Assembly (NCBI RefSeq): GCF_025751535.1
Contig: NZ_JAOWLC010000001.1
Location: forward strand, 248,001 to 312,000
Length of the DNA: 64,000 bases
Direction of reading: 5' to 3'
From: Lentibacter sp. XHP0401
GTDB taxonomy: Bacteria; Pseudomonadota; Alphaproteobacteria; Rhodobacterales; Rhodobacteraceae
Shown: one piece after another, positions 1 through 64,000 of the stretch
Layout: every line of letters begins with the position of its first letter
How positions within the stretch are numbered: the first letter of the stretch is position 1
Made by a program: the position numbers and the translations under genes
Notes under the pieces: model-generated
Told to the model about the DNA's origin: nothing
Databases searched by the model: none
What the model saw: only the letters and a program-made list of their open reading frames with translations

Positions 1-684
1 GATGACGATCTTGGTGCCTTCCTTGATATGATGGACATGGGTGTTTTCATAAAAGGTGACGCCCGCTTTTTCGCAAGCCTGCGCAAGACCGAGGGCAAAA
101 TTGAGCGGATGCAGGTGAGCTGCGCCCATATCAAGCGAGCCGCCTTTGTAGCGGGGCGAGGGGCAGATTGTATGCAACTCCTCGGCGCTTAAAGCTTTGA
201 TCTGCTCATAGCCATAGCGCGTCTGGAGGTGCTCGACATAGGCGTGTTCATGGGCTGTTTCGGATTTATGGAATGTGGCGTGGGCGATGCCCGGCTTGAG
301 ATCACATTCGATATTGTGTTTTGATATCAGATGTTTGACGAGGTCTTTGGCGTCTTCTGCGAGTTCCCAAAGTTTGAGCGCTTCGGCATCACCGACCATC
401 TTTTCGAGGTCGGTTTGCTCGACACGCTGGCCGGAGCCGAGCTGCCCGCCGTTGCGCCCGGAGGCGCCAAAGCCTGCGCGGTGCGCCTCGATGAGCGCGA
501 CGGAATAGCCGCGCTCGGCCAGATGGAGTGCCGCAGAGAGCCCCGTGAAGCCGCCACCGACAACGCAGACATCGGCGGAGGCATCACCGCGCAGCTGGTC
601 GGCAGGCTGGCGCGGGTGAGCTGTTGCGGCATACCAGCTTGGCGGGAAGGTGCCAGCGCTGTCGTTCGAGTAGAGCAGGTTCAT
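1..684 (-). CDS. puuB: FAD-dependent amine oxidoreductase, gamma-glutamylputrescine oxidase-like (3' end outside window)
   Basis: The gene starts at 684 and runs off the left edge, so only the first 228 codons are visible. Around residues 37-60 there is a Rossmann dinucleotide-binding stretch (VCVVGGGFTGLSAALHLAERG) ending in the acidic ribose-binding residue of LIEA, then GASGRNGGQLGSGQR, as in the DAO family that includes PuuB. PuuB oxidises gamma-glutamylputrescine to the aldehyde. Its start overlaps the stop of the puuA-like gene by 4 bases (ATGA), so the two are co-transcribed and probably translationally coupled. The substrate is inferred from the neighbouring ligase and amidotransferase; other DAO-family amine oxidases look similar. 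Confidence 0.8.
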   Translation of the reverse strand, partial: MNLLYSNDSAGTFPPSWYAATAHPRQPADQLRGDASADVCVVGGGFTGLSAALHLAERGYSVALIEAHRAGFGASGRNGGQLGSGQRVEQTDLEKMVGDAEALKLWELAEDAKDLVKHLISKHNIECDLKPGIAHATFHKSETAHEHAYVEHLQTRYGYEQIKALSAEELHTICPSPRYKGGSLDMGAAHLHPLNFALGLAQACEKAGVTFYENTHVHHIKEGTKIVI

Positions 685-2042
685 ACGTTGAGCAGCAGGT
701 GTTCCCGCTCCCATGGAGAGATGACGCCGAGAAACTCTTCGTATTCGGCGCGTTTCACGATGGAATAGACGCGGGCGAATTCCGGTCCGAGGATATCGTG
801 CAGGTCTTTGGCCTCGTCAAAGAGATCGAGTGCGGCCCCCATTTCGCGCGGGATATCCTCTTCGCCTTCATAGGCGTCACCTTTGAACTGGCGGTCGGGG
901 CGCTTCTCTTCGTTGAGCCCGAGAAGGCCACAGGCGAGGGACACAGCGATGCCGAGATAGGGGTTGCAATCCATGCCGGCGAGGCGGTTCTCAACGCGGC
1001 GTGATTTGGGACCGGAGAGCGGCACGCGGATGCCGGTTGTGCGGTTGTCGCGGCCCCATTCGAGGTTGATCGGAGCGGCGTGCTCGCGCACGTAGCGGCG
1101 GTATGAATTTACGTAGGGGGCTATAACGGCGATGGCACTGGGCAGGTGGTTTTGAAAGCCTGCGATGTAGTGGAAAAACGCGTCTGTCTCGCCGCCTTGC
1201 GGGCCTGAGAAGATGTTCTGGCCTGTCTCGATATCCAGCACCGAGTGGTGGATATGCATAGCGGAGCCCGGCTCGTCGGCGATGGGCTTGGCCATGAAGG
1301 TGGCGTAGCAATCGTGGCGTAGGGCGGCCTCGCGGATGAGGCGTTTGAAGTAGAAAACTTCATCAGCGAGCTTCACAGGATCGCCGTGAACAAGGTTGAT
1401 TTCGAGCTGTCCTGCGCCGCCTTCCTGGGTGATGCCGTCGATTTCGAAGCCTTGGGCTTCGGCGAAATCGTAGATGTCGTCGATCACAGGGCCGAACTCG
1501 TCGACGGCTGTCATCGAATAGGCTTGGCGGGCGGCTGCGGGGCGGCCCGAACGGCCCATCATCGGCTCGATTTTTTTGGCCGGGTCGATGTTGCGCGCGA
1601 CGAGGAAGAACTCCATTTCCGGCGCAACAATGGGTTCAAGGCCTTGCTTGCGGTAAAGCTCGACAACCCGCTTGAGCACATTGCGGGGGGCAAATTCGAT
1701 GAGTTTGCCTTTGCGGTCATAGGCGTCGTGAATGACTTGTAATGTCCAGTCACCTGTCCAGGGCGCGGCTGTGGCTGTGCTCATGTCGGGTTTGAGGATC
1801 ATGTCACGCTCGATGAAGCCATCTTCGCCAGCGGCTTCGCCCCAGTCACCTGTGATGGTTTGGTAAAAAATGCTGTCGGGCAGGTGGAAATATTCCTGCC
1901 GCATGAACTTGCTGGAAGGCACGGCTTTGCCGCGCGCGATGCCGGGCAAGTCCGAGATGATGCACTCTACTTCGTCAAGCCTGCGGCCATCGAGGTAGGC
2001 GCGGGCGGCTTCGGGGAGGGTTGCTGTCCAGTCGTCGCTCAT
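681..2042 (-). CDS. puuA: Glutamine synthetase family protein, gamma-glutamylputrescine synthetase-like
   Basis: This 453-residue protein has the glutamine synthetase fold. The beta-grasp half is near residues 10-110, and the catalytic half carries PEMEFFL, GAGQLEINLVHGD, the H-H motif in SAMHIHHSVLD, and NRTTGIRVP. PuuA ligates glutamate to putrescine using ATP, the first step of gamma-glutamylated putrescine breakdown. I chose the ATG at 2042 (MSDDW) because it overlaps the upstream amidotransferase stop by 4 bases (ATGA); the open frame extends further upstream but without family similarity. It sits between a PuuD-like and a PuuB-like gene. Another amine could be the acceptor, so the exact substrate is inferred. 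Confidence 0.85.
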   Translation of the reverse strand: MSDDWTATLPEAARAYLDGRRLDEVECIISDLPGIARGKAVPSSKFMRQEYFHLPDSIFYQTITGDWGEAAGEDGFIERDMILKPDMSTATAAPWTGDWTLQVIHDAYDRKGKLIEFAPRNVLKRVVELYRKQGLEPIVAPEMEFFLVARNIDPAKKIEPMMGRSGRPAAARQAYSMTAVDEFGPVIDDIYDFAEAQGFEIDGITQEGGAGQLEINLVHGDPVKLADEVFYFKRLIREAALRHDCYATFMAKPIADEPGSAMHIHHSVLDIETGQNIFSGPQGGETDAFFHYIAGFQNHLPSAIAVIAPYVNSYRRYVREHAAPINLEWGRDNRTTGIRVPLSGPKSRRVENRLAGMDCNPYLGIAVSLACGLLGLNEEKRPDRQFKGDAYEGEEDIPREMGAALDLFDEAKDLHDILGPEFARVYSIVKRAEYEEFLGVISPWEREHLLLNV

Positions 2043-2728
2043 GATGCGGCCTCTGTTGTTTGGCGTTTGAGATGTGCGACCATCATATCGCGGATTGCTC
2101 CACGTTGGGTCGCGTTTTCGAGTGCGTCTTTGGCCTGCGTCACGAGAGGGGCGGGCAGCGCACCACCGCGATACTCGATCAGCCCGCGGATTACACCTGC
2201 GCCGAATTCGGGATGCGGCTGGAGTGTGAGAATGTTTTCGCCGATCATCAGAACAGCATTTTCGCAATGGGGGTTGGTTCCAATGACGCGGGTGTTTTCG
2301 GGGAGCTTTACCACCTGATCCTGGTGCCATGCGTTGACGGCAAGTTTTTTGCCTTCAACATCATAGGTTTGCCGGCCGACGGCCCAACCGCCCGCGAACT
2401 TCTCGACTTTTCCGCCGAGCGCTTGCGCAATGATCTGGTGGCCAAAGCAGACGCCGACGAGCGGCTTGCCGGACGCGCTGATCTCGCGGATGAGAGTTTC
2501 AAGCGGCGGGATCCAGGGGTGGTCTTCGTAAGCACCGTGTTTGGAGCCGGTGATAAGCCATCCGTCAGCTGAGTCAGCGCTTTCGGGAAAAATGCCATCG
2601 ACCACCGCGAAGGTTTCAAATTCGAAGCCTTCGCCTGCGAGCAAAGCACGGAACATGCCGTCATAATCGCCTTCTGTTGCCAGAAGCTCGTCGGGTGCGT
2701 GCCCCGTTTGCAAAATACCGATTTTCAT
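2039..2728 (-). CDS. Class I glutamine amidotransferase, possible gamma-glutamyl-GABA hydrolase
   Basis: This 229-residue protein has one class I glutaminase domain. The nucleophile cysteine is in GVCFGHQIIAQALGG (about residue 90), and the His-Glu pair is in LQPHPEF near residue 170. In the Puu pathway a glutaminase-fold enzyme (PuuD) releases GABA from gamma-glutamyl-GABA, and this gene is first in a three-gene operon with puuA-like and puuB-like genes, joined by ATGA overlaps. The sequence is closer to the GMP-synthase-like amidotransferase type than to classical PuuD (peptidase C26), so the role comes from context. AGGTGA lies just before the start, preceded by the palindrome at 2739-2748. 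Confidence 0.8.
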   Translation of the reverse strand: MKIGILQTGHAPDELLATEGDYDGMFRALLAGEGFEFETFAVVDGIFPESADSADGWLITGSKHGAYEDHPWIPPLETLIREISASGKPLVGVCFGHQIIAQALGGKVEKFAGGWAVGRQTYDVEGKKLAVNAWHQDQVVKLPENTRVIGTNPHCENAVLMIGENILTLQPHPEFGAGVIRGLIEYRGGALPAPLVTQAKDALENATQRGAIRDMMVAHLKRQTTEAAS

Positions 2729-2738
2729 GTGTCACCTA

Positions 2739-2748
2739 TTTGATCAAA
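2739..2748. promoter_or_regulatory. Operator-like palindrome TTTGATCAAA before the puu operon
   Basis: A perfect 10-base palindrome ends 11 bases before the start codon at 2728, touching the ribosome-binding site. The same core occurs at 4115-4124, an equivalent distance before the second glutamine-synthetase-like gene. The shared sequence and position suggest one repressor controls both units. The regulator is not in this window; a PuuR-type repressor is a guess. Confidence 0.6.
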
Positions 2749-2787
2749 CTCAGCCTATTGCGGGCTTTGCGCCGGCGCAAGAGGGGC

Positions 2788-4101
2788 TTAAACGGTTTCA
2801 AGATATGTCATCCAATGGTCTTCGGGGGGAATCTCGGCCAAGAGGCGCAACTCCTGTCGCTTGGTCATGACGAGGTTCTCGATGAGCCGCGGATGAAAGA
2901 TTTGCGCGATGAGCGGATCGTGCTCGAAGAGGTCGATCGCATCCGCCCAGTTTGTCACCAGTTCGGGGTGCTCGCCCTCATAGGCGTTGCCTGTGATGGG
3001 GGCAGGGGGCGTGGCTTTACGCTCGATCCCGTCGATGGCGGCGCCGAGGATGGCCGCGAGGTGCAGGTAGATGTTTGTGTCACCGCCTGCGATGCGGTGC
3101 TCGATGCGGCGCGCGGCGGGTGGGCCTGCGGGAATACGGATCGCGGCAGTGCGGTTTTCATAGCCCCAACAGACCGAAATGGGCGCGTGCTCACCCGGCA
3201 CGATGCGGTCATAGCTTGGGCCGTGCGGCGCGAACACCAAAGTTGAGGCGCGCATGGCTTCAAGGCAGCCTGCAACGGCGTGGCGTAGGGTATCGTTGCC
3301 TTCTTCTGAGCCGTCGTTAAAGACGTTGTTGCCCTCGGCATCGACCACGGAAAAATGCACGTGCAGACCAGTGCCGGCATCGCCTTCGAAGGGCTTTGGC
3401 ATGAAGGTTGCGGCCATGTTGTGTTCGCGGGCAATGCCTTTGACCATGGTTTTGAAAAGCCATGCGTTGTCAGCGGCTTCCAGCGCGTCACGGTGATTGA
3501 TATCAACTTCGAACTGGCCTGTGCCAACTTCGCTGATTGCGGTTTGGGCGGGAATGTCCATCATATCGCAGGCGCGGTAGAGCGAGTTGAAGAAAGGCTC
3601 GAAAGCGTCAAGCTCGGACAGGGAAAGGATGTTGGCTCCCACAAGCGGGCGGCCTGTGCGGGGGTTCTTCACCTGAACGGGCGTTTCGCCGCTGTCGTCG
3701 ACCAGATAAAACTCCATCTCGGCGGCGGCGCGCACTTCCCAGCCGTGAGCGGCGTAGCGTTCGAGCACGCGCTCAAGGGCGCGGCGGGGATCACCTTCAA
3801 AGGGTGTCTGGTCTTCCTTGAGCATGGTGGCAGGCATGAGAAAGGCATCGTCGGAGAGCCATGGCATCGGCACGGCGCCGCGCCCTGTGGGCTGCATGTA
3901 GCCGTCACGGTCACCTGTTTCAAAGACCAGCGGGTTGTTATCAATATCCGCGCCCCAGATATCAACGTTCAAAACGGAGAGGGGCATACGAACTGTGCCG
4001 TTTTCGACTTTGCGCATGAAATCGGCGGGTAGACGTTTGCCGCGCATCCTTCCGTTAAGGTCGGAGGCTGCAATTCGAAGGGAAGTTAAATGCGGTTGCA
4101 T
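2788..4101 (-). CDS. Second glutamine synthetase family protein (gamma-glutamyl-amine ligase type)
   Basis: This 437-residue paralogue of the neighbouring PuuA-like protein carries the same active-site signatures: AEMEFYLVDD near 130, GTGQFEVDINHRD near 195, GTGLHVHFSV near 245 and NRTAAIRIPAGPP near 320. It is transcribed separately from the puu operon, with a 59-base gap after it. It probably gamma-glutamylates a different amine or amino alcohol, because two near-identical ligases would otherwise be redundant. No glutamine-synthetase adenylylation motif was recognised, so a role as the main GlnA is unlikely. The specific substrate is unknown. Confidence 0.8.
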   Translation of the reverse strand: MQPHLTSLRIAASDLNGRMRGKRLPADFMRKVENGTVRMPLSVLNVDIWGADIDNNPLVFETGDRDGYMQPTGRGAVPMPWLSDDAFLMPATMLKEDQTPFEGDPRRALERVLERYAAHGWEVRAAAEMEFYLVDDSGETPVQVKNPRTGRPLVGANILSLSELDAFEPFFNSLYRACDMMDIPAQTAISEVGTGQFEVDINHRDALEAADNAWLFKTMVKGIAREHNMAATFMPKPFEGDAGTGLHVHFSVVDAEGNNVFNDGSEEGNDTLRHAVAGCLEAMRASTLVFAPHGPSYDRIVPGEHAPISVCWGYENRTAAIRIPAGPPAARRIEHRIAGGDTNIYLHLAAILGAAIDGIERKATPPAPITGNAYEGEHPELVTNWADAIDLFEHDPLIAQIFHPRLIENLVMTKRQELRLLAEIPPEDHWMTYLETV

Positions 4102-4113
4102 GGGGTCGCCATA

Positions 4114-4125
4114 ATTTGATCAAAT
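4114..4125. promoter_or_regulatory. Operator-like palindrome ATTTGATCAAAT before the second glutamine-synthetase-like gene
   Basis: A perfect 12-base palindrome lies 13 bases before the start at 4101. Its core TTTGATCAAA is identical to the one before the amidotransferase gene at 2728. A site this close to the start codon would fit a repressor that blocks the polymerase. Confidence 0.6.
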
Positions 4126-4179
4126 CTTTTGGCAAGATGCCAGAAGCCCCCCGTCATGCGCAAGGGGTTTGATGAAAAA

Positions 4180-4920
4180 TCAGATTTGAGGCGGCTCGGG
4201 TGTGCTGACTGCGAGGTAAGTTTCGCTTGAAATGGTTACCAACCCCTTGAGGCCGAGCGCTGCGCGATCTGAGGCATCAAGGTGCACCAGCGCGCGCTCC
4301 ATTGCCGTGCGAATCTCTTCTGCGTTTTGGCCAAGCGCGGTGATGTAGGGCAGCGCGGGGGTTGGCACAGTGTGTGCGGTGATTGCGAGTTGCTCACCAA
4401 GCGGTGTGTGCGCTTCAAGCAACCGCCATGTCTGGGCATCAAGGCTGGCAAAATCGGCGCGGCCCTCAGCAACGGCGGCGGCAGAAAGCGCATGTGCTCC
4501 GGTTTGCAGGAGTGATCCGAGGGGAATGTCGAGGCTGTCGAGATGCACCTTGGGCGCAGCCCAGCCTGATTGAGACATGGCCTCGTTGAAGGCAAAGCGC
4601 TTGCCCGCAACCTCTTCCAGTGTGATGAAACCGTCGGCGCGGCGGGTGAGAAACACCGAGTTGTAATAGCCTTCCGGGCAGCCGTCGAGGCCGAAATCGG
4701 GGCTGGCAACAAGCTGCACTTTGTCGTGGAGATGCGCGCGATAGGGGAAGCCGCAGGTTTGTGAGAGCAGCAGATCGGGCGCTTGCCAGTGATCCCAGAG
4801 GTTGCCTGTGCGGGTGAGCGTCTCGGGGCCATAGCCGAGAGCGTTGCGAATGCCTTGCCAGAAGCGATCATGCGCGCCGTGAAGGGCGGGCAGATCATAC
4901 ATCGGCAGGGAGGCAAGCAT
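4180..4920 (-). CDS. PhnD/SsuA/transferrin-type substrate-binding-like protein without a signal peptide
   Basis: This 246-residue protein resembles the PhnD-like periplasmic binding fold. It has an N-terminal lobe with LLLSQTCGFPYR (about 50-61) and YYNSVFLTRRADG (about 85-97), and a second lobe with SLDAQTWRLLE. Classical PhnD is exported and feeds a phosphonate ABC transporter, but this start (MLASLPMYDL) has no hydrophobic signal peptide and no transporter genes are near. It is the last gene of a four-gene operon behind two TerB-like genes, overlapping the previous stop as TGATG. A cytoplasmic ligand-sensing or enzymatic role is possible; function is not established. Confidence 0.65.
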   Translation of the reverse strand: MLASLPMYDLPALHGAHDRFWQGIRNALGYGPETLTRTGNLWDHWQAPDLLLSQTCGFPYRAHLHDKVQLVASPDFGLDGCPEGYYNSVFLTRRADGFITLEEVAGKRFAFNEAMSQSGWAAPKVHLDSLDIPLGSLLQTGAHALSAAAVAEGRADFASLDAQTWRLLEAHTPLGEQLAITAHTVPTPALPYITALGQNAEEIRTAMERALVHLDASDRAALGLKGLVTISSETYLAVSTPEPPQI

Positions 4921-5357
4921 CAGGCGCCTGCGGCGCGCTGACGGGCGAGATTGCTATCGCGATCGGAGACGCCAAGCAGGTTTGCCACCATGCGCAAGAG
5001 TGCGTCTTCATGCTCGTCGCGTTCTGCGTCAGCCAACACGACAGACCAGAGCGCCTCGACCACGGCGATGCGCTCTTCGTAGGGCACGGCATCCTTGATG
5101 GCACGGGTGAAGCGGACGGTGTCAGGGGCTTCGGCTTCAAGCTGTTCGGCCTCAAGGCGAAGGGCTTTTGTGCCTTTGGGCGAGAGCGCGTAACGACGGG
5201 TGATGATGGCGTCGATCTGGGCTTTTTCGACGGCATCATAGCTGAAATCTGCCCGCGCCACGCGCACGAGCAAAGCGGTGAGCGCAAGTCGCGCATCCGC
5301 GTCTGTGGGCGGTGTACCGGCCGTGCCAAGAAGGCGTTCGAAGAAACCCTGTATCAT
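4920..5357 (-). CDS. TerB-family (tellurite-resistance-like) protein, copy 2
   Basis: This 145-residue all-helical protein has the TerB pattern: a helix with LTALLVRVARADFSYDAVEK (about 28-47) and a second, related half with ALWSVVLADAERDEHED. TerB-fold domains bind metal ions through acidic residues and serve stress and membrane functions. It overlaps the preceding TerB-like gene by 4 bases (ATGA) and the following PhnD-like gene by one base. The two TerB-like proteins align along their length, so this is a tandem duplication. No other ter genes are nearby, so tellurite resistance should not be assumed. Confidence 0.75.
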   Translation of the reverse strand: MIQGFFERLLGTAGTPPTDADARLALTALLVRVARADFSYDAVEKAQIDAIITRRYALSPKGTKALRLEAEQLEAEAPDTVRFTRAIKDAVPYEERIAVVEALWSVVLADAERDEHEDALLRMVANLLGVSDRDSNLARQRAAGA

Positions 5358-5800
5358 AGCGGATCGGGATTGCGGGAAAGATCGGCTGGCAAGGTTTGGA
5401 AACCGAGCGCCACACTTGTTTCGATGAGGACGTTTTCTTCCTCGGGGCGCTCGACACCATCGGCGCGCATGATCGAATGCAGCGCGCGCAGAGCATCAAG
5501 GCGCTTGTCTGCATCGAGACTGTCGTGAATGAGCTTTGCGAATTTGCCTTCATGCGGGGCGGCGGCTTCGAGCTTTTCGCAAGTGGCGCGCATTTTTGCG
5601 GCTTGCACAGGATTGAGGCCGAACAACTCGGTGATGAGTTTGTCGATTTTGGCAATCTCCTCAACGGCATAGCTTTTGTCGGCTTTGGCCACGCGGATCA
5701 TGAGAGCCACCAGCGCCATGTTGGCGTCGGGCTCGGGAAGGGGCGCTTTGACGGGGGCCGTTTTGTGAAAGCGTGCCATGATGCGGTCAATGATTTCCAT
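5354..5800 (-). CDS. TerB-family protein, copy 1
   Basis: This 148-residue helical protein carries the TerB signature ALMIRVAKADKSYAVEEIAKI near residues 32-52 and a matching second half, RALHSIMRADGVERPEEENV. I chose the ATG at 5800 (MEIIDR) because GAGG precedes it and it begins one base after the DUF1330 stop; an in-frame ATG at 5812 is also possible. It is co-transcribed with a second TerB-like protein that overlaps it by 4 bases. The acidic residues around ADGVERPEEE are the likely metal-binding positions, by analogy with the family. Confidence 0.75.
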   Translation of the reverse strand: MEIIDRIMARFHKTAPVKAPLPEPDANMALVALMIRVAKADKSYAVEEIAKIDKLITELFGLNPVQAAKMRATCEKLEAAAPHEGKFAKLIHDSLDADKRLDALRALHSIMRADGVERPEEENVLIETSVALGFQTLPADLSRNPDPL

Positions 5801-5801
5801 C

Positions 5802-6095
5802 TCAGTCCTCATAGCCTTTGACGATAACCATATCGCCGATTGATACATCTTTGCGGATATCGAATGCAGCCTGATAGGCGGGGCTTTCATAGCAGGCAAC
5901 GGCGGCCTCATGGCTTGGAAACTCGATGACAACCGTGCGTGTGCGGACGTTGCCCTCGCGCACAACCTGCTCGCCTCCGCGCACGATAAAGCGCGCGCCG
6001 AATTCGGCAAAGGGGGCGGCGTTGGCGGCTTTGTATTTTTCGTAGGCCTGCGGATCGGATACATCCACATGTGCGACCCAATAGGCTTTGGCCAT
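5802..6095 (-). CDS. DUF1330 family protein
   Basis: This 97-residue dimeric alpha-beta barrel-type protein matches DUF1330: it starts MAKAYWVAHVDVSDP, has YEKYKAANAAPFAEFGARFIV in the middle and ends with DMVIVKGYE. The fold resembles antibiotic-biosynthesis monooxygenase domains, but most members have no known reaction. It opens a four-gene operon with two TerB-like proteins and a PhnD-like protein; only one base separates its stop from the next start. Confidence 0.8.
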   Translation of the reverse strand: MAKAYWVAHVDVSDPQAYEKYKAANAAPFAEFGARFIVRGGEQVVREGNVRTRTVVIEFPSHEAAVACYESPAYQAAFDIRKDVSIGDMVIVKGYED

Positions 6096-6162
6096 TGTTT
6101 GTCCCCTTGTTCGTTTACCTTACAGGCTGCGGTGTGTTGCCGCCTGCGTCAAGGTTTGATCG

Positions 6163-7806
6163 TTACACCAGCCGCGATGTCTCGACCGCGGCGCGCACGA
6201 AATCGGCGAAAAGCGGATGCGGTGCGAAGGGCTTCGACTTGAGTTCGGGGTGGAACTGCACGCCGATAAACCACGGATGATCGGACCACTCCACGATCTC
6301 GGGGAGGCGGCCATCAGGGGACATGCCCGAGAAGGAGAGGCCGCAGGCTTCGAGCTGATCGCGGTATTTCACATCGACTTCATAGCGATGGCGGTGGCGT
6401 TCCTCGATCGCGGTTGTGCCGTAGATTTCGGCTACTTTGGAGCCTTCGGCGAGAGTCGCATCATAAGCACCAAGACGCATGGTTCCGCCTTTGTCGTCGG
6501 TTTCCTTGCGGGTCACTGTGTAGTTGCCTTGGACCCATTCCTTTAGGTGGTAAACTACGGGTTCAAAACGCTTTTTACCGGCTTCATGGTCAAACTCCTC
6601 GGAGCCTGCGTCCTTGATGTCGGCGACATTGCGCGCCGCTTCGATGACGGCCATTTGCATGCCGAGGCAGATGCCGAGATAGGGCACTTTGCGCTCGCGG
6701 GCGAATTGCGCGGCCTTGATCTTGCCTTCTGTGCCGCGTTCACCGAACCCGCCGGGAACGAGGATTGCGTGATAGCCCTCAAGGTGGGGGGCGGCGTCGC
6801 CTTTATCGAAGACTTCGGCATCGACCCAATCGACATTGACTTTCACACGGTTGGCCATGCCGCCGTGCATGAGCGCTTCCTTGATGGATTTATAGGCGTC
6901 TTCGAGCTGGGTGTATTTGCCCACGATCGCCACGCTTACTTCGCCGTCGGTGTGGGTGATGCGGTCTTTCACATCTTCCCAGACTTTCAGCTCGGGTTTG
7001 GGCGCGGGGCTGATCTGAAAGGCATCCAGCACCGCCTGGTCGAGCCCGACGTAGTGATAGGCGAGGGGGGCTTCGTAGATCGACTTCAAGTCATAAGCCG
7101 GAATCACCGCCTCGGGGCGCACGTTACAGAACAGAGCGATCTTGGCGCGCTCTTTCTCGGGGATGGGCTGTTCGGAGCGGCACACCAGAACATCCGGCTG
7201 AAGGCCGATCGAGCGCAGCTCCTTGACCGAGTGTTGCGTTGGTTTGGTTTTCAACTCGCCTGACGCAGCAAGATAAGGCAAAAGTGTTAAGTGCATGAAA
7301 ATGCACTGTCCGCGCGGTCTGTCCTGGGAGAACTGGCGAATCGCTTCAAAGAACGGCAGGCCTTCGATGTCGCCCACTGTGCCGCCGATTTCGCAGAGCA
7401 TGAAATCGACTTCATCATCACCGACATCAAGGAACTCTTTGATTTCATTGGTGACGTGCGGGATGACCTGAATGGTTTTGCCCAAGTAGTCACCGCGGCG
7501 CTCCTTTTCGAGCACCGTTGAGTAAACGCGGCCTGACGAGACACTGTCGGTCTTGCGGGCGGCAACGCCTGTGAAGCGTTCGTAGTGGCCCAGATCGAGG
7601 TCGGTTTCGGCGCCGTCATCGGTGACGAAAACCTCACCGTGCTCAAAGGGGCTCATCGTTCCCGGATCGACGTTGAGATATGGGTCAAGCTTGCGCAAAC
7701 GCACAGAAAATCCGCGGGCTTGCAGGAGCGCGCCGAGGGCCGCTGACGCGAGGCCCTTGCCCAGCGAAGAGACAACACCGCCCGTGATGAAAATATAGCG
7801 TGCCAT
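6163..7806 (-). CDS. pyrG: CTP synthase
   Basis: This 547-residue enzyme converts UTP to CTP using ATP and glutamine-derived ammonia. The N-terminal synthetase domain begins [18 protein letters not shown] with the nucleotide-binding loop and contains [19 protein letters not shown]. The C-terminal glutaminase domain has the catalytic cysteine in [11 protein letters not shown] (about 383) and the His-Glu pair in FHPELKS near residue 518. Length and motifs are normal. It lies about 170 bases downstream of secG on the same strand; the gap holds a hairpin whose T-run reads on the other strand, so cotranscription is uncertain. Confidence 0.97.
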
Positions 7807-7928
7807 GTGTGAGAACCCCCGTGTCAGCTTCGCGATTATACGCTCAAAAATGCTCGGATACGGCCTGAAAAGACCGCATCACCACGGGATTTGAGACATA
7901 GTAGATTCGCCCCGACTTGGCAATGGAC

Positions 7929-7952
7929 ACGCAACATAATGTTGCGTTTTTT
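7929..7952 (+). terminator. Intrinsic terminator-like hairpin on the plus strand between secG and pyrG
   Basis: An 8-bp perfect stem (ACGCAACA / TGTTGCGT) with a 3-base loop is followed by TTTTT on the plus strand. Both flanking genes are on the minus strand, where the hairpin is preceded by an A-run and lacks a U-tract. It would therefore end a plus-strand transcript from within or across the start of pyrG. Confidence 0.5.
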
Positions 7953-7975
7953 AAAGCAGGGGCAATGTGTAGTGA

Positions 7976-8326
7976 TTAGTCGGCAGACGGAACCAGCGGC
8001 GCATCATCACCCTCGGCGGGTGGCAAAAGCGTGTCGGAGCCGGTTTCTTCCTCGGCGGGCTCAGGTGCTGTTATATCGCCCAGACGGTCGATGACCGAGC
8101 CGCTCGAAGACTTTTGCGCAGCAATAATGGTGAGCGAGATCGACGTGATGATAAACGCGATTGCGAGGATCCATGTGACTTTGCCAAGCGCCGTTGCGGC
8201 TGCGCGACCGGAGACGCCGCCACCGCCGCCCATACCAAGCCCGCCGCCTTCGGAGCGCTGCATGAGCACTGCACCGATGAGGGCCAAAGCCAAAAAGAGA
8301 TGGACGATAAGAACGACGTTTTCCAT
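7976..8326 (-). CDS. secG: Preprotein translocase subunit SecG
   Basis: This 116-residue small membrane protein is the SecG subunit of the SecYEG translocon in the inner membrane. It has the family pattern: a first membrane helix (VVLIVHLFLALALIGAVLMQ), the conserved QRSEGGGLGMG loop, and a second helix (ILAIAFIITSISLTIIAA). The C-terminal tail of about 40 acidic and proline-rich residues is longer than in enterobacterial SecG, as is common in alphaproteobacteria. Its 265-base upstream region is unusually rich in motifs: two CtrA-like sites and three phased CGTGCAC copies. Confidence 0.93.
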   Translation of the reverse strand: MENVVLIVHLFLALALIGAVLMQRSEGGGLGMGGGGGVSGRAAATALGKVTWILAIAFIITSISLTIIAAQKSSSGSVIDRLGDITAPEPAEEETGSDTLLPPAEGDDAPLVPSAD

Positions 8327-8423
8327 GAAGTGCCTGCTGCCTGAGACTGGTCTGGGCGGGTTTTAGGGGAAAGCCCCATGGCGCGCAACCCGTGATATTG
8401 GCGCTTGTGGCGGCAGAGAGAGA

Positions 8424-8438
8424 TTAAGCGGCCGTTAA
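8424..8438. promoter_or_regulatory. CtrA-like site TTAA-N7-TTAA upstream of secG
   Basis: Two TTAA half-sites are separated by exactly 7 bases (GCGGCCG), the spacing of the CtrA response-regulator box. The site is almost palindromic and lies about 100 bases before the secG start. A near match (TTAA-N7-TTAG) sits at 8544-8558 in the same region. Confidence 0.5.
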
Positions 8439-8495
8439 GTTTGCGTTTGGCTAGGTTAATGCTGGGCTGGTGGGCAAAAAAGCGGGGGTGAAATC

Positions 8496-8524
8496 CGTGC
8501 ACCGGACGTGCACAAAGCGTGCAC
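8496..8524. repeat. Three CGTGCAC heptamers phased at 11 bases
   Basis: CGTGCAC occurs at 8496-8502, 8507-8513 and 8518-8524, each 11 bases from the next, with spacers CGGA and AAAG. One copy per DNA turn on one face of the helix looks like a cooperative binding site for a regulator. It lies in the secG upstream region between the two CtrA-like motifs. Confidence 0.5.
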
Positions 8525-8591
8525 CGCCTGAATCGTGGCTTTGTTAACGCAAAATTAGACACTGCAGCGCACGCAGGGGCGCGCGCGTTCA

Positions 8592-8987
8592 TTATTCGTC
8601 AACATCATCCATATCGGCCTGCCCCGAGAGGGTGCGGCGCACATGTGACCAGCTGAGGCCGATGCCGAGCACAAAGGAAAGCGCGACGATGGCGAGCCAT
8701 GTGTTGAGCGTCGGGTTTTCAAAACTGAGCCAGCCGTAATCGTAAAGCACCCAGAGGAGGGCGGCGACAAGCGCCAGCACAAGGCCCATGCCGAAAATAC
8801 CGATGGAGCGCAGCGTGGCGCGCAAATAGATAATGTAGCCGACGAGAAGCAGGAGGCCGAGCAGCACGGATAGCGCCATTTGCTCGCTCCAGTTTGCTTC
8901 GGCCCAGCGGGTGAAATTGTATTGTGTCGGATTGTAGGTGAGGCTGAGGAGACCGAAAGCCGCCCCGATGCGTAAAATAAAACCCAT
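8592..8987 (-). CDS. DUF6524-type small membrane protein
   Basis: This 131-residue hydrophobic protein has about four membrane helices: residues 1-15, AEQ-type segment MALSVLLGLLLLVGYIIYL near 38-56, IFGMGLVLALVAALLWVLYDYGWL near 65-88, and LAIVALSFVLGIGLSW near 98-113. It ends in an acidic tail (DMDDVDE). I chose the ATG at 8987 (MGFILRIGAA), which follows AGGGGCAA; the frame is open further upstream. The family is common in Rhodobacteraceae and, as far as I know, uncharacterised. It is followed by the motif-rich gap before secG. Confidence 0.7.
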   Translation of the reverse strand: MGFILRIGAAFGLLSLTYNPTQYNFTRWAEANWSEQMALSVLLGLLLLVGYIIYLRATLRSIGIFGMGLVLALVAALLWVLYDYGWLSFENPTLNTWLAIVALSFVLGIGLSWSHVRRTLSGQADMDDVDE

Positions 8988-9136
8988 AACAGTTGCCCCT
9001 CGTTTTTTTTGGTTTTGCCTTGTCGGGGCGCGTCTGTAAAGCACGGGTTTTTCGGGCAGATATGCTTTACCTATTGTGTGGGCAGGCCTAGCCTGTGGTT
9101 TGTTCCGGGTTGATCGGGTGATGAAGGGAGAATGCT

Positions 9137-9607
9137 ATGTCATGTGTTACGCTTGGTGCGCTGCGCGCGCTGGACAAGCCCGAGCTTGTGCACCGCCTGT
9201 CTATTCGGGCCGATCTTGGCGAGGCTGTCGAATTTGAGACCCGTCACGGGACCGGGCGTGCTGTCTTTCCGATAACGGGCGGACAAGTGCTGGGCGACGG
9301 GTTTGCAGGCGTTATCTTGCCCGGAGGGGCCGATTTTGCGCAGGCGTTGCCGGATGGGTCATATGAGATAGAGGCGCGGTATTGCATTCGGTTTGACGAT
9401 GGAACCCAGGTGATGATCACCAATGCGGGGCGGATGTATCCGCAGCCCGATGGCAGCTATAAGGGGCGCACACGGGCCGTATTTGAAGCGCCTGAAGGGG
9501 CCTTCGGGTGGCTGGATGACGGTGTCTTTTTTGGCGCGGCTCTGTCGGAGAGAGACGAGGACGCGCGCGTTTTTATCGAGATTTGGCAGGCGCCTGTGAG
9601 CGCTTAA
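9137..9607 (+). CDS. DUF3237 family protein
   Basis: This 156-residue protein fits DUF3237: RLSIRADLGEAVEFETRHG, then the hallmark FPITGGQVLGDGF with GVILPGGADFA (about 52-75) and YEIEARYCIRFDDGTQVMI. The fold is a beta-barrel and no reaction is established. GGGAG precedes the ATG. It begins the plus-strand block, about 150 bases from the divergent DUF6524 gene, and ends 56 bases before the DUF6614 gene. Confidence 0.75.
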   Translation: MSCVTLGALRALDKPELVHRLSIRADLGEAVEFETRHGTGRAVFPITGGQVLGDGFAGVILPGGADFAQALPDGSYEIEARYCIRFDDGTQVMITNAGRMYPQPDGSYKGRTRAVFEAPEGAFGWLDDGVFFGAALSERDEDARVFIEIWQAPVSA

Positions 9608-9663
9608 GGCTTTGGTAGTTAATGAGTGTCATGATGGGGCTGTCATATTGTCTGAGGCTGCCC

Positions 9664-10014
9664 ATGAACCTGTATCACTGCTCGATTGATCTGCGCGACA
9701 CAGCCAAGGCGCTGGCGTTTGCCGCTGCTGTGGAGGCCTGGATGGGGCATTTGCAGGCGGCTGGTGTTATTGTGGCCTGGCGCCTGTGCCGCCGAAAGCT
9801 TGGCTTTGGCGCGCCGCAATCGCGCGACTTTCTGCTTGAGATCGAAGTCAAGGATATGACCCAGCTTGATCAGGCGTTTCGCTATGCGGGGCGGGCCGAC
9901 GAGATGGTCGAGCGGCTTTACACCACGGTGCACCAGATGGTCGGGCAGGCCGATGTGGCGCTTTACCGCCCGTTTCCCGACCCCGAGCGCGCAGAAAGGA
10001 TGGCGCTTATATGA
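9664..10014 (+). CDS. DUF6614-like small protein
   Basis: This 116-residue soluble protein starts MNLYHCSIDLRDTAKALAFAAAVEAW and ends ADVALYRPFPDPERAE. The layout suggests a ferredoxin-like fold carrying a conserved aromatic-histidine start. I chose the ATG at 9664 rather than 9622 because similarity to the family begins there. I recognise the family only as a conserved protein of marine Rhodobacteraceae; no function can be assigned. Confidence 0.65.
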   Translation: MNLYHCSIDLRDTAKALAFAAAVEAWMGHLQAAGVIVAWRLCRRKLGFGAPQSRDFLLEIEVKDMTQLDQAFRYAGRADEMVERLYTTVHQMVGQADVALYRPFPDPERAERMALI

Positions 10015-10121
10015 AGAGAGAGCCCTTGATTTGAGAGGTTTACGCCGGATTGCTCCCGCTCAGATGAGCGCTGCGGCGAATTTGCAGTTTCGTCTGCGCC
10101 AAGCTGCGTATATACGAGCGC

Positions 10122-10139
10122 GGGTTTGACCTGAAACCC
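10122..10139 (+). promoter_or_regulatory. Small hairpin in the purA upstream region
   Basis: GGGTTT and AAACCC form a 6-bp stem with a 6-base loop about 36 bases before the purA start. Just downstream, CATCGGAAA and CATCGGGAAA form a near direct repeat. This could be an operator or an mRNA hairpin near the ribosome-binding site. I recognise no known riboswitch. Confidence 0.3.
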
Positions 10140-10174
10140 ATCGGAAAACTCATCGGGAAATTTGAGGGGCTAAA

Positions 10175-11470
10175 ATGGCGAATGTAGTGGTTGTCGGCGC
10201 ACAATGGGGCGACGAAGGCAAAGGCAAGATTGTGGACTGGCTGTCTGAGCGCGCAGATGTGATTGCGCGCTTTCAGGGCGGGCACAATGCGGGCCATACG
10301 CTTGTCATTGATGGCAAGGTTTACAAGCTGAATGCGCTGCCTTCGGGTGTTGTGCGCGGCGGGAAGCTAAGTGTGATCGGCAACGGTGTGGTGCTGGACC
10401 CCTGGCATTTGGTGAAAGAGATTGCCTCGATCCGCGAGCAGGGGGTCGAGATCAGCCCCGAGAGCCTGATGATTGCCGAAAACGCGCCGCTTATTTTGCC
10501 GATTCACGGGGAACTGGACCGCGCGCGCGAGGAAGCGTCGAGCAAAGGCACGAAGATTGGCACGACAGGGCGGGGCATTGGCCCATGTTATGAAGACAAA
10601 GTGGGCCGCCGTGCTGTGCGTGTTGCGGACCTTGCTGATGAGGCCACACTGATCGCGCGGGTGGACCGTGCGCTTCAGCACCATGACCCGCTGCGCAAGG
10701 GCCTCGGGATTGAACCTGTGGACCGTGACGGGCTGATTGCTGCGCTCAAAGAGATTGCGCCGCAGATTTTGCCTTATGCCGCGCCCGTCTGGAAAGTGCT
10801 CAACGAGAAGCGCCGCGCCGGCAAGCGGATTTTGTTTGAGGGCGCTCAGGGCGCGCTTCTGGACATCGACTTCGGGACATATCCTTTTGTGACCTCCTCC
10901 AACGTGATTGCGGGGCAGGCAGCAACGGGTGTGGGCCTTGGGCCGAACGCGATTGATTATGTGCTGGGGATTGTGAAGGCCTACACCACGCGTGTGGGTG
11001 AAGGGCCTTTCCCGACCGAGCTTGACGATGATGACGGGCAGCGCCTTGGCGAGCGGGGCCGCGAGTTTGGCACAGTGACGGGGCGCAAACGGCGCTGCGG
11101 CTGGTTTGATGCGGCTCTGGTGCGCCAGACCTGTGCGACAAGCGGCGTGACCGGTATTTCACTGACCAAGCTGGATGTGCTCGACGGGTTCGAGACGCTG
11201 AAAATCTGTGTGGGCTACGAGCTTGACGGAAAGCGGATGGATTATCTGCCCACGGCGGCGGATGCACAGGCGCGTTGCACACCGGTTTATGAGGAAATGA
11301 AGGGCTGGAGCGAGAGCACCGAGGGCGCGCGCTCCTGGGCGGATTTGCCGGCGGAGGCGATTAAATATGTGCGCCGTGTGGAAGAGCTGATCGAATGTCC
11401 TGTCGCGCTGTTGAGCACGAGCCCCGAGCGGGAGGATACGATCCTTGTCACTGACCCGTTTGTGGACTGA
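10175..11470 (+). CDS. purA: Adenylosuccinate synthetase
   Basis: This 431-residue GTP-dependent enzyme joins IMP and aspartate to make adenylosuccinate, the committed step to AMP. It starts [22 protein letters not shown] with the P-loop-like GDEGKGK and catalytic aspartate. It then has GGHNAGHT near residue 40, [13 protein letters not shown] near 130, and [10 protein letters not shown] with GEGPFPTEL near 240-285. Length and motifs are normal. TGAGGGG precedes the ATG. Its stop is 2 bases before the next gene, so the DUF2842 gene is probably co-transcribed. Confidence 0.97.
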
Positions 11471-11472
11471 GG

Positions 11473-11724
11473 GTGATGTTTGATAACCTGAGTTTCAAGG
11501 CGCGCCGCTGGTTGGCTTTGCTGGTGCTGGTTGTGGGCATGCCGCTTTATATTGTGGTCTGCGTTACGGTTGTGAACCGGTTGGAGCGGCCACCGTTGCT
11601 GCTTGAACTGGTGATCTATGTTGCGCTGGGTCTGGTCTGGATTTTTCCCTTCAAGGGGCTGTTCAAGGGGATTGGCAAGCCTGACCCCGATGCGCCACCT
11701 GTAACATGGGATGACGAACGCTAA
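11473..11724 (+). CDS. DUF2842 small membrane protein
   Basis: This 83-residue protein has two membrane helices (WLALLVLVVGMPLYIVVCVTVV near 13-34 and LLELVIYVALGLVWIFPF near 43-60) and ends in a proline- and aspartate-rich tail. The pattern FKARRW...GLVWIFPFKGLFKGIGKPDP is typical of DUF2842, a family of alphaproteobacterial inner-membrane proteins of unknown role. It starts 2 bases after purA and is followed by a strong hairpin at 11754-11787. Confidence 0.8.
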   Translation: MMFDNLSFKARRWLALLVLVVGMPLYIVVCVTVVNRLERPPLLLELVIYVALGLVWIFPFKGLFKGIGKPDPDAPPVTWDDER

Positions 11725-11753
11725 TATTTGCGCTGCCTTCGGCATCGCCACGG

Positions 11754-11787
11754 GGGCGGGAGCGGACCTGACGGCCCGCTCCCGCCC
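11754..11787 (+). terminator. Strong GC hairpin after purA-DUF2842
   Basis: A perfect 12-bp stem (GGGCGGGAGCGG / CCGCTCCCGCCC) surrounds a 10-base loop, 30 bases after the DUF2842 stop. The following bases (TTGGTGGTTT) are only partly T-rich, so this may be a weak intrinsic terminator or a 3'-end stabiliser. Confidence 0.6.
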
Positions 11788-11933
11788 TTGGTGGTTTATC
11801 TGCGCTGATGGTGCATTCGGCCAAGGGGGGATGGATATTTACAGCAAGAAAAAAGGGCTTCCGGTTGCCGCGGCTCGCGGCACTTGATCCGGAGCGCTTG
11901 CGAGGGGGCTGCGTGGCTGCTAAGGCTGCGCAA

Positions 11934-11954
11934 ATCCGATGAATTCTATCGGAT
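11934..11954. promoter_or_regulatory. Inverted repeat before the orphan ABC ATPase gene
   Basis: ATCCGAT and ATCGGAT are 7-bp inverted arms around GAATTCT, ending 33 bases before the GTG at 11988. The position suits an operator or a 5' mRNA hairpin. The rest of the 263-base gap (11725-11987) holds the terminator, a GC hairpin at 11867-11881 and a degenerate dispersed-repeat fragment. Confidence 0.45.
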
Positions 11955-11987
11955 ACCCTATTGGGCAGGATCACAAGAGGCAGTTTC

Positions 11988-13073
11988 GTGACGCAGCTTA
12001 CGCCGAGGCTTGAAGTTAGAAATCTGAAGCGCGCCTTTGACGGGCGGGTTGTTGTTGATGATGTGTCGCTGAGTATTCAGCCGGGGCAGGTGACCTGCCT
12101 TTTGGGGCCGTCCGGCTGCGGAAAATCCACCACTCTCAGGATGATTGCCGGTGTCGATATGCAGGACAGCGGCGAGATTTATGTCGATGGCAATCTGATC
12201 TGCGACACGGTGTTTCGCATTCCGCCGGAGCGGCGGCACACGGGGCTGATGTTTCAGGATTTTGCGCTGTTCCCGCATTTGAGTGTAGCCGAGAACGTGG
12301 CCTTCGGGCTGAGCGGATCACGGCAGGACAAGACGGCGCGGGTGCGCGAGCTTTTGGCGCGGGTCGGGCTGGCGCGGTTTGAAGACAGCTATCCGCATGA
12401 GCTTTCGGGCGGGGAGCAGCAGCGGGTGGCGCTGGCGCGCGCCCTTGCGCCACGGCCGCGGCTGATGTTGATGGACGAGCCGTTTTCGGGCCTCGACAAC
12501 CGCTTGCGTGACGAGATACGCGACGAGACGCTGGATGTGCTCAAGCAGGAAGACACAGGCGTTTTGCTTGTGACGCACGAGCCTGACGAGGCGATGCGCA
12601 TGGCCGACGAGATTGCGCTGATGCGGCGTGGGCGGATTGTGCAGCGCGGGGCGCCCTACAATATTTACAACGCACCGGTGGATAAAGAAGCTGTTGGTTT
12701 TTTTAGCGATATCAATGTGATACACGGCACTGTGCGCGGGGCTTTGACGGATACGCCGTTTGGCCAGTTTCTTGCGCCGGGCGTGCCTGACGGGCAGGAT
12801 GTTGAAATTGTGATCCGTCCGCAGCACTTTAAAATCGACTTTGACCGCGACGGGCGCGGCCCGAACCCGACCGCTGAAGACGGCACGGCGGCGCGCGGTG
12901 TCGTCGAGCGGGCGCGCTTTATGGGCAACGAGAGCCTCGTCGAGTTTCGCATGGATCATGACGGGTCAAAACTCAGGGTGACGGTCCCGAATGTGTTTTT
13001 GCCCAGTGTTGGCAAGGCGCTTTGGCTGACGATCCGCCGCGACCGCTGTTTTGTGTTTCCCAAATCTGCATGA
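11988..13073 (+). CDS. ABC transporter ATP-binding protein, FbpC/PotA type, orphan
   Basis: This 361-residue ATPase has Walker A GPSGCGKST (about 44-52), Q-loop MFQDFALFPHLSVAENVAFGL, signature LSGGEQQRVALARAL (about 139), Walker B LMLMDEPFSGLD and switch histidine VTHE. A C-terminal regulatory domain follows from about residue 250. The arrangement matches ferric-iron, polyamine or sulfate importers. No permease or binding protein is adjacent. I chose the GTG at 11988 after AGAGG; the frame is open back to a TTG at 11961. The stop overlaps cobK as ATGA. Confidence 0.85.
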   Translation: MTQLTPRLEVRNLKRAFDGRVVVDDVSLSIQPGQVTCLLGPSGCGKSTTLRMIAGVDMQDSGEIYVDGNLICDTVFRIPPERRHTGLMFQDFALFPHLSVAENVAFGLSGSRQDKTARVRELLARVGLARFEDSYPHELSGGEQQRVALARALAPRPRLMLMDEPFSGLDNRLRDEIRDETLDVLKQEDTGVLLVTHEPDEAMRMADEIALMRRGRIVQRGAPYNIYNAPVDKEAVGFFSDINVIHGTVRGALTDTPFGQFLAPGVPDGQDVEIVIRPQHFKIDFDRDGRGPNPTAEDGTAARGVVERARFMGNESLVEFRMDHDGSKLRVTVPNVFLPSVGKALWLTIRRDRCFVFPKSA

Positions 13074-13807
13074 CGCGGCTGTTGCTTTTGGCAGGAGCGG
13101 GCGAGACGCGGGAGATTGCGGCAGGGCTGGCCGCACGCGGGCGCGATGCTGTCGCTTCTTTTGAAGGCTCTGCACGGTTTGCGGGCAAGATTCCTCTGCC
13201 ACAGCGTGTAGGCGGCTTTGGCGGGGATGCCGGGTTTGAGCGCTATCTGGAGAGTGAGACTATCGGCGCGGTGCTGGATGTGACCCATCCTTTTGCCGAG
13301 GCGGTGAGTGCGCGCTCGGCGCGGATATGCAAGGCGCTGGGCATTCCATATGCAATGGTTTTGCGGCCGGAATGGGCGCCTGAAGAGGGTGACACCTGGG
13401 TGATGCTGGACAGCGAAGCCGGAGCGGCGGAGCACATTCCGCAAGGCTCGACCGTGTTTGTGGCCACGGGACGGGGCGGCTTGCGGGGCTTTGCCAACCT
13501 GAAGGATTGCGAGGTGATTGCGCGTCGGCTTGGGGGGGAGCCTGAAGACTTTCCCTTTGAAGGTGGGCGCTTTTTGCAAGGAGATGGGCCTTTTAGCGTG
13601 GCTGAGGAAGAGGCGCTTTTTCGCGAACTTGGCGTTGACTGGCTTGTCGTGAAAAATGCGGGCGGCGCGGGCGCGCGGCCCAAATTGCAAGCGGCGCGCA
13701 AGCTTGGCATCCCTGTCGGGATGATCAGGCGGCCAAGGCCGCTTGAAGGTGTGACGCTTGTGGGCACGGCTCAAGAAGCGCTGGACTGGGCGGATGCGCA
13801 TGGATGA
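13070..13807 (+). CDS. cobK: Precorrin-6A / cobalt-precorrin-6A reductase
   Basis: This 245-residue enzyme reduces precorrin-6A during cobalamin biosynthesis. Visible family motifs are LLLAGAGETREIAAGL at the N-terminus, VLDVTHPFAEAVSARSARIC near 62-81, VATGRGGLRGF near 130, and LVVKNAGGAGARPKLQAARKLGIPV followed by IRRP near the C-terminus. The start overlaps the upstream ABC ATPase stop by 4 bases. No other cobalamin gene is in the window, so cobK is separate from any main cob cluster here. Confidence 0.88.
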   Translation: MTRLLLLAGAGETREIAAGLAARGRDAVASFEGSARFAGKIPLPQRVGGFGGDAGFERYLESETIGAVLDVTHPFAEAVSARSARICKALGIPYAMVLRPEWAPEEGDTWVMLDSEAGAAEHIPQGSTVFVATGRGGLRGFANLKDCEVIARRLGGEPEDFPFEGGRFLQGDGPFSVAEEEALFRELGVDWLVVKNAGGAGARPKLQAARKLGIPVGMIRRPRPLEGVTLVGTAQEALDWADAHG

Positions 13808-14429
13808 GCGGGTTATCGTTGGGCCTGACTGCGTGGCCGAGGGGGTGGCCTGGCTTTGTGCCAAAGACGAGAAGCTGGCCGAGGCCTACCAGCTTACGGG
13901 GCCGCTGCCTTTGCGGCTGAAGCCTGAAGGGTTTGCCGAACTTTTGAGCGCTATTGTGAGCCAGCAGGTGAGCGTGGCCAGTGCGCGCGCGATTTGGGGG
14001 CGATTGGTTGAGGCGGGCTGTGACAGGGCCGAGAGCGTTGAGGCGCTGAGCGAGGAGGGCTTGCGCGCATTGGGGCTGAGCCGCCAGAAAGCGGTGTATG
14101 CCAAAGCGCTGGCTGAGGCGCGGATTGATTATGACGCTTTGCGGGATGTGCCGAGCGATGAGGTGATCAGGCGGCTTGTGGCGGTGAAGGGCATCGGCAC
14201 ATGGACCGGCGAGATTTATGCGATGTTCAGCCTCGGGCGTGCGGATGTGTTTGCCTGCGGTGACCTTGCGCTTCAGGAGGCGGCGCGCGTGCTTTACAGG
14301 CTTAACGAGCGCCCGAAAGAGCGAATGATGCGCGAGATGGCCGAGATGTGGGCGCCATGGCGAGCGGTTGCGGCGCGGCTGCTCTGGGCCTATTACAAAG
14401 AAATCAAACACCGTGAGGGAATCTTATGA
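13800..14429 (+). CDS. DNA-3-methyladenine glycosylase II-type (AlkA-like) base-excision enzyme
   Basis: This 209-residue protein has the helix-hairpin-helix-GPD glycosylase fold. FAELLSAIVSQQVSVASARAIWGRL lies near 43-67, the HhH motif LVAVKGIGTWTGEIYAM near 123-140 and the catalytic aspartate in LGRADVFACGDLAL near 147. It removes alkylated bases from DNA. It overlaps the end of cobK, and its own stop overlaps the next gene by 4 bases. An in-frame ATG at 13794 is an equally plausible start. It lacks the N-terminal domain of E. coli AlkA, as short bacterial forms do. Confidence 0.85.
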   Translation: MDERVIVGPDCVAEGVAWLCAKDEKLAEAYQLTGPLPLRLKPEGFAELLSAIVSQQVSVASARAIWGRLVEAGCDRAESVEALSEEGLRALGLSRQKAVYAKALAEARIDYDALRDVPSDEVIRRLVAVKGIGTWTGEIYAMFSLGRADVFACGDLALQEAARVLYRLNERPKERMMREMAEMWAPWRAVAARLLWAYYKEIKHREGIL

Positions 14430-15091
14430 CACGCGCATTGCAAGCCAGCCGAAAAGAGCCTGTTTCGGGGACCATCCGTTCTGTTGTGGTTTTCCTGCAT
14501 GGATACGGGGCCAACGGAGCTGATTTACTTGGTCTGGCCGACCCATTGGGCGAGCATTTGCCGGATACGCTGTTTATTGCGCCCGATGCGCCAGAGGATT
14601 GCGCGGGCGCGCCTATGGGCTTTCAGTGGTTTCCGATCCCTTGGATTGATGGGTCATCAGAAGAAGAATCAGAACGCGGGATGCGTGCGGCTGTGGATGA
14701 CTTGAATGCATTTCTCGACGGGGTGTTGGTGGATGAAGACTTGCTGCCCGAGCAGATGGTGCTGTTTGGCTTTAGCCAGGGCACGATGATGGCGCTGGAA
14801 GTCGCACCGCGCCGTGAAGACGAGTTGGCGGGGATTGTCGCATTTTCGGGCCGTTTGCTGGCGCCTGAGGGGCTTGTTGACGAGGCGGTGAGCAAGCCGC
14901 CCATTCTGTTGGTGCATGGCGATGAAGACGATGTTGTGCCGCCCCAGAGCTTGCCCGAAGCGGCGGAAGCGCTGCAAAAAGCAGGCTTCAAAGAAGTCTA
15001 TGCGCATATCATGAAAGGCACGGGGCATGGCATTGCACCTGACGGACTTTCTGTGGCGCTTGCGTTTATGCGCGATAAGGTCGGCTTCTAA
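14426..15091 (+). CDS. Alpha/beta hydrolase, carboxylesterase/phospholipase family
   Basis: This 221-residue protein is a compact esterase of the carboxylesterase/thioesterase type: VVFLHGYGANGADLLGLA near the start, the nucleophile elbow LFGFSQGTMMALE (serine about residue 115), the aspartate in LLVHGDEDDVVP and the histidine in GTGHGIAPDG. The catalytic triad is complete. There is no signal peptide, so it is cytoplasmic. It is joined to the DNA glycosylase gene by an ATGA overlap. It is the last gene before the gene transfer agent cluster. Confidence 0.88.
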   Translation: MTRALQASRKEPVSGTIRSVVVFLHGYGANGADLLGLADPLGEHLPDTLFIAPDAPEDCAGAPMGFQWFPIPWIDGSSEEESERGMRAAVDDLNAFLDGVLVDEDLLPEQMVLFGFSQGTMMALEVAPRREDELAGIVAFSGRLLAPEGLVDEAVSKPPILLVHGDEDDVVPPQSLPEAAEALQKAGFKEVYAHIMKGTGHGIAPDGLSVALAFMRDKVGF

Positions 15092-15111
15092 GCCACTGAT
15101 TTAGAATAAAC

Positions 15112-15126
15112 TTAAGATTTTATTAA
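15112..15126. promoter_or_regulatory. CtrA-like box TTAA-N7-TTAA upstream of the GTA cluster
   Basis: TTAA, seven bases (GATTTTA) and TTAA followed by C give a perfect match to the CtrA consensus, about 137 bases before the first GTA codon. CtrA is known to be needed for GTA expression in Rhodobacterales. Immediately downstream, 15129-15145 is a hairpin with arms CGAGCG/CGCTCG. No other gene start lies in this gap, so the site most likely serves the GTA promoter. Confidence 0.6.
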
Positions 15127-15262
15127 CTCGAGCGTTCGGCGCTCGGGCAAGTGCGTTTACGCGCGCATTCTGCCTCGCTAGCGTTTGGGGGCAGACAGAA
15201 CCTCCGTGCTTTGCGGGGGGATCATGTCGGGCGGAGGCAGACCCACATGAGGCGAACATCAT

Positions 15263-15445
15263 ATGAGCAAACACGTCCCGAATGCTGCGGGCTCGAGCAT
15301 CACTCAGAGCTTGGGCCAGTCTGTTACGGCACTCGTTCACGAAATCACCCGATTGAAACACGATCTCACGGCGCTGAGGGCGCGGCTGAATGCGGATGCG
15401 GAGAGTTTGCCCCCCGCGAGATGCTGCTGTGCCTCGAAGATGTAG
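15263..15445 (+). CDS. GTA g1 (small terminase), N-terminal piece
   Basis: This 60-codon reading frame opens the gene transfer agent cluster. It starts MSKHVPNAAGSSITQ and has a helical, coiled-coil-like stretch TALVHEITRLKHDLTALRARL (about 22-42), as expected for the DNA-binding/oligomerising half of the GTA small terminase (gp1). After SLPP, at the C6 run 15410-15415, the frame becomes nonsense-like (ARCCCASKM) and stops. The natural continuation, REMLLCLEDVAQW, is in the -1 frame. A deleted base, a sequencing error or a programmed slip would all explain it; a joined product would be about 121 residues. Confidence 0.65.
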   Translation: MSKHVPNAAGSSITQSLGQSVTALVHEITRLKHDLTALRARLNADAESLPPARCCCASKM

Positions 15446-15627
15446 CGCAGTGGATGGGGATCGCTACGGAAATGGAGCACAGTTATGAGAAGCAATCCAA
15501 GAACACCCGCAGCGGCGGACGCGAACGCAGCCTTGATCTTGAGGCAGCGCGCCTTAGCATCGGCGGCAAGCTGGATCGCCTCAGAGCCGCCGCAGGTGCA
15601 GAGCGCGTTTCTGAGCTCGTTGAGTGA
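15421..15627 (+). CDS. GTA g1 (small terminase), C-terminal piece in the -1 frame
   Basis: From the ATG at 15421 this frame encodes 68 residues. VAQWMGIATEMEHSYEKQSKN and LDLEAARLSIGGKLDRLRAA resemble the C-terminal half of GTA gp1, as I remember it from related genomes. In RcGTA the small terminase partners with the large terminase to package host DNA. The frame is open further upstream (from 15151), but that part does not look like protein. The stop lies within the start of the large-terminase gene. Whether this piece is translated alone, by frameshift, or not at all is unknown. Confidence 0.5.
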   Translation: MLLCLEDVAQWMGIATEMEHSYEKQSKNTRSGGRERSLDLEAARLSIGGKLDRLRAAAGAERVSELVE

Positions 15628-16897
15628 GGCGGAGCTGCTGGCGCTGCCGTTTCTGTTCGAGTTCTGGGCGATGCCGCATCAGGTGACGCCCGAGGGCGAC
15701 TGGACCAACTGGGTGATCATGGGCGGACGCGGGGCAGGCAAAACGCGCGCGGGTGCGGAATGGGTGCGCAGCCTCGTGGAAGGCGCGGGGCCAAAGGATG
15801 CGGGGCGCTGCAAGCGGATTGCGCTTGTTGGTGAAACTGTGGCGCAGGTGCGCGAGGTGATGGTATTTGGCGAGAGCGGGCTTTTAGCCTGCTCTCCGCC
15901 CGACCGGCGCCCCGAATGGCAGGCGAGCCGTCGCCAGCTTCTTTGGCCCAACGGCGCTGTGGCGCAGGTTTTCTCGGCGCATGACCCTGAGGCGCTGCGC
16001 GGGCCGCAGTTTGACGCCGCATGGGTGGACGAGCTTGCCAAGTGGAAGAAGGCGCGCGAAACCTGGGATATGCTCCAGTTTGGCCTGCGTCTGGGCGCGC
16101 ATCCGCAGGTGTGCATCACCACCACGCCGCGCAACATCGGGCTGCTCAAAGAGCTGCTGGAGGCCGAGGGCACAGTGACGACCCACGCCCCAACAGAAGC
16201 CAATAAAGCAAACCTTGCCAAGGGGTTCCTGGCTGCTGTTCAAGCGAGATACGCCGGCACGCGGCTTGGACGGCAGGAGCTTGACGGGGTCTTGATCGAG
16301 GAGGCCGAGGGCGCGCTCTGGACGCCTGCGCGGCTTGAGGCGGCGCGGGTGCGCGAGGTGCCCGAGATGAGCCGTATCGTGGTTGCGGTGGATCCCCCCG
16401 TGAGCGGGACGGCCAGCTCGGATGCTTGCGGAATTATTGTGGCGGGTGTGGTCACCAAAGGGCCGGTGCAGGACTGGCGCGCCTATGTTCTGGAGGATGC
16501 GAGCGTGGAGGGTGCGAGCCCGATGGCTTGGGCCGAGGCTGCTGTGGCTGCGATGCACCGCTGGAAGGCCGAGCGGATGGTGGCGGAAGTCAATCAGGGG
16601 GGTGACCTGGTGGAGCAGGTGATCCGTCAGGTGGACCCTTTGATTTCACTCAGGAAAGTTCACGCCTCCAAGGGCAAGTCGGCGCGCGCCGAGCCGATTG
16701 CGGCGCTGTATGAGCAGGGGCGCGTGAGCCACTTCACAGGGTTGGGCCAGCTTGAAGACGAGATGTGCCAGCTCACGTTGCACGGCTTTCACGGCAAGGG
16801 CAGCCCCGACCGCACCGACGCGCTTGTCTGGGCTTTGACGGAGCTGATGATCCTGCCTGCGAAGTCTCACATGAGCCCGCAGGTGCGCACGCTCTAG
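15485..16897 (+). CDS. GTA g2, large terminase (DNA packaging ATPase/nuclease)
   Basis: This 470-codon frame encodes the packaging motor: Walker A MGGRGAGKTRAGAEWV (about 79-94), Walker B FDAAWVDELAKW (about 179), and a C-terminal RNase H-like nuclease with VVAVDPPVSG (about 300) and the acidic GSPDRTDALVWAL. It cuts host DNA into headful pieces and pumps them into the capsid. The first 40 codons overlap g1 and may not be translated; GTG codons further in are alternative starts. A 112-base gap follows, which is unusual inside this compact cluster. Confidence 0.9.
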   Translation: MRSNPRTPAAADANAALILRQRALASAASWIASEPPQVQSAFLSSLSEAELLALPFLFEFWAMPHQVTPEGDWTNWVIMGGRGAGKTRAGAEWVRSLVEGAGPKDAGRCKRIALVGETVAQVREVMVFGESGLLACSPPDRRPEWQASRRQLLWPNGAVAQVFSAHDPEALRGPQFDAAWVDELAKWKKARETWDMLQFGLRLGAHPQVCITTTPRNIGLLKELLEAEGTVTTHAPTEANKANLAKGFLAAVQARYAGTRLGRQELDGVLIEEAEGALWTPARLEAARVREVPEMSRIVVAVDPPVSGTASSDACGIIVAGVVTKGPVQDWRAYVLEDASVEGASPMAWAEAAVAAMHRWKAERMVAEVNQGGDLVEQVIRQVDPLISLRKVHASKGKSARAEPIAALYEQGRVSHFTGLGQLEDEMCQLTLHGFHGKGSPDRTDALVWALTELMILPAKSHMSPQVRTL

Positions 16898-16960
16898 TTA
16901 AGAGTTCTTAAACCTTTTCATTCATCTTTCCTTTCAAACGCCGCCTCAAGCATAACTTGA
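16898..16960. promoter_or_regulatory. AT-rich gap between GTA g2 and g3 with two inverted repeats
   Basis: Directly after the g2 stop, TTAAGA and TCTTAA flank two bases (16898-16911), giving TTAA-N6-TTAA, one base short of a CtrA spacing. TCAAG and CTTGA (16946-16960) form a second small inverted repeat. The remainder up to g3 is A/T-rich and ends in AAGGAG before the g3 start. It could be an internal promoter or a processing site. Confidence 0.4.
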
Positions 16961-17009
16961 AGTTTGAGTTGCAAAATAAAGTAATTGCTGAATAAATAAG
17001 GAGTGCCAG

Positions 17010-18194
17010 ATGACGGTATTTGACTACTTTCGCAAAACGGAGCCTGCGGCCCCCCAGCAGAAGGCCAGCGCCGCGGGCGGTGTTGTCGCTTGGCAGACCT
17101 CTGGCCGCGTGGCCTGGAGCCCTCGTGACACAAAGAGCCTGACGCGCACGGGCTTTGCGGGCAACCCAGTGGGCTTTCGTTCGGTCAAGATGATCGCCGA
17201 AGCGGCCTCGGCCTTGCCTGTTGTTTTACAGGATGCCGAGCGGCGCTATGAACAGCACCCTGCCTTGGAGCTTTTGAAAAAGCCCAACATGGCGCAGGGG
17301 CGTGCGGAGCTTCTGGAGGCGCTTTACGGGCAGCTTTTGCTGACGGGGGATGCCTATATCGAAGCGGTGGCTGGCGACGACGGCTTGCCACTGGAGCTGC
17401 ATGTTTTGCGCAGTGACCGTATGAGCCTTGTGCCCGGGTCTGACGGCTGGCCTGTGGCTTATGATTACGCTGTGGGCGGCAAGAAGCACCGCTTTCACAT
17501 CGGGCAAGGCGCGCCTGTGATCTGCCACATCCGCAACTTTCACCCGCAGGACGACCACTACGGCTTTTCGCCCATGCAGGCGGCGGCGCAGGCAGTGGAT
17601 GTGCACAATGCGGCCTCGCGCTGGACCAAGGCGCTTCTGGACAATGCCGCGCGGCCTTCGGGGGCGATTGTCTATCGCGGGGCCGATGGGCAGAGCGGCC
17701 TCAGTGCGGACCAGTATGACCGCCTCGTGAGTGAGATGGAGGCCAATTACCAAGGCGCGCGCAATGCGGGGCGGCCTATGCTGCTGGAGGGCGGGCTTGA
17801 CTGGAAGCCGATGGGGTTTTCTCCTTCGGACATGGAATTCCAGAAGACCAAGGACGCCGCCGCGCGCGAGATTGCGCTGGCGTTTGGGGTTCCGCCGATG
17901 TTGCTCGGCATTCAGGGCGATGCGACCTATGCGAACTATCAAGAGGCGAACCGAGCGTTCTACCGCCTGACTGTGCTGCCGCTGGCGGCAAGAGTCACGG
18001 CGAAGCTGGCCGACTGGCTGGGGCAACATTCGGCAGAGCGCTTCGAGCTGAAACCCGATCTTGACCAAGTGCCAGCTTTGGCAGCGGAGCGCGATGCGCA
18101 ATGGGCGCGGGTGAGTGGGGCGGCCTTTCTGAGTGACACTGAAAAGCGGGTTTTGCTTGGCTTGCCAGCGCTCGGAGGCGACGCGGATGAGTGA
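17010..18194 (+). CDS. GTA g3, portal protein (HK97 family)
   Basis: This 394-residue protein forms the dodecameric ring through which DNA enters the head. Family features are GNPVGFRSVKMIAEAASALP near 50-70, LTGDAYIEAV, LHVLRSDRMSLVPGSDGWPVAYDY near 130-155, HNAASRWTKALLDNAARPSGAIV near 195-217, and IALAFGVPPMLLGIQGDATYANYQEA near 290-315. Length is normal for HK97-type portals. AAGGAG precedes the ATG. It overlaps g3.5 by 8 bases. Confidence 0.93.
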   Translation: MTVFDYFRKTEPAAPQQKASAAGGVVAWQTSGRVAWSPRDTKSLTRTGFAGNPVGFRSVKMIAEAASALPVVLQDAERRYEQHPALELLKKPNMAQGRAELLEALYGQLLLTGDAYIEAVAGDDGLPLELHVLRSDRMSLVPGSDGWPVAYDYAVGGKKHRFHIGQGAPVICHIRNFHPQDDHYGFSPMQAAAQAVDVHNAASRWTKALLDNAARPSGAIVYRGADGQSGLSADQYDRLVSEMEANYQGARNAGRPMLLEGGLDWKPMGFSPSDMEFQKTKDAAAREIALAFGVPPMLLGIQGDATYANYQEANRAFYRLTVLPLAARVTAKLADWLGQHSAERFELKPDLDQVPALAAERDAQWARVSGAAFLSDTEKRVLLGLPALGGDADE

Positions 18195-18489
18195 CCTGAG
18201 CCCCCCCGAGGAGGCGCTTGAGGCGATGCTGCCTTATGAGGGCTACCGCGCGATGCTGCGCCATATCGAGCGGCGGCTGACCTCGCTTGAGCTGAGCGTC
18301 GCTGCGATGGAGACGGAGCGCGCGGTGAGTGAGGAGAAGCGCAAGTTTATGGTCGCGCGTTTTAACCAGATCGACACACGGCTCGACAAGATCGACGGGC
18401 ATATCGCGCGGCTGGTCTGGCTGATCATCGCGGCGATCATCGGTGGGTTCATGTCGTTTGTGATGCAGGGCAATCTTGTGCACGGCTGA
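18187..18489 (+). CDS. GTA g3.5, small coiled-coil membrane-anchored protein
   Basis: This 100-residue protein has a long helical, coiled-coil-like middle (HIERRLTSLELSVAAMETER and FNQIDTRLDKIDGHIARL) and one C-terminal membrane segment (LVWLIIAAIIGGFMSFVM). It occupies the g3.5 position between portal and protease in the RcGTA-type order. Its role in GTA production is not established; a membrane-associated assembly or accessory function is a guess. Its start lies inside the end of g3, so it is translationally coupled. Confidence 0.75.
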   Translation: MSDLSPPEEALEAMLPYEGYRAMLRHIERRLTSLELSVAAMETERAVSEEKRKFMVARFNQIDTRLDKIDGHIARLVWLIIAAIIGGFMSFVMQGNLVHG

Positions 18490-18509
18490 ACGGATTTTAG
18501 GAGAAGAAA

Positions 18510-19064
18510 ATGAGTTATCAGGCTGATATTGAAACAAAATTCTGCCGACTTGGTGAAGAGATTACCGTGACCGAGGGCAGCCAGATTGAGGGGTATGCCA
18601 GCCTGTTTGGTGCCTGCGATCAGGGCGGTGATGTTGTCGCCAAGGGCGCTTATGCGGCGAGCCTCAAGGCGCTTGCGGCAGATGGGCGGCGCGTGAAGAT
18701 GCTTTGGCAACATGACCCTGCCCAACCCATCGGCATCTGGGATGAGGTGCGCGAGGATGCCCGCGGGCTTTATGTGAAGGGCCGCCTGCTCGATAGCACC
18801 CAGAAGGGCCGCGAGGCGGCGGCGCTGATTGAAGCGGGCGCGATTGACGGCCTCTCTATTGGCTACCGCACCAAAAAGGCGGCAAAGAATGACAAGGGCC
18901 AGCGGCTCTTGACGGAACTGGAACTTTGGGAAGTGTCGCTTGTGACCTTCCCGATGTTGCCCAGTGCGCGGGTGGGTGCGAAGGGCGAAAGCCTTCACGC
19001 GGACGCCCTGCGCAATATGGCGGCGGCCATCAGGGATGCGCGCCAAGAGCTGGCGCAAGACTGA
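18510..19064 (+). CDS. GTA g4, prohead protease (HK97 U35 family)
   Basis: This 184-residue serine protease matures the capsid. The family pattern is EGYASLFGACDQGGDVVAKGAY near 30-51, MLWQHDPAQPIGIWDEV with the conserved histidine near 70, and DGLSIGYRTKKA with the catalytic serine near 112, followed by LWEVSLVTFPMLPSA. It is expected to remove the N-terminal scaffold part of the capsid protein encoded next. GGAGAAG precedes the start. The last ~15 residues are variable. Confidence 0.92.
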   Translation: MSYQADIETKFCRLGEEITVTEGSQIEGYASLFGACDQGGDVVAKGAYAASLKALAADGRRVKMLWQHDPAQPIGIWDEVREDARGLYVKGRLLDSTQKGREAAALIEAGAIDGLSIGYRTKKAAKNDKGQRLLTELELWEVSLVTFPMLPSARVGAKGESLHADALRNMAAAIRDARQELAQD

Positions 19065-19098
19065 CGCGCTGAAACAGTAACCAGAAAGGAAACTCTGC

Positions 19099-20280
19099 AT
19101 GAGTGACACCCAAGCTACGGCTCGGGCCGGGGAAGCTGTGCCTTCCGCGCCTGAAACGAAATCGGCAGCTGATGATTTCATGAGCGAATTCAGCGGCTTT
19201 CAGAGCGACATTGCGAAACGACTTAAACAACAGGAAGAGCGACTGACCATGCTTGATCGTAAGACACAGACACACAACCGCCCCCATCTCGCCCGTGCGG
19301 CGGAGCTTGATGCGCCGCATCAGAAGGCTTTTAACGCTTACCTGCGTTCGGGGGATGACGACGGGTTGCGCGGCCTTGAGCTTGAGGGCAAGGCGATGTC
19401 ATCGGCTGTGGCCGCTGACGGCGGTTATCTTGTGGACCCCGAGACAAGCGAGAGCATCCGCTCGGTGCTTGAGAGCACGTCTTCTATCCGTGCGATTGCC
19501 AATGTGGTGCGCGTCGAGGCGACATCGTTTGACGTGCTTGTGGACCACTCCGATGTGGGCGCTGGCTGGGCAACAGAGACCGACCCGTCAAGCGAGACAG
19601 GCACGCCGCAGATTGACCGTATCACCATCCCGCTGCACGAACTGTCGGCTTTGCCGAAAGCGTCACAGCGCTTGCTGGATGACTCTGCCTTTGACATCGA
19701 AGGCTGGCTCGCGGGCCGTATTGCCAACAAGTTTGCCCGCTCCGAAGCGGCGGCCTTCATCAACGGCAACGGTGTGGACAAGCCTACGGGGATGCTCACG
19801 CACCCGACTGTGGACAACGACAGCTGGACCTGGGGCAACCTTGGCTATGTGGCCACGGGTGTTGCGGGTGACTTTGACGGCGGCGAAGCTGTCATCGACC
19901 TCGTCTATGCTCTGGGTGCGCAGTATCGCGCCAATGCCTCGTTTGTCATGAACTCCAAAACAGCCGGCGCTGTGCGCAAGCTCAAGGACGCGGACGGCCG
20001 CTTCCTCTGGTCTGACGGTCTTGCGGCGGGTGAGCCTGCGCGCTTGCTCGGCTACCCTGTGCTGATTGCCGAGGACATGCCCGATGTGGCCGCTGATGCC
20101 ATGGCGATTGCCTTTGGCGACTTCAACGCAGGCTACACCGTGGCCGAGCGCCCCGACCTGCGCGTGCTGCGCGACCCGTTCAGCGCCAAGCCGCATGTGC
20201 TTTTCTATGCAACCAAGCGTGTGGGCGGCGATGTGAGCGATTTTGCAGCGATCAAGCTGCTGAAATTCGGCACGTCTTAA
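19099..20280 (+). CDS. GTA g5, major capsid protein (HK97 fold)
   Basis: This 393-residue major capsid protein begins with a charged helical scaffold-like region (about 1-95, with FQSDIAKRLKQQEERLTML). The HK97 body then starts near FNAYLRSGDDDGL and continues with VAADGGYLVDPETSESI, LSALPKASQRLLDDS, NGVDKPTGML and FVMNSKTAGAVRKLKD. The N-terminal helical part is probably cleaved by the g4 protease. AGAAAGGAAA precedes the ATG. It is followed by a hairpin rather than a tightly coupled gene. Confidence 0.95.
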   Translation: MSDTQATARAGEAVPSAPETKSAADDFMSEFSGFQSDIAKRLKQQEERLTMLDRKTQTHNRPHLARAAELDAPHQKAFNAYLRSGDDDGLRGLELEGKAMSSAVAADGGYLVDPETSESIRSVLESTSSIRAIANVVRVEATSFDVLVDHSDVGAGWATETDPSSETGTPQIDRITIPLHELSALPKASQRLLDDSAFDIEGWLAGRIANKFARSEAAAFINGNGVDKPTGMLTHPTVDNDSWTWGNLGYVATGVAGDFDGGEAVIDLVYALGAQYRANASFVMNSKTAGAVRKLKDADGRFLWSDGLAAGEPARLLGYPVLIAEDMPDVAADAMAIAFGDFNAGYTVAERPDLRVLRDPFSAKPHVLFYATKRVGGDVSDFAAIKLLKFGTS

Positions 20281-20289
20281 GCCGCAGAA

Positions 20290-20318
20290 AGAGAGAGGCG
20301 GACATTCTGCCTCTCTCT
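20290..20318 (+). promoter_or_regulatory. Hairpin directly after the major capsid gene
   Basis: A perfect 10-bp stem (AGAGAGAGGC / GCCTCTCTCT) with a 9-base loop starts 9 bases after the capsid stop. There is no T-run, so it is not a standard terminator. It could protect the capsid mRNA 3' end or partially stop transcription, raising capsid output relative to downstream genes. Confidence 0.5.
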
Positions 20319-20418
20319 GGCGCGCGGCGCTTTCATCTGTGTTGCCGAGCTGTCCCCTCCGCCCAAGGTAACACAGGCGTCGCGCGCGTTTCGGAGGCGT
20401 AAACTTTGGAGAGACTCC

Positions 20419-21018
20419 ATGATGTTAATTGAAGAAACCGCAGTGCCGAGCGAGGCCTTGCCAGTGGACGCCTTCAAAGCGCATTTGCGCCTTGGCACGG
20501 GCTTTACGGAAGACACATTGCAAGAGCCTGTGCTTGTCAGCTTTCTGCGCGCGGCCATGTCTGCCATCGAGGCGCGCACCGGCAAGATACTGATCGAGCG
20601 CGACTTTTCCTGGACGCTCAACGCCTGGCGCGATGATATGGGGCAAGCCTTGCCTGTAGCGCCTGTGACGGCGCTCATCGAGGTTGTGTTTGTGAACCGC
20701 ACGGGTGTTGAAAGCCCTTTGGCGGAAAATTTTTACAGCCTTGAACAAGATCTGCAGCGCCCGCGGGTGAAGCCTGTGGCGGGTGTTCTGCCTGCTGTAC
20801 CGACGGGTGGCGCGGTGCGCATCGGCTTTCGTGCGGGGTTTGGGCCGAGGTGGGACAATCTGCCCGCTGATCTGGGGCAGGCAGTGCTGCTGCTGGCGGC
20901 GTATTATTACGAATACCGCAACGAGACCAGCATGGGCGAAGGTTATATGCCCTTTGGGGTGAGTTCCCTTATCGAGCGTTACCGCACCGTGCGGCTTTTT
21001 GCGGGGGCGGGGCAATGA
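20419..21018 (+). CDS. GTA g6, head-tail connector (phiE125 gp8 / HK97 gp6-like)
   Basis: This 199-residue protein matches the head-tail connector family: VDAFKAHLRLGTGFTEDTLQE near 14-35, FLRAAMSAIEARTGKILI near 42-60, and helical C-terminal LPADLGQAVLLLAAYYYEYRNE near 150-172. It forms the adaptor ring beneath the portal. Two adjacent ATG codons at 20419 and 20422 could serve as the start; GGAGAG precedes them. It overlaps g7 by 4 bases. Confidence 0.88.
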   Translation: MMLIEETAVPSEALPVDAFKAHLRLGTGFTEDTLQEPVLVSFLRAAMSAIEARTGKILIERDFSWTLNAWRDDMGQALPVAPVTALIEVVFVNRTGVESPLAENFYSLEQDLQRPRVKPVAGVLPAVPTGGAVRIGFRAGFGPRWDNLPADLGQAVLLLAAYYYEYRNETSMGEGYMPFGVSSLIERYRTVRLFAGAGQ

Positions 21019-21353
21019 GCGTGCCGATGCTGAACCGCCAGCTTGTGCTGGAAAGCCCTGTGCGCGTGCCTGACGGAGCGGGGGGCTTCACGATCACTTG
21101 GCAGCCCTTTGGCACGCTTTGGGCCGAAGTGAGCGCGCGCACGGGGCGCGAAACGCAGGGCGAGGCCGTGCCGCTGGCGCAGGTGACATACAAGATCCGC
21201 CTGCGGGCTGCTCCGTATGGCTCGGAAATGCGCCCCAAGCCCGAACAGCGCTTTGTCGAAGGCGCGCGCGTCTTTCGCATTAAAGCGGTGGTTGAAGATG
21301 ACCTGACGGGGCGGTTTCTGACCTGTCTGGCGGATGAGGAGGTTGTGGCATGA
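21015..21353 (+). CDS. GTA g7, head closure / head-tail joining protein
   Basis: This 112-residue beta-rich protein belongs to the head closure family: LNRQLVLESPVRVPDGAGGFT, WQPFGTLWAEVSARTGRET and the conserved YKIRLRAAPYGSEMRPKPEQRF. It sits between the connector ring and the tail terminator and seals the DNA-filled head. It is joined to neighbours on both sides by ATGA overlaps. Confidence 0.88.
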   Translation: MSVPMLNRQLVLESPVRVPDGAGGFTITWQPFGTLWAEVSARTGRETQGEAVPLAQVTYKIRLRAAPYGSEMRPKPEQRFVEGARVFRIKAVVEDDLTGRFLTCLADEEVVA

Positions 21354-21763
21354 GCTATGGTGTTTCTTCAGCGCTTCAGGCGGCTGTCTATCAGGCGCTG
21401 ATTTCGGATGCGGACCTTGCGGCCCTTGTGGGAACGGCGATTTATGATGCGCTCCCCTCGGGGAGCCTACCTGCGACCTATGTGGCCCTTGGACCTGAGA
21501 ATGTGCTCGACAGCTCTGACAAGAGCGGGGCCGGCGCGCTGCATTTGTTCACTGTGTCTGTGGTGACGGACAGCGCAGGCTTTCAGGCGGCCAAAGAGGT
21601 GGCGGGGCAGGTAAGCGACGTGCTTGTGGATGCGCCTTTGGTGCTGTCGCGCGGGAGCCTCATCTACCTCGGATTTGACCGCGCGAGCGCCACGCGTGAG
21701 GGCACGGGCGCGACCCGACGGATAGACTTGCGCTTTCGCGCACGCGTGCAAGACGACAACTAA
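21350..21763 (+). CDS. GTA g8, tail terminator (DUF3168)
   Basis: This 137-residue protein has the DUF3168 pattern: LQAAVYQALISDADLAALVG near the N-terminus, IYDALPSGSLPATYVALG near 36-53, and LHLFTVSVVTDSAGFQAAKEVAGQV near 65-90. DUF3168 proteins cap the tail tube at the head-tail joint. It starts inside the g7 stop (ATGA) and is followed by a 26-base gap before the tail-tube gene. Confidence 0.87.
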   Translation: MSYGVSSALQAAVYQALISDADLAALVGTAIYDALPSGSLPATYVALGPENVLDSSDKSGAGALHLFTVSVVTDSAGFQAAKEVAGQVSDVLVDAPLVLSRGSLIYLGFDRASATREGTGATRRIDLRFRARVQDDN

Positions 21764-21789
21764 CAAACAGATAACATTGGAGATTTTCT

Positions 21790-22209
21790 ATGACGGCTCA
21801 AAACGGTAAAGAACTTCTGATCAAGATCGACCTTACAGGTGACGGCTTATTTGAAACCATCGCAGGCCTGCGCGCCACGCGCCTCAGCTTCAACGCGGAA
21901 AGCGTCGATGTGACCAGCCTTGAAAGCGCTGGCGGCTGGCGCGAAATTCTGGGCGGCGCGGGTGTTAAATCAGCATCTTTGTCAGGCTCGGGCGTGTTCA
22001 AGGACGCGGCAAGCGACGAGCGCGCGCGCCAGATTTTCTTTGATGGCGAGACGCCTGATTTTCAGGTGATCATTCCCGATTTCGGCACAATCGAAGGCGC
22101 GTTTCAGGTCGGCTCCATCGAGTATTCGGGCAGCTACAACGGCGAGGCGACTTATGAGCTTTCGCTCAATTCCGCAGGCGCGCTCAGCTTTACGGCGGCG
22201 AGCATTTGA
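21790..22209 (+). CDS. GTA g9, major tail (tube) protein
   Basis: This 139-residue protein matches the TP901-1/GTA major tail family: MTAQNGKELLIKIDL, RATRLSFNAESVDVTSLES near 28-46, and SGSGVFKDAASDERARQIFF near 70-90. It polymerises into the tail tube. GGAG lies before the ATG. Its stop overlaps the g10 start by 4 bases. Confidence 0.92.
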   Translation: MTAQNGKELLIKIDLTGDGLFETIAGLRATRLSFNAESVDVTSLESAGGWREILGGAGVKSASLSGSGVFKDAASDERARQIFFDGETPDFQVIIPDFGTIEGAFQVGSIEYSGSYNGEATYELSLNSAGALSFTAASI

Positions 22210-22541
22210 TGGGCAACCCCTTTGCCTCTGAAGTGGCGCTCGTCATGGACGGCGAGCGCCGCGTGCTCAAGCTTACGCTTGGGGCGCTGGCCGAGCTTGA
22301 GGCCGCGATGGGCGCGGACACGCTGGTGGAGTTGGTCGGCCGCTTTGAGGCGGGCAGTTTTTCGACCCGCGATGTCATGAAGCTGATCGTGGCGGGCCTG
22401 CGCGGCGGTGGCTGGCAGGGGGCTTCGGCTGACTTGCTCAGCGTCGAGATCGAGGGCGGGCCCATGGCGGCAGCGCGTGCGGCGGCTCTGCTTCTGGCGC
22501 GGGCGTTTATGCTGCCCGAAGGGGGGCAGGATGCGCTTTGA
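22206..22541 (+). CDS. GTA g10, tail assembly chaperone-type protein (GTA gp10 family)
   Basis: This 111-residue helical protein belongs to the GTA gp10 / Phage_TAC_11 type: FASEVALVMDGERRVLKLTLGALAELEA near the start and VELVGRFEAGSFSTRDVMKLI near 40-60. It ends LPEGGQDAL. Tail assembly chaperones wrap the tape measure protein during tail assembly. At its end, GAAGGGGGGCAGG (around 22518-22530) puts a G6 run just before the overlapping g10.1 start, a layout like the G/GT frameshift genes of other phages. Confidence 0.85.
   Translation: MMGNPFASEVALVMDGERRVLKLTLGALAELEAAMGADTLVELVGRFEAGSFSTRDVMKLIVAGLRGGGWQGASADLLSVEIEGGPMAAARAAALLLARAFMLPEGGQDAL
22521..22526 (+). promoter_or_regulatory. G6 candidate slippery site at the g10/g10.1 junction
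   Basis: Six G residues are read as two glycine codons near the end of g10. A -2 slip after them continues GGC AGG ATG CGC straight into the g10.1 frame, giving a g10-g10.1 fusion. Tail-chaperone genes of many phages make such a fusion by programmed frameshifting. This one is inferred from sequence alone. Confidence 0.4.
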
Positions 22542-22728
22542 CTGGGCCGAGTTGCTGAGGCTGGCGCTCACGCGCCTTGGCCTTAGGCCAGCCGAATTCT
22601 GGGCACTGACGCCAGTGGAGCTGATGCTGATGCTGGGGCCGGAGGCCAAGCTCAGACCGATGGATAAAACCGGGCTTCAGGCGCTGCTTGAAGCTTACCC
22701 AGACACCAAGGAACGAGAGAAAACATGA
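22531..22728 (+). CDS. GTA g10.1, small phage tail assembly chaperone
   Basis: This 65-residue protein starts MRFDWAELLRLALTRLGLRP and has the hallmark FWALTPVELMLMLGPE near 23-38, typical of the short chaperone family seen in GTAs and lambdoid phages. It overlaps g10 by 11 bases in another frame and overlaps g11 by 4 bases. It could be made separately from the ATG at 22531, as the C-terminal part of a frameshifted g10 fusion, or both. Confidence 0.85.
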   Translation: MRFDWAELLRLALTRLGLRPAEFWALTPVELMLMLGPEAKLRPMDKTGLQALLEAYPDTKEREKT

Positions 22729-23384
22729 GTGATTTTGATGCACTGGACGACATGGAGCTGAAGGCGGATGCTCTGGAGCAGAGCCTTGGCGCGGCGGCGA
22801 GTATGGCGGCGAGCTTTGATGCGGAGTTGAAGCGCGTGCGCGCCAGCTTCTCGGAAACGGGGCAGGAGGTTGCCACGCTTGAGAAAGGGCTTAGCCGAGG
22901 GCTCAGGCGCGCGGTCGACGGCGTTGTTCTCGACGGGATGAAACTTTCCGATGTGCTCGGAACAGTCGCGCAATCCATGATCAACGCGAGCTATTCGGCC
23001 GCTGTGAAGCCTGTGACCGACCATTTTGGCGGGCTGATTGCCAACAGTATTGGCGGGCTGATGGGCGGGATATTTCCGTTCGAGAAGGGCGGCAGCTTTG
23101 CGCAGGGGCGCGTGATGCCCTTTGCCAACGGCGGTGTGGTGAACAGCCCCGTGACCTTCCCCATGCGCGGCGGCACGGGGCTTATGGGCGAGGCTGGGCC
23201 GGAGGCGATTATGCCTCTGTCGCGTGGGGCTGACGGTAAGCTGGGTGTGAAGGCCGAGGCGAGCCGCGCCGTGAATGTGGTGATGAACATCACAACCCCA
23301 GATGCCGACAGCTTCCGCCGCTCGCAAAGCCAGATCGCGGCGCAAATGGGCCGGGTGCTCGCCCGTGGCAACCGCAACAGATAA
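22725..23384 (+). CDS. GTA g11, short tail tape measure protein
   Basis: This 219-residue tape measure protein has an N-terminal helical part (MELKADALEQSLGAAASMAASF), a glycine-rich centre (FGGLIANSIGGLMGGIFPFEKGG near 103-125) and the family motif GGTGLMGEAGPEAIMPLSRGADG near 147-169. Its small size fits the short tail of RcGTA particles. It overlaps g10.1 by ATGA and is followed by a 10-base gap with AAGGAG. Confidence 0.88.
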   Translation: MSDFDALDDMELKADALEQSLGAAASMAASFDAELKRVRASFSETGQEVATLEKGLSRGLRRAVDGVVLDGMKLSDVLGTVAQSMINASYSAAVKPVTDHFGGLIANSIGGLMGGIFPFEKGGSFAQGRVMPFANGGVVNSPVTFPMRGGTGLMGEAGPEAIMPLSRGADGKLGVKAEASRAVNVVMNITTPDADSFRRSQSQIAAQMGRVLARGNRNR

Positions 23385-23394
23385 GGAGAAAATC

Positions 23395-24027
23395 ATGCAG
23401 TTTCATGAGGTTAGATTTCCAGCGAATCTGAGCTTCGGCTCGTCTGGTGGCCCCGAGCGGCGCACCGATGTGGTGAGCCTTGCCAACGGATTTGAGGAGC
23501 GCAACACGCCTTGGGAGCATTCACGCCGCTGCTATGATGCGGGAATGGGGCTGCGCTCGATGGATGATATTGAAGCGGTGTTGGCTTTTTTCGAGGCGCG
23601 GCGTGGGCGGATGCACGGCTTTCGCTGGAAAGACTGGACGGACTTTCAGACGGGGCGGCCCTCGCGCGAGGTCGATTTTGAGGACGAGGTGATCGCCGTT
23701 GGCGATGAGGTTACAACTGTCTTTCAGCTTGTGAAAGTATATCGCTCGGGCGAGCAGACCTATGCGCGCCCTGTGAGCAAGCCTGTTGAGGGCACATTGC
23801 GAGTTGGGCTTTCGGGCGATGAGCAGAGCGAAGGGATCGATTTTACCGTTGATTATACCTCGGGTCTGGTGACATTCATGCACCCTCCGAGTGTCGATGT
23901 AGAGATCACGGCGGGTTTTCACTTTGATGTGCCGGTGCGTTTTGACACCGATCAGATCGTTGCTTCGGCGGCAACGTTTGAAGCGGGCGAAGTACCAGGC
24001 GTGCCTGTTGTGGAGCTTCGGGTCTGA
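23395..24027 (+). CDS. GTA g12, distal tail / baseplate protein (DUF2460)
   Basis: This 210-residue protein matches DUF2460: MQFHEVRFPANLSFGSSGGPER at the start, LFF-type helix AVLAFFEARRGRMHGFRWKDWTD near 60-83, and VDYTSGLVTF near 150. In RcGTA the equivalent protein forms the distal tail ring at the baseplate. I chose the ATG at 23395 because it follows AAGGAGAAAATC; the frame is open upstream. It overlaps g13 by one base (TGATG). Confidence 0.9.
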   Translation: MQFHEVRFPANLSFGSSGGPERRTDVVSLANGFEERNTPWEHSRRCYDAGMGLRSMDDIEAVLAFFEARRGRMHGFRWKDWTDFQTGRPSREVDFEDEVIAVGDEVTTVFQLVKVYRSGEQTYARPVSKPVEGTLRVGLSGDEQSEGIDFTVDYTSGLVTFMHPPSVDVEITAGFHFDVPVRFDTDQIVASAATFEAGEVPGVPVVELRV

Positions 24028-24917
24028 TGGGCGGCGTGAAGGGCGCGCTGCTCGCGCATTTGCAGACAGGCTGCACGACCATCTGCCGCTGTTGGGCGTT
24101 GACGCGGAAAGACGGCACGGTGATGGGCTTTACCGACCACGACAAGGCGCTGGCCTTTGAGGGCATCGGTTTCCGCGCCGATACGGGGATGAGCACTGCG
24201 ACGCTACAGCAAGCAACAGGGCTGTCTGTCGACAACACCGAGACCATGGGCGCGCTGAGTGATGCAAGCATCAGCGAGGCCGATATCGAGGCCGGGCGCT
24301 ATGACGGGGCCGAGGTGTCATCATGGCTGGTGAATTGGGCCGATGTGAGCGCCCGCCATCTTATGTTTCGCGGCACGATTGGCGAGATTCGGCGCGGCAA
24401 GGGCGCGTTTCACGCCGAGCTGCGCGGGCTGACCGAGGCTTTGGGGCGTCCTGTAGGGCGGGTTTACCAGAAGCCCTGCACCGCTGTTTTGGGCGATGCT
24501 AGCTGCGGGTTTGACGCCAGCGCTGAGGGCTATTTTGACGCGCGCGCGGTCGAGGTTGTCGAGGAGGGCCGCGTCTTTCGGTTTGAGCAGATGACGGGTT
24601 TCGAGCCGGCGTGGTTTGCCTTTGGCACGCTTGAGGGGGTGAGCGGAGAGTGCGCGGGCCTCAAGGGCATTGTGAAGCGCGATTACTTCGAGGGTGAAGC
24701 GCGCGTGATCGAGCTTTGGCATCCGATGCGCGCGGGGATTGCTACGGGGGATTTGATCCGCCTTGTGGCGGGATGCGACAAACGTATGCAGACCTGCCGT
24801 ACGAAATTCATCAACCTTCTGAATTTTCAAGGTTTTCCTGATATTCCGGGCGATACTTGGCTTGCGGTGCAGCCCCAAAGCGCGGGGCAGACAGGCGGCG
24901 GGAGCAGACGTTCATGA
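24027..24917 (+). CDS. GTA g13, baseplate hub protein (DUF2163 / phage BR0599 family)
   Basis: This 296-residue protein has the DUF2163 pattern: cysteine-containing TTICRCWALTRKDGTVMGFTDHDKAL near 12-37, then VGRVYQKPCTAVLGDASCGFD near 145-165. A C-terminal cysteine cluster, CDKRMQTCRTKFINLLNFQGFPDIPG, lies near 252-277. The conserved cysteines in this family bind an iron-sulfur cluster in the RcGTA structure. It forms part of the baseplate hub. The start overlaps the g12 stop by one base and the end overlaps g14 by 4. Confidence 0.9.
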   Translation: MGGVKGALLAHLQTGCTTICRCWALTRKDGTVMGFTDHDKALAFEGIGFRADTGMSTATLQQATGLSVDNTETMGALSDASISEADIEAGRYDGAEVSSWLVNWADVSARHLMFRGTIGEIRRGKGAFHAELRGLTEALGRPVGRVYQKPCTAVLGDASCGFDASAEGYFDARAVEVVEEGRVFRFEQMTGFEPAWFAFGTLEGVSGECAGLKGIVKRDYFEGEARVIELWHPMRAGIATGDLIRLVAGCDKRMQTCRTKFINLLNFQGFPDIPGDTWLAVQPQSAGQTGGGSRRS

Positions 24918-25360
24918 GCGATGTGGCAGAGCAAGCGGTGAGAGAGGCGCGCGCGTGGATCGGCACACCCTATCATCATCAGGCGGCTGTGAAGGGCATT
25001 GGAACAGACTGCCTTGGCCTGTTGCGTGGTGTCTGGCGTGCGATTTACGGCGAGGAGCCCGAGGCCGTGCCAGCTTATACGCCCGACTGGTCGGAGCCGC
25101 AGGGGGAAGAACGGCTTTGGCAGGCCGCCGAGCGGCACCTGATCCCTGTGCAGGTGGCGCAGGCCGAGGCGGGGGATATTCTTTTGTTCCGGATGCGCAG
25201 CGGCGGAGTTGCCAAGCACCTCGGCATCATGTCGGCGTCTGGCTCTGCACCCAAATTCATTCACGCCTATTCGGGGCATGCGGTGCTGGAAAGCCCGCTG
25301 ACGACCCCATGGCAGCGCCGCGTTGTGGCTTCATTTCGTTTTTCTGAGGAGGTCTCCTGA
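24914..25360 (+). CDS. GTA g14, NlpC/P60 cell-wall peptidase
   Basis: This 148-residue peptidase has the NlpC/P60 fold: the catalytic cysteine is in GTDCLGLLRGVW (about residue 36) and the histidine in GVAKHLGIM (about residue 103). It is thought to open the peptidoglycan of the recipient when GTA DNA enters. I chose the ATG at 24914 because it overlaps the g13 stop (ATGA). Its stop overlaps the g15 start by one base. Confidence 0.9.
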   Translation: MSDVAEQAVREARAWIGTPYHHQAAVKGIGTDCLGLLRGVWRAIYGEEPEAVPAYTPDWSEPQGEERLWQAAERHLIPVQVAQAEAGDILLFRMRSGGVAKHLGIMSASGSAPKFIHAYSGHAVLESPLTTPWQRRVVASFRFSEEVS

Positions 25361-28300
25361 TGGCAACCATTCTTCTTTCGGCAGCAGGCGCTGCGATTGG
25401 CGGCTCTGTGGGCGGCTCGGTTCTGGGCCTCTCGATGGCTGCTGTGGGCCGTTTCGCGGGGGCCAGCCTTGGCCGCGCGATTGACCAGAGCGTTATGGGG
25501 CAAGGCTCTGATGTTGTCGAACATGGCCGCGTTGAACGTTTTCGCCTTACCTCTGCGGGCGAAGGCGACCCTGTGGCGCAGGTTTACGGGCGGATGCGGG
25601 TTGCGGGCCATGTGATCTGGGCGACGCAATTTGCCGAGAGCGTAACCACGACTGGAGGCGGCAAAGGTGTTTCCTCCAGCCCGAAAACGAGCCAGTTCAG
25701 CTACACCGTGAGCATGGCGATTGCGCTCTGTGAGGGGGTGATCTCGGGCGTGGGCCGTGTTTGGGCTGATGGGCTTGAGGTTGACCCAGAGAGCCTCGGG
25801 ATGCGCGTTTATCGCGGCTTGCCTGACCAGATGCCGGACCCGAAGATGGAGGCCGTGGAGGGCGCAGGGCAAGTGCCTGCTTACCGTGGCACGGCCTATG
25901 TTGTGCTGGAAGAGCTTGGGCTTGAGCGCTTTGGCAACCGTGTGCCGCAGTTCGAGTTTGAGGTGATGCGACCTACGCAAGCACACTTGGACGACGCGGA
26001 CGAAGACATGGCCCATGTTGTTCAGGCTGTGGCTATGATGCCCGGCAGTGGGGAATACACGCTAGCCACAACCCCCGTGCGCTATGACTACGGTGTGGGG
26101 CAGGCCGCTTTGGCAAATGTGAATACACCTGCGGGTAAGGCTGATTTTCGTGTGGCGACCGAGCGTATGATGACCGAGTTGCCCAACCTTAAAGCAAGCT
26201 CGCTGATTGTGAGCTGGTTTGGTGGGGATTTGCGCTGTGGTGAGTGTGAGCTGCGCCCCAGGGTTGAGCAAAAGCAACATGACGGCACGGAGATGCCATG
26301 GCAGGTGGCGGGGCTGACGCGGGCCATAGCTGAGGAAGTGCCGCGGGATGGCACGGCGCGGCCTGTCTATGGCGGCACACCATCAGATCAGTCTGTCATC
26401 GAGGCGATCACGCATCTGCATGAACAGGGCGTTGAGGTGCTCTATTATCCGTTTATCCTGATGGACCAGCTTGCGGAAAATACGCTAACAGACCCTTACA
26501 CAGGCGATATGGGCCAGCCTGCCTTCCCTTGGCGCGGGCGCATCACGCTCTCCAGCGCGCCGGGACAGAGCAGCAGCTCTGACGGGACGGCGATGGCAGA
26601 CGGCGAGGTGGCGGCGTTTTTCGGCATGGCCTGTGCGAGCGATTTTACCGTTGCCAACGGGGCTGTGACATATTCGGGGCCAGACGAGTGGTCCTACTCC
26701 CGCTTTATCCTGCACAACGCTGCACTCTGCGCGGCGGCAGGAGGCGTTGACAGCTTTTCTATCGGCTCGGAGATGCGCGAGTTGACTAAAATTCGCGGCG
26801 CTACAGGCTTCGTGGTTGTGGCGGCTTTGAAGGGCTTGGCTGCCGAAGCGCGTGCACTTCTGGGCCCGAATGTGAAGATCGGATACTGCGCGGATTGGTC
26901 GGAATACTTCGGCTTCAATGACAATGGCGACCGTCTCTTTCACCTTGATCCGCTCTGGTCAGACGCGAACATCGACTTCATCGGTATTGATAATTACATG
27001 CCGCTGAGTGACTGGCGGGATGAAGAGGGCGAGGCAGATGAGGCCTATGGCTCGATCTACAACCTCGACTATCTGGAGGCCAATATTCTGGGGGGCGAGG
27101 GTTATGACTGGTTCTATCACTCACCCGAAGCGCGCGCGGCGCAGATCCGCACGCCGATTGAGGATACTGAGCATTCCGAGCCATGGGTTTGGCGCTACAA
27201 AGACATTGTAAACTGGTGGTCCTCTGATCACCACGAGCGCGTGAATGGCGTGCGCTCGGAAACACCCACGGAGTGGATTCCGCAGTCCAAGCCCATTTGG
27301 TTTACCGAGCTGGGCTGTGCGGCGATTGATAAGGGCACCAACCAGCCCAACAAGTTCCTTGACCCCAAATCCAGCGAAAGCAGCTTGCCGCATTACTCCA
27401 ACGGGCGGCGCGACGACTACCTGCAGGCACAATACCTGCGCGCGATGCACCGCTTTTGGGCGCGGGCGGAGAACAACCCTGTGTCTGTGGAGTATAACGC
27501 GCCGATGCTTGACATGAGCCGCGCCTTTGTCTGGGCATGGGATGCGCGGCCTTACCCGCACTTCCCCGCGCTTGAGGCGGTTTGGAGCGATGCCGGCAAC
27601 TATGCACGCGGGCATTGGATCACCGGGCGGGCTTCGTCGCGTGCGCTGTCTTCGGTTGTGGCGGAGCTATGCGAGCGTGCCGGACTAACAGCTTATGATG
27701 TGAGCGATCTCAAGGGGGTGGTTGAGGGCTATGCCGTTGGGCAGGTCGAGGAGGCGCGCGCTTCGCTTCAGCCTCTTATGCTGGCTTACGGCTTTGACGC
27801 CGTGGAGCGTGACGGAACGCTTGTGTTCCTGATGCGCGAAGGACGCGAAGATACGAGCCTGGATGCCCGCGCCGTTGCGTTGAGCGAAGAACTTGAGGCC
27901 GATGTGGAGCGGCTGCGTGCCTCGGAGGCCGAGTTGATGGGGCGTGTGCGGCTGCGGTTTATCCAGAGCGGTGCTGACTTTGAGACAATCGCCGAGGAAG
28001 CCGTGCTGCCTGACCAAGCCACGCAGGCTGTGGCGGTTTCTGAACTACCCTTGGTGATGCGCCGCGGCAGCGGGCGCCAGATTGTCGAGCGCTGGCTCTC
28101 GGAAGCGCGGGTGGCGCGCGACACCCTGCGCTTTGCACTGCCGCCTTCAAGGCTTGATGTGGCGGCGGGGGATGTCTTGCGGCTGAACCACGAGGGAAGT
28201 GCGCAGCTTATTCGTGTGGACCGTGTCGAGATCGGTCGTGAGCAGATCGTCGAAGGCGTGCGGATCGAGCCGGAAACATACAACCCCGTTGATGTGGCCG

Positions 28301-29268
28301 AAGATGCGCCGCTCATGCCGGGGTTCACACCGCCTGTGCCGGTCTTTCCGCCGTTTCTGGATTTGCCACTGATGCGCGGTGATGAAGCGCCCCATGCGCC
28401 GCATTTGGCAGTGACAGCCGAGCCATGGCCCGGAAGTGCCGCGCTTTATACTTCAAGCGACGGGGAGGGCTACCGGTTTGACAGACTCGTCACAGCGCGC
28501 AGCACTGTGGGTGTTCTGGAAACACCGCTCACGGCGGCCTGCGCCGGGCTCTATGACCGAGGTTCAAATGTGAGTGTGCGCCTCACTTCGGGAACCCTCG
28601 CCTCAGTGAGCGAGCTTGCGATGCTGAACGGGAGCAACCTTGCAGCTATTGGCGATGGCAGCCCCGAAAACTGGGAGCTGGTGCAATTCCAGAACGCCGA
28701 TCTGGTGGCCGAGAAAACCTATACACTCACGCGGCTGTTGCGTGGGCAACTTGGCAGCGATGCGTGGCAGCCGCAAAGCTGGCCCGCTGGAAGCTATTTT
28801 GTGCTGCTCGACGGGAGGCCAGAGCAAGTGGGTTTGCAGGCGTCCGAGCGCGGGCTGGAGCGGTTTTATCGTGTTGGTCCTGCGAGCCGGCCCTATGATG
28901 ACCCATCTTATACGGGCATGTCGGCGGCCTTTGACGGCGTGGGTTTGAGGCCGCTGAGCCCTTGCCATTTGAACCTCGCGCAAGATGCTGTCGGCTATAG
29001 CGCCAGCTGGATCAGACGGTCGCGTATCGGTGCGGACAGCTGGGAGCTTCTCGATGTGCCGCTCGGTGAAGACAGTGAAAGCTATCTCGTGCGGGTGAGC
29101 GCTGGGGGTGTGGTGCTGCGTGAAAGCATCGTTGCTACACCGAACTGGAGCTATTCTGCCGCACAGGCGGCAGCAGATGGGGCGGGCGCAGGCTTCACGC
29201 TGTCCGTTGCGCAGATATCGGGCGTTTATGGCGCGGGTGCTTTTACACATGGCGATGTGAGCGCCTAA
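25360..29268 (+). CDS. GTA g15, baseplate megatron / host-specificity protein with TIM-barrel-like domain
   Basis: This 1302-residue protein is the largest GTA product and lies at the tail tip. It begins with a glycine-alanine-rich segment (AGAAIGGSVGGSVLGLS), then a hub region. The GTA TIM-barrel domain spans about 430-730, with IGYCADWSEYF, FIGIDNYMPLSDWRD and WFTELGCAAID. A Phage-tail_3-type module follows to about 1050, and a beta-rich C-terminal region starts near APHLAVTAEPWPG. It probably contacts the recipient surface and may degrade envelope glycans. GGAGG precedes the ATG. Confidence 0.93.
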   Translation: MATILLSAAGAAIGGSVGGSVLGLSMAAVGRFAGASLGRAIDQSVMGQGSDVVEHGRVERFRLTSAGEGDPVAQVYGRMRVAGHVIWATQFAESVTTTGGGKGVSSSPKTSQFSYTVSMAIALCEGVISGVGRVWADGLEVDPESLGMRVYRGLPDQMPDPKMEAVEGAGQVPAYRGTAYVVLEELGLERFGNRVPQFEFEVMRPTQAHLDDADEDMAHVVQAVAMMPGSGEYTLATTPVRYDYGVGQAALANVNTPAGKADFRVATERMMTELPNLKASSLIVSWFGGDLRCGECELRPRVEQKQHDGTEMPWQVAGLTRAIAEEVPRDGTARPVYGGTPSDQSVIEAITHLHEQGVEVLYYPFILMDQLAENTLTDPYTGDMGQPAFPWRGRITLSSAPGQSSSSDGTAMADGEVAAFFGMACASDFTVANGAVTYSGPDEWSYSRFILHNAALCAAAGGVDSFSIGSEMRELTKIRGATGFVVVAALKGLAAEARALLGPNVKIGYCADWSEYFGFNDNGDRLFHLDPLWSDANIDFIGIDNYMPLSDWRDEEGEADEAYGSIYNLDYLEANILGGEGYDWFYHSPEARAAQIRTPIEDTEHSEPWVWRYKDIVNWWSSDHHERVNGVRSETPTEWIPQSKPIWFTELGCAAIDKGTNQPNKFLDPKSSESSLPHYSNGRRDDYLQAQYLRAMHRFWARAENNPVSVEYNAPMLDMSRAFVWAWDARPYPHFPALEAVWSDAGNYARGHWITGRASSRALSSVVAELCERAGLTAYDVSDLKGVVEGYAVGQVEEARASLQPLMLAYGFDAVERDGTLVFLMREGREDTSLDARAVALSEELEADVERLRASEAELMGRVRLRFIQSGADFETIAEEAVLPDQATQAVAVSELPLVMRRGSGRQIVERWLSEARVARDTLRFALPPSRLDVAAGDVLRLNHEGSAQLIRVDRVEIGREQIVEGVRIEPETYNPVDVAEDAPLMPGFTPPVPVFPPFLDLPLMRGDEAPHAPHLAVTAEPWPGSAALYTSSDGEGYRFDRLVTARSTVGVLETPLTAACAGLYDRGSNVSVRLTSGTLASVSELAMLNGSNLAAIGDGSPENWELVQFQNADLVAEKTYTLTRLLRGQLGSDAWQPQSWPAGSYFVLLDGRPEQVGLQASERGLERFYRVGPASRPYDDPSYTGMSAAFDGVGLRPLSPCHLNLAQDAVGYSASWIRRSRIGADSWELLDVPLGEDSESYLVRVSAGGVVLRESIVATPNWSYSAAQAAADGAGAGFTLSVAQISGVYGAGAFTHGDVSA

Positions 29269-29292
29269 CCAGTGGCAGGTGATTGCGAACGG

Positions 29293-29322
29293 GGCGGCTT
29301 AGGGAAACCTCGGCCGCCTTTT
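29293..29322 (+). terminator. Intrinsic terminator of the GTA cluster
   Basis: GGCGGC and GCCGCC form a 6-bp stem over a 14-base loop and are followed by TTTT, 25 bases after the g15 stop. It separates the GTA genes from cysE, whose own start region follows (29323-29417). Confidence 0.65.
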
Positions 29323-29417
29323 CTCTGTGCCCCTGCATAGCGCGCCTCACGGAATTGCGTTTGTCATGAGCGGACGGTTTCCTATATGCATGTTATGCAA
29401 GCGCAAAGGAGACCGCC

Positions 29418-30233
29418 ATGGCCCAGCTTAAAACCAACCTCGCCAAGCTTGACCCTGTTTGGGCGCAAATTCGCGATGAGGCCGAAGAGGCCGTGAAAGC
29501 CGAGCCGCTCTTGGGCGGCCTGGTCCACGCCTGCATTCTGCACCACAGCTCGATTGAAAAGGCGCTGGCTTACCGTATTTCGACGAAGCTCGCTTCAAGC
29601 GAGATGTCGGAGCAAATTTTGCGCGAAATTTGTGATGAAGCCTATGGCGGCGATGATAATCTTGCGATGAGTGCACGGGCAGATATTGTCGCGGTTTATG
29701 ACCGTGACCCCGCCTGCCACCGCTTTTTGCAGCCTATCCTGTTCTTCAAAGGGTTTCAGGCGGTGCAGGCCTATCGTGTTTCCAACTGGCTTTGGCGCGA
29801 AGGGCATAGAGACCTCGCCTATTTCTTCCAGATGCGCAGCTCGGAGGCCTTCGGGATTGATATTCATCCCGGAGCACGGATCGGTAAGGGCATCATGATC
29901 GATCACGCACATTCGATTGTTATCGGTGAAACCGCTGTTGTGGGCGACAATGTTTCGATGCTGCACTCGGTTACGCTCGGCGGCACCGGCAAGGAAGAGG
30001 AAGACCGCCATCCCAAGATTGGCGATGGGGTTCTGATTGGCGCTGGCGCGAAAGTGCTCGGCAACATCAAGGTCGGCAACTGCTCTCGGATCGCGGCGGG
30101 CTCTGTTGTGCTTCAGGATATCCCTGCCAAGAAAACAGTCGCTGGCGTTCCGGCGCGGATCGTTGGCGAAGCGGGCTGTGCGACGCCTTCTCAAACCATG
30201 AACCAGGTGATTGAACGCGGGTTTGACGACTGA
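29418..30233 (+). CDS. cysE: Serine O-acetyltransferase
   Basis: This 271-residue enzyme makes O-acetylserine from serine and acetyl-CoA, the first step of cysteine synthesis. The N-terminal helical domain (DEAEEAVKAEPLLGGLVHACILHH) is followed by the left-handed beta-helix of hexapeptide repeats: GIDIHPGARIGKGIMIDH near 150-167, SMLHSVTLGGTGK, GVLIGAGAKVLGNIKVG. The active-site histidines of DHAHS and MLHS are present. AAAGGAGA precedes the ATG. The gene directly follows the GTA cluster, an arrangement I recall from other Rhodobacterales. Confidence 0.95.
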   Translation: MAQLKTNLAKLDPVWAQIRDEAEEAVKAEPLLGGLVHACILHHSSIEKALAYRISTKLASSEMSEQILREICDEAYGGDDNLAMSARADIVAVYDRDPACHRFLQPILFFKGFQAVQAYRVSNWLWREGHRDLAYFFQMRSSEAFGIDIHPGARIGKGIMIDHAHSIVIGETAVVGDNVSMLHSVTLGGTGKEEEDRHPKIGDGVLIGAGAKVLGNIKVGNCSRIAAGSVVLQDIPAKKTVAGVPARIVGEAGCATPSQTMNQVIERGFDD

Positions 30234-30281
30234 GCTTTGTCGCTGATCCAAAGGGGTGCCTGCGGCACACAGGTTTGTTTA

Positions 30282-30316
30282 TTGGGGGCCAGCCCCCAAA
30301 CCCCCGGGATATTTAG
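30282..30316. repeat. Dispersed repeat copy A (GGGGGCCAGCCCCC...CCCGGGATATTT)
   Basis: After cysE there is a hairpin GGGGG-CCAG-CCCCC followed by CCCCCGGGATATTT. The same element occurs in the opposite orientation at 45011-45044. It is probably a small extragenic element typical of Rhodobacteraceae gene ends. Confidence 0.6.
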
Positions 30317-30344
30317 GGCAAAAAGAAAGGCATGGGCGTTTTTG

Positions 30345-30382
30345 CGGGGCAGCAGGAAGGTATCTCCTGCTGCCCCGTTTTT
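30345..30382 (+). terminator. Strong intrinsic terminator after cysE
   Basis: A perfect 13-bp stem (CGGGGCAGCAGGA / TCCTGCTGCCCCG) with a 7-base loop is followed by TTTTT. The convergent M20 peptidase gene ends 18 bases further on; on its strand the hairpin lacks a U-run, so this mainly ends the cysE transcript. Confidence 0.85.
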
Positions 30383-30400
30383 GTATGGGGTAGGCTGAGG

Positions 30401-31777
30401 TTAGGCCTGTGTCATTTCTTCCAGCACACGTGCCCAGGAACGAATGCCTTTGTGAAAGCTCTCCATGTCGTATTTCTCGTTGGGTGAGTGGATTTGGTCG
30501 TCATCCTTGCCAAAGCCGATGAGCATCGCGTCCATATCGAGGATATCCTTGAAGAAGCCCGCAATCGGGATCGAGCCACCGCAGCCCACATAAGCGGCCG
30601 CATCGGGCCATTCATCGGACAGTGCCTTGCGGGCCTGCTCGAACGCGGGGTGCGAAACTGACATCTGCGCCGCGGGCGCGCCTTTGTCGCCTTTGAAGCT
30701 GACCTTATAGTCGGACGGTACGGAAGCCTCGACGTATGCCTTGAGTGCCGCGACGATCTTGGCCGGGTCTTGTTGCCCGACCAGGCGGAAGGTGAACTTG
30801 GCGTGGGCTTTGCTTGGCAGCACGGTTTTTGAGCCGTCGCCTGTATAGCCGCCCCACATCCCGTTGACTTCGCAGGTGGGCCGTGACCAGAGCTTTTCAA
30901 GCGGAGTGCGGTCAACCTCACCGCCTTGTTCTGTCAGTCCGACATCACCGAGAAACCTGGTATGATCAAAGCTGAGCGCCTGCCATTGGGAGCGGATCTC
31001 GTCTGAAAGTTCGGGCACACCGTCATAGAAGCCATCCAAGGTGATACGCCCCGTTTCGTCATGCAAGCCAGCAATGATCCTTGCCATCACATGCAGAGGG
31101 TTGCGCACGAGGCCGCCATACATGCCGGAGTGCAAATCGCGGTCGGGGCCGGTGATTTCAACTTCGACCCCCGCAAGCCCGCGCAGCATCGTGATAATCG
31201 CGGGGACGCGGCTTTCAAACAGGCCTGTGTCGCAGATGAGGGCGATGTCGGCTTTCAGTTCGTCCGCGTTGTCTTTCATAAACGGAATAAGCGAGGGCGA
31301 ACCGCTTTCCTCTTCTCCCTCAAAGAAGAAGGTGATCTGGCAGGGCAGGGTGCCGTTCACTTCTTTCCATGCGCGGCAGGCTTCGACAAAGGTCATGAGC
31401 TGGCCTTTATCGTCCGAAGATCCACGCCCGCGGATCACACGGCCGGCGGGGGTTTCTTCTACTGCGGGGTCAAACGGGTCACGATCCCAGAGATTGAGCG
31501 GATCTACCGGCTGCACATCATAGTGTCCGTAAAACAGGATGTGCGGCCCGTCGCCCTCGACATGGCCAACAACCATCGGATGACCCGGTGTAGGGCGTTT
31601 GGTGGCTTTTGCCCCGATACTTTCAAGATCGGCGACAAGCCAGTCGGCGGCTGTCTGGCAATGTTCGGCAAAAGCTGGGTCGGTTGACACGGAAGGTATA
31701 CGCAACAGCTCAAGTAGACGGTCGGTGGCTTCGGGCAGGTTTGTGTCGATCTGGTTGAGAACGTCTTTGAGAGACAT
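30401..31777 (-). CDS. M20 family metallopeptidase (dipeptidase)
   Basis: This 458-residue protein is a cytosolic M20 dipeptidase of the ArgE/DapE/CPG2 group. Zinc ligands and catalytic residues are visible in LFYGHYDVQPVDPLN near 80-95 (His, then Asp), GRGSSDDKGQLM near 115, FFEGEEESGS near 148 (Glu-Glu), ALICDTGLF near 178, and a late histidine region near the C-terminus. A dimerisation domain (about 185-320) lies in the middle. No signal peptide is seen. The exact peptide substrate cannot be read from the sequence. Confidence 0.9.
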   Translation of the reverse strand: MSLKDVLNQIDTNLPEATDRLLELLRIPSVSTDPAFAEHCQTAADWLVADLESIGAKATKRPTPGHPMVVGHVEGDGPHILFYGHYDVQPVDPLNLWDRDPFDPAVEETPAGRVIRGRGSSDDKGQLMTFVEACRAWKEVNGTLPCQITFFFEGEEESGSPSLIPFMKDNADELKADIALICDTGLFESRVPAIITMLRGLAGVEVEITGPDRDLHSGMYGGLVRNPLHVMARIIAGLHDETGRITLDGFYDGVPELSDEIRSQWQALSFDHTRFLGDVGLTEQGGEVDRTPLEKLWSRPTCEVNGMWGGYTGDGSKTVLPSKAHAKFTFRLVGQQDPAKIVAALKAYVEASVPSDYKVSFKGDKGAPAAQMSVSHPAFEQARKALSDEWPDAAAYVGCGGSIPIAGFFKDILDMDAMLIGFGKDDDQIHSPNEKYDMESFHKGIRSWARVLEEMTQA

Positions 31778-31879
31778 GGCGTTGTCCTTGGATTGGTTTG
31801 GGGGATTGGTTCGGGTAAACGTAACCTTGGGTGCGGTAATGTCCAGCCGTGAAAAGATATAACAAAAAGGCCGGTTTTA

Positions 31880-31893
31880 TTGATCTGGGTCAA
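31880..31893. promoter_or_regulatory. FNR/FnrL-type box upstream of hemA
   Basis: TTGAT-CTGG-GTCAA matches the FNR consensus TTGAT-N4-ATCAA at nine of ten positions. It lies about 138 bases before the hemA GTG. A TAAC-containing -10-like stretch near 31913-31920 is about the right distance downstream. FnrL control of hemA under low oxygen is known in Rhodobacter sphaeroides. The rest of the 253-base gap shows no clear extra motif. Confidence 0.65.
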
Positions 31894-32030
31894 ACAAAAA
31901 AGCGCGGCAAAATGTAACCTGTTGTTCAAGGGTAGCGTCTCGTAGTGTTATTCAGTAATGTGAATACGGGATTCTGCACAGCCAGTTGCCGACAAACGGA
32001 AAAATACAAGAGACCAAAAGGGGATCGCGC

Positions 32031-33254
32031 GTGGATTATTCTGCCAAGCTCGACGAAGCGCTGAACAAACTTCACGAAGAGGGCCGCTACAGAACCTTCA
32101 TCGACATCGAGCGCAAGAATGGCCAGTTCCCTCATGCAACTTGGCGCAAACCCGATGGCTCCGAGGCGCCGATCACAGTCTGGTGTGGCAACGATTACCT
32201 TGGCATGGGCCAGCACCCCGCAGTTTTGGCCGCCATGCATGAGGCGATTGAAGCAACAGGGGCAGGCTCAGGCGGCACACGCAACATTTCCGGCACGACC
32301 GTTTATCACAAGCGCCTTGAGGCCGAATTGGCCGATTTGCACGGCAAGGAAGCGGCGCTTGTCTTCACTTCCGCCTATATTGCAAATGATGCAACGCTGA
32401 GCACTTTGCCCAAGCTTTTCCCCGGTTTGATCATCTATTCCGACGCGCTTAACCACGCCTCGATGATTGAAGGTGTGCGCCGCAACGGAGGGGCCAAGCG
32501 TATCTTCCGCCATAATGACCTGGCGCATCTACGCGAGCTGCTTGAAGCAGATGATCCCGACGCTCCGAAACTGATTGCCTTCGAATCGGTTTACTCGATG
32601 GACGGCGATTTCGGCCCCATCAAGGAGATCTGTGATCTGGCTGACGAATTCGGCGCGCTCACCTATATCGACGAAGTGCACGCTGTCGGCATGTATGGCC
32701 CTCGTGGCGCCGGGGTTGCCGAGCAAGAGTGCCTGATGCACCGTATCGACATCATCAACGGCACATTGGCAAAGGCCTATGGTGTGATGGGCGGCTATAT
32801 CGCGGCCTCTTACAAGATGTGCGATGCGATCCGCTCTTACGCACCGGGTTTTATTTTCACAACCTCCCTGCCACCTGCCATCGCCGCAGGGGCGGCCGCC
32901 TCTGTGGCTCACCTCAAGCGCGATCAGGACTTGCGCAAGAAGCATCAGGAGCAGGCCGCTAAACTCAAGTTGCGCCTCAAGGGGCTGGGACTGCCAATCA
33001 TCGATCACGGCTCCCATATCGTTCCGGTCATGGTTGGCAATCCTGTGCACACCAAAGCTCTATCGGATATGCTGCTTGAAAATCACGGTATATATGTTCA
33101 GCCGATCAACTTCCCGACAGTGCCGCGGGGCACCGAGCGCTTACGCTTTACTCCGTCCCCCGTGCATGGGCCCGAGGAGATGGACAAGCTGATCAAAGCA
33201 ATGGATGAACTGTGGTCGCATTGTGCGCTGAATCGTGCCGAGTTGGCGGGCTGA
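32031..33254 (+). CDS. hemA: 5-aminolevulinate synthase
   Basis: This 407-residue PLP enzyme condenses glycine and succinyl-CoA to 5-aminolevulinate, the first step of tetrapyrrole synthesis by the C4 route. Motifs include [15 protein letters not shown] near 50, [15 protein letters not shown] near 83-97, [17 protein letters not shown] near 208-224 (PLP-binding Asp and His) and the lysine in [15 protein letters not shown] near 245. I chose the GTG at 32031 ([14 protein letters not shown]), which gives the family's usual length and N-terminus; the open frame extends to a TTG at 31986. Confidence 0.95.
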
Positions 33255-33370
33255 ACGCACTGTTTCGTGCAATCTCTATTGCGATATGCTAGAAAAGCCC
33301 AAATAAAAGGGCAAGTTGCTGCAATGGCAGCACGATTCGCTATAAGCGAGCACGAGTAGGGGCAGCACGC

Positions 33371-34933
33371 ATGATCAGGCGCAAAAGCAAGCGCAGCGAT
33401 GCAAGTGAGAACGCCGAACCACGCTGGTTTGACGATTTCGAGTTGCGACTTGGCGATATCATGCGCGGCGAACGGGCTACTATGGGTAAATCCCTGCTTG
33501 ATGTTCAGCGCGAACTTCGTATCAAAGCCAGCTATATCGCGGCGATCGAGAATGCCGACCCTCACGCTTTTGACACACCGGGTTTCATCGCGGGCTACGT
33601 GCGGTCTTACGCGCGTTACCTCGGGATGGACCCTGACCGAGCCTTTGCGGCCTTTTCCGCCGAGAGCGGCTTCACGACAGCCCACGGTATGTCCGAAGCA
33701 GCCTCTTCGGTGCGTAAGGACGCTCTGCCCAGCAAACAGAAGAAACGCGAGCCGCGTGACCCGATGTTTGAAGGCGCAACGCCCTTTGCCCCTGGTGCCG
33801 AAACATTCTTTTCTCGCATCGAGCCCGGTGCAATAGGCTCGGTTCTGGTGCTTGTCGCGCTGGTTGGCGCGCTCGGTTTCGGTGGCTGGACTGTGCTCAA
33901 TGAAGTGCAACGCGTGCAGCTTGCCCCCGTTGAAAACACACCTGATGTTCTGGCAGATCTTGATCCGCTTGAACAAGCGCAACAAAATATTACGCCCGCT
34001 CTTGGCGAAAGTAGCCCCGAACTGAGGGCTGCGGCTGACGGCTTTGACAGGCTTTACCGTCCGCAGGCGCTTGATGTGCCTGTGCTTGTGGCGCGTGATG
34101 CTCCGATTTCGACGCTGCGCCCTGAAGAACTCGGCACATTTGCAAGCCTGCCGGAAGCTGGAACAGCACCAACCCTTGGAAGCGCTCAAGGTCTTTCGGC
34201 TGATCTGGCGAATGGTGTGAAAGTTGTGGCGGCACGGCCTGCTTGGGTGCGGATCAGCAGTGCAGAGGGTGAAACGCTTTTCAGTGGCATTCTCGATGCG
34301 GGGGATACATTTGATGTGCCTCAATCCGAAGGTCTGGAAGCACCGACCATTCGTGTGGGCGAAAGCGGCTCGATTTACTATGTCGTTGACGGAAAAATGC
34401 TCGGGCCGACAGGCCCGCGTGGCTCTATCACCGAAGGTTTTTCACTGGCTTCTGCCGATCTGGCGGCTGCATTGCCCGAAGCCAACATCGCACGCGACAA
34501 CGATTTGTCGATTGCCCTTGCCAGCTTGGGCGCAGAGCTTCCGACAGAGACGGCTGCTGTGCCTCAAGTTTTCGAACAGCAGCAAGATGTTGTCACAGTT
34601 ATAGCAACCCGTGAAGTCTGGTTGCGGGTGCGCTCGGCAAATGGCACGATCCTGCATGAAGCCGTCATGCAGCCGGGCGATTTTTACACCGTACCGCAAA
34701 CAACAGAGCCCGCGACTATCCGCGCAGGTGATGCAGGCGCTGTTTACTTTGCAGCCAATGGCAACACCTATGGCCCCTACGGCGCACGCGGGGCCATTGC
34801 TGATAATCTTGCGCTCACGGCTGAAAATGTCACCGCCGAACTTGGTCTGGCCGATTGGGAAACCATCGAGCCGTTGGCCCGCGCAGTGGCACAGCTTGAC
34901 TCGGAAGGCGCCTTTGGCGTGCTGCACGACTAA
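33371..34933 (+). CDS. RodZ-like protein: cytoplasmic helix-turn-helix, one membrane helix, two periplasmic DUF4115-type domains
   Basis: This 520-residue bitopic protein starts with a charged tail and an XRE/RodZ-type helix-turn-helix (LGDIMRGERATMGKSLLDVQ and RIKASYIAAIENADPHAFD, about 27-62). One membrane segment follows near 157-175 (GSVLVLVALVGALGFGGW). The periplasmic part carries two related domains, RPAWVRISSAEGETLFSGIL near 290 and REVWLRVRSANGTILHEAVM near 415, each ending in a GPxGxRG stretch. RodZ links MreB to the cell-wall machinery and controls rod shape. A single C-terminal domain would be usual. ispG follows. Confidence 0.82.
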   Translation: MIRRKSKRSDASENAEPRWFDDFELRLGDIMRGERATMGKSLLDVQRELRIKASYIAAIENADPHAFDTPGFIAGYVRSYARYLGMDPDRAFAAFSAESGFTTAHGMSEAASSVRKDALPSKQKKREPRDPMFEGATPFAPGAETFFSRIEPGAIGSVLVLVALVGALGFGGWTVLNEVQRVQLAPVENTPDVLADLDPLEQAQQNITPALGESSPELRAAADGFDRLYRPQALDVPVLVARDAPISTLRPEELGTFASLPEAGTAPTLGSAQGLSADLANGVKVVAARPAWVRISSAEGETLFSGILDAGDTFDVPQSEGLEAPTIRVGESGSIYYVVDGKMLGPTGPRGSITEGFSLASADLAAALPEANIARDNDLSIALASLGAELPTETAAVPQVFEQQQDVVTVIATREVWLRVRSANGTILHEAVMQPGDFYTVPQTTEPATIRAGDAGAVYFAANGNTYGPYGARGAIADNLALTAENVTAELGLADWETIEPLARAVAQLDSEGAFGVLHD

Positions 34934-35007
34934 GCGATACATTGCAGAGCGCAGCGTTACTCCCTATGTGACTAGCTAAACCTACCCCTCAAAACTGTGA
35001 GGCCGAC

Positions 35008-36135
35008 ATGTCGCTTAATCCTATTCGCCCGTGGCGCAATATCTATCGCCGCAAGAGCCGCCAGATTATGGTGGGCAATGTGCCTGTAGGAGGTGATGCC
35101 CCGATCTCGGTTCAAACGATGACCAATACGCTCACGACCGATGCGCGCGCCACCATTGCGCAGGTGCAGGCGGCGGCGGAGGCAGGGGCCGATATCGTTC
35201 GCGTGTCTGTGCCTGACGAAGCCAGTTCCAAAGCGCTCAAAGAGATCGTGCGCGAAAGCCCCGTGCCCATCGTGGCTGATATCCACTTTCACTACAAACG
35301 CGGGATTGAAGCCGCCGAAGCGGGCGCGGCTTGTTTGCGGATCAACCCGGGTAATATCGGCGATGAAAAGCGCGTGGCCGAAGTCATCCGCGCCGCCCGC
35401 GATCACAACTGCTCGATCCGCATCGGCGTAAACGCAGGCAGCCTAGAGCGCCACTTGCTCGACAAATACGGTGAGCCATGCCCCGATGCCATGGTTGAAA
35501 GCGGGCTTGACCACATCAAAATCCTGCAAGACCACGACTTTCACGAATTCAAAATCTCGGTCAAAGCCTCTGATGTTTTCATGGCCGCCGCTGCTTATCA
35601 GCAACTCGCCGAAGCCACCGATGCACCCATTCACCTTGGTATCACCGAGGCGGGCGGGCTTACCTCGGGCACGATCAAGTCAGCCATCGGTATGGGCAAT
35701 CTGCTCTGGATGGGGATCGGTGACACGATCCGCGTGTCGCTCTCCGCAGACCCGATTGAAGAGGTTAAAGTCGGCTACGAAATCCTCAAATCTCTCGGAT
35801 TGCGCCACCGTGGCGTGAATATCATTTCCTGTCCGTCCTGCGCGCGGCAGGGTTTTGATGTGATCAAAACGGTTGAAGCACTTGAAAAGCGTCTGGAGCA
35901 CATCAAAACGCCTATGAGCCTTTCGATCATCGGCTGTGTCGTCAATGGACCGGGTGAGGCCCTGATGACAGACGTCGGTTTCACAGGTGGCGGCTCTGGC
36001 GCAGGCACAGGCATGGTTTATGTTGCTGGTAAGCAGGACCACAAGCTCGGCAATCAGGATATGGTCGAGCACATCGTCGAGCTGGTCGAAAAGCGCGCTG
36101 CCGAAATTGATGCGGCAGAGGCTGACGCCTCTTAG
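35008..36135 (+). CDS. ispG: Flavodoxin-dependent (E)-4-hydroxy-3-methylbut-2-enyl-diphosphate synthase
   Basis: This 375-residue enzyme makes HMBPP in the non-mevalonate isoprenoid pathway. It starts with [36 protein letters not shown]-type sequence, has [18 protein letters not shown] near 91-108 and VGVN-type [12 protein letters not shown] near 140. The C-terminal iron-sulfur domain carries cysteines in [22 protein letters not shown] near 272-293 and [14 protein letters not shown] near 309-322. It follows the RodZ-like gene, a linkage seen in many proteobacteria. Its end overlaps the convergent thioredoxin-like gene by 4 bases. Confidence 0.95.
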
Positions 36136-36602
36136 AGCCTGTCCAGGAAACGCTCCAGCACAGGCGCAGGCATCGCGCCGCGCAGCATGAGTTCCGGCAG
36201 TACATAAAACGGCAATGTGTCTATCTGCAGTGCATCTCGAAGATCAGGGTTATCTTCGAGAGTCAGCGTGTTAACGCTTAAACCTCGCGCATTGCTTAAA
36301 GCGGCCAGCTCAGCCGCAGCGCGCTCACAATCAGGGCAATCCTCACCGACAAAAAGGGCGATACTCTTGTTGGCAAACAGCGCTTCTGCATGGGCGGCAA
36401 TCAGCTCCAGATCAGAGGCGATATCATCGGCATAGAGTGAGGGGTTGAGCGCGCGCTCGACAATTTCGGGGTGCTCCAGCAAAACGGCACGCACCTCTTC
36501 ACCAAGCAAAAGGCGCTCTCCGTCAGAGAGCGCCCTCATGTCTGTTTCAGCCAGAGCGGGCGCTGAAAAAGCAACCCAAGCCACAAGAACAAACCGTATC
36601 AT
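36132..36602 (-). CDS. Short periplasmic thioredoxin-like protein with CPDC motif and ScsC-like N-terminus
   Basis: This 156-residue exported protein has a signal peptide ([18 protein letters not shown]). A helical ScsC-type N-terminal segment, [22 protein letters not shown] (about 25-46), is related to the one in the upstream DsbA-like protein. A short thioredoxin fold follows with [16 protein letters not shown] (about 83-98) and the cis-proline segment [10 protein letters not shown]. The DsbA helical insertion is missing. It probably handles disulfides in the periplasm. It is the last gene of a three-gene operon joined by 4-base overlaps. Confidence 0.75.
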
Positions 36603-37348
36603 TCCGAGCGGAGTGCTTCTGCGATCTCCTGCATCTGTGCGAGCGGCATATAGCCGCGCAAAACCTGATCGCCCATCACAAATGTCGGTGTGCCCGAAAT
36701 CGCCAACCGCTGGCCAAGAGCTCGATTTTCGGCAATCACGGCTGTCACTTCGTCACTCGACATCTTGGCAAGGATCGCATCCCCATCCAGAGAAAGCGAA
36801 GAAGCGATCCCTTGCAAAACAGGAATTTCAACACCCGATTTCAGCATGATCAACGCTTCGGAGACCTTCGCGTAGGCTTCATCGCCTTCCACTATTCTGG
36901 TCGCAATCGCAAAGCGTGAGGAGACTTCTGAGGCCTCCCCCAGAATCGGGAATTCCTTGACAATGAAACGGATATTCTCGTCAGCAGCGATCAGCTGCGC
37001 CACTTCGTCATGGGCCTTTCGGCAATAGCCGCAGCGATAGTCGACAAACTCGACAAGCGTCAGGTCACCCTCGGGGTTGCCGCCGACAAACGAGTTCGGA
37101 TCGTTAAACAGCGCGTCTGCGTTGGCTTGCACCAGGTCACTGTCATTCTGGGCCTGCGCATCGGCCTGACGCTCTTCAAGAACGGCCACGGCTTCCATGA
37201 TAACTTCAGGGTTATCAAGCAGATAGGCTCTGATCTCTTGACGAAACGCATCGCGTTCGCCCTCGTTCATATCGGTAAGGTCGAACGCAGCCAAAGGCGT
37301 TGTTGCAAGACTTGCTGCAAGGGCGAGGGCAGCTGTGGATTTCATCAT
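36599..37348 (-). CDS. DsbA/ScsC-family periplasmic disulfide oxidoreductase
   Basis: This 249-residue protein has a signal peptide (KSTAALALAASLATTPLAA), an ScsC-like N-terminal helix region (MNEGERDAFRQEIRAYLLDNPE), and a DsbA-type thioredoxin fold with the active site VDYRCGYCRKAHDEV near 107-121. The cis-proline is in ISGTPTFVMGD near 217. It forms or isomerises disulfide bonds in exported proteins. I chose the ATG at 37348, which overlaps the M48 protease stop (ATGA); a second ATG follows immediately. The next gene encodes a shortened relative. Confidence 0.88.
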   Translation of the reverse strand: MMKSTAALALAASLATTPLAAFDLTDMNEGERDAFRQEIRAYLLDNPEVIMEAVAVLEERQADAQAQNDSDLVQANADALFNDPNSFVGGNPEGDLTLVEFVDYRCGYCRKAHDEVAQLIAADENIRFIVKEFPILGEASEVSSRFAIATRIVEGDEAYAKVSEALIMLKSGVEIPVLQGIASSLSLDGDAILAKMSSDEVTAVIAENRALGQRLAISGTPTFVMGDQVLRGYMPLAQMQEIAEALRSE

Positions 37349-38676
37349 TTCTTTCTCCGTGAATTCGATGCGGCTTCGCTTGCTAAGAGCACATCCTGTG
37401 CCCTTTGCCAACCGGGAGAACCGCGTTTGAGGAGGCCAAGCGCGCGCTTGGCATGTATGGTGGCATCTTTCGGCCGACCTTGCAGCGCATAGCGCTCCGA
37501 TGTTAGCAACGAGGCCATGCCGTTGTTGCCAAGTTGGGCATAGGCGCCCCCCAAATCGCGCAGCACCCGCGCATCGCGGCGCTCAAGGTTGGCCGAGCGC
37601 TCAAGATGTGGCAATGCGGCTTTCGGACTGCCCGACACAAGAAGGGCGTGGCCATATTGCCCGACAATAAGCGCATCTCGCGGAGCAAGTTTGACGGCGC
37701 GCCCGTAGGCTCCGACTGCGGCTTGCATTTGCCGCCGCTCCAGCAGGATCTGTCCGTGAAGCTCGTGTAAATAGGGGTCGCTAGGAGCGGCGCTGACAAG
37801 CGTGTTCATCGCGCGCAAAGCCTCGTTGCCCTTGCCCGAGCGGTGCCAGGCAATCGCTTTGCGCATCAGTTCAATGTCTTTGTGTCCGCTCTCGCCTGCG
37901 CGGCTGAGAGTCCATTTGGGAGCGCGGTAAAACGCGCCAAGCTTGCCGCGCGCGCGTTCAAACCAGTAATTTGCCGTTTTATCGGGTGCAAAGCGGCCTT
38001 TGTATGCGCCGGCTGCCGCTTCCATAGCGCGCAGGCGGTCGCGCGAAAGAGGGTGCGAGCGTGCGTAAGGGTCTTGGCGTCCTGTGCTCAAAAGCTCCTG
38101 TCCTGCAAAGATTTTCATCACCTCGACAGAGCCCTGAGGGTCAACACCTGCGCGGGTGAGATAGCGGATAGCTGATTGGTCTGCCGAAGCCTCTTCCGAG
38201 CGGGTGTGAGAGAAAAACGAGCGCTGCGCCGAGCTTTGCATACCAATACCGATGGCGGCGCCCGCATCTGCACTGCCCGTGGCCGCCGCAGCTGCTGCTA
38301 GCGCCATACCAAAGCCGGCAAGGGTTTGTGCCGCGCGTGCATTGGCCGTGCGCCGAGCGATATGCCCGTTGGCAATATGCGCCGCCTCATGGGCAATGAC
38401 CGATTGCAACTGTTCAGCCGTGGTAAGCTTGAGAAGTAGGCCCGCGTGAATAAAGATATGGTCCCGGTCGATCACAAAGGCATTGAGTGCGTTGTCATCC
38501 ACCACCAGCACTTTCATGCGCCCCGCGGGCAGGCCTGCTGCGTTGAGCACGGGCTTTGCCAGCTCTTTAAGGCTGTGCTCGATGTCGGGATCGCGCAGCA
38601 GAGAGGCTGCAAGGAGAGGGCCTGCCAACAACAGCAAGAAAGCCGACAGAAGACTGGTTTTCAAAGCGCTGCGCAT
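37345..38676 (-). CDS. Periplasmic M48 metalloprotease with TPR repeats (BepA-like)
   Basis: This 443-residue exported protease has an N-terminal signal sequence (LLSAFLLLLAGPLLAA), the zinc motif SVIAHEAAHIANGH near 93-106, and the third ligand in SEEASADQSAIRYL near 160. TPR-like helical repeats occupy about 280-420 (for example ALRAMNTLVSAAPSDPYLHEL). BepA-type enzymes assemble or degrade outer-membrane proteins and help LptD disulfide maturation. That would explain its coupling to two disulfide oxidoreductases by 4-base overlaps. Confidence 0.9.
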   Translation of the reverse strand: MRSALKTSLLSAFLLLLAGPLLAASLLRDPDIEHSLKELAKPVLNAAGLPAGRMKVLVVDDNALNAFVIDRDHIFIHAGLLLKLTTAEQLQSVIAHEAAHIANGHIARRTANARAAQTLAGFGMALAAAAAATGSADAGAAIGIGMQSSAQRSFFSHTRSEEASADQSAIRYLTRAGVDPQGSVEVMKIFAGQELLSTGRQDPYARSHPLSRDRLRAMEAAAGAYKGRFAPDKTANYWFERARGKLGAFYRAPKWTLSRAGESGHKDIELMRKAIAWHRSGKGNEALRAMNTLVSAAPSDPYLHELHGQILLERRQMQAAVGAYGRAVKLAPRDALIVGQYGHALLVSGSPKAALPHLERSANLERRDARVLRDLGGAYAQLGNNGMASLLTSERYALQGRPKDATIHAKRALGLLKRGSPGWQRAQDVLLASEAASNSRRKK

Positions 38677-38730
38677 TGACCTTACCGAATGACCCCGTAG
38701 AAAGCGTTCACAGAGACTAGGAGGAAAGTC

Positions 38731-39882
38731 ATGCGGATTTCAAGGCGCGGCACGGTTGATCCCTTTATTGTGATGGACGTGATGGAAGAGGCGCGAGCCG
38801 CCGAAGCTGCTGGCCGTTCGATTATTCACATGGAAGTCGGCCAACCTGGCACCGCTGCCCCGAAAGGCGCGCGTGACCAACTGGCGCTGGCCATGGAAGA
38901 GTCTCCGCTGGGCTATTCTGTTGCGCTCGGCCTGCCCGCGTTGCGCGCGCGCATTGCGCAGCACTACAAAGACAAGCACGGCGTTACAATCAACCCCGAG
39001 CGTGTGATTGTAACCTCCGGTTCCTCCGGCGCGTTTATCCTCGCTTTCACAGCGCTCTTTGACGCAGGTGCACGCGTTGGTCTTGGCGAGCCGGGGTATC
39101 CAAGCTACCGCCAGATACTCAAAGCGCTTGATACCGTGCCCGTGGGTCTGCCCACATCTGCCGCAAACCGCTTCCAGCCGGTGCCAAGTGACTTTGCGGG
39201 GCAGGGGCTTGATGGTTTGCTCGTTGCCTCGCCCGCCAACCCTTCAGGCACAATGCTCAGCCGCGAAGCGATGCAAGCGCTCATTGATGCCTGCGTCGCT
39301 GCAGGCACGAGCTTTATCTCGGATGAAATCTACCAAGGCATCGAATACGAGGGCGAGGCTGTTTCAGCGCTTGAACTCACGGATGACTGCTATGTCATCA
39401 ACTCGTTTTCCAAGTATTTCTCCATGACAGGCTGGCGTGTCGGCTGGATGGTTGTTCCCGAGGATCATATCCGCCTCATCGAGCGGTTGGCGCAAAACAT
39501 GTTTATCTGTGCGCCACACGCCAGTCAGGTTGCCGCTCTCGCAGCCTTTGATTGCACCGATGAGCTTGAGGCCAACCTTGAAGTCTACAAAGCCAACCGC
39601 GCGATGATGATTGCCGAACTTCCCAAGGCGGGCCTGAGCAATTTCGCCCCGCCTGATGGCGCGTTTTACATCTATGTCGATGTCAGCCACATCACCAATG
39701 ACAGCCGCGCGCTGGCGTCCGATATTCTTGCCAAAGCGGGCGTTGCCGTGACGCCGGGCATGGATTTTGACCCGGTCCGCGGCCACACAACGCTCAGGCT
39801 GTCTTATGCACGCTCCACAAGCGAAATCAGCGATGGCCTTTCGCGCCTCATAGCTTATTTCTCCCAATCGCCGCTTCCCTGA
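38731..39882 (+). CDS. Class I/II PLP-dependent aminotransferase
   Basis: This 383-residue protein has the fold type I pattern: MEVGQPGTAAPKGARDQLA near 34-52, YSVALGLPALRARIAQHY near 57-74, VTSGSSGAFILAFTALFDAGARV near 90-112, and SPANPSGTMLSREAMQALID near 166-185. The PLP lysine is in NSFSKYFSMTGWRVGWM near 229. It belongs with aspartate/alanine-type aminotransferases; the amino donor cannot be read directly. AGGAGG precedes the start. It is divergent from the M48 protease gene across a 54-base gap. Confidence 0.88.
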   Translation: MRISRRGTVDPFIVMDVMEEARAAEAAGRSIIHMEVGQPGTAAPKGARDQLALAMEESPLGYSVALGLPALRARIAQHYKDKHGVTINPERVIVTSGSSGAFILAFTALFDAGARVGLGEPGYPSYRQILKALDTVPVGLPTSAANRFQPVPSDFAGQGLDGLLVASPANPSGTMLSREAMQALIDACVAAGTSFISDEIYQGIEYEGEAVSALELTDDCYVINSFSKYFSMTGWRVGWMVVPEDHIRLIERLAQNMFICAPHASQVAALAAFDCTDELEANLEVYKANRAMMIAELPKAGLSNFAPPDGAFYIYVDVSHITNDSRALASDILAKAGVAVTPGMDFDPVRGHTTLRLSYARSTSEISDGLSRLIAYFSQSPLP

Positions 39883-39927
39883 GGGCGGGCTTGCCGCTAT
39901 AGTCACAGGCAAAAGAAACAGGCACTC

Positions 39928-41136
39928 ATGAGCAGACTTTTCGCAGCGATCACTCTCGGCTTTGCGCTCCTTTGGGGCGGGATTGCGGTTGCACAGTCGC
40001 TCTCGGGCCTTGCGCGGGTTGATACCGAGGCAAGCGGGCTGCGGCAAAGCAGGCAAACAGTCACGCTCACACTCGCGCTTAGCCAGCCCGTGCCATACCG
40101 CGTCTACACGCTTGATACGCCACAGCGCCTTGTGCTTGATTTTCGCGAAGTTGACTGGTCGGGTGTCACTGAAAAGGCCTTTGGCGAGGCTGCGGCCATG
40201 AGGGAGTTGCGCTTTGGCGGTTTCCGGCCGGGATGGTCGCGTATGGTGGCCGAACTGGCCGCGCCCTATGCTCTGGACTCCGCCCAAATGACACGCAACG
40301 CCGATACAGGGCAGGCGGAGCTCGTCGTGCGCCTCAAGAAATCAACTCCCGAGGCCTTTGCGGCGCAGTCTGGCCCGCCCAAGGGCGATCTCTGGCCCGA
40401 GCCGCTCGCGCCTGCGCCGCCTAAAGCCAATGACCGTGTGCTTGTCGTGCTTGATCCGGGGCATGGCGGTATCGATCCGGGGGCTTCGCGCGACGGACAG
40501 ACAGAGAAAGACCTCATGCTCACCTTCGCACGTGAAATCGCCGAAGAACTTGGCCGCCTCGGCGCTGTCGATGTGCTGCTCACCCGCACCGATGACAGCT
40601 TTGTGTCGCTCGAGCGCCGTGTGGCCATGGCCCATCAGGCAGGGGCCGATCTGTTTATCTCGCTTCATGCCGATGCTTTGGCTGAAGGCCGCGCCCATGG
40701 TGCGACGGTTCATACCCTTGCAGATGATGCCACCGATGAGGCCACGGCCCTTCTGGCAGAGCGCCACGACCGCGCCGATCTGCTCTCCGGAACCGATCTC
40801 AGCGGACAGGATGACATTGTCGCCGACGTGCTGCTTGATCTGGCCCGTCAGGAAACCGAGCCGCGCACCGAACGCCTCGCCCGTGCCATCATCGGCGGGC
40901 TCGAAAGCAAAGGCGCGCCGCTCAACCGCAGGCCATATCGCGCAGCGGCTTTTTCGGTGCTCAAGGCCGCTGATATCCCCTCTGTTTTGCTCGAGATAGG
41001 CTTTCTCTCAAGCGACCGTGACTTCACCAATATTATCAATGCAACATGGCGGCGCAGCATGGCCGAAGGGCTGCGCGACGGTATTCAGGCCTGGATTATC
41101 GCCGACGAAGCCGTGCGCGGCGTGGTGCGGCAATGA
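39928..41136 (+). CDS. N-acetylmuramoyl-L-alanine amidase (AMIN + Amidase_3)
   Basis: This 402-residue periplasmic amidase cleaves the stem peptide from peptidoglycan glycan strands, usually at division. It has a signal peptide (FAAITLGFALLWGGIAVAQ), an AMIN targeting domain (about 40-130, with RLVLDFREVDW), and a zinc amidase domain. The zinc-binding parts are VVLDPGHGGIDPGASRDGQTEKDL near 172-195, ISLHADALAEGRAHGATV near 243-260 and LLEIGFLSSDRDF near 355. The GTG-started PBP1A gene follows 103 bases later, so cell-wall cutting and synthesis genes are adjacent. Confidence 0.92.
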   Translation: MSRLFAAITLGFALLWGGIAVAQSLSGLARVDTEASGLRQSRQTVTLTLALSQPVPYRVYTLDTPQRLVLDFREVDWSGVTEKAFGEAAAMRELRFGGFRPGWSRMVAELAAPYALDSAQMTRNADTGQAELVVRLKKSTPEAFAAQSGPPKGDLWPEPLAPAPPKANDRVLVVLDPGHGGIDPGASRDGQTEKDLMLTFAREIAEELGRLGAVDVLLTRTDDSFVSLERRVAMAHQAGADLFISLHADALAEGRAHGATVHTLADDATDEATALLAERHDRADLLSGTDLSGQDDIVADVLLDLARQETEPRTERLARAIIGGLESKGAPLNRRPYRAAAFSVLKAADIPSVLLEIGFLSSDRDFTNIINATWRRSMAEGLRDGIQAWIIADEAVRGVVRQ

Positions 41137-41239
41137 AACGGGAAGAACTGGCGAAAACCGGCCCAAACTCACCGTCAGTTGATTTTGACCTCACCGCGCC
41201 GTGGGCGTATAGACAGGGCGCGCGCATCAGGGGAAAAAC

Positions 41240-43756
41240 GTGGTAAGATTCTTGTTCTCGGCACTTGGCGGGCTCTTTAGCCTCGTAACGCTCGGCCTTA
41301 TGGCCGTGGCGCTCTCTATTGGTGCGGTGTTTTACATCTATGGCCGTGACCTGCCCAGTCATGAAAGCCTGTCGCAATACCAGCCCCCCACGATCAGCCG
41401 GATTTACTCGGGCGAGGGGCGTATGCTCGACGAATTCGCCCGCGAACGCCGCCTTTTCACGCCTGCCGCCGAAATTCCCGATCTGATTAAATACGCCTTT
41501 ATCAGCGCGGAAGACAAAAATTTCTACACCCACCAGGGCTATGACACCCGCGGTATCGCTTCGGCTGCCGTTGATGCACTCAAAGGCGATGGTGTGCGTG
41601 GTGCTTCGACAATCACCCAGCAAGTCGTAAAAAACTTTCTGCTTTCGGCCGACCGCCGCGCAGAACGCAAGATCAAGGAAATCATCCTTGCCACGCGGCT
41701 TGAGGAGACTCTCGACAAAGAACGCATCCTTGAGCTCTATCTCAACGAGATTTTCCTTGGTCAGAATTCCTTTGGTGTGACAGCCGCATCGCAGGCTTAT
41801 TTCAACAAAACACTGGGTGAGTTGGCCCCGCATGAGGCCGCGACACTGGCCTCGATGCCCAAAGCCCCGGGCCGCTTTCATCCGGTTCGCAACAAAGCGC
41901 GCGTGCTTCAACGCCGTAATTTTGTGCTCAAGGAGATGTATGAGAACGGCTACATCACTGAAGAAGTCTACAAATCAGAACGCGAACTGCCGCTCCGCTC
42001 GGTACAAAACGGTGACTTCGAGCCATTCAAAAACGGCCTGCCGCCGCGTGACTACTTCACAGATGAAATCCGCCGCCAGCTTTCCAAGGATTTTGGCGAG
42101 GAAGAGTTTTTCACAGGCGGCATGACGGTGCGCGCCACCATCGACCCCGAAATGCAGGACATAGCGGCAACGTCGCTGCAACGCCAGCTTGAGCAGTTTG
42201 ATCGCGGCATTGGCCGTTGGCGCGGCACGGGCAAGACGATCCCCGAAGAAAGTCTCGGCTCCGAAGCCGAATGGCGCGAAGCACTCTCAGGCACGAATGT
42301 GCCACGTGATATCGAGCTCGAAAGCCAGTGGTTCCCTGCTGTGGTGCTCGAAATCGGCGATCAGTCGATGCGTATTGGTATCGAAGGTGTGCTGGAAACA
42401 GAGGCGCAGCCCTTCACAGTCCCGCGCGGTGATATATCATGGCTCAGAGGCAGTTTCGCAGACAATTTTAATCGGGGTGATGTGGTGCTCGTGCGCCGGA
42501 TGACTTCAGGCGATAATGGTGCCGGTGATTTTATCCGCTGGACGCTGCGGCAGGTTCCGCAAGTGCAAGGCGGTTTTATGGCAATGGATGTGAACACAGG
42601 CCGCGTGATTGCCATGCAAGGCGGGTTCTCTTACCAGCACTCGGTTTTCAACCGCGCTACCCAAGCGCGTCGTCAGCCGGGTTCGTCGTTCAAGCCTTTC
42701 GTCTATGCTTCGGCTCTTGATAGCGGCTACTCCCCCGCCACAATCGTTGTCGATGCCCCGATCGAGATCAACACACCGCAAGGCCTCTGGCGCCCCAAAA
42801 ACGCTTCCAACACTTACTATGGCCCAACGCCCCTGCGCACAGGCATCGAGCAGTCACGAAACCTGATGACAATCCGCCTCGCACAAGAGGTCGGTATGGA
42901 TGTCGTTGCCGACTATGCCGAGCGTTTCGGCGTCTATGACCGCATGGGCCGCTTTCTGGCCAACTCACTGGGTTCTGAAGAAACAACGCTCTACAAAATG
43001 GTCTCGGCCTACGCCATGTTCGCCAACGGCGGCCAGCGCGTAGAACCAACGCTGATTGACCGCGTGCAAGACCGTTACGGCAAAACCGTTTACCGCCATG
43101 ACGAACGCCTTTGCCCCGATTGCGCCGATCCGACGATTGCGCGCAGCCAGAGTCCCAGCATCGTAAACAACCGCGAACGCGTGATGAACGCTGTCACCGC
43201 CTACCAGCTCACCTCGATGATGACAGGCGTTGTCAGTCGCGGCACAGCGCGCAGATCCGTCAATCTCGGCGTGCCTGTCGCAGGTAAAACAGGCACAACC
43301 AATGATTCCAAAGACGTCTGGTTCATAGGCTTCACAAACAACATCGTTGCAGGCTGCTACATCGGCTATGATAATCCGCGCTCCATGGGCTCGGGCGCAT
43401 CAGGTGGCGGCATGTGCGGCCCGGTGTTCCAACGCTTTATGAGCTCAGCGGTGAAAAAATACGGCGCCGGAAAGTTCCGCGCACCCAAAGAATGCGAGTT
43501 CATCAAGATCGACCGCTTCACAGGCGCACGCTTGTCCGACAGCGCCTCTGGCGATCATGTGGTCATTGAATGTTTCCGCGAAGGTCAGGAGATCGACTTC
43601 GGCATCATGTTTGATGGCGGCTTTGCTATGGGCGAAAACCTCCCGCTCGTGCGTGAAGAGAGCGCCTCCAAGCAGGTCACCACATCAACAGGCAAAAAAG
43701 CCGTTGTCGGCCCCAAAGCGGGCTTTGGCACAATGAGTTCGGGAGGCCTCTACTAA
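41240..43756 (+). CDS. mrcA: Penicillin-binding protein 1A (bifunctional glycosyltransferase/transpeptidase)
   Basis: This 838-residue inner-membrane enzyme polymerises and cross-links peptidoglycan. One N-terminal membrane helix (about 5-30) is followed by the GT51 domain, with FISAEDKNFYTHQGYDTRGI near 88-107 and GASTITQQVVKNFLL near 123-137. An OB-like region follows. The transpeptidase has the serine motif QPGSSFKPFVYAS near 475-487, the SxN motif EQSRNLMT and KTGTTND near 683. It starts with GTG after AGGGGAAAAAC. Length and motifs are typical of PBP1A. Confidence 0.95.
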   Translation: MVRFLFSALGGLFSLVTLGLMAVALSIGAVFYIYGRDLPSHESLSQYQPPTISRIYSGEGRMLDEFARERRLFTPAAEIPDLIKYAFISAEDKNFYTHQGYDTRGIASAAVDALKGDGVRGASTITQQVVKNFLLSADRRAERKIKEIILATRLEETLDKERILELYLNEIFLGQNSFGVTAASQAYFNKTLGELAPHEAATLASMPKAPGRFHPVRNKARVLQRRNFVLKEMYENGYITEEVYKSERELPLRSVQNGDFEPFKNGLPPRDYFTDEIRRQLSKDFGEEEFFTGGMTVRATIDPEMQDIAATSLQRQLEQFDRGIGRWRGTGKTIPEESLGSEAEWREALSGTNVPRDIELESQWFPAVVLEIGDQSMRIGIEGVLETEAQPFTVPRGDISWLRGSFADNFNRGDVVLVRRMTSGDNGAGDFIRWTLRQVPQVQGGFMAMDVNTGRVIAMQGGFSYQHSVFNRATQARRQPGSSFKPFVYASALDSGYSPATIVVDAPIEINTPQGLWRPKNASNTYYGPTPLRTGIEQSRNLMTIRLAQEVGMDVVADYAERFGVYDRMGRFLANSLGSEETTLYKMVSAYAMFANGGQRVEPTLIDRVQDRYGKTVYRHDERLCPDCADPTIARSQSPSIVNNRERVMNAVTAYQLTSMMTGVVSRGTARRSVNLGVPVAGKTGTTNDSKDVWFIGFTNNIVAGCYIGYDNPRSMGSGASGGGMCGPVFQRFMSSAVKKYGAGKFRAPKECEFIKIDRFTGARLSDSASGDHVVIECFREGQEIDFGIMFDGGFAMGENLPLVREESASKQVTTSTGKKAVVGPKAGFGTMSSGGLY

Positions 43757-43841
43757 AGAGAGCCGCAGAACGACCCCGCGCTTGCTGCTAACGCTTGCCT
43801 GCGGTATCAGTCTGCCCTGAAACACCACCCAAGGAAGACCC

Positions 43842-44969
43842 ATGCGCGCAGAAATCCAGAGCGTTGTTGCCGAAATCGAAAAGTCACTGGACCTTCTGGC
43901 CCAGCGGATGGACCGTGAAACAGCGTCCCACAGGCTCGAAGAATTCAACGCCCGTGTGGAAGATCCAACCCTTTGGGATGACCCGGAAAAAGCCCAGAAG
44001 CTCATGCGCGAGCGCCAGGCACTTGTCGATGCCATGGACAGCTATGAAAGCATCGCAAGCGATCTTTCCGATAATGTGGAACTGATCGAGCTTGGTGAGA
44101 TGGAAGAGGACGCCGAAGTCATCACCGAAGCCGAAAACGCCCTCAAGAAGTTGAAGAAAACCGCCGCCGCCAAAGAGCTCGAAGCGCTCCTGAGTGGTGA
44201 GGCCGACGCCAACGATACCTTCCTCGAAATCAACTCGGGCGCAGGCGGAACGGAAAGTTGCGATTGGGCCTCTATGCTTGCACGGATGTATGTCCGTTGG
44301 GCCGAGAAGAAGGGTTATAAAGTCGAGTTGCAGTCCGAGTCACAGGGCGAAGAGGCGGGCATCAAATCCGCCACTTATAAAATCTCGGGGCACAACGCCT
44401 ACGGTTGGCTCAAATCCGAGTCCGGCGTGCATCGCCTCGTGCGAATCTCTCCTTTCGATTCCGCAGCCAAGCGTCACACTTCTTTTACTTCCGTTGGTGT
44501 CTACCCCGTGGTTGACGATAACATCGAGATTGAGGTCAACCCGGCCGATATCCGCATCGACACCTACCGCTCATCAGGGGCAGGGGGCCAGCACGTCAAC
44601 ACAACCGACTCCGCCGTGCGCATCACCCACGCGCCCACAGGTATCGTTGTGACCAGCTCGGAGAAATCCCAGCACCAGAACCGCGACATCGCCATGAAAG
44701 CGCTGAAGTCGCGACTCTATCAAATGGAACTTGACCGCCGGAACGCCGCTGTCAACGAAATGCACGAAAACAAAGGTGACGCAGGCTGGGGCAACCAGAT
44801 CCGCTCCTACGTTCTGCAACCCTACCAAATGGTCAAAGACCTGCGCACTAACTTTGAAACATCCGACACAAAAGGCGTGCTCGACGGTGATCTTGACGGC
44901 CTCATGGCTGCAACGCTCGCGATGGACGTGTCCGGCAAATCCCGCTCAGAAGCGCAGGGCGATATCTAA
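43842..44969 (+). CDS. prfB: Peptide chain release factor 2
   Basis: This 375-residue factor reads UGA and UAA stops. The stop-reading tripeptide SPF is in [16 protein letters not shown] near 206-221, and the catalytic GGQ is in [21 protein letters not shown] near 247-267. The gene is one open frame from the ATG at 43842, so the autoregulatory +1 frameshift that interrupts prfB in many bacteria is absent here. GGAAG precedes the start. A dispersed-repeat hairpin lies 42 bases after its stop. Confidence 0.96.
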
Positions 44970-45010
44970 GCGCAGCCACATCTTCGCGCCGTTATCCCTT
45001 TCTTATTGCC

Positions 45011-45044
45011 TCAAATATCCCGGGGGTGTGGGGGCTGGCCCCCA
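45011..45044. repeat. Dispersed repeat copy B, inverted relative to copy A
   Basis: AAATATCCCGGGGG followed by the hairpin GGGGG-CTGG-CCCCC is the reverse complement of the element at 30282-30316 with a few differences. It follows prfB in the 179-base gap before the amidase gene. A degenerate piece (GGATATTTACAGCAAGAAAA) is near 11831-11850. Confidence 0.6.
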
Positions 45045-45148
45045 CCTTGGTCCCGTCGTGCGAAGCATGATGGGAAGCTGCTCAATGAGGCTTGCACTCT
45101 GCCCAAACCCGCGCCAGCATATGTCTAAGCACAAAAGGGAACACGGCA

Positions 45149-46561
45149 ATGAGCGACATCACCAACATGACAGCCCTCGATCAATCACAAGCCATCGCCG
45201 AGGGGCAGCTCAGCGCTGCTGAGCTCATGGAGGCTACGCTCGCCCAGATCGCCAAGACCAACCCGCAAGTCAACGCAATCGTCTCGCTTCGCGAGGCCGA
45301 TGAGCTTATGAGCGAGGCTCGCGCTGCCGACAATAGCGAGCGCAAAGGCTGGCTTCATGGCATTCCGCTTGCGGTGAAAGACCTCGCCAACGCCAAGGGC
45401 CTGCCCACATCCATGGGCAACCCGATGTTCGCCAATATGATAGCGCCGGAAGACGATCTCGTCGTCGCTCGCATGCGCCAAGCAGGGGCCATCATCATCG
45501 GCAAAACAAACACGCCCGAGTGGGGCCTTGGCTCACATACGTTCAACCCTGTGCATGGTGCCACGCACAACCCCTATGACCTTTCCCGCAGCGCGGGGGG
45601 GTCCTCCGGCGGGGCAGCGGCAGCTCTGGCCTGCCGTATGCTCTCTGTCGCCGATGGCTCCGATATGATGGGTAGCCTGCGCAATCCGGGGGCATGGAAC
45701 AATGTCTACGGCTTCCGCCCGACATATGGCCGTGTGCCCTCCGAGCCGATGGGCGATAACTTTCTGCACCAGCTTGCAACGCTCGGTCCGATGGCGCGCA
45801 CGCCCCGCGACATGGCGGCGCTGCTTGATACTCAAGCTGGCGCTGATCCGCGTCAACCGCACGGCGCCAGTTACGATCTGACGCTGCCAAGCATCGATGC
45901 GCCGGTCAAAGGGCGTCGCATCGGCTGGCTCGGTGATTGGGGTGGCGCATTCCCCATGGAAGCAAGGCTTATGGAGCATTCAGAAGCCGCCATTCCCGAG
46001 CTTGAAGCTCTTGGTCTTACAGTGGAAAAAGTCGCCCCACCGTTTTCGGCCGATGCCATCTGGGAGAGCTGGATCACCCTGCGCTCATGGACCATAGCGG
46101 GCGGGCTATCGGTGTTTTACAATGATCCGGCAAAGCGCGATCAGCTCAAGGCGGAAGCGATCTGGGAGATCGAGCGAGGGCTTGCACTGTCCGCGATGGA
46201 CGTTCACCGCGCCTCTGTCATTCGCTCGGACTGGTTCAAAGCCTGTGCCGGACTGTTTGAACGCTATGACGCGCTCGTGCTGCCCACGACACAGCTCTAT
46301 CCATTTCCGGTGGAGTGGGTCTACCCGCAAGCGATCGCAGGGCAGGAGATGGATACCTATCACCGCTGGATGCAGATCGTCACACCCATCGGCTTGCTCG
46401 GACTGCCCTGCATCAACATTCCACTGGCGACCGGGCAGGCCGGCCTGCCTGCGGGCCTGTCACTCTTCGGCCCACGTGATGGCGATGCGGCGCTCATGCA
46501 ACTCGGCCAAAGCTGGCATCAGACCTATCACTATTCAGAAACGCGCCCACCGTTGGCGTGA
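45149..46561 (+). CDS. Amidase signature family hydrolase
   Basis: This 470-residue protein has the amidase-signature Ser-cisSer-Lys triad. The lysine is in GIPLAVKDLANAKGLPTSMGN near 70-90, the cis-serine in SAGGSSGGAAAALACRM near 145-161, and the catalytic serine in GSDMMGSLRNPGAWNNVYGFRPT near 168-190. The family includes GatA and broad amide hydrolases; no gatC or gatB is nearby, so this is probably a stand-alone amidase of unknown substrate. I chose the ATG at 45149, which follows AAGGGA; the frame opens further upstream. Confidence 0.88.
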   Translation: MSDITNMTALDQSQAIAEGQLSAAELMEATLAQIAKTNPQVNAIVSLREADELMSEARAADNSERKGWLHGIPLAVKDLANAKGLPTSMGNPMFANMIAPEDDLVVARMRQAGAIIIGKTNTPEWGLGSHTFNPVHGATHNPYDLSRSAGGSSGGAAAALACRMLSVADGSDMMGSLRNPGAWNNVYGFRPTYGRVPSEPMGDNFLHQLATLGPMARTPRDMAALLDTQAGADPRQPHGASYDLTLPSIDAPVKGRRIGWLGDWGGAFPMEARLMEHSEAAIPELEALGLTVEKVAPPFSADAIWESWITLRSWTIAGGLSVFYNDPAKRDQLKAEAIWEIERGLALSAMDVHRASVIRSDWFKACAGLFERYDALVLPTTQLYPFPVEWVYPQAIAGQEMDTYHRWMQIVTPIGLLGLPCINIPLATGQAGLPAGLSLFGPRDGDAALMQLGQSWHQTYHYSETRPPLA

Positions 46562-46570
46562 TCTGCCTCA

Positions 46571-46619
46571 CATGTTGTCCATACAGTTTGCCCTACAGGT
46601 TGCCACATAGTCTGCCACA
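46571..46619. repeat. Degenerate tandem array with 12-base period upstream of the DUF2189 gene
   Basis: Units CAGTTTGCCCTA (46584), CAGGTTGCCACA (46596) and TAGTCTGCCACA (46608) follow a looser first unit at 46571. The period is 12 bases with a shared core of GTTTGCC/GTCTGCC type. It begins 10 bases after the amidase stop and about 85 bases before the next gene, so it may be a regulator-binding array. Confidence 0.4.
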
Positions 46620-46702
46620 CCCTAAAAGCTGACTAAAACAAACATCTTTGGGATTGTCATCTTTACGCCTTACAGTGGCTCAAAGCGGTCGGGGAGGGCT
46701 AT

Positions 46703-47479
46703 ATGATCACGAAGGAACAGGGCGCGCCCGAATTGGGCGCTGTCACATTTTCAGACATGAAATCAGCTCTTTGCAAGGGTTGGGCCGATATGCGGCATGC
46801 CCCCGTATACGGGCTTGTCGTCGCCTCGATCTGTGTGGCTTTTGGGCTTTTGCTGTTCTGGGTCACGTCGACCACAGGAAAAAGCTACTGGCTCGTCTTC
46901 GCCGCCGTGGGCTTCCCTCTCTTCGGCCCCTTCACAGCCGTGGCTCTTTACGAGGTAAGTCACCGGATAGACTATGGAGAACCTCTTGTTTTTTCAGATA
47001 TTTTCGGCATCGTATTGCATCAGGCAAGGCGGCAACTGCCCTCGCTATGTGCGATTATTCTGATGGTTTTCCTGTTCTGGTTTTTCATCGCTCACATGAT
47101 TTTTGCGCTCTTTCTCGGGCTGTCGACAATGACCAATGTGTCAAGCTCTCTGGAGGTTTACCTCTCCTCAGACGGCCTCACCATGCTTGCCGTCGGCACC
47201 ATCATCGGAGCGCTCTTTGCGCTGCTGCTTTTCATGATCACAGTCTTTGCAATGCCAATGCTTTTGGACCGTGAGATCGACTTTGTGACAGCAATGATAA
47301 CAAGTTTTGCAGCCGTGCAGAACAACCTGATTCCAATGGTCTTTTGGGGAATTCTGATCGCTGGCTTAACCTTCCTGGGGATGGTTCCGGCCTTCCTCGG
47401 GCTTTACATTGTGTTACCACTGTTAGGGCATGCTAGCTGGCATCTCTACCGCGCTGCCGAAGCTCGCGCGGAGGCCTAG
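46703..47479 (+). CDS. DUF2189 membrane protein
   Basis: This 258-residue integral membrane protein has about six hydrophobic segments, including VYGLVVASICVAFGLLLFWV near 36-55, LVFAAVGFPLFGPFTAVALYEV near 64-85, and paired helices near 110-140, 155-190 and 210-245. The D-A-P-x-YGL start and PLFGPF loop are typical of DUF2189, a family sometimes annotated as cytochrome-c-oxidase-like without evidence. GGGGAGG precedes the ATG. The 142-base gap before it contains a 12-base-period array. No function can be assigned. Confidence 0.8.
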   Translation: MITKEQGAPELGAVTFSDMKSALCKGWADMRHAPVYGLVVASICVAFGLLLFWVTSTTGKSYWLVFAAVGFPLFGPFTAVALYEVSHRIDYGEPLVFSDIFGIVLHQARRQLPSLCAIILMVFLFWFFIAHMIFALFLGLSTMTNVSSSLEVYLSSDGLTMLAVGTIIGALFALLLFMITVFAMPMLLDREIDFVTAMITSFAAVQNNLIPMVFWGILIAGLTFLGMVPAFLGLYIVLPLLGHASWHLYRAAEARAEA

Positions 47480-48291
47480 CGAAAAGGCTGCCCCACACGC
47501 ATCAGTCGCGCGTGATATCCTGGGAGGTCTTTGGCTGAGCAAAATCCGGATTCGCGGGCTACGGCGCGCGCAGCGCGCCAGTCGCCTTGGATGTGCTCAA
47601 TGACAAATCGCGCAACCCTGTGTCCCGTAAGGCTTTCTGTGACCGTTCTGGTGGCATAACCCTCCCAGAAGTTGTTGTGAAACGAGGGGACGCGCGCGAG
47701 GTAACTGAATGAGCAAGTGGTCGCACCACGGCGCGCTGCCAGTATTACAAGTCCTTGTTCTTGTTTTAGAATAACGCCGCGAAACTCACGGTTATAGGCG
47801 CTGATCGGGAGCCCTTGGTCGTTCATGGCCTCGGGCAATTCGTAACCGCGCAAAAAGGCCCGGCCTTCCGAGCGAAAGACAAACATAAGCCCTAGTACGT
47901 ATAAGTCATCATTCACAAAGCTGGGCCTGCTAAAGCGATAAAAACCGTTGGGCAACTCACTTTCCGACACGGTTTCTACTGTTTTTCCGAGGTAGCTTTT
48001 TACGGCGGGATGATTGAACGGGTCTGTTCCGACCGTGCCTATATCATCGACAGGCTCAAGAAGGATGCGGGCATCAACATCAAAGAAAAGGCAAATTCTG
48101 TGCAACACATCGGGCCTTGGGAAGCTTTCTGCAGCAAGGTATCGGTTGAACTGGGTTCGGTTAATTCCAAGCTCACGACAGAGGCCCGCAACGGACGGGT
48201 AACGGGACGCTAACTTTCTCAGGTTAGCACCGAACACACTCCTGAGTTCCACAGGATTTACTGTTTTGTTTGTTTCTATCGGAATTTGCAC
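47476..48291 (-). CDS. Helix-turn-helix transcriptional regulator, Rhodobacterales type
   Basis: This is a 271-residue cytoplasmic protein if it starts at the GTG at 48291. The DNA-binding domain is near the start: VFGANLRKLASRYPSVAGL, CRELGINRTQFNRYLAAESFPRP and HRICLFFDVDARILLEP (about 18-75). The rest is a sensory-like domain with FYRFSRPSFVNDDLYVLGLMF and no recognised ligand motif. The frame is open back to another GTG at 48396, and a third GTG is at 48252. It is convergent with the DUF2189 gene and divergent from the 111-residue gene. Target genes are unknown. Confidence 0.75.
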   Translation of the reverse strand: MQIPIETNKTVNPVELRSVFGANLRKLASRYPSVAGLCRELGINRTQFNRYLAAESFPRPDVLHRICLFFDVDARILLEPVDDIGTVGTDPFNHPAVKSYLGKTVETVSESELPNGFYRFSRPSFVNDDLYVLGLMFVFRSEGRAFLRGYELPEAMNDQGLPISAYNREFRGVILKQEQGLVILAARRGATTCSFSYLARVPSFHNNFWEGYATRTVTESLTGHRVARFVIEHIQGDWRAARAVARESGFCSAKDLPGYHARLMRVGQPFR

Positions 48292-48487
48292 AAACCGGGT
48301 CTCTAAGCTTTTTATAGGGTCGAATCTGACCTTACGCAGTTTTTTCAGAAAAAGTAATAACCGCAAAGTAGATTTTGATGCGCTCTCGCGTCTCACGTGA
48401 TGCTAATTAGCGTCTTGCTTGGGGTGTGGAGTCACAATTTGAAACCGTGCGACACTCATTGGAGAGTGGCGCTTCCTCCGTTTATAA

Positions 48488-48502
48488 TTAAAATTTTATT
48501 AA
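48488..48502. promoter_or_regulatory. CtrA-like site TTAA-N7-TTAA before the 111-residue gene
   Basis: TTAA, seven bases (AATTTTA) and TTAA lie 30 bases before the ATG at 48532, in a very AT-rich stretch. The match is perfect, though local AT-richness makes chance occurrence more likely here than at the GTA or secG sites. Confidence 0.4.
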
Positions 48503-48531
48503 TAGCGGATTTAAAGGGGGTGAAGATTTTG

Positions 48532-48867
48532 ATGTACGGTGTCGTTCTCTGGAGCAATCACAACGAACGCAAAGCAGTAATATGGTGCGAAGATCATGGT
48601 GATCTTGCTTATTACGGCGGGAGCGCTTCGTCTGTCTTTGACGGCTATTCTCTCGATGCTGGAGATCTGGTGCAGTTTCAGCTCCAAGAGGGCGCACCCA
48701 TGCGGCTTGCTCGAAATCCGGAGTTGGTATCCGAACAATACGCACCTGCACTCGCCGAGCGCTTGAAAGCTGCTATTGTTCCTGGTGCAGGGGAAGCAAA
48801 GCAACCAATCTCAAGCAACAAGAACAGTAGCAATATTCTTGTTTTTCCAAGCCTTCGCTCGGCCTGA
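48532..48867 (+). CDS. Uncharacterised 111-residue protein
   Basis: I do not recognise a named family. The protein starts MYGVVLWSNHNERKAVIWCED and continues with a small beta-rich part (HGDLAYYGGSASSVFDGYSLDAGDLVQFQL). It then has a helix (PELVSEQYAPALAERLKAAI) and a low-complexity serine/asparagine tail. The first 70 residues could be an OB-like barrel. AAAGGGGG lies 11 bases before the ATG. It is divergent from a helix-turn-helix regulator gene and has a CtrA-like box in its upstream region. Its end is 30 bases from the convergent ilvN. Confidence 0.6.
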   Translation: MYGVVLWSNHNERKAVIWCEDHGDLAYYGGSASSVFDGYSLDAGDLVQFQLQEGAPMRLARNPELVSEQYAPALAERLKAAIVPGAGEAKQPISSNKNSSNILVFPSLRSA

Positions 48868-48897
48868 AAAAGCGAGCCCTATGACCCGCCGCCAATA

Positions 48898-49467
48898 TTA
48901 GGCGACGACTTTTCCACGAGCTAAGGCCGCAACACCTGTGCGCGCGACTTCGGTCAATCCCAGAGGCCGCATCAACTCGCTGAAGGCATAAATTTTTTCC
49001 GGTGTGCCCGTAATCTCAAAGACAAAGCTCTCAAGTGTGCTGTCTACAACACTGGCCCGGAAGATGTCGGCCAAGCGCATGGCTTCAACGCGTTTGTCGC
49101 CGATCCCCTCAACTTTCAACAGCGCCAATTCTCGCTCAACAGACGGGCCCTCAACGGTCAGGTCATGGACTTCATGCACTGGTACAATCCGGCCAAGTTG
49201 CGCTTTGATTTGTTCAATCACTTGCGGTGTGCCGGTGGTCACAATCGTGATCCGTGAGCGATGTCCAGCGCGGTCAATCTCGGCCACTGTCAGGCTTTCG
49301 ATGTTGTATCCACGGCCTGAAAACAACCCGATGACGCGTGCCAGAACACCTGCTTCGTTATCGACAATAACCGCGAGTGTATGCGACTCCACGTGGTCAC
49401 TAAAGGTCGGACGTAGGTTGTAGGCCGAGTGCTTGTTCGAGCCTTTTTTAATTTTGAGAGCGGACAT
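48898..49467 (-). CDS. ilvN: Acetolactate synthase small (regulatory) subunit
   Basis: This 189-residue subunit carries an N-terminal ACT domain (HTLAVIVDNEAGVLARVIGLFSGRGYNIESLTV, about 28-60) that binds valine for feedback inhibition, and a second ACT-like half (about 105-180). It activates the IlvB catalytic subunit in the first step of valine, leucine and isoleucine synthesis. I chose the ATG at 49467 (MSALKIKKG), which follows GGAAGG; the frame is open further upstream. It starts 34 bases after ilvB and shares its leader-controlled transcript. Confidence 0.95.
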   Translation of the reverse strand: MSALKIKKGSNKHSAYNLRPTFSDHVESHTLAVIVDNEAGVLARVIGLFSGRGYNIESLTVAEIDRAGHRSRITIVTTGTPQVIEQIKAQLGRIVPVHEVHDLTVEGPSVERELALLKVEGIGDKRVEAMRLADIFRASVVDSTLESFVFEITGTPEKIYAFSELMRPLGLTEVARTGVAALARGKVVA

Positions 49468-49501
49468 AGGGCTTCCTTCCTTCGCTACAGTCTGGGGTGG
49501 C

Positions 49502-51256
49502 TCAGACGAGCACAGCGCCGCTGCTGCCGATTGCGTCTTTGGTCTGGGCTTCACCGAGCAGCATCTTGTTGTGTGGTTCGCCCGAGGGGATCATCGGGAA
49601 GCAGTTTTCATGCTTGGTCACGAGGCAATCAAAGATAACCGGCCCATCATAGGCGATCATTTCCTTGATAGCTTCATCAAGATCATCCGGATCATCAACG
49701 CGAATGCCTTTGGCACCAAAAGCTTCGGCCAGTTTTACAAAGTCAGGCAGAGCTTCACTCCAAGAGTGCGAATAGCGCTCACCATGCAGAAGTTCCTGCC
49801 ACTGGCGCACCATACCAAGGCGCTCGTTGTTGAGAATAAACTGTTTCACAGGCAGGCGATACTGGATTGCAGTGCCCATTTCTTGCATGTTCATCAGCCA
49901 ACTGGCCTCGCCTGCCACGTTGATAACGAGGCTGTCAGGATGCGCCATTTGCACCCCGATAGAAGCAGGGAAGCCATAACCCATGGTTCCAAGGCCGCCT
50001 GATGTCATCCAGCGGTTCGGGTCTTCAAAGCCAAGATATTGTGCAGCCCACATCTGGTGCTGGCCTACCTCGGTGCAAACATAGCGGTCGCGGCCTTTTG
50101 TGAGCGCTTCAAGGCGGGCAAGGGCGTGTTGCGGTTTGATAACCTTGCCTTTTTGTTCAAACTTGAGACAGTTAACCTTGCGCCAGTCTTCAAGCTTCGC
50201 CCACCATTTCTGTAGGCCTTGCTTGTTTGTTTTGCGCCCGCGAGCTTTCCAAACCTTTAACACATCTTCAAGAACATGCCCCACGTCGCCAACAATAGGA
50301 ATGTCGACGCGAATGACTTTGTTGATGGAAGAGGGGTCGATATCAATATGGGCTTTTTGCGAATTCGGGCTGAAGGCATCAAGGCGGCCTGTGATGCGGT
50401 CATCAAAGCGCGCACCGATATTGATCATCAGATCGCAGCCATGCATTGCCATGTTGGCCTCGTAGAGCCCGTGCATACCGAGCATCCCCAACCAGTTTTT
50501 ACCGGACGCGGGGTAAGCCCCAAGGCCCATCAGAGTGGAGGTGACGGGGAAATCTGTTCCGTCGACAAGCTCGCGCAGAAGCTGGCTTGCAGCGGGCCCC
50601 GAGTTGATCACGCCGCCACCTGTATAAAATATAGGGCGTTCCGCGTTCTCAATGGCTTCAACAAGCTCTTCGATCGATGCCATATCTCCCTTAACGGGCG
50701 GTTGGTAGCGGCTCACTTTGACTTTTTGCTTGGGCGTATAATCAGCTGCGGCAAACTGCACGTCCTTGGGAATATCAACAAGCACAGGGCCGGGACGGCC
50801 GGTTGTGGCCACATGGAAGGCTTCATGGATTGTCGCCGAAAGCGAGGCAGTGTCTTGCACGAGCCAGTTATGCTTGGTGCAGGGGCGCGTGATGCCAACG
50901 GTATCAGCTTCCTGAAAGGCGTCCGTGCCGATCATGAATGTCGGAACCTGACCTGTCAGAACAACAATTGGAATGGAATCGAGCAGTGCGTCTGTGAGGC
51001 CTGTCACAGCGTTCGTGGCGCCCGGGCCGGAAGTCACAAGCACAACACCGGGTTTTCCTGTCGAACGCGCGTAGCCTTCTGCGGCGTGAACAGCGCCTTG
51101 CTCGTGGCGGACAAGCACGTGGCGGATACCGTTTTGTTGGAACACTTCGTCATAGATCGGGAGCACAGCTCCGCCTGGGTAGCCGAAGATGACCTCCACG
51201 CCCTGATCCTTCAGGCATTCTACGATCATCTTTGCTCCGGTCATTTGACGTGACAT
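49502..51256 (-). CDS. ilvB: Acetolactate synthase large (catalytic) subunit
   Basis: This 584-residue TPP enzyme condenses pyruvate with pyruvate or 2-oxobutyrate. It has the TPP-activating glutamate in [16 protein letters not shown] near 47-62, [14 protein letters not shown] near 72-85, an FAD-binding middle domain (about 200-340), and the TPP/Mg motif [12 protein letters not shown]. The conserved GDG of the usual motif reads GEA here, which should be checked. I chose the ATG at 51256 ([10 protein letters not shown]). The leader region with promoter, leader peptide and terminator lies directly upstream. Confidence 0.95.
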
Positions 51257-51296
51257 TTCCAAGCTCCATTCCAAACTTCGTTTTACACATAAAAAA

Positions 51297-51315
51297 GCCC
51301 CCGATTTTCGGGGGC
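51297..51315 (-). terminator. Attenuator terminator upstream of ilvB
   Basis: On the minus strand an 8-bp stem (GCCCCCGA / TCGGGGGC) with a 3-base loop is followed by six T residues (51291-51296), 35 bases before the ilvB start. It is a textbook intrinsic terminator in the 5' leader. Its 5' arm shares three bases with the arm used by the competing pairing at 51313-51322. Confidence 0.88.
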
Positions 51316-51357
51316 GCATGGGGTTACCTCAGGGTGTCCGTTACCGGCCCATGCGCC
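51313..51357 (-). promoter_or_regulatory. Antiterminator pairing in the ilvB leader
   Basis: GGCGCATGGG (51357-51348 on the minus strand) is a perfect 10-base complement of CCCATGCGCC (51322-51313). The upstream arm lies inside the end of the leader peptide; the downstream arm enters the terminator stem. A ribosome stalled at the earlier Leu/Val/Ile codons would leave both arms free to pair and would weaken the terminator. Confidence 0.75.
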
Positions 51358-51388
51358 TTTTTCTCACAATGACCACTAGCTTCAACAT
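51341..51388 (-). CDS. ilvB leader peptide (15 residues, Leu/Val/Ile rich)
   Basis: The mini-gene encodes MLKLVVIVRKRRMGR and then TAA. Positions 2, 4, 5, 6, 7 and 8 are Leu, Leu, Val, Val, Ile, Val, so the three branched-chain amino acids made by the pathway are all sampled before the RNA switch. AAAAAGG lies about 10 bases before the ATG. Its end overlaps the upstream arm of the antiterminator. It is too short for ordinary gene finders, so it is probably unannotated. Confidence 0.85.
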   Translation of the reverse strand: MLKLVVIVRKRRMGR

Positions 51389-51417
51389 GCCGAGTGCCTT
51401 TTTGCTGCGTTTGCGAG

Positions 51418-51446
51418 ACATTAGATTCGTGAAACAGGGGCGTCAA
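51418..51446 (-). promoter_or_regulatory. Sigma70-type promoter of the ilv leader
   Basis: On the minus strand TTGACG (51446-51441) and TAATGT (51423-51418) are separated by exactly 17 bases, close to the housekeeping -35/-10 consensus. The expected start of transcription is about 20 bases before the leader peptide ATG. Confidence 0.75.
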
Positions 51447-51540
51447 CCGCCAAAACATGAATAATCGAACCTTGAGGGCATGTTTTTTGTTCAAAAGTTG
51501 CGTAAAGACAGGAGGTTTTGACAGAAAACCAAAAGAGATA

Positions 51541-51566
51541 TGGCGCGATTCCAAGGAATCGCGCCA
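51541..51566 (-). terminator. Hairpin after the dctP-like gene
   Basis: TGGCGCGATTCC and GGAATCGCGCCA form a perfect 12-base inverted repeat around AA, 24 bases after the TRAP binding-protein stop. The minus strand continues TATCTCTTTTGG, which is moderately U-rich. It separates this operon from the ilv promoter; the rest of 51257-51590 is the ilv leader. Confidence 0.7.
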
Positions 51567-51590
51567 TTAAAGCTCTATTTGGTTGTGCCT

Positions 51591-52628
51591 TTAGCCGCCA
51601 TGTTTCTTGATCAGGCCTTTCGCGCGCTCGACAAGAGCTGCTCCGTCAATACCCTTGCTATCCATCTCTACGATCCAGCGATCAATGACAGGCTGGGCCT
51701 TTTCTTTCCAGCGGGCCACTTCGGCATCATCCAAAGTTATGATCGCGTTGCCTGCAGCTTCGGCAATATCACGGCCGGGTTTGTCGTAGTCATACATGAC
51801 CTGAGCGGCAAACTCCGATAACTTCTGGCCGGATTCATTGTCGATTGCGGCACGTACGTCATCGGGCAGGCCTTCGTACTTGGCCTTGTTCATAACCATG
51901 ACAATCGTCGCAGTGTAGAGAGCTTCCTTGCTGCCAAACTCGGTATGATGGGTTACAAGCTGTGACAGCTTGATCGCCGGCGTGACTTCCCATGGAATGA
52001 CTGTTCCGTTGATCACGTTTTTGGAAAGCGCTTCCGGAATAGCGGGCAGGGGCATACCTACGGGTGTTGTTCCCAGTTCTTTCAAGAGATCGTTGATGAT
52101 GCGGGTCGGGCCGCGCATCTTTTTGCCTTCCATATCCTCAAGCTTGGTGACGCCAGTGTCCGTGTGCACCACTCCTGGCCCATGCACCCAAGCGCCGAGC
52201 ACTTTCACATCTTTATATTCCCCCGCCTGAAGGTCGGTTTCCACAAGCTCCTGAAAGGCCTTCGAGGTTGCAACCGGATCCGTCATCATGAACGGGAGCT
52301 CAAAAACCTCTGTCTGAGGGTAGCGCCCTGGCGTGTAGCCAACGACAACCATGATAATATCCGCAACACCATCAATGGCATGATCCATAAGTTCCGGTGG
52401 TTTTCCACCGAGCGACATTGCGTCATAGTGCTCGATTTTGAGTTTTCCGCCTGCAGCATCTTCCACCCGCGTAGCCCAAGGTTTCAGGATGTGCTTGGGA
52501 ACCGTGGCCGGCGGCGGCAGAAACTGGTGCAGACGTAGAGTGATTTCCTGTGCATTCGCGGGGGCGACCCCTAGGCTGGCGGCTACAGTCAAGGCTGCCA
52601 GCGCCGATACAAGCGTTCTTCTTTTCAT
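51591..52628 (-). CDS. dctP: TRAP transporter substrate-binding protein (DctP family), orphan
   Basis: This 345-residue exported binding protein has a clear signal peptide (LVSALAALTVAASLGVAPANA) and the DctP fold: LRLHQFLPPPATVPKHIL near 32-49, LMDHAIDGVADIIMVVVGYTPGRYP near 80-104, and the ligand-contact arginine region GKKMRGPTRIINDLLKELG near 168-186. TRAP transporters use such proteins to deliver carboxylates or related organic acids to membrane subunits DctQ/DctM, which are not in this window. It lies 32 bases after the P450 gene on the same strand, so the two share a transcript. Confidence 0.9.
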   Translation of the reverse strand: MKRRTLVSALAALTVAASLGVAPANAQEITLRLHQFLPPPATVPKHILKPWATRVEDAAGGKLKIEHYDAMSLGGKPPELMDHAIDGVADIIMVVVGYTPGRYPQTEVFELPFMMTDPVATSKAFQELVETDLQAGEYKDVKVLGAWVHGPGVVHTDTGVTKLEDMEGKKMRGPTRIINDLLKELGTTPVGMPLPAIPEALSKNVINGTVIPWEVTPAIKLSQLVTHHTEFGSKEALYTATIVMVMNKAKYEGLPDDVRAAIDNESGQKLSEFAAQVMYDYDKPGRDIAEAAGNAIITLDDAEVARWKEKAQPVIDRWIVEMDSKGIDGAALVERAKGLIKKHGG

Positions 52629-52660
52629 TTTGGTTTTCTCCCTGTTAACGCGTTTTTGAT

Positions 52661-53851
52661 TTAGTTGAGTGTGACAGGCAGGCTCATTGGCCCCCGAAAG
52701 CCGAAGCCCCAGAACTTTACAGCTTCGGTCTTGGCTAATGTCATGTTAGGAAAGTGCTCAAACAGCATCGGTAGCAAAATCTGTGCGAGCATTCGCCGAG
52801 CAATATGTGTTCCCTGACAAAAATGCGGCCCGTTTCCAAAGGCCTGATGCGGTGCTTTCGCGCGGAAAATGTTGTAACGTTCAGGAGCATCGTAGATGTC
52901 TTCGTCATGGCAAGCCGAGGCTTGAGATGTCATCACCACCGTGCCTTTCGAGATTGGAAGGCCCCGAATTTCAGTGTCTTGTGTTACCAGCCGCGAACTT
53001 ACCTGAATGGGCGCAACCCACCTGACAGCCTCCTCAAACGCTTCATTCCAAAGCGCACCTTCTTTGCATGCTTCAAGCTGTTCAGGGTCGGTCAGAAGAC
53101 CATAAAGAATGGTCAAAAGTGCATCGCGTGGCTCGTTGATCCCACCTCCGATTGCGATTTTGATGTTGGAATATATCTGCGACATCGGAATTGGGTTCTC
53201 TGCATTGACCATGGCGGAGAGGGCAGAAGCATCGGGAGATGCACGCACTCGTTCGGCGCATTTTGCGAAAAGCCTATCCATCTCGGCATTGGCTGCATCG
53301 GATTTTTCAAAAGGCTCGGGCAACCCCGCAAAATTTCCGGCACCGTCAATTAATGTCTGGCTCCAGCGGATCATGTCTTCATCGCTGGCTTCGGTGATGC
53401 CGAGAAGATGGGTGAGGCAACGCGCAGCAAACGGAGCCGCCAACTCTGTAAACAGGTCGACAGTATCCCCACGATTCAGGCGGGTGATGTAGTCCTCCGC
53501 CACAGATGTGTATATGGGCTGCCAGCAGTTTTTGATCACCTTCGGGCTAAAAGCAGGAGCCATAGCCCCGCGCTCTCGGGCGTGTTCTTCACCATCTTTA
53601 CGCATTAGGGTGTGTGCCAGAAAAGCACGTTTCATAGGCGTGAACGGGTCGTCAGAGGAGAACATCTCCCAGTTGTCTTTCACATATTTCGTATCGGCTG
53701 CTTTGGTCAGAAGAATGCGGTTAAGAACAGGAACCTGAACAACGGGCGCTTCTGAGCGCAGACGTTTGTAGATGGCATAAGGATTGCTGTGCAGGTCATT
53801 GATCTGGATGCTGTCATCAACAGGGACAGCGCGGTTCAATGTGGTAGGCAT
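52661..53851 (-). CDS. Cytochrome P450
   Basis: This 396-residue P450 has the haem-cysteine loop FGNGPHFCQGTHIARR near 340-355, the ExxR pair (EAVRWVAP near 277), and the I-helix segment IAIGGGINEPRDALLTI near 225-241. There GGGINEP replaces the common AGxDT. Bacterial enzymes of this soluble class hydroxylate terpenoids, steroids or aromatic compounds with electrons from ferredoxin. No ferredoxin gene is adjacent. I chose the ATG at 53851 (MPTTLNRAVP). It is divergent from a LysR regulator and in operon with a TRAP binding protein. Confidence 0.9.
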   Translation of the reverse strand: MPTTLNRAVPVDDSIQINDLHSNPYAIYKRLRSEAPVVQVPVLNRILLTKAADTKYVKDNWEMFSSDDPFTPMKRAFLAHTLMRKDGEEHARERGAMAPAFSPKVIKNCWQPIYTSVAEDYITRLNRGDTVDLFTELAAPFAARCLTHLLGITEASDEDMIRWSQTLIDGAGNFAGLPEPFEKSDAANAEMDRLFAKCAERVRASPDASALSAMVNAENPIPMSQIYSNIKIAIGGGINEPRDALLTILYGLLTDPEQLEACKEGALWNEAFEEAVRWVAPIQVSSRLVTQDTEIRGLPISKGTVVMTSQASACHDEDIYDAPERYNIFRAKAPHQAFGNGPHFCQGTHIARRMLAQILLPMLFEHFPNMTLAKTEAVKFWGFGFRGPMSLPVTLN

Positions 53852-53900
53852 AGTGCGCGTCTCCTCCAAGCGTGCTCTAGACGTTGAGCCTAGTGAGAGT

Positions 53901-53943
53901 ATCAATATTGATCAATCCGATGGATTTGATAGTCTCGATCAAA
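53901..53943. promoter_or_regulatory. Operator region between the P450 and LysR genes
   Basis: The divergent start region contains the 12-base palindrome ATCAATATTGAT (53901-53912), the overlapping palindrome ATTGATCAAT (53907-53916), and TTTGAT-N7-ATCAAA (53925-53943). Such clustered A/T-rich inverted repeats are typical of LysR binding at the regulator's own promoter. Confidence 0.6.
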
Positions 53944-53966
53944 CTATTTGATGGGAGAGAGACGTT

Positions 53967-54875
53967 TTGGATGTCTATTCGCTAGATTTTGCGGCCTTTC
54001 GAGTTTTGCAAAGGGTTTACGCACACAACTCCTTCTCTCGTGCCGCGGAAAGCCTTGGCATTGGCCAGTCGAGTATCAGTTATACCGTGTCACGGTTGCG
54101 CAGTGCTTTTGATGATCCGTTGTTCTTACGGCAAGGCAGCGGAATCGTGGCGACAGCACGCTGTAGCGAAATTGTTGCACGCATAATTCCAATGCTTGAA
54201 GAATACGAAGTCCTCGTTGCACCCAAGGTTTTTAACCCTGCCTTGGCACAGCTTGAGATGACGGTTTCTTGTAATTTTTATGAGCGCATCACCATCTTGC
54301 CGGAGCTTGCACGTATGCTGCGGGTTCAAGCCCCCGGAATCAGGCTTAATGTCATTCCTTCACAGGTGCGAGGGCGAGAGCAGCTCAAGCGTGGTGAATG
54401 CGACATGCTGATTGGGCCGATCAGGCTTGAGGAGCCCGGATATTATCGGCGCACACTGTTTTCGGACAGCTATGTTTGTATCATGGACCCGTCAAACCCG
54501 GTGGCACAGAGCGGCCTGACAGGTGATGTCTTTAGAAACGTGCCTCAGGTGGTGGTAAATTACGGGGGCTCTTTCAGGTCTGGTTTTCTTGTCGAAATGG
54601 ATAGGCAGGGGGGCACTCCAAATACGGTGATCGAAGTGCCGAGTCCTGCAAACCTCCCGCAAATTTTGCATAACACAGATATGATCGCGACTGTGCCACG
54701 GCAAACAGCTCTACATTTTGGCGATGATGTCGCGATTGTCGAGTGCCCGCTCCATGCTGCAGTCAAAATTGAGTTGCAATGGGCCCCGCGTACTCATGAA
54801 TCTGCCGCGCATGTCTGGCTGAGGCAGCAAATCGCCGATGCCGCAGCGCGCCATTTAAGTGGTCAAAGCCACTAG
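53967..54875 (+). CDS. LysR-family transcriptional regulator
   Basis: This 302-residue regulator has an N-terminal winged helix-turn-helix ([45 protein letters not shown], about 9-53) and a C-terminal inducer-binding domain with [25 protein letters not shown] near 145-170. It begins with TTG at 53967 after GGGAGAGAGA; no ATG in frame fits the family start. It is divergent from the P450-dctP unit and very probably controls it. The NodD/PcpR-like proportions suit an aromatic or terpenoid inducer, but that is inference. Its end abuts the convergent bpt gene. Confidence 0.9.
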
Positions 54876-55699
54876 CGTTTTGGGCGATGGGCGGGAAGGT
54901 CGGGGAGCGAGATGTTGGCCACCTGCTCTGCAATCGGGGCGGTTGATAGCGGGTGCGTTTCAACTTCGTGTATAGCCGGATTGCCAATCGGGGACCATTC
55001 GTTTTGTTTGTAAATTTCGAGCGCTGAAAACTTGGCTTTGTACCCCATTTTCGGGCTGCCAGGAACCCAATAACCGAGATAGACATAAGGCAAGTTTCCC
55101 GAGCGCGCGATATCGACATGATCGAGGATCAGATAGGTTCCGAGTGAGTCCTGAGCACGGTCCGGGTCAAAAAAGGAGTAAACCATAGACAGGCCGTCTT
55201 GCAGAACATCTGTCAGGCTAACGGCGACCAGTGCTTTGGTGTCACGGTCAACATACTCGATCACACGAGAGCGGATTGGTGTTTCCTCAATCATCGCCGC
55301 GAATTCGAAGACATCCATATCTGCCATGCCACCGTCGGCATGCCTGCTATCAAGGTATCGGCGGAATAGGTCGTATTGTTCCTCGGTTGCCCAAGGGGAG
55401 GTGACACGGCGTTCTAGATTGGCATTTTTCTTGATGACCCGCTTTTGGCTTTTGGATGGGGCAAAGTCATTGGCAACGATGCGGGCAGACAGACAAGCTG
55501 CACAATCTGCACAGGACGGGCGGTAAAGCACGTTTTGAGAGCGCCGAAATCCTTGCTTTGAAAGCCCGTCATTCAGCTGTGCCGCGTTATCCCCTTGAAG
55601 CGCTGTAAACAGTTTACGCTCCATACGACCCTCAAGGTATGGGCAGGGTTGCGGCGCCGTCACATAGAATTGGGGCGCAAGTGGCAAAGTGTGTCGCAT
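54872..55699 (-). CDS. bpt: Aspartate/glutamate leucyltransferase (arginyl-transferase family)
   Basis: This 275-residue enzyme transfers leucine from Leu-tRNA to N-terminal Asp or Glu, marking proteins for ClpAP by the N-end rule. Motifs are [21 protein letters not shown] near 11-31, the cysteine cluster [16 protein letters not shown] near 59-74 and [33 protein letters not shown] near 185-217. Length is typical. It is convergent with the LysR gene, overlapping by 4 bases, and divergent from rarD. Confidence 0.9.
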
Positions 55700-55803
55700 T
55701 TACCAGTGTCCTGTTTGTTCCGAGTAAACGATAACAACGAGTTGAAAGTTCGCCAAGAATTGAATCAGTTTAGTCTTAATCAGTGAAGTGATGAGAACCT
55801 CCT

Positions 55804-56700
55804 ATGAAGCCTGATATGAAGCCCGAGAGCGCAAAAGGCGTTGTTGCCATGTGTATTGCCTGCCTCATTTGGGGGTTCTCCCCTCTGTATTACAAGCTTT
55901 TGGCGCATATCCCGCCACTTGAGATACTTGCACACAGAACAATCTGGTCATTTTTGATATTTTCAGTTCTCCTACTGGCGCAAAGACGAATTTCAGTTTT
56001 ACTAAGGCTTTTCGCTACATCGACCAACCTGATGATTGTTGGGCTGGCAGCACTTATGATCTCGGCAAACTGGTTTGCCTTCATTTATTCAATTCAAGTT
56101 GGCCACGCCGTAGAGGCGGCACTTGGATATTATATTTTTCCGCTTGTGGCAGTGTTACTTGGCAGGGTTGTATTTAGTGAACGGCTAAGACCTGCCCAAT
56201 GGGCTGCGGTGGCACTGGCAGCGCTTGCCGTGTCATTGCTCACCTACGGTTTGGGCGTCGCGCCGTGGATATCACTTTTTGTTGCCGTGACGTTCGGACT
56301 CTATGGCGTCGTCAAGAAACGCCTGACTGCTGGCCCAGTTGTCTCGGTGACGGGGGAAGTTGCCTTGCTTTTTCCTGTGGCACTGGCTGTGCTTGTCATT
56401 TTGCATGCCAAAGGAGAAGGACATTTCGGAACAGCGGCTTGGGAGAACGGGATGCTTGTTTTTTCGGGGATACTCACGGCAACGCCGCTCATGCTCTTTT
56501 CATACGCGACACAACGTAACCGGCTTTCAACGATCGGATTGTTGCAATACATCAACCCAACCGCGCAGTTTTTCTGTGCGGTTGTCATTTTTGGAGAGCC
56601 GTTTGGTTTCTGGCACGCTATGGCCTTTGGCCTAATCTGGGCAGGGTTGACGCTCTATTCAGTGTCTAGTTTCACTCAGGATAGAGCTTCGCGCAGATAG
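55804..56700 (+). CDS. rarD: RarD/EamA family transporter
   Basis: This 298-residue inner-membrane protein has about ten membrane helices in two EamA repeats. It starts with GVVAMCIACLIWGFSPLYYKLLAHIPPLEILAHRTIWSF (about 11-49), the RarD signature, and has SVQVGHA-type IYSIQVGHAVEAALGYYIFP near 95-114. Members export small metabolites; RarD was named for chloramphenicol sensitivity, but the substrate is unknown. Its 3' end overlaps the convergent LOG gene by 25 bases. Confidence 0.88.
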   Translation: MKPDMKPESAKGVVAMCIACLIWGFSPLYYKLLAHIPPLEILAHRTIWSFLIFSVLLLAQRRISVLLRLFATSTNLMIVGLAALMISANWFAFIYSIQVGHAVEAALGYYIFPLVAVLLGRVVFSERLRPAQWAAVALAALAVSLLTYGLGVAPWISLFVAVTFGLYGVVKKRLTAGPVVSVTGEVALLFPVALAVLVILHAKGEGHFGTAAWENGMLVFSGILTATPLMLFSYATQRNRLSTIGLLQYINPTAQFFCAVVIFGEPFGFWHAMAFGLIWAGLTLYSVSSFTQDRASRR

Positions 56701-57227
56701 TCTGTAGCTGATTTCACATCGGGTTGACAAATAAAGAGGGCTTTGAGGCTTGGATCCGCAAATCCATTTTCTACAACATGCTCTATAAGGTTGAGGAGGG
56801 GCTGCCAGTAGCCATCTACATTCAGTAGAATAATAGGCTTTGAATGAAGCTCGAGCTGTGCCCATGTCAGAACTTCAAAAAACTCGTCAAGCGAGCCCGC
56901 GCCGCCCGGTAAAACAACAATTGCATTGGCGTTCATGAACATGACCTTTTTGCGCTCATGCATGTTTTCGGTCACGACAAAGCGGCTGAGATCTCTTTTG
57001 CCGACTTCTTTCTGCATCAGATGTGTCGGAATTACACCGAAGGTTTCCCCACCTGCGCTTTGGCAGCTGCGAGCGACGCGGCCCATCAGCCCGATATCAC
57101 CAGCGCCGTAAACCAGCTGCCATTCCTCGGTTGCAATCGCCTTACCGAGGTCTTCAGCGGCAGAAGCGTAATTCGGATTCACCCCGTCACGTGAGCCGCA
57201 ATAGACACAGATAGAACGTTTTTGCAC
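56676..57227 (-). CDS. LOG family protein (nucleoside 5'-monophosphate phosphoribohydrolase-like)
   Basis: This 183-residue Rossmann-like protein has ICVYCGSRDGVNPNYASAAEDLG near 6-28, VYGAGDIGLMGRVARSC near 39-55 and the hallmark VVLPGGAGSLDEFFEVLTWAQL near 104-125. LOG enzymes split ribose 5-phosphate from adenine nucleotides, including cytokinin precursors; in bacteria the physiological role is usually unclear. The conserved PGGxGTxxE reads PGGAGSLDE here. It is divergent from the LysM gene. Confidence 0.87.
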   Translation of the reverse strand: MQKRSICVYCGSRDGVNPNYASAAEDLGKAIATEEWQLVYGAGDIGLMGRVARSCQSAGGETFGVIPTHLMQKEVGKRDLSRFVVTENMHERKKVMFMNANAIVVLPGGAGSLDEFFEVLTWAQLELHSKPIILLNVDGYWQPLLNLIEHVVENGFADPSLKALFICQPDVKSATDYLREALS

Positions 57228-57327
57228 AGGTGCACCTCGCTTTTGATCACATCTTTTGACCCGTCATAACCAAGTTGCTATGCTCCCTCAAGCCGTGCGT
57301 CAGCGGAGCCAATGCAGTGGAACGTCC

Positions 57328-58374
57328 ATGAGCAAATTTTCGAGTTTTATCACGACCAACGCAAGTGCTCTTGTCGCTTTGGGGGCAACTGTTCTCGTGC
57401 TTGCGGGGGGCGGTATGTACTTTAAGCGCAGCCTTACAAATACTGGGAGTGAGAGCGCTGCGCAATCTCCTGTAGAGTTTTCATCTGATGAGAATGTATC
57501 GGACGCAACTGACACTACGGTCCAAAGCGAGGCTCAAAAAGCGCGCGCACCAAAGTTTGATGTGGCTCGGGTCGAGCCGAACGGGCAGGCTCTTATTGCG
57601 GGCTCGGCACTTCCTGGTGAAGTTGTCGAAGTTTTGCTTGATGGTATTGTGATTGCAGAGGTGACGGCAGGTACAACGGGAGAGTTTGCTGCATTTGCCG
57701 AACTCCCCCAAAGCAAAGAGGCTCGTGTCCTGAGTTTGCGAGGAAAGTCGGGCGATCAAGACAGCCTGAACACTGTTATTGTTGCGCCTGTTTCCGCCGT
57801 AGCTCTAGAAGCCACTAGTGAAGCGACTGAAGGCGAGCCACAAGGCTCACCAGAGATGCCAGCACAAGCTATTCTCATGGCCAGCGATGAAGGTGTTGAA
57901 CTGGTGCAGCCTGTTTCGCCTGTTGTGATGAGCCAGGTTGCACTGGATGCGATCAGCTACTCGGAGAGTGGTGATGTGCAGTTGGCCGGCCGCGCGTCCA
58001 ATGACGGGTTTATAAGGGTTTATCTCGATAACAAGCCAGTGACGACTGAGCGTATTTTGAAAGACGGGAACTGGCGCACGGAACTGCCAAATGTCGACTC
58101 GGGAATTTATACCCTGCGTGTCGATGAAGTGGATGCTTCGGGGCAGGTGCAAAGCCGTGTTGAAACGCCGTTCAAAAGGGAAGAGCCAGCAATGCTCACT
58201 TCTGGTTCTGAAGTGAAGTTGGTGACGGTGCAACCCGGATCAACGCTTTGGGCGATTGCACGGGAACGTTACGGGCAGGGTGAACTCTACTTTCAGCTGT
58301 ATGAGGCCAATAAAGACCAGATACGCGATCCTGACCTAATCTACCCGGGACAGGTGTTTGATATTCCTGGCTGA
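57328..58374 (+). CDS. Exported or membrane-anchored protein with C-terminal LysM domain
   Basis: This 348-residue protein has an N-terminal hydrophobic segment (ASALVALGATVLVLAGGGMYF, about 11-31). An acidic linker and two Ig-like or carboxypeptidase-regulatory-like beta domains follow, around 75-150 (RVEPNGQALIAGSALPGEVV) and 215-290 (GDVQLAGRASNDGFIRVYLD). A C-terminal LysM module (TLWAIARERYGQGELYFQLYEANKDQI, about 303-329) would bind peptidoglycan. I chose the ATG at 57328 (MSKFSSF). The function is probably envelope-related. A palindrome separates it from the ABC exporter. Confidence 0.85.
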   Translation: MSKFSSFITTNASALVALGATVLVLAGGGMYFKRSLTNTGSESAAQSPVEFSSDENVSDATDTTVQSEAQKARAPKFDVARVEPNGQALIAGSALPGEVVEVLLDGIVIAEVTAGTTGEFAAFAELPQSKEARVLSLRGKSGDQDSLNTVIVAPVSAVALEATSEATEGEPQGSPEMPAQAILMASDEGVELVQPVSPVVMSQVALDAISYSESGDVQLAGRASNDGFIRVYLDNKPVTTERILKDGNWRTELPNVDSGIYTLRVDEVDASGQVQSRVETPFKREEPAMLTSGSEVKLVTVQPGSTLWAIARERYGQGELYFQLYEANKDQIRDPDLIYPGQVFDIPG

Positions 58375-58385
58375 GTGCGTCTGGC

Positions 58386-58399
58386 CTTTGTCGACAAAG
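58386..58399. promoter_or_regulatory. 14-base palindrome CTTTGTCGACAAAG before the Atm1-type exporter gene
   Basis: A perfect palindrome lies 11 bases after the LysM gene stop and 42 bases before the exporter ATG. It could be an operator or a short hairpin. There is no T-run, so it is not a clear terminator. Confidence 0.4.
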
Positions 58400-58441
58400 C
58401 CGCCTAAACCTGCGCTTTGAAGTTTCAAGGGCAAATTTTGC

Positions 58442-60241
58442 ATGAGCACGAACATACAAGAGCAAGAGCGCAAATCTGGCTGGCGCACTATAAAACGTGT
58501 GTTGCCCGCCCTTTGGCCAGAAGGTGAGACATGGGTGAAGCGCCGTGTCGTCATTGCGATGCTGGCGCTTTTGCTTTCCAAGCTCATCGCCGTCTATACG
58601 CCGATTATTTACCGTGACGCAGTAAATGCACTCTCTGGGGAGGGTGTTTCGAATCTGATGCTGGGTGCTGTGGGCCTTACTGTGGCTTACGGAATGGCGC
58701 GTATTTTCTCAAACGGGTTTCAACAGCTACGCGATGCTGTTTTTGCCGCCGTGGCCCAGCGGGCGTTGCGCAAGCTGGCTCTTGAAACGTTTACACATAT
58801 CCACAAGCTTTCGATGCGTTACCATATCACCCGCAAAACAGGCGGGTTGAGCCGTATCATTGAACGTGGTGTAAAAGGCGTCGAGTTTCTCCTGCGCTTT
58901 TTGCTCTTCTCGGTTGGGCCGCTTATTCTCGAGCTGGCATTGGTCGCAGGGATATTCTTTTTTCTCTTTGATGTCTGGTATCTGGCTGCAGTTGTTGTCA
59001 CGATCGGGCTTTATGTCTGGTTTACGTTTACAGTGACTGAGTGGCGCGTGAAGCTGCGTCGAGAGATGAACGACCGCGACACAGACGCTAACCAGAAAGC
59101 TGTCGACAGTCTGCTTAATTTTGAAACTGTAAAATATTTCGGTGCAGAGGGTCGGGAAGCAGCGCGCTATGATGCTGCGATGGAGGGCTATGAAAGTGCT
59201 GCGATCAAGACTGCATCGTCCCTTGCATTTCTTAATTTTGGTCAAACATTCATCATTACCTGTGGTTTGATTTCAGTAATGACTATGGCCGCAAAAGGCG
59301 TGCAAAGCGGCGCTCTGACGGTGGGCGATTTTGTGATGGTTAATGCTTACATGATCCAGATCACGATGCCGTTGAATTTTCTCGGAACTGTCTATCGTGA
59401 AATTCGCCAAAGCCTTGTGGATATGGGGGAAATGTTCAACTTGCTTGGTCAACCTGCGGAGATTGAAGACAGGCAGGGGGCGGGGCCGATAAAGGTTACG
59501 GGCGGTAAGGTTGCCTTTGATCAAGTATACTTTGGTTACGACACGGAGCGGCCAATCTTGAAAGGTGTTAGCCTGAGCGTTGATGCGGGCGAAACGATCG
59601 CTATTGTCGGGCCTTCCGGCTCGGGGAAGTCGACAATCGGGCGTTTGCTTTTCCGCTTTTATGATGTTTCGGGAGGGTCGGTGACGATTGATAGCCAAGA
59701 TGTGCGCGATGTTACGCAAGAAAGCTTGCATCGGATCATTGGTGTCGTCCCGCAGGACACTGTGCTCTTCAACGATACAATTCGCTATAACATTGCCTAT
59801 GGCCGCGATGGAGCAAGTGAAGACGAGATTATAGACGCCGCAAAAGCAGCGCAAATACACGACTTTATCTCGGCCTTGCCTGACGGGTATGAAACAACAG
59901 TCGGCGAGCGCGGTCTCAAGCTTTCGGGTGGAGAAAAACAACGCGTTGGTATTGCGCGCACGCTCCTGAAGGACCCGCCTGTTCTTCTGCTGGATGAGGC
60001 GACATCGGCACTCGATACGGAAACCGAACGGGAAATCCAGTCGGCTCTGAGGCGTGCAGGCGAGGGCAGAACCGTTATAACCATCGCTCATCGCCTTTCG
60101 ACAATCGCTGATGCAGATAGCATTATCGTGTTGGAAGATGGAGTGGTTGCGGAACAAGGGACCCATGAGGAATTGCTCAAGCTGAAAGGGCGCTATGCAA
60201 GCTTATGGATGCGGCAGGTCACCGAAGAGGATGCCGCATAA
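58442..60241 (+). CDS. ABC exporter of the Atm1/HMT1 (heavy-metal / glutathione-conjugate) type
   Basis: This 599-residue half-transporter has six membrane helices in the first 320 residues, with RGVKGVEFLLRFLLFSVGPLILE near 145-167 and LNFETVKYFGAEGREAARYD near 222-241, both typical of Atm1. The ATPase follows: Walker A VGPSGSGKSTIGRLLF near 391, signature LSGGEKQRVGIARTLL near 496, Walker B VLLLDEATSALDTE near 517 and switch histidine IAHR. Atm1-type proteins export glutathione-bound metals or sulfur compounds. It converges with the RND gene, 11 bases away. Confidence 0.9.
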   Translation: MSTNIQEQERKSGWRTIKRVLPALWPEGETWVKRRVVIAMLALLLSKLIAVYTPIIYRDAVNALSGEGVSNLMLGAVGLTVAYGMARIFSNGFQQLRDAVFAAVAQRALRKLALETFTHIHKLSMRYHITRKTGGLSRIIERGVKGVEFLLRFLLFSVGPLILELALVAGIFFFLFDVWYLAAVVVTIGLYVWFTFTVTEWRVKLRREMNDRDTDANQKAVDSLLNFETVKYFGAEGREAARYDAAMEGYESAAIKTASSLAFLNFGQTFIITCGLISVMTMAAKGVQSGALTVGDFVMVNAYMIQITMPLNFLGTVYREIRQSLVDMGEMFNLLGQPAEIEDRQGAGPIKVTGGKVAFDQVYFGYDTERPILKGVSLSVDAGETIAIVGPSGSGKSTIGRLLFRFYDVSGGSVTIDSQDVRDVTQESLHRIIGVVPQDTVLFNDTIRYNIAYGRDGASEDEIIDAAKAAQIHDFISALPDGYETTVGERGLKLSGGEKQRVGIARTLLKDPPVLLLDEATSALDTETEREIQSALRRAGEGRTVITIAHRLSTIADADSIIVLEDGVVAEQGTHEELLKLKGRYASLWMRQVTEEDAA

Positions 60242-60252
60242 GGAACGACTTT

Positions 60253-63200
60253 TCATTCGGCTGCTTTGACGCCGCCTTTGCCGTCTTTTAGTGAAGACTC
60301 ATCTTTGGAATTCGGCAGCTTACCTGCTCGCTTCAGCACGTTGTGCATGTCTTTGGAATTTGGTTCTATCGTAAGATCATCCTGATCTTCATAGCGATTG
60401 TCGAGCCCCTCCCAGAGGATTTCTGGGGCGGCCATGCGGCGTGCAGCGTTTTGTAAGGCCATGTCACGTGCAATACGGCTTGCGCTTCCCAAAGAGAGCG
60501 CTGCAAGTGCGCGGGCGCCCCATCCAAGATAGGTTGAGAGCCAGACTCGAAGGGCCAACATGGACGGCGTGAAGACCAATGTGAGAACTGTCGCGATACC
60601 AAGACCGAAGACCACCGCAGTGGCGAGCTGTTTCCACCAAAGAGCTGTCGGACTGTCGATAGAGTACCCGCCATTCACGAAATCCAAGCTTAGGCCAAAC
60701 ATCATGGGGGCAAGGCCCGCCATTGTTGTGATCGTCGTGAGCAAAACGGGGCGAATGCGGTCTTCCGCTGTGCGCACAATCGCTTCGATACGCGGCATGT
60801 ATGAAGAGTATTCCTGATACGTGTCGATCAAAACAATGTTGTTGTTCACCACAATCCCGGCAAGCGCAACGATCCCTGTGCCTGTCATTATGATGGAAAA
60901 TGTCTGGTCCATCACCAGCATCCCGATCAGGACACCGGCTGTTGAAAGTACGACGGCCAGAAGCACAAGCACAGAATTGTAAAAGCTGTTGAACTGCGCA
61001 AGAAGAATGATGAACATAAGGCCCAATGCACCTGCGAAAGCACTTGTGAGAAAGGCTTGGCTCTCGGCTTCATCCTCCTGATCACCTGTCCATTCCCAAA
61101 CAACCCCTGCCTGAAAGGGGGACGTTTCGAGCCATGACGTTAGTGCTTCAATCCGATTGGCCGGTGTGAGGGGCACTGCGACGAAACCTCTGCGTTCATA
61201 GCTGCTGCGCAGGCCCTCATCTTCGTGCCAGATGTTTGCGGAGACAATTTGGGTTTCTCCTGTATCTTTGTTTGTCAAAAGCATGGTTGCGTTGGCAACG
61301 CCCGCTTTTACATCAAAATACCGCATTTGATCTGCGCGGTTTATCTCCGCCAGTTTGGCCACCGGTTTGCGGGTCAAAAAGTTCGAAAGCGGTATCAGGC
61401 CGTCATTTGTTCTTAATTTGAGCGAGTCCAGAGTGCTTAGCACACGGTCTTTTTCAGGCAGGCGAACGCGAATATCAATTTCCTCATCGGAACTGTCGAC
61501 GCGCATCGTATCAAGCAGGAGGCCGCGGGTTACGAGTTGAATCATTCCGCCGACAGTGGCAACATCCGCGCCATAGCGCCCCGCTTCCTCAACATCGACA
61601 TCAAGCTGCCAGTCAATTCCGGGCAGGGGCAGGGTGTCCTCCTGAAGGGTAAGACCTGCAGTCTCATCAAATTTGGCACGGGCTGTTTTTGTTGCGCTGA
61701 TCAGTGTTTCCCAGTCATTGGCTTTGAGGCGCAAATGAACGGGCTTGGCCGAAGCAGGCCCACGGGAAGCTGAAAGTATCTCGACTTTAATGCCGGGGAG
61801 TGCTTCAAGTTGTGACGTCAGTTCATCAAGGACCAGATCGCCGTCAAGCTCTGGCCTGTCGCGGCGGTCTTCCCATGGGATGGTTTCGAACTGGATCTGT
61901 CCTATCGTGTCTTTGGGCGGCTGTGCACCACCTGTATTGGAGTTGAGACCGCTGTTTCCTGCGAAAGCGAAGGCATTGTCCACCCCAGAGTGGGCTAGCA
62001 CGACGCTTTCTGCACGGGCGATTAACTTGTCTTTTTGTGCTAGCGAAAGGTTGCCTCGTGCTCTTACGTAAACGATTGCCATTTCTGGTTCGGACTCTAC
62101 GAAAAACTCTGTTCCGTTGTTGTTGGCTCCGTAGTAGCCAAAAACAGACATGACGAAAAAGAAGACAGCGGCAACCGACACGACAGGCATAATCGGGTTG
62201 GCCGTGATCAGACGAATGAATGATCCGAAAACTGTGCGTTGACGACCCGCTTTTACAGAGTTGTGCTTCCACTTGATTTGAGTCGCCCCCAACGTCACGG
62301 AAGATGCAAAACTCCCCAGCAAGAAAATTGCAAATCCAGGCAACAGAGACATGACACCTTCAAGGGGTGCTATGCCGCCAAATAGATAGCCTGGATTGAG
62401 AGTTTGTAATGCGCCAAGGAACACCAGGTATAGTGATGGCAGTACCAATGTCGCACGAAGCCACCAAGGCGCTGCAGCGCGCAAAGCATCGGCGGTGTGA
62501 GAAAACAGGCGGCTCATGCGGCCAGTCACGCCTCCCATAACAGGCAGATAAATCAGCGCAACAACGAGTGAGGCTGAAAGCACAAATATGAGGGTCACGG
62601 GTAGCATCCCCATGAATTGCCCCGGAACGCCTGGCCAGAACAGCATTGGCAGGAAGGCACAGAGTGTGGTGGCAGTGGAGCTTACAACAGGCCAGAACAT
62701 CCGCTTGGCGGCTTCCACATAGGCATGCATCGGACCTGAGCCTTCTGAAATGCGTTTGTCGGCATATTCCACAACAACAATCGCTCCATCGACCAGCATC
62801 CCCACGGCGAGAATAAGCCCGAACATAACAATGTTGGAAATGGTTATCCCCATCAGGGCAAGCAGGGCAAAGCAAAGCAGAAAAGAGGTGGGAATGGCGA
62901 AGCCGACAAGCAGGGCAGGGCGCACGCCGAGCGAAGCCAGTACGACTATCATTACAAGCGCAATAGCAGTCAGAACCGATCCTTCCAGCTGGGCAATCAT
63001 AGAGCCGACAACGCGTGACTGGTCGTTTGATGTTCCGACATATACTGCTGTTTTCAACTCCGCGGGCCATTCGGCACTGGCCTCTGCAACCACCTTTTTA
63101 ACGGCATCGGCCATATCGAGCAGATTGAAGCCTTTACGTTTGACCACCTGCAACGCTACGGTTGTTTCACCGTTAAAACGAGCAGTCCCCATCCGATCCT

Positions 63201-63993
63201 CAAATGTGAGCCTGATCTCGGCCAAATCCCCCAGCGTAACAACGCGATCTCCGTTGACTTTGACGGGAAGGTCGTAAACGTCCTTAGGTTCATTAAAACT
63301 TGATGGAATTTTGACAGAGAACGCACCAGTCGCGCTCTCGACCTCTCCGGCAGCGATGAGCTGATTGTTGTTGCGTACAACGTTGATCAACTCCCCAGCG
63401 GTAACATTGTAGGCCTCAAGGCGGAGCGGGTCGATGATGACTTCCAGCATTTCATCACGTTTGCCCGCGATTCCGGCTTCCAGCACAGCATCAAGACTTT
63501 CGATTTTTTCTTGTAAGTCCTCGGCAACGCGGCCCATCGTCCGTTCTGGCACATCGCCTGTCAGATTTATGATCAGAACCGGAAATTCAGAGAAGTTGAT
63601 TTCTTTTATGGTATATTTCTCTGCTCCTTCAGGGAAATTGGCTTCTGCCGAGTTCATGGCTTCACGAACGTCAGCCATGACAGCTGACTTGTCCCAGCCA
63701 AACTCAAACTCGAGGAAAAGACCCGCGTAGTTTTCTGCAGCTGTTGCGGACATAGATTTAAGGCTGTCCAGATCGGCCAGTTCTGTTTCCATCACTTTAA
63801 CAAGCAGTGTTTCACTGTCGCTGGCTGAGATGCCCGGGAATGGGACGGATATAAACAGCCCAGGAATCTGAATGTCAGGCTCGCCTTCTTTGGGCAGTTT
63901 AGCATAGGCAAAGCCACCAACCAGAAGCGACAAGATAATAAATGCCATGATCATCCGCGCACGTGACGCGGCCCAATCAACCAAGCCCGTCAT
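60253..63993 (-). CDS. Very large RND efflux permease
   Basis: This 1246-residue inner-membrane pump uses the proton gradient to expel drugs or metabolites. RND features include the first helix and porter start (PGISASDSETLLVKVMETEL, about 54-73), the proton-relay region GLILAVGMLVDGAIVVVEYADKRI near 394-417 and FRP-type PVVSSTATTLCAFLPMLFWPG near 436-456. The last helices carry ALAGIVVNNNIVLIDTY near 1053. It is about 200 residues longer than AcrB. The extra length is two hydrophobic segments near 510-570 and a ~90-residue charged C-terminal tail. The start is 7 bases from the window edge; an adaptor gene may lie upstream. Confidence 0.88.
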   Translation of the reverse strand: MTGLVDWAASRARMIMAFIILSLLVGGFAYAKLPKEGEPDIQIPGLFISVPFPGISASDSETLLVKVMETELADLDSLKSMSATAAENYAGLFLEFEFGWDKSAVMADVREAMNSAEANFPEGAEKYTIKEINFSEFPVLIINLTGDVPERTMGRVAEDLQEKIESLDAVLEAGIAGKRDEMLEVIIDPLRLEAYNVTAGELINVVRNNNQLIAAGEVESATGAFSVKIPSSFNEPKDVYDLPVKVNGDRVVTLGDLAEIRLTFEDRMGTARFNGETTVALQVVKRKGFNLLDMADAVKKVVAEASAEWPAELKTAVYVGTSNDQSRVVGSMIAQLEGSVLTAIALVMIVVLASLGVRPALLVGFAIPTSFLLCFALLALMGITISNIVMFGLILAVGMLVDGAIVVVEYADKRISEGSGPMHAYVEAAKRMFWPVVSSTATTLCAFLPMLFWPGVPGQFMGMLPVTLIFVLSASLVVALIYLPVMGGVTGRMSRLFSHTADALRAAAPWWLRATLVLPSLYLVFLGALQTLNPGYLFGGIAPLEGVMSLLPGFAIFLLGSFASSVTLGATQIKWKHNSVKAGRQRTVFGSFIRLITANPIMPVVSVAAVFFFVMSVFGYYGANNNGTEFFVESEPEMAIVYVRARGNLSLAQKDKLIARAESVVLAHSGVDNAFAFAGNSGLNSNTGGAQPPKDTIGQIQFETIPWEDRRDRPELDGDLVLDELTSQLEALPGIKVEILSASRGPASAKPVHLRLKANDWETLISATKTARAKFDETAGLTLQEDTLPLPGIDWQLDVDVEEAGRYGADVATVGGMIQLVTRGLLLDTMRVDSSDEEIDIRVRLPEKDRVLSTLDSLKLRTNDGLIPLSNFLTRKPVAKLAEINRADQMRYFDVKAGVANATMLLTNKDTGETQIVSANIWHEDEGLRSSYERRGFVAVPLTPANRIEALTSWLETSPFQAGVVWEWTGDQEDEAESQAFLTSAFAGALGLMFIILLAQFNSFYNSVLVLLAVVLSTAGVLIGMLVMDQTFSIIMTGTGIVALAGIVVNNNIVLIDTYQEYSSYMPRIEAIVRTAEDRIRPVLLTTITTMAGLAPMMFGLSLDFVNGGYSIDSPTALWWKQLATAVVFGLGIATVLTLVFTPSMLALRVWLSTYLGWGARALAALSLGSASRIARDMALQNAARRMAAPEILWEGLDNRYEDQDDLTIEPNSKDMHNVLKRAGKLPNSKDESSLKDGKGGVKAAE

Positions 63994-64000
63994 TGCGAAC

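Follow-up and report, generated by a model that had tools for sequence, protein, structure and literature searches.

What does the short region before ilvB do in Lentibacter sp. XHP0401, and does its design belong to branched-chain amino acid synthesis only? The question was addressed in a 64,000-nucleotide stretch of contig NZ_JAOWLC010000001.1 (hereafter the window), in which an initial annotation had marked a complete transcription attenuator before ilvBN. The element is very probably a ribosome-mediated transcription attenuator of ilvBN within a leader family that also has members before Bcr/CflA-type pumps. An attenuator before ilvBN is expected; the surprise is that leaders of one family stand before a biosynthetic enzyme gene and also before an unrelated efflux pump gene, with cross-matches to 2e-17 outside the taxonomic family of the window.

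Anatomy and conservation of the ilvB leader

Direct reading of the minus strand from 51446 to 51256 placed the promoter, mini-gene, antiterminator arms and terminator where the initial annotation had put them (Table 1), and NCBIfam and Pfam agree with its identification of ilvB and ilvN.

Table 1. Features of the ilvBN leader and of the neighbouring genes, in window positions.
Feature	Position	Strand	Remarks
Promoter TTGACG-N17-TAATGT	51418-51446	-	Read in sequence; TTGACG 51446-51441, TAATGT 51423-51418
Shine-Dalgarno-like AAGG of the mini-gene	51397-51400	-	Read in sequence
Leader mini-gene MLKLVVIVRKRRMGR, 15 codons + TAA	51341-51388	-	ATG at 51388; control codons 4-8
5' antiterminator arm GGCGCATGGG	51348-51357	-	Inner nine bases conserved
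Small hairpin CCG-GTAA-CGG with stop codon, within the antiterminator	51338-51347	-	96.0% of cells paired over 76 sequences
3' antiterminator arm CCCATGCGCC	51313-51322	-	51315-51313 common to the terminator
Intrinsic terminator, 8-bp stem GCCCCCGA-AAA-TCGGGGGC + T6	51291-51315	-	Stem 51315-51297, T6 51296-51291
ilvB, acetolactate synthase large subunit, controlled gene	49502-51256	-	ATG 51256; NCBIfam and Pfam
ilvN, acetolactate synthase small subunit, controlled gene	48898-49467	-	NCBIfam and Pfam; start picked by eye
TRAP transporter gene, dctP-type	Upstream of the ilvB leader	-	Strand as ilvB

A pattern scan recovered the terminator and missed the promoter, TAATGT fitting three of the six positions of its second hexamer; the scan also reported a 12-pair terminator-like stem at 51567-51540, after the upstream TRAP transporter gene. 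That the terminator before ilvB merely shields it from read-through of this dctP-type gene, which lies upstream on the same strand, is scarcely credible, as the dctP-type gene owns the stem at 51567-51540 and a promoter and a conserved mini-gene intervene. Mini-ORF, nine-base pairing and terminator arose jointly in 0 of 5000 dinucleotide-preserving shuffles of the 244-base region, which rules out a chance origin of the arrangement; an Ile/Leu/Val-rich mini-ORF by itself arose in 434 of 5000. The three Rfam matches around the element (E up to 5) included no riboswitch or T-box, and such an identity was dropped.

For comparison, 81 upstream regions of ilvB were compiled from the window and 80 named relatives among the matches listed for IlvB, the nearest relative among these matches being an uncultured Lentibacter (93% identity). 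The leader was alignable from mini-gene to T run in 76 of the 81, with a length of 98 to 107 bases. The resulting alignment (A1) omits L037, in which a contig end truncates the leader and tail and terminator are visible; L025 and L071 (Palleronia), in which the branched-chain mini-gene is present and its tail altered; the divergent leader of L066; and L056 (Nereida sp.), which had no leader or terminator in the 350 bases upstream of ilvB and kept a promoter-like sequence.

This comparison, which the initial annotation had itself proposed, found the mini-gene, its branched-chain codons, both stems and the promoter conserved among relatives. TTGAC was present upstream of all 76 leaders, the window included, TTGAC-N16-18-xAxxxT in 72 (spacer 17 in 69), and a Shine-Dalgarno-like 4-mer before the mini-gene in 72/76. 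The antiterminator had been described as a perfect 10-base pairing; ten pairs are indeed present in the window, but only nine are conserved, the tenth being paired in 37 of the 76. In the nine-pair helix 99.1% of cells were paired over the 76 sequences and four pairs were invariant, and in the terminator stem seven of the eight pairs were kept in every leader and the eighth in 47. The mini-gene ends in Arg-Met-Gly-Arg-stop, with Met and the final Arg in 76/76; the stop codon is UAA in 58 and UGA in 18, giving a consensus CCG-GURA-CGG for the small hairpin around it; L025 and L037, both among the five relatives left out of the alignment, have UAG. This hairpin showed a single two-sided change (L027), and its fold probability was 0.41 on average and 0.96 in the window. 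Covariation, proposed earlier for both stems, was almost nil in the antiterminator within the family, because the sequence is nearly frozen there, and appears once pump leaders are added (see below).

The leader ORF is short and rich in codons of the regulated amino acids: codons 2-10 include five Ile, Leu or Val codons in 55 leaders, six in 16, seven in one, four in three and three in one (n = 76). The run, which had been called unusually early, occupies codons 4-8, its usual location among the 76 leaders. Codons that are rare in the same 76 ilvB genes are favoured, CTA making up 38.6% of Leu codons (39/101) in the leaders versus 1.4% in the genes, and GTA 52.7% of Val codons (109/207) versus 4.2%. 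GGA is favoured too (40/67 Gly codons, 59.7%, versus 5.2% in ilvB), so the bias is unspecific to branched-chain residues. The codon of Arg-12 was CGC in all 73 cases. In codon 11 the third base is G in 75/76, and this G pairs with a nucleotide also used by the terminator; its constancy while the encoded residue varies points to selection at the RNA level.

A covariance model built from the 76 ilvB leaders only (R1) matched 263 of 292 genomes drawn from the order, in 107 of 112 genera, where the genomes among those listed all belonged to the window's own family and the downstream gene was read for a minority of the matches, among them those of the 12 genomes with two matches (below). In a search of the class, ilvB lay downstream of the match in all five genomes of the family. 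R1 had no match in 29 of the 292 genomes of the order; the genus label g279 accounts for 12 of the 20 listed among these, and in this genus the leader may have been lost or changed. The leader arrangement is the family norm for ilvB.

Fold model and switching

From the anatomy we infer a transcription start, translation of the mini-gene, premature termination and an amino acid response, which would be linked as follows. RNA polymerase would start near 51410, with a trailing ribosome translating the mini-gene. A shortage of charged Leu-, Val- or Ile-tRNA would stall this ribosome within codons 4-7 and leave the arm at codons 11-14 free to pair with the segment just 5' of the terminator; the paired arm would capture the terminator-stem base pairs adjoining the U tract and so permit read-through into ilvBN. 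At ample supply the ribosome would reach the stop codon and mask the arm, the full terminator would form, and transcription would end near 51291. An intrinsic terminator does lie between the leader ORF and the first gene, and attenuation by branched-chain supply is well supported by the conserved sequence together with the modelled geometry.

The geometry was calculated with a partition-function masking model, in which the ribosome is assumed to cover up to 15 nt past the first P-site base. Over the 76 leaders, the mean antiterminator probability fell from 0.80 with codon 6 in the A site to 0.00 at the stop codon, and the mean terminator-base probability rose from 0.73 to 0.99. In this model the antiterminator exceeded 0.5 in 75/76 with codon 6 in the A site and in 0/76 at the stop codon, and the terminator base in 76/76 at the stop codon and still in 64/76 with codon 6 in the A site. 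The window gave antiterminator and terminator-base values of 0.90 and 0.42 at codon 4, 0.82 and 0.76 at codon 6, and 0.00 and 1.00 at the stop codon. For stalls at codons 4-7, the arm is free at the stall and covered at the stop codon in the masking model. The earlier statement that stalling at codons 2-8 frees the arm holds up to codon 7 but fails with codon 8 in the A site, where the first two arm bases are masked and the terminator base closes (0.99) in the same model.

Antiterminator and terminator overlap by two conserved nucleotides, with a third one in 37/76. Because the overlap is only 2-3 nt and both structures largely coexist at equilibrium in the model of most relatives, they do not appear to be a textbook exclusive pair, and the "classical attenuation logic" first ascribed to the locus is not supported in that form. 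With so small an overlap, the switch must rest on a contested terminator-stem base or on the order of folding. According to the fold model the control point is likely to be the two base pairs adjoining the U tract, and the outcome at these contested pairs would probably be decided by co-transcriptional folding order. A switch on two shared nucleotides makes the locus a good test of the minimal overlap for an attenuator.

In the model without a ribosome the antiterminator exceeded 0.5 in 70/76; with 25 nt of 5' UTR added it did so in 68/76, and the terminator base in only 25/76. A protector (1:2) hairpin, which is a feature of the trp archetype and was not treated as required of every attenuator, was not evident in the fold models of the 76 leaders, in which the antiterminator persisted without a ribosome. 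Since the untranslated leader favours the antiterminator, blocked initiation is predicted to raise expression as well.

Relatives of the leader before efflux pumps

In the initial annotation the attenuator was real, and its core reading is supported, but the connection with pumps was missed. R1 had matches in 21 of 385 genomes of the class, five in the window's family and 16 outside it. Eleven of the outside matches (L096-L106, E 2.3e-17 to 3.1e-5) had mini-gene, 3' arm and terminator, and the downstream gene was in 11/11 a homologue of one MFS transporter, with 47 to 68% identity to a reference pump (P0004) that derives from L098 itself, one of the eleven loci. P0004 scores above the NCBIfam cut-off of the Bcr/CflA efflux family. 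The outside matches L107-L111 (E 4.9e-5 to 9.7e-4) were set aside, being without leader and without pump or ilvB nearby. Twelve genomes of the family had two R1 matches, one of which preceded ilvB in 12/12 and the second a pump homologue in 11/12. Locus L135 was discarded as a non-leader.

A second model (R2) was made from 22 pump leaders, and is not independent of R1 because its rows were found with R1; the match of the window leader to R2 at E = 3.3e-17 is partly circular for this reason. Independent support for the kinship comes from R1's own E values and from plasmid loci fetched by the pump protein. R2 matched 19 of 387 class genomes; the gene after the match was ilvB in each of the six within the family and a pump homologue in each of the 13 outside it, two of the latter being new. 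In the family 166 of 198 genomes matched, three with two matches, so pump copies are uncommon there. Laxer filters gained no further second copies in 40 hand-picked genomes, 38 of which had been chosen for an earlier R2 match, so that "38 of 40" is no rate. A search over 100 loci found 99 and missed L066; its input combined the window and 69 of the 80 named ilvB loci with four additional ilvB loci and with 26 pump loci, many of the latter being R2 rows.

In the window's own genome R2 found no second leader copy at E <= 0.01, and the R1 matches there (L086-L091, E 0.028 to 9.6) were discarded as non-leaders. This genome has a pump homologue (G000 C11, near 347097; 48% identity) with a 15-codon mini-ORF, MKASTRILVRRRKEA (L142 1416-1463), 79 bases upstream of the likely pump start and with no evident terminator; the mini-ORF is perhaps a decayed leader.

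Pump homologues on plasmids were sought by protein alone, which gave 30 records, 17 of them fetched. Strong R2 matches (1.6e-22 to 3.7e-18) were found in five of the 17, on replicons of Roseobacter denitrificans (pTB1), Phaeobacter piscinae, Leisingera caerulea, Burkholderia arboris and Burkholderia cenocepacia, and weak ones (2.4e-5 to 6e-3) in seven, all of which are Rfam Atu_C8; four fetched records had neither an R2/Atu_C8 leader nor a TPP riboswitch. Pump leaders thus found occur on plasmids predicted to be conjugative, and in betaproteobacteria. A TPP riboswitch (L169 515-631) precedes an Agrobacterium plasmid homologue of the same pump family; the leader-bearing pump of a Leisingera plasmid (L188 3886-7248) lies near a chloramphenicol phosphotransferase and two acetyltransferases; and on a Robbsia plasmid the region upstream of the pump homologue includes an IlvB-like fragment of 56 aa with 59% identity (minus strand, L185 3-170, about 8303-8470 of L186), which lies where no gene is annotated and not far from ectB and a purine-synthetase-like gene.

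With ilvB and pump leaders combined (A4, 99 leaders), nine pairs had two-sided changes versus a shuffled mean of 1.3, with 0/500 shuffles as high; A4 was fitted to the model and hence is biased towards it, and slid controls were 22-55% paired. The pump leaders alone (n = 22) had three such pairs versus 1.6, 75/500 shuffles being as high, so their own covariation is not clearly above shuffles; 89.3% of their cells pair versus 32-56% in slid controls. The base shared by the two structures, read as a triplet with its antiterminator partner before and its terminator partner after, gave CGC in 74, UGC in 12, CGU in 12 and UAU in one of the 99. In L131 the pairs are U-A (antiterminator) and A-U (terminator), where the others have C-G or U-G and G-C or G-U, and the same change is seen in L132, of the same genus and outside the 99-leader count. 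The change in L131 and L132 counts as one event, but such a change is what a base with a partner in each of two alternative structures would be expected to leave.

L123, although an ilvB leader, has a tail like those of pump leaders (MHNLLVVVVVERRMVR), and the pump leader L124 encodes a peptide like those of ilvB leaders (MKQIVIVVGRMRMGR), which suggests exchange between the two sets. A tree of 77 ilvB and 22 pump leaders left the sets unseparated, the best split misplacing nine (support 0.76), and since it mixes both sets the direction of transfer is not settled by the tree.

The upstream regions of ilvB were read also in genomes with a pump leader, 17 in number (12 with the R1/R2 form, five with the Atu_C8 form), of which 16 gave IlvB at E <= 1e-120. 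An Ile/Leu/Val-rich mini-ORF was absent from the 450 bases before the ilvB match in 14/16; L156 has one such frame at -331 and L163 two nested ones at -420 and -405, far from ilvB in each case. R2 had no match at E <= 1 before ilvB in the 16 loci. With no such leader at ilvB in these genomes, its use before ilvB seems peculiar to the window's lineage and its use before pumps more widespread. By eye, the ilvB loci L153, L157 and L159, outside the family, have a promoter-like TTGAC and a T run after an apparent stem, and no branched-chain mini-ORF was found upstream of ilvB in them; other leader types may act on ilvB outside the family.

The window leader scored 24 bits against Rfam RF02502 (Atu_C8), below the gathering score of 50, and was rejected as a member, and the window's own genome had no RF02502 match at E <= 0.001. 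RF02502 was over its cut-off in one of 142 class genomes and in six of 36 genomes of that genome's family, the first included; matches under the cut-off (L083, L084, L141) were discarded as non-leaders. In all six loci from the RNA search (L082, L136-L140) Atu_C8 precedes a Bcr/CflA-type pump homologue, an association left untouched by seven further Atu_C8 loci (L172-L174, L178, L179, L182, L183), because these were fetched by the pump protein. Most of the 13 Atu_C8 loci read have a Val-rich mini-ORF, e.g. MMQVSVVVGRRMGKAA (L082) and MKIAMVLVVVIGRMGRMV (L173). Atu_C8 resembles the window leader in the GCGCATGGG/CCCATGCGC pairing, the Val-rich mini-ORF and the terminator, but the terminator of L082 shares no bases with the 3' arm. 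An identity as rhizobial ilv attenuator was dropped, since L082 has a pump gene. Judged by sequence, the Atu_C8 "Rhizobiales sRNA" is a relative of this leader before the same pump, and the kinship suggests what this Rfam sRNA family probably is.

The cataloguing of a related RNA as an sRNA, and the nearly frozen arm sequence among the 76 leaders, would also suit a second role in trans for the leader peptide or for the RNA of about 120 nt that termination would release, a role for which rnTrpL/peTrpL of Sinorhizobium trp provide a precedent in the account of trans roles of the trp leader peptide given in PMC7298713. Such a role is quite improbable here: freezing is explicable as well by coding combined with pairing to two partners, and the 5' arm does vary among pump leaders.

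The branched-chain run is weaker before pumps, with at most four Ile, Leu or Val codons among the eight before the tail in 18/22 pump leaders, and it is nearly gone in L105, L133 and L152. The same leader build is nevertheless kept there, as might be expected of a general sensor of translation, responding to ribosome availability and inhibiting drugs, in which branched-chain supply would be one input and any failure to reach the stop codon would lead to read-through. The absent protector hairpin, the preference of the untranslated leader for the antiterminator, and the chloramphenicol phosphotransferase and acetyltransferases near the Leisingera plasmid pump agree with this, as does a uORF attenuator of Sinorhizobium described in PMC12218461 as responding to translation inhibition, namely to tetracycline and ribosome availability. 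We consider the general sensor unlikely, because nearly all 76 ilvB leaders retain a Leu/Val/Ile run that draws on each of the pathway's three amino acids, which a general sensor would not need. Attenuation of ilvBN by branched-chain supply remains the preferred reading.

Origin of the module and comparison with known systems

As a tentative synthesis, the leader may be a portable ribosome-sensing module whose older role would have been to activate a Bcr/CflA-type pump in response to slowed ribosomes, the cause being either drugs or lack of valine. One Rhodobacterales lineage would then have moved the module before ilvBN, the Val run being widened to a Leu/Val/Ile sensor, and Atu_C8 would be the rhizobial form of the pump leader. 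The pump kinship makes it possible to test whether a regulatory RNA has been moved from one function to another.

The E. coli trp and ilv attenuators consist of a leader peptide with control codons, an antiterminator and a terminator. Compared with these, the window leader has an overlap of arm and terminator of 2-3 nt only and no evident 1:2 hairpin.

No link of a branched-chain leader or of Atu_C8 with a Bcr/CflA pump was found in the open literature searched, which is not a claim of absence from print; the words "bcr" and "ilv" are absent from the main texts of PMC12218461 and PMC7298713. Passages of PMC8632094 describe a uORF attenuator of cysS in Rhodobacterales, and the "ilvB motif" named there is from Leptospira. 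In Corynebacterium, according to PMC10272879, a uORF upstream of ilvB regulates the ilvBNC operon; this system belongs to a different phylum from the window and is likened to it by description only.

Closer to the window, a leader peptide of alphaproteobacterial ilvB was already known by 2005 (PMC1273637, citing Vitreschak 2004), and PMC2573895 lists a cis-regulatory element of ilvIH for Sinorhizobium. By these accounts both represent described or predicted attenuation of acetolactate synthase, as here, and the passages citing the systems of Vitreschak 2004 mention no pump, unlike the present case. For Caulobacter crescentus an attenuator of ilvBN is described whose leader has Ile and Val codons in tandem (Tarleton 1994, as cited in PMC4117421). 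According to these citing passages, ilvBN attenuation in alphaproteobacteria is already known, having been reported in 1994 and 2004, and the C. crescentus attenuator, likened to the window by description only, shares with it the operon, the intrinsic terminator and the alphaproteobacterial host.
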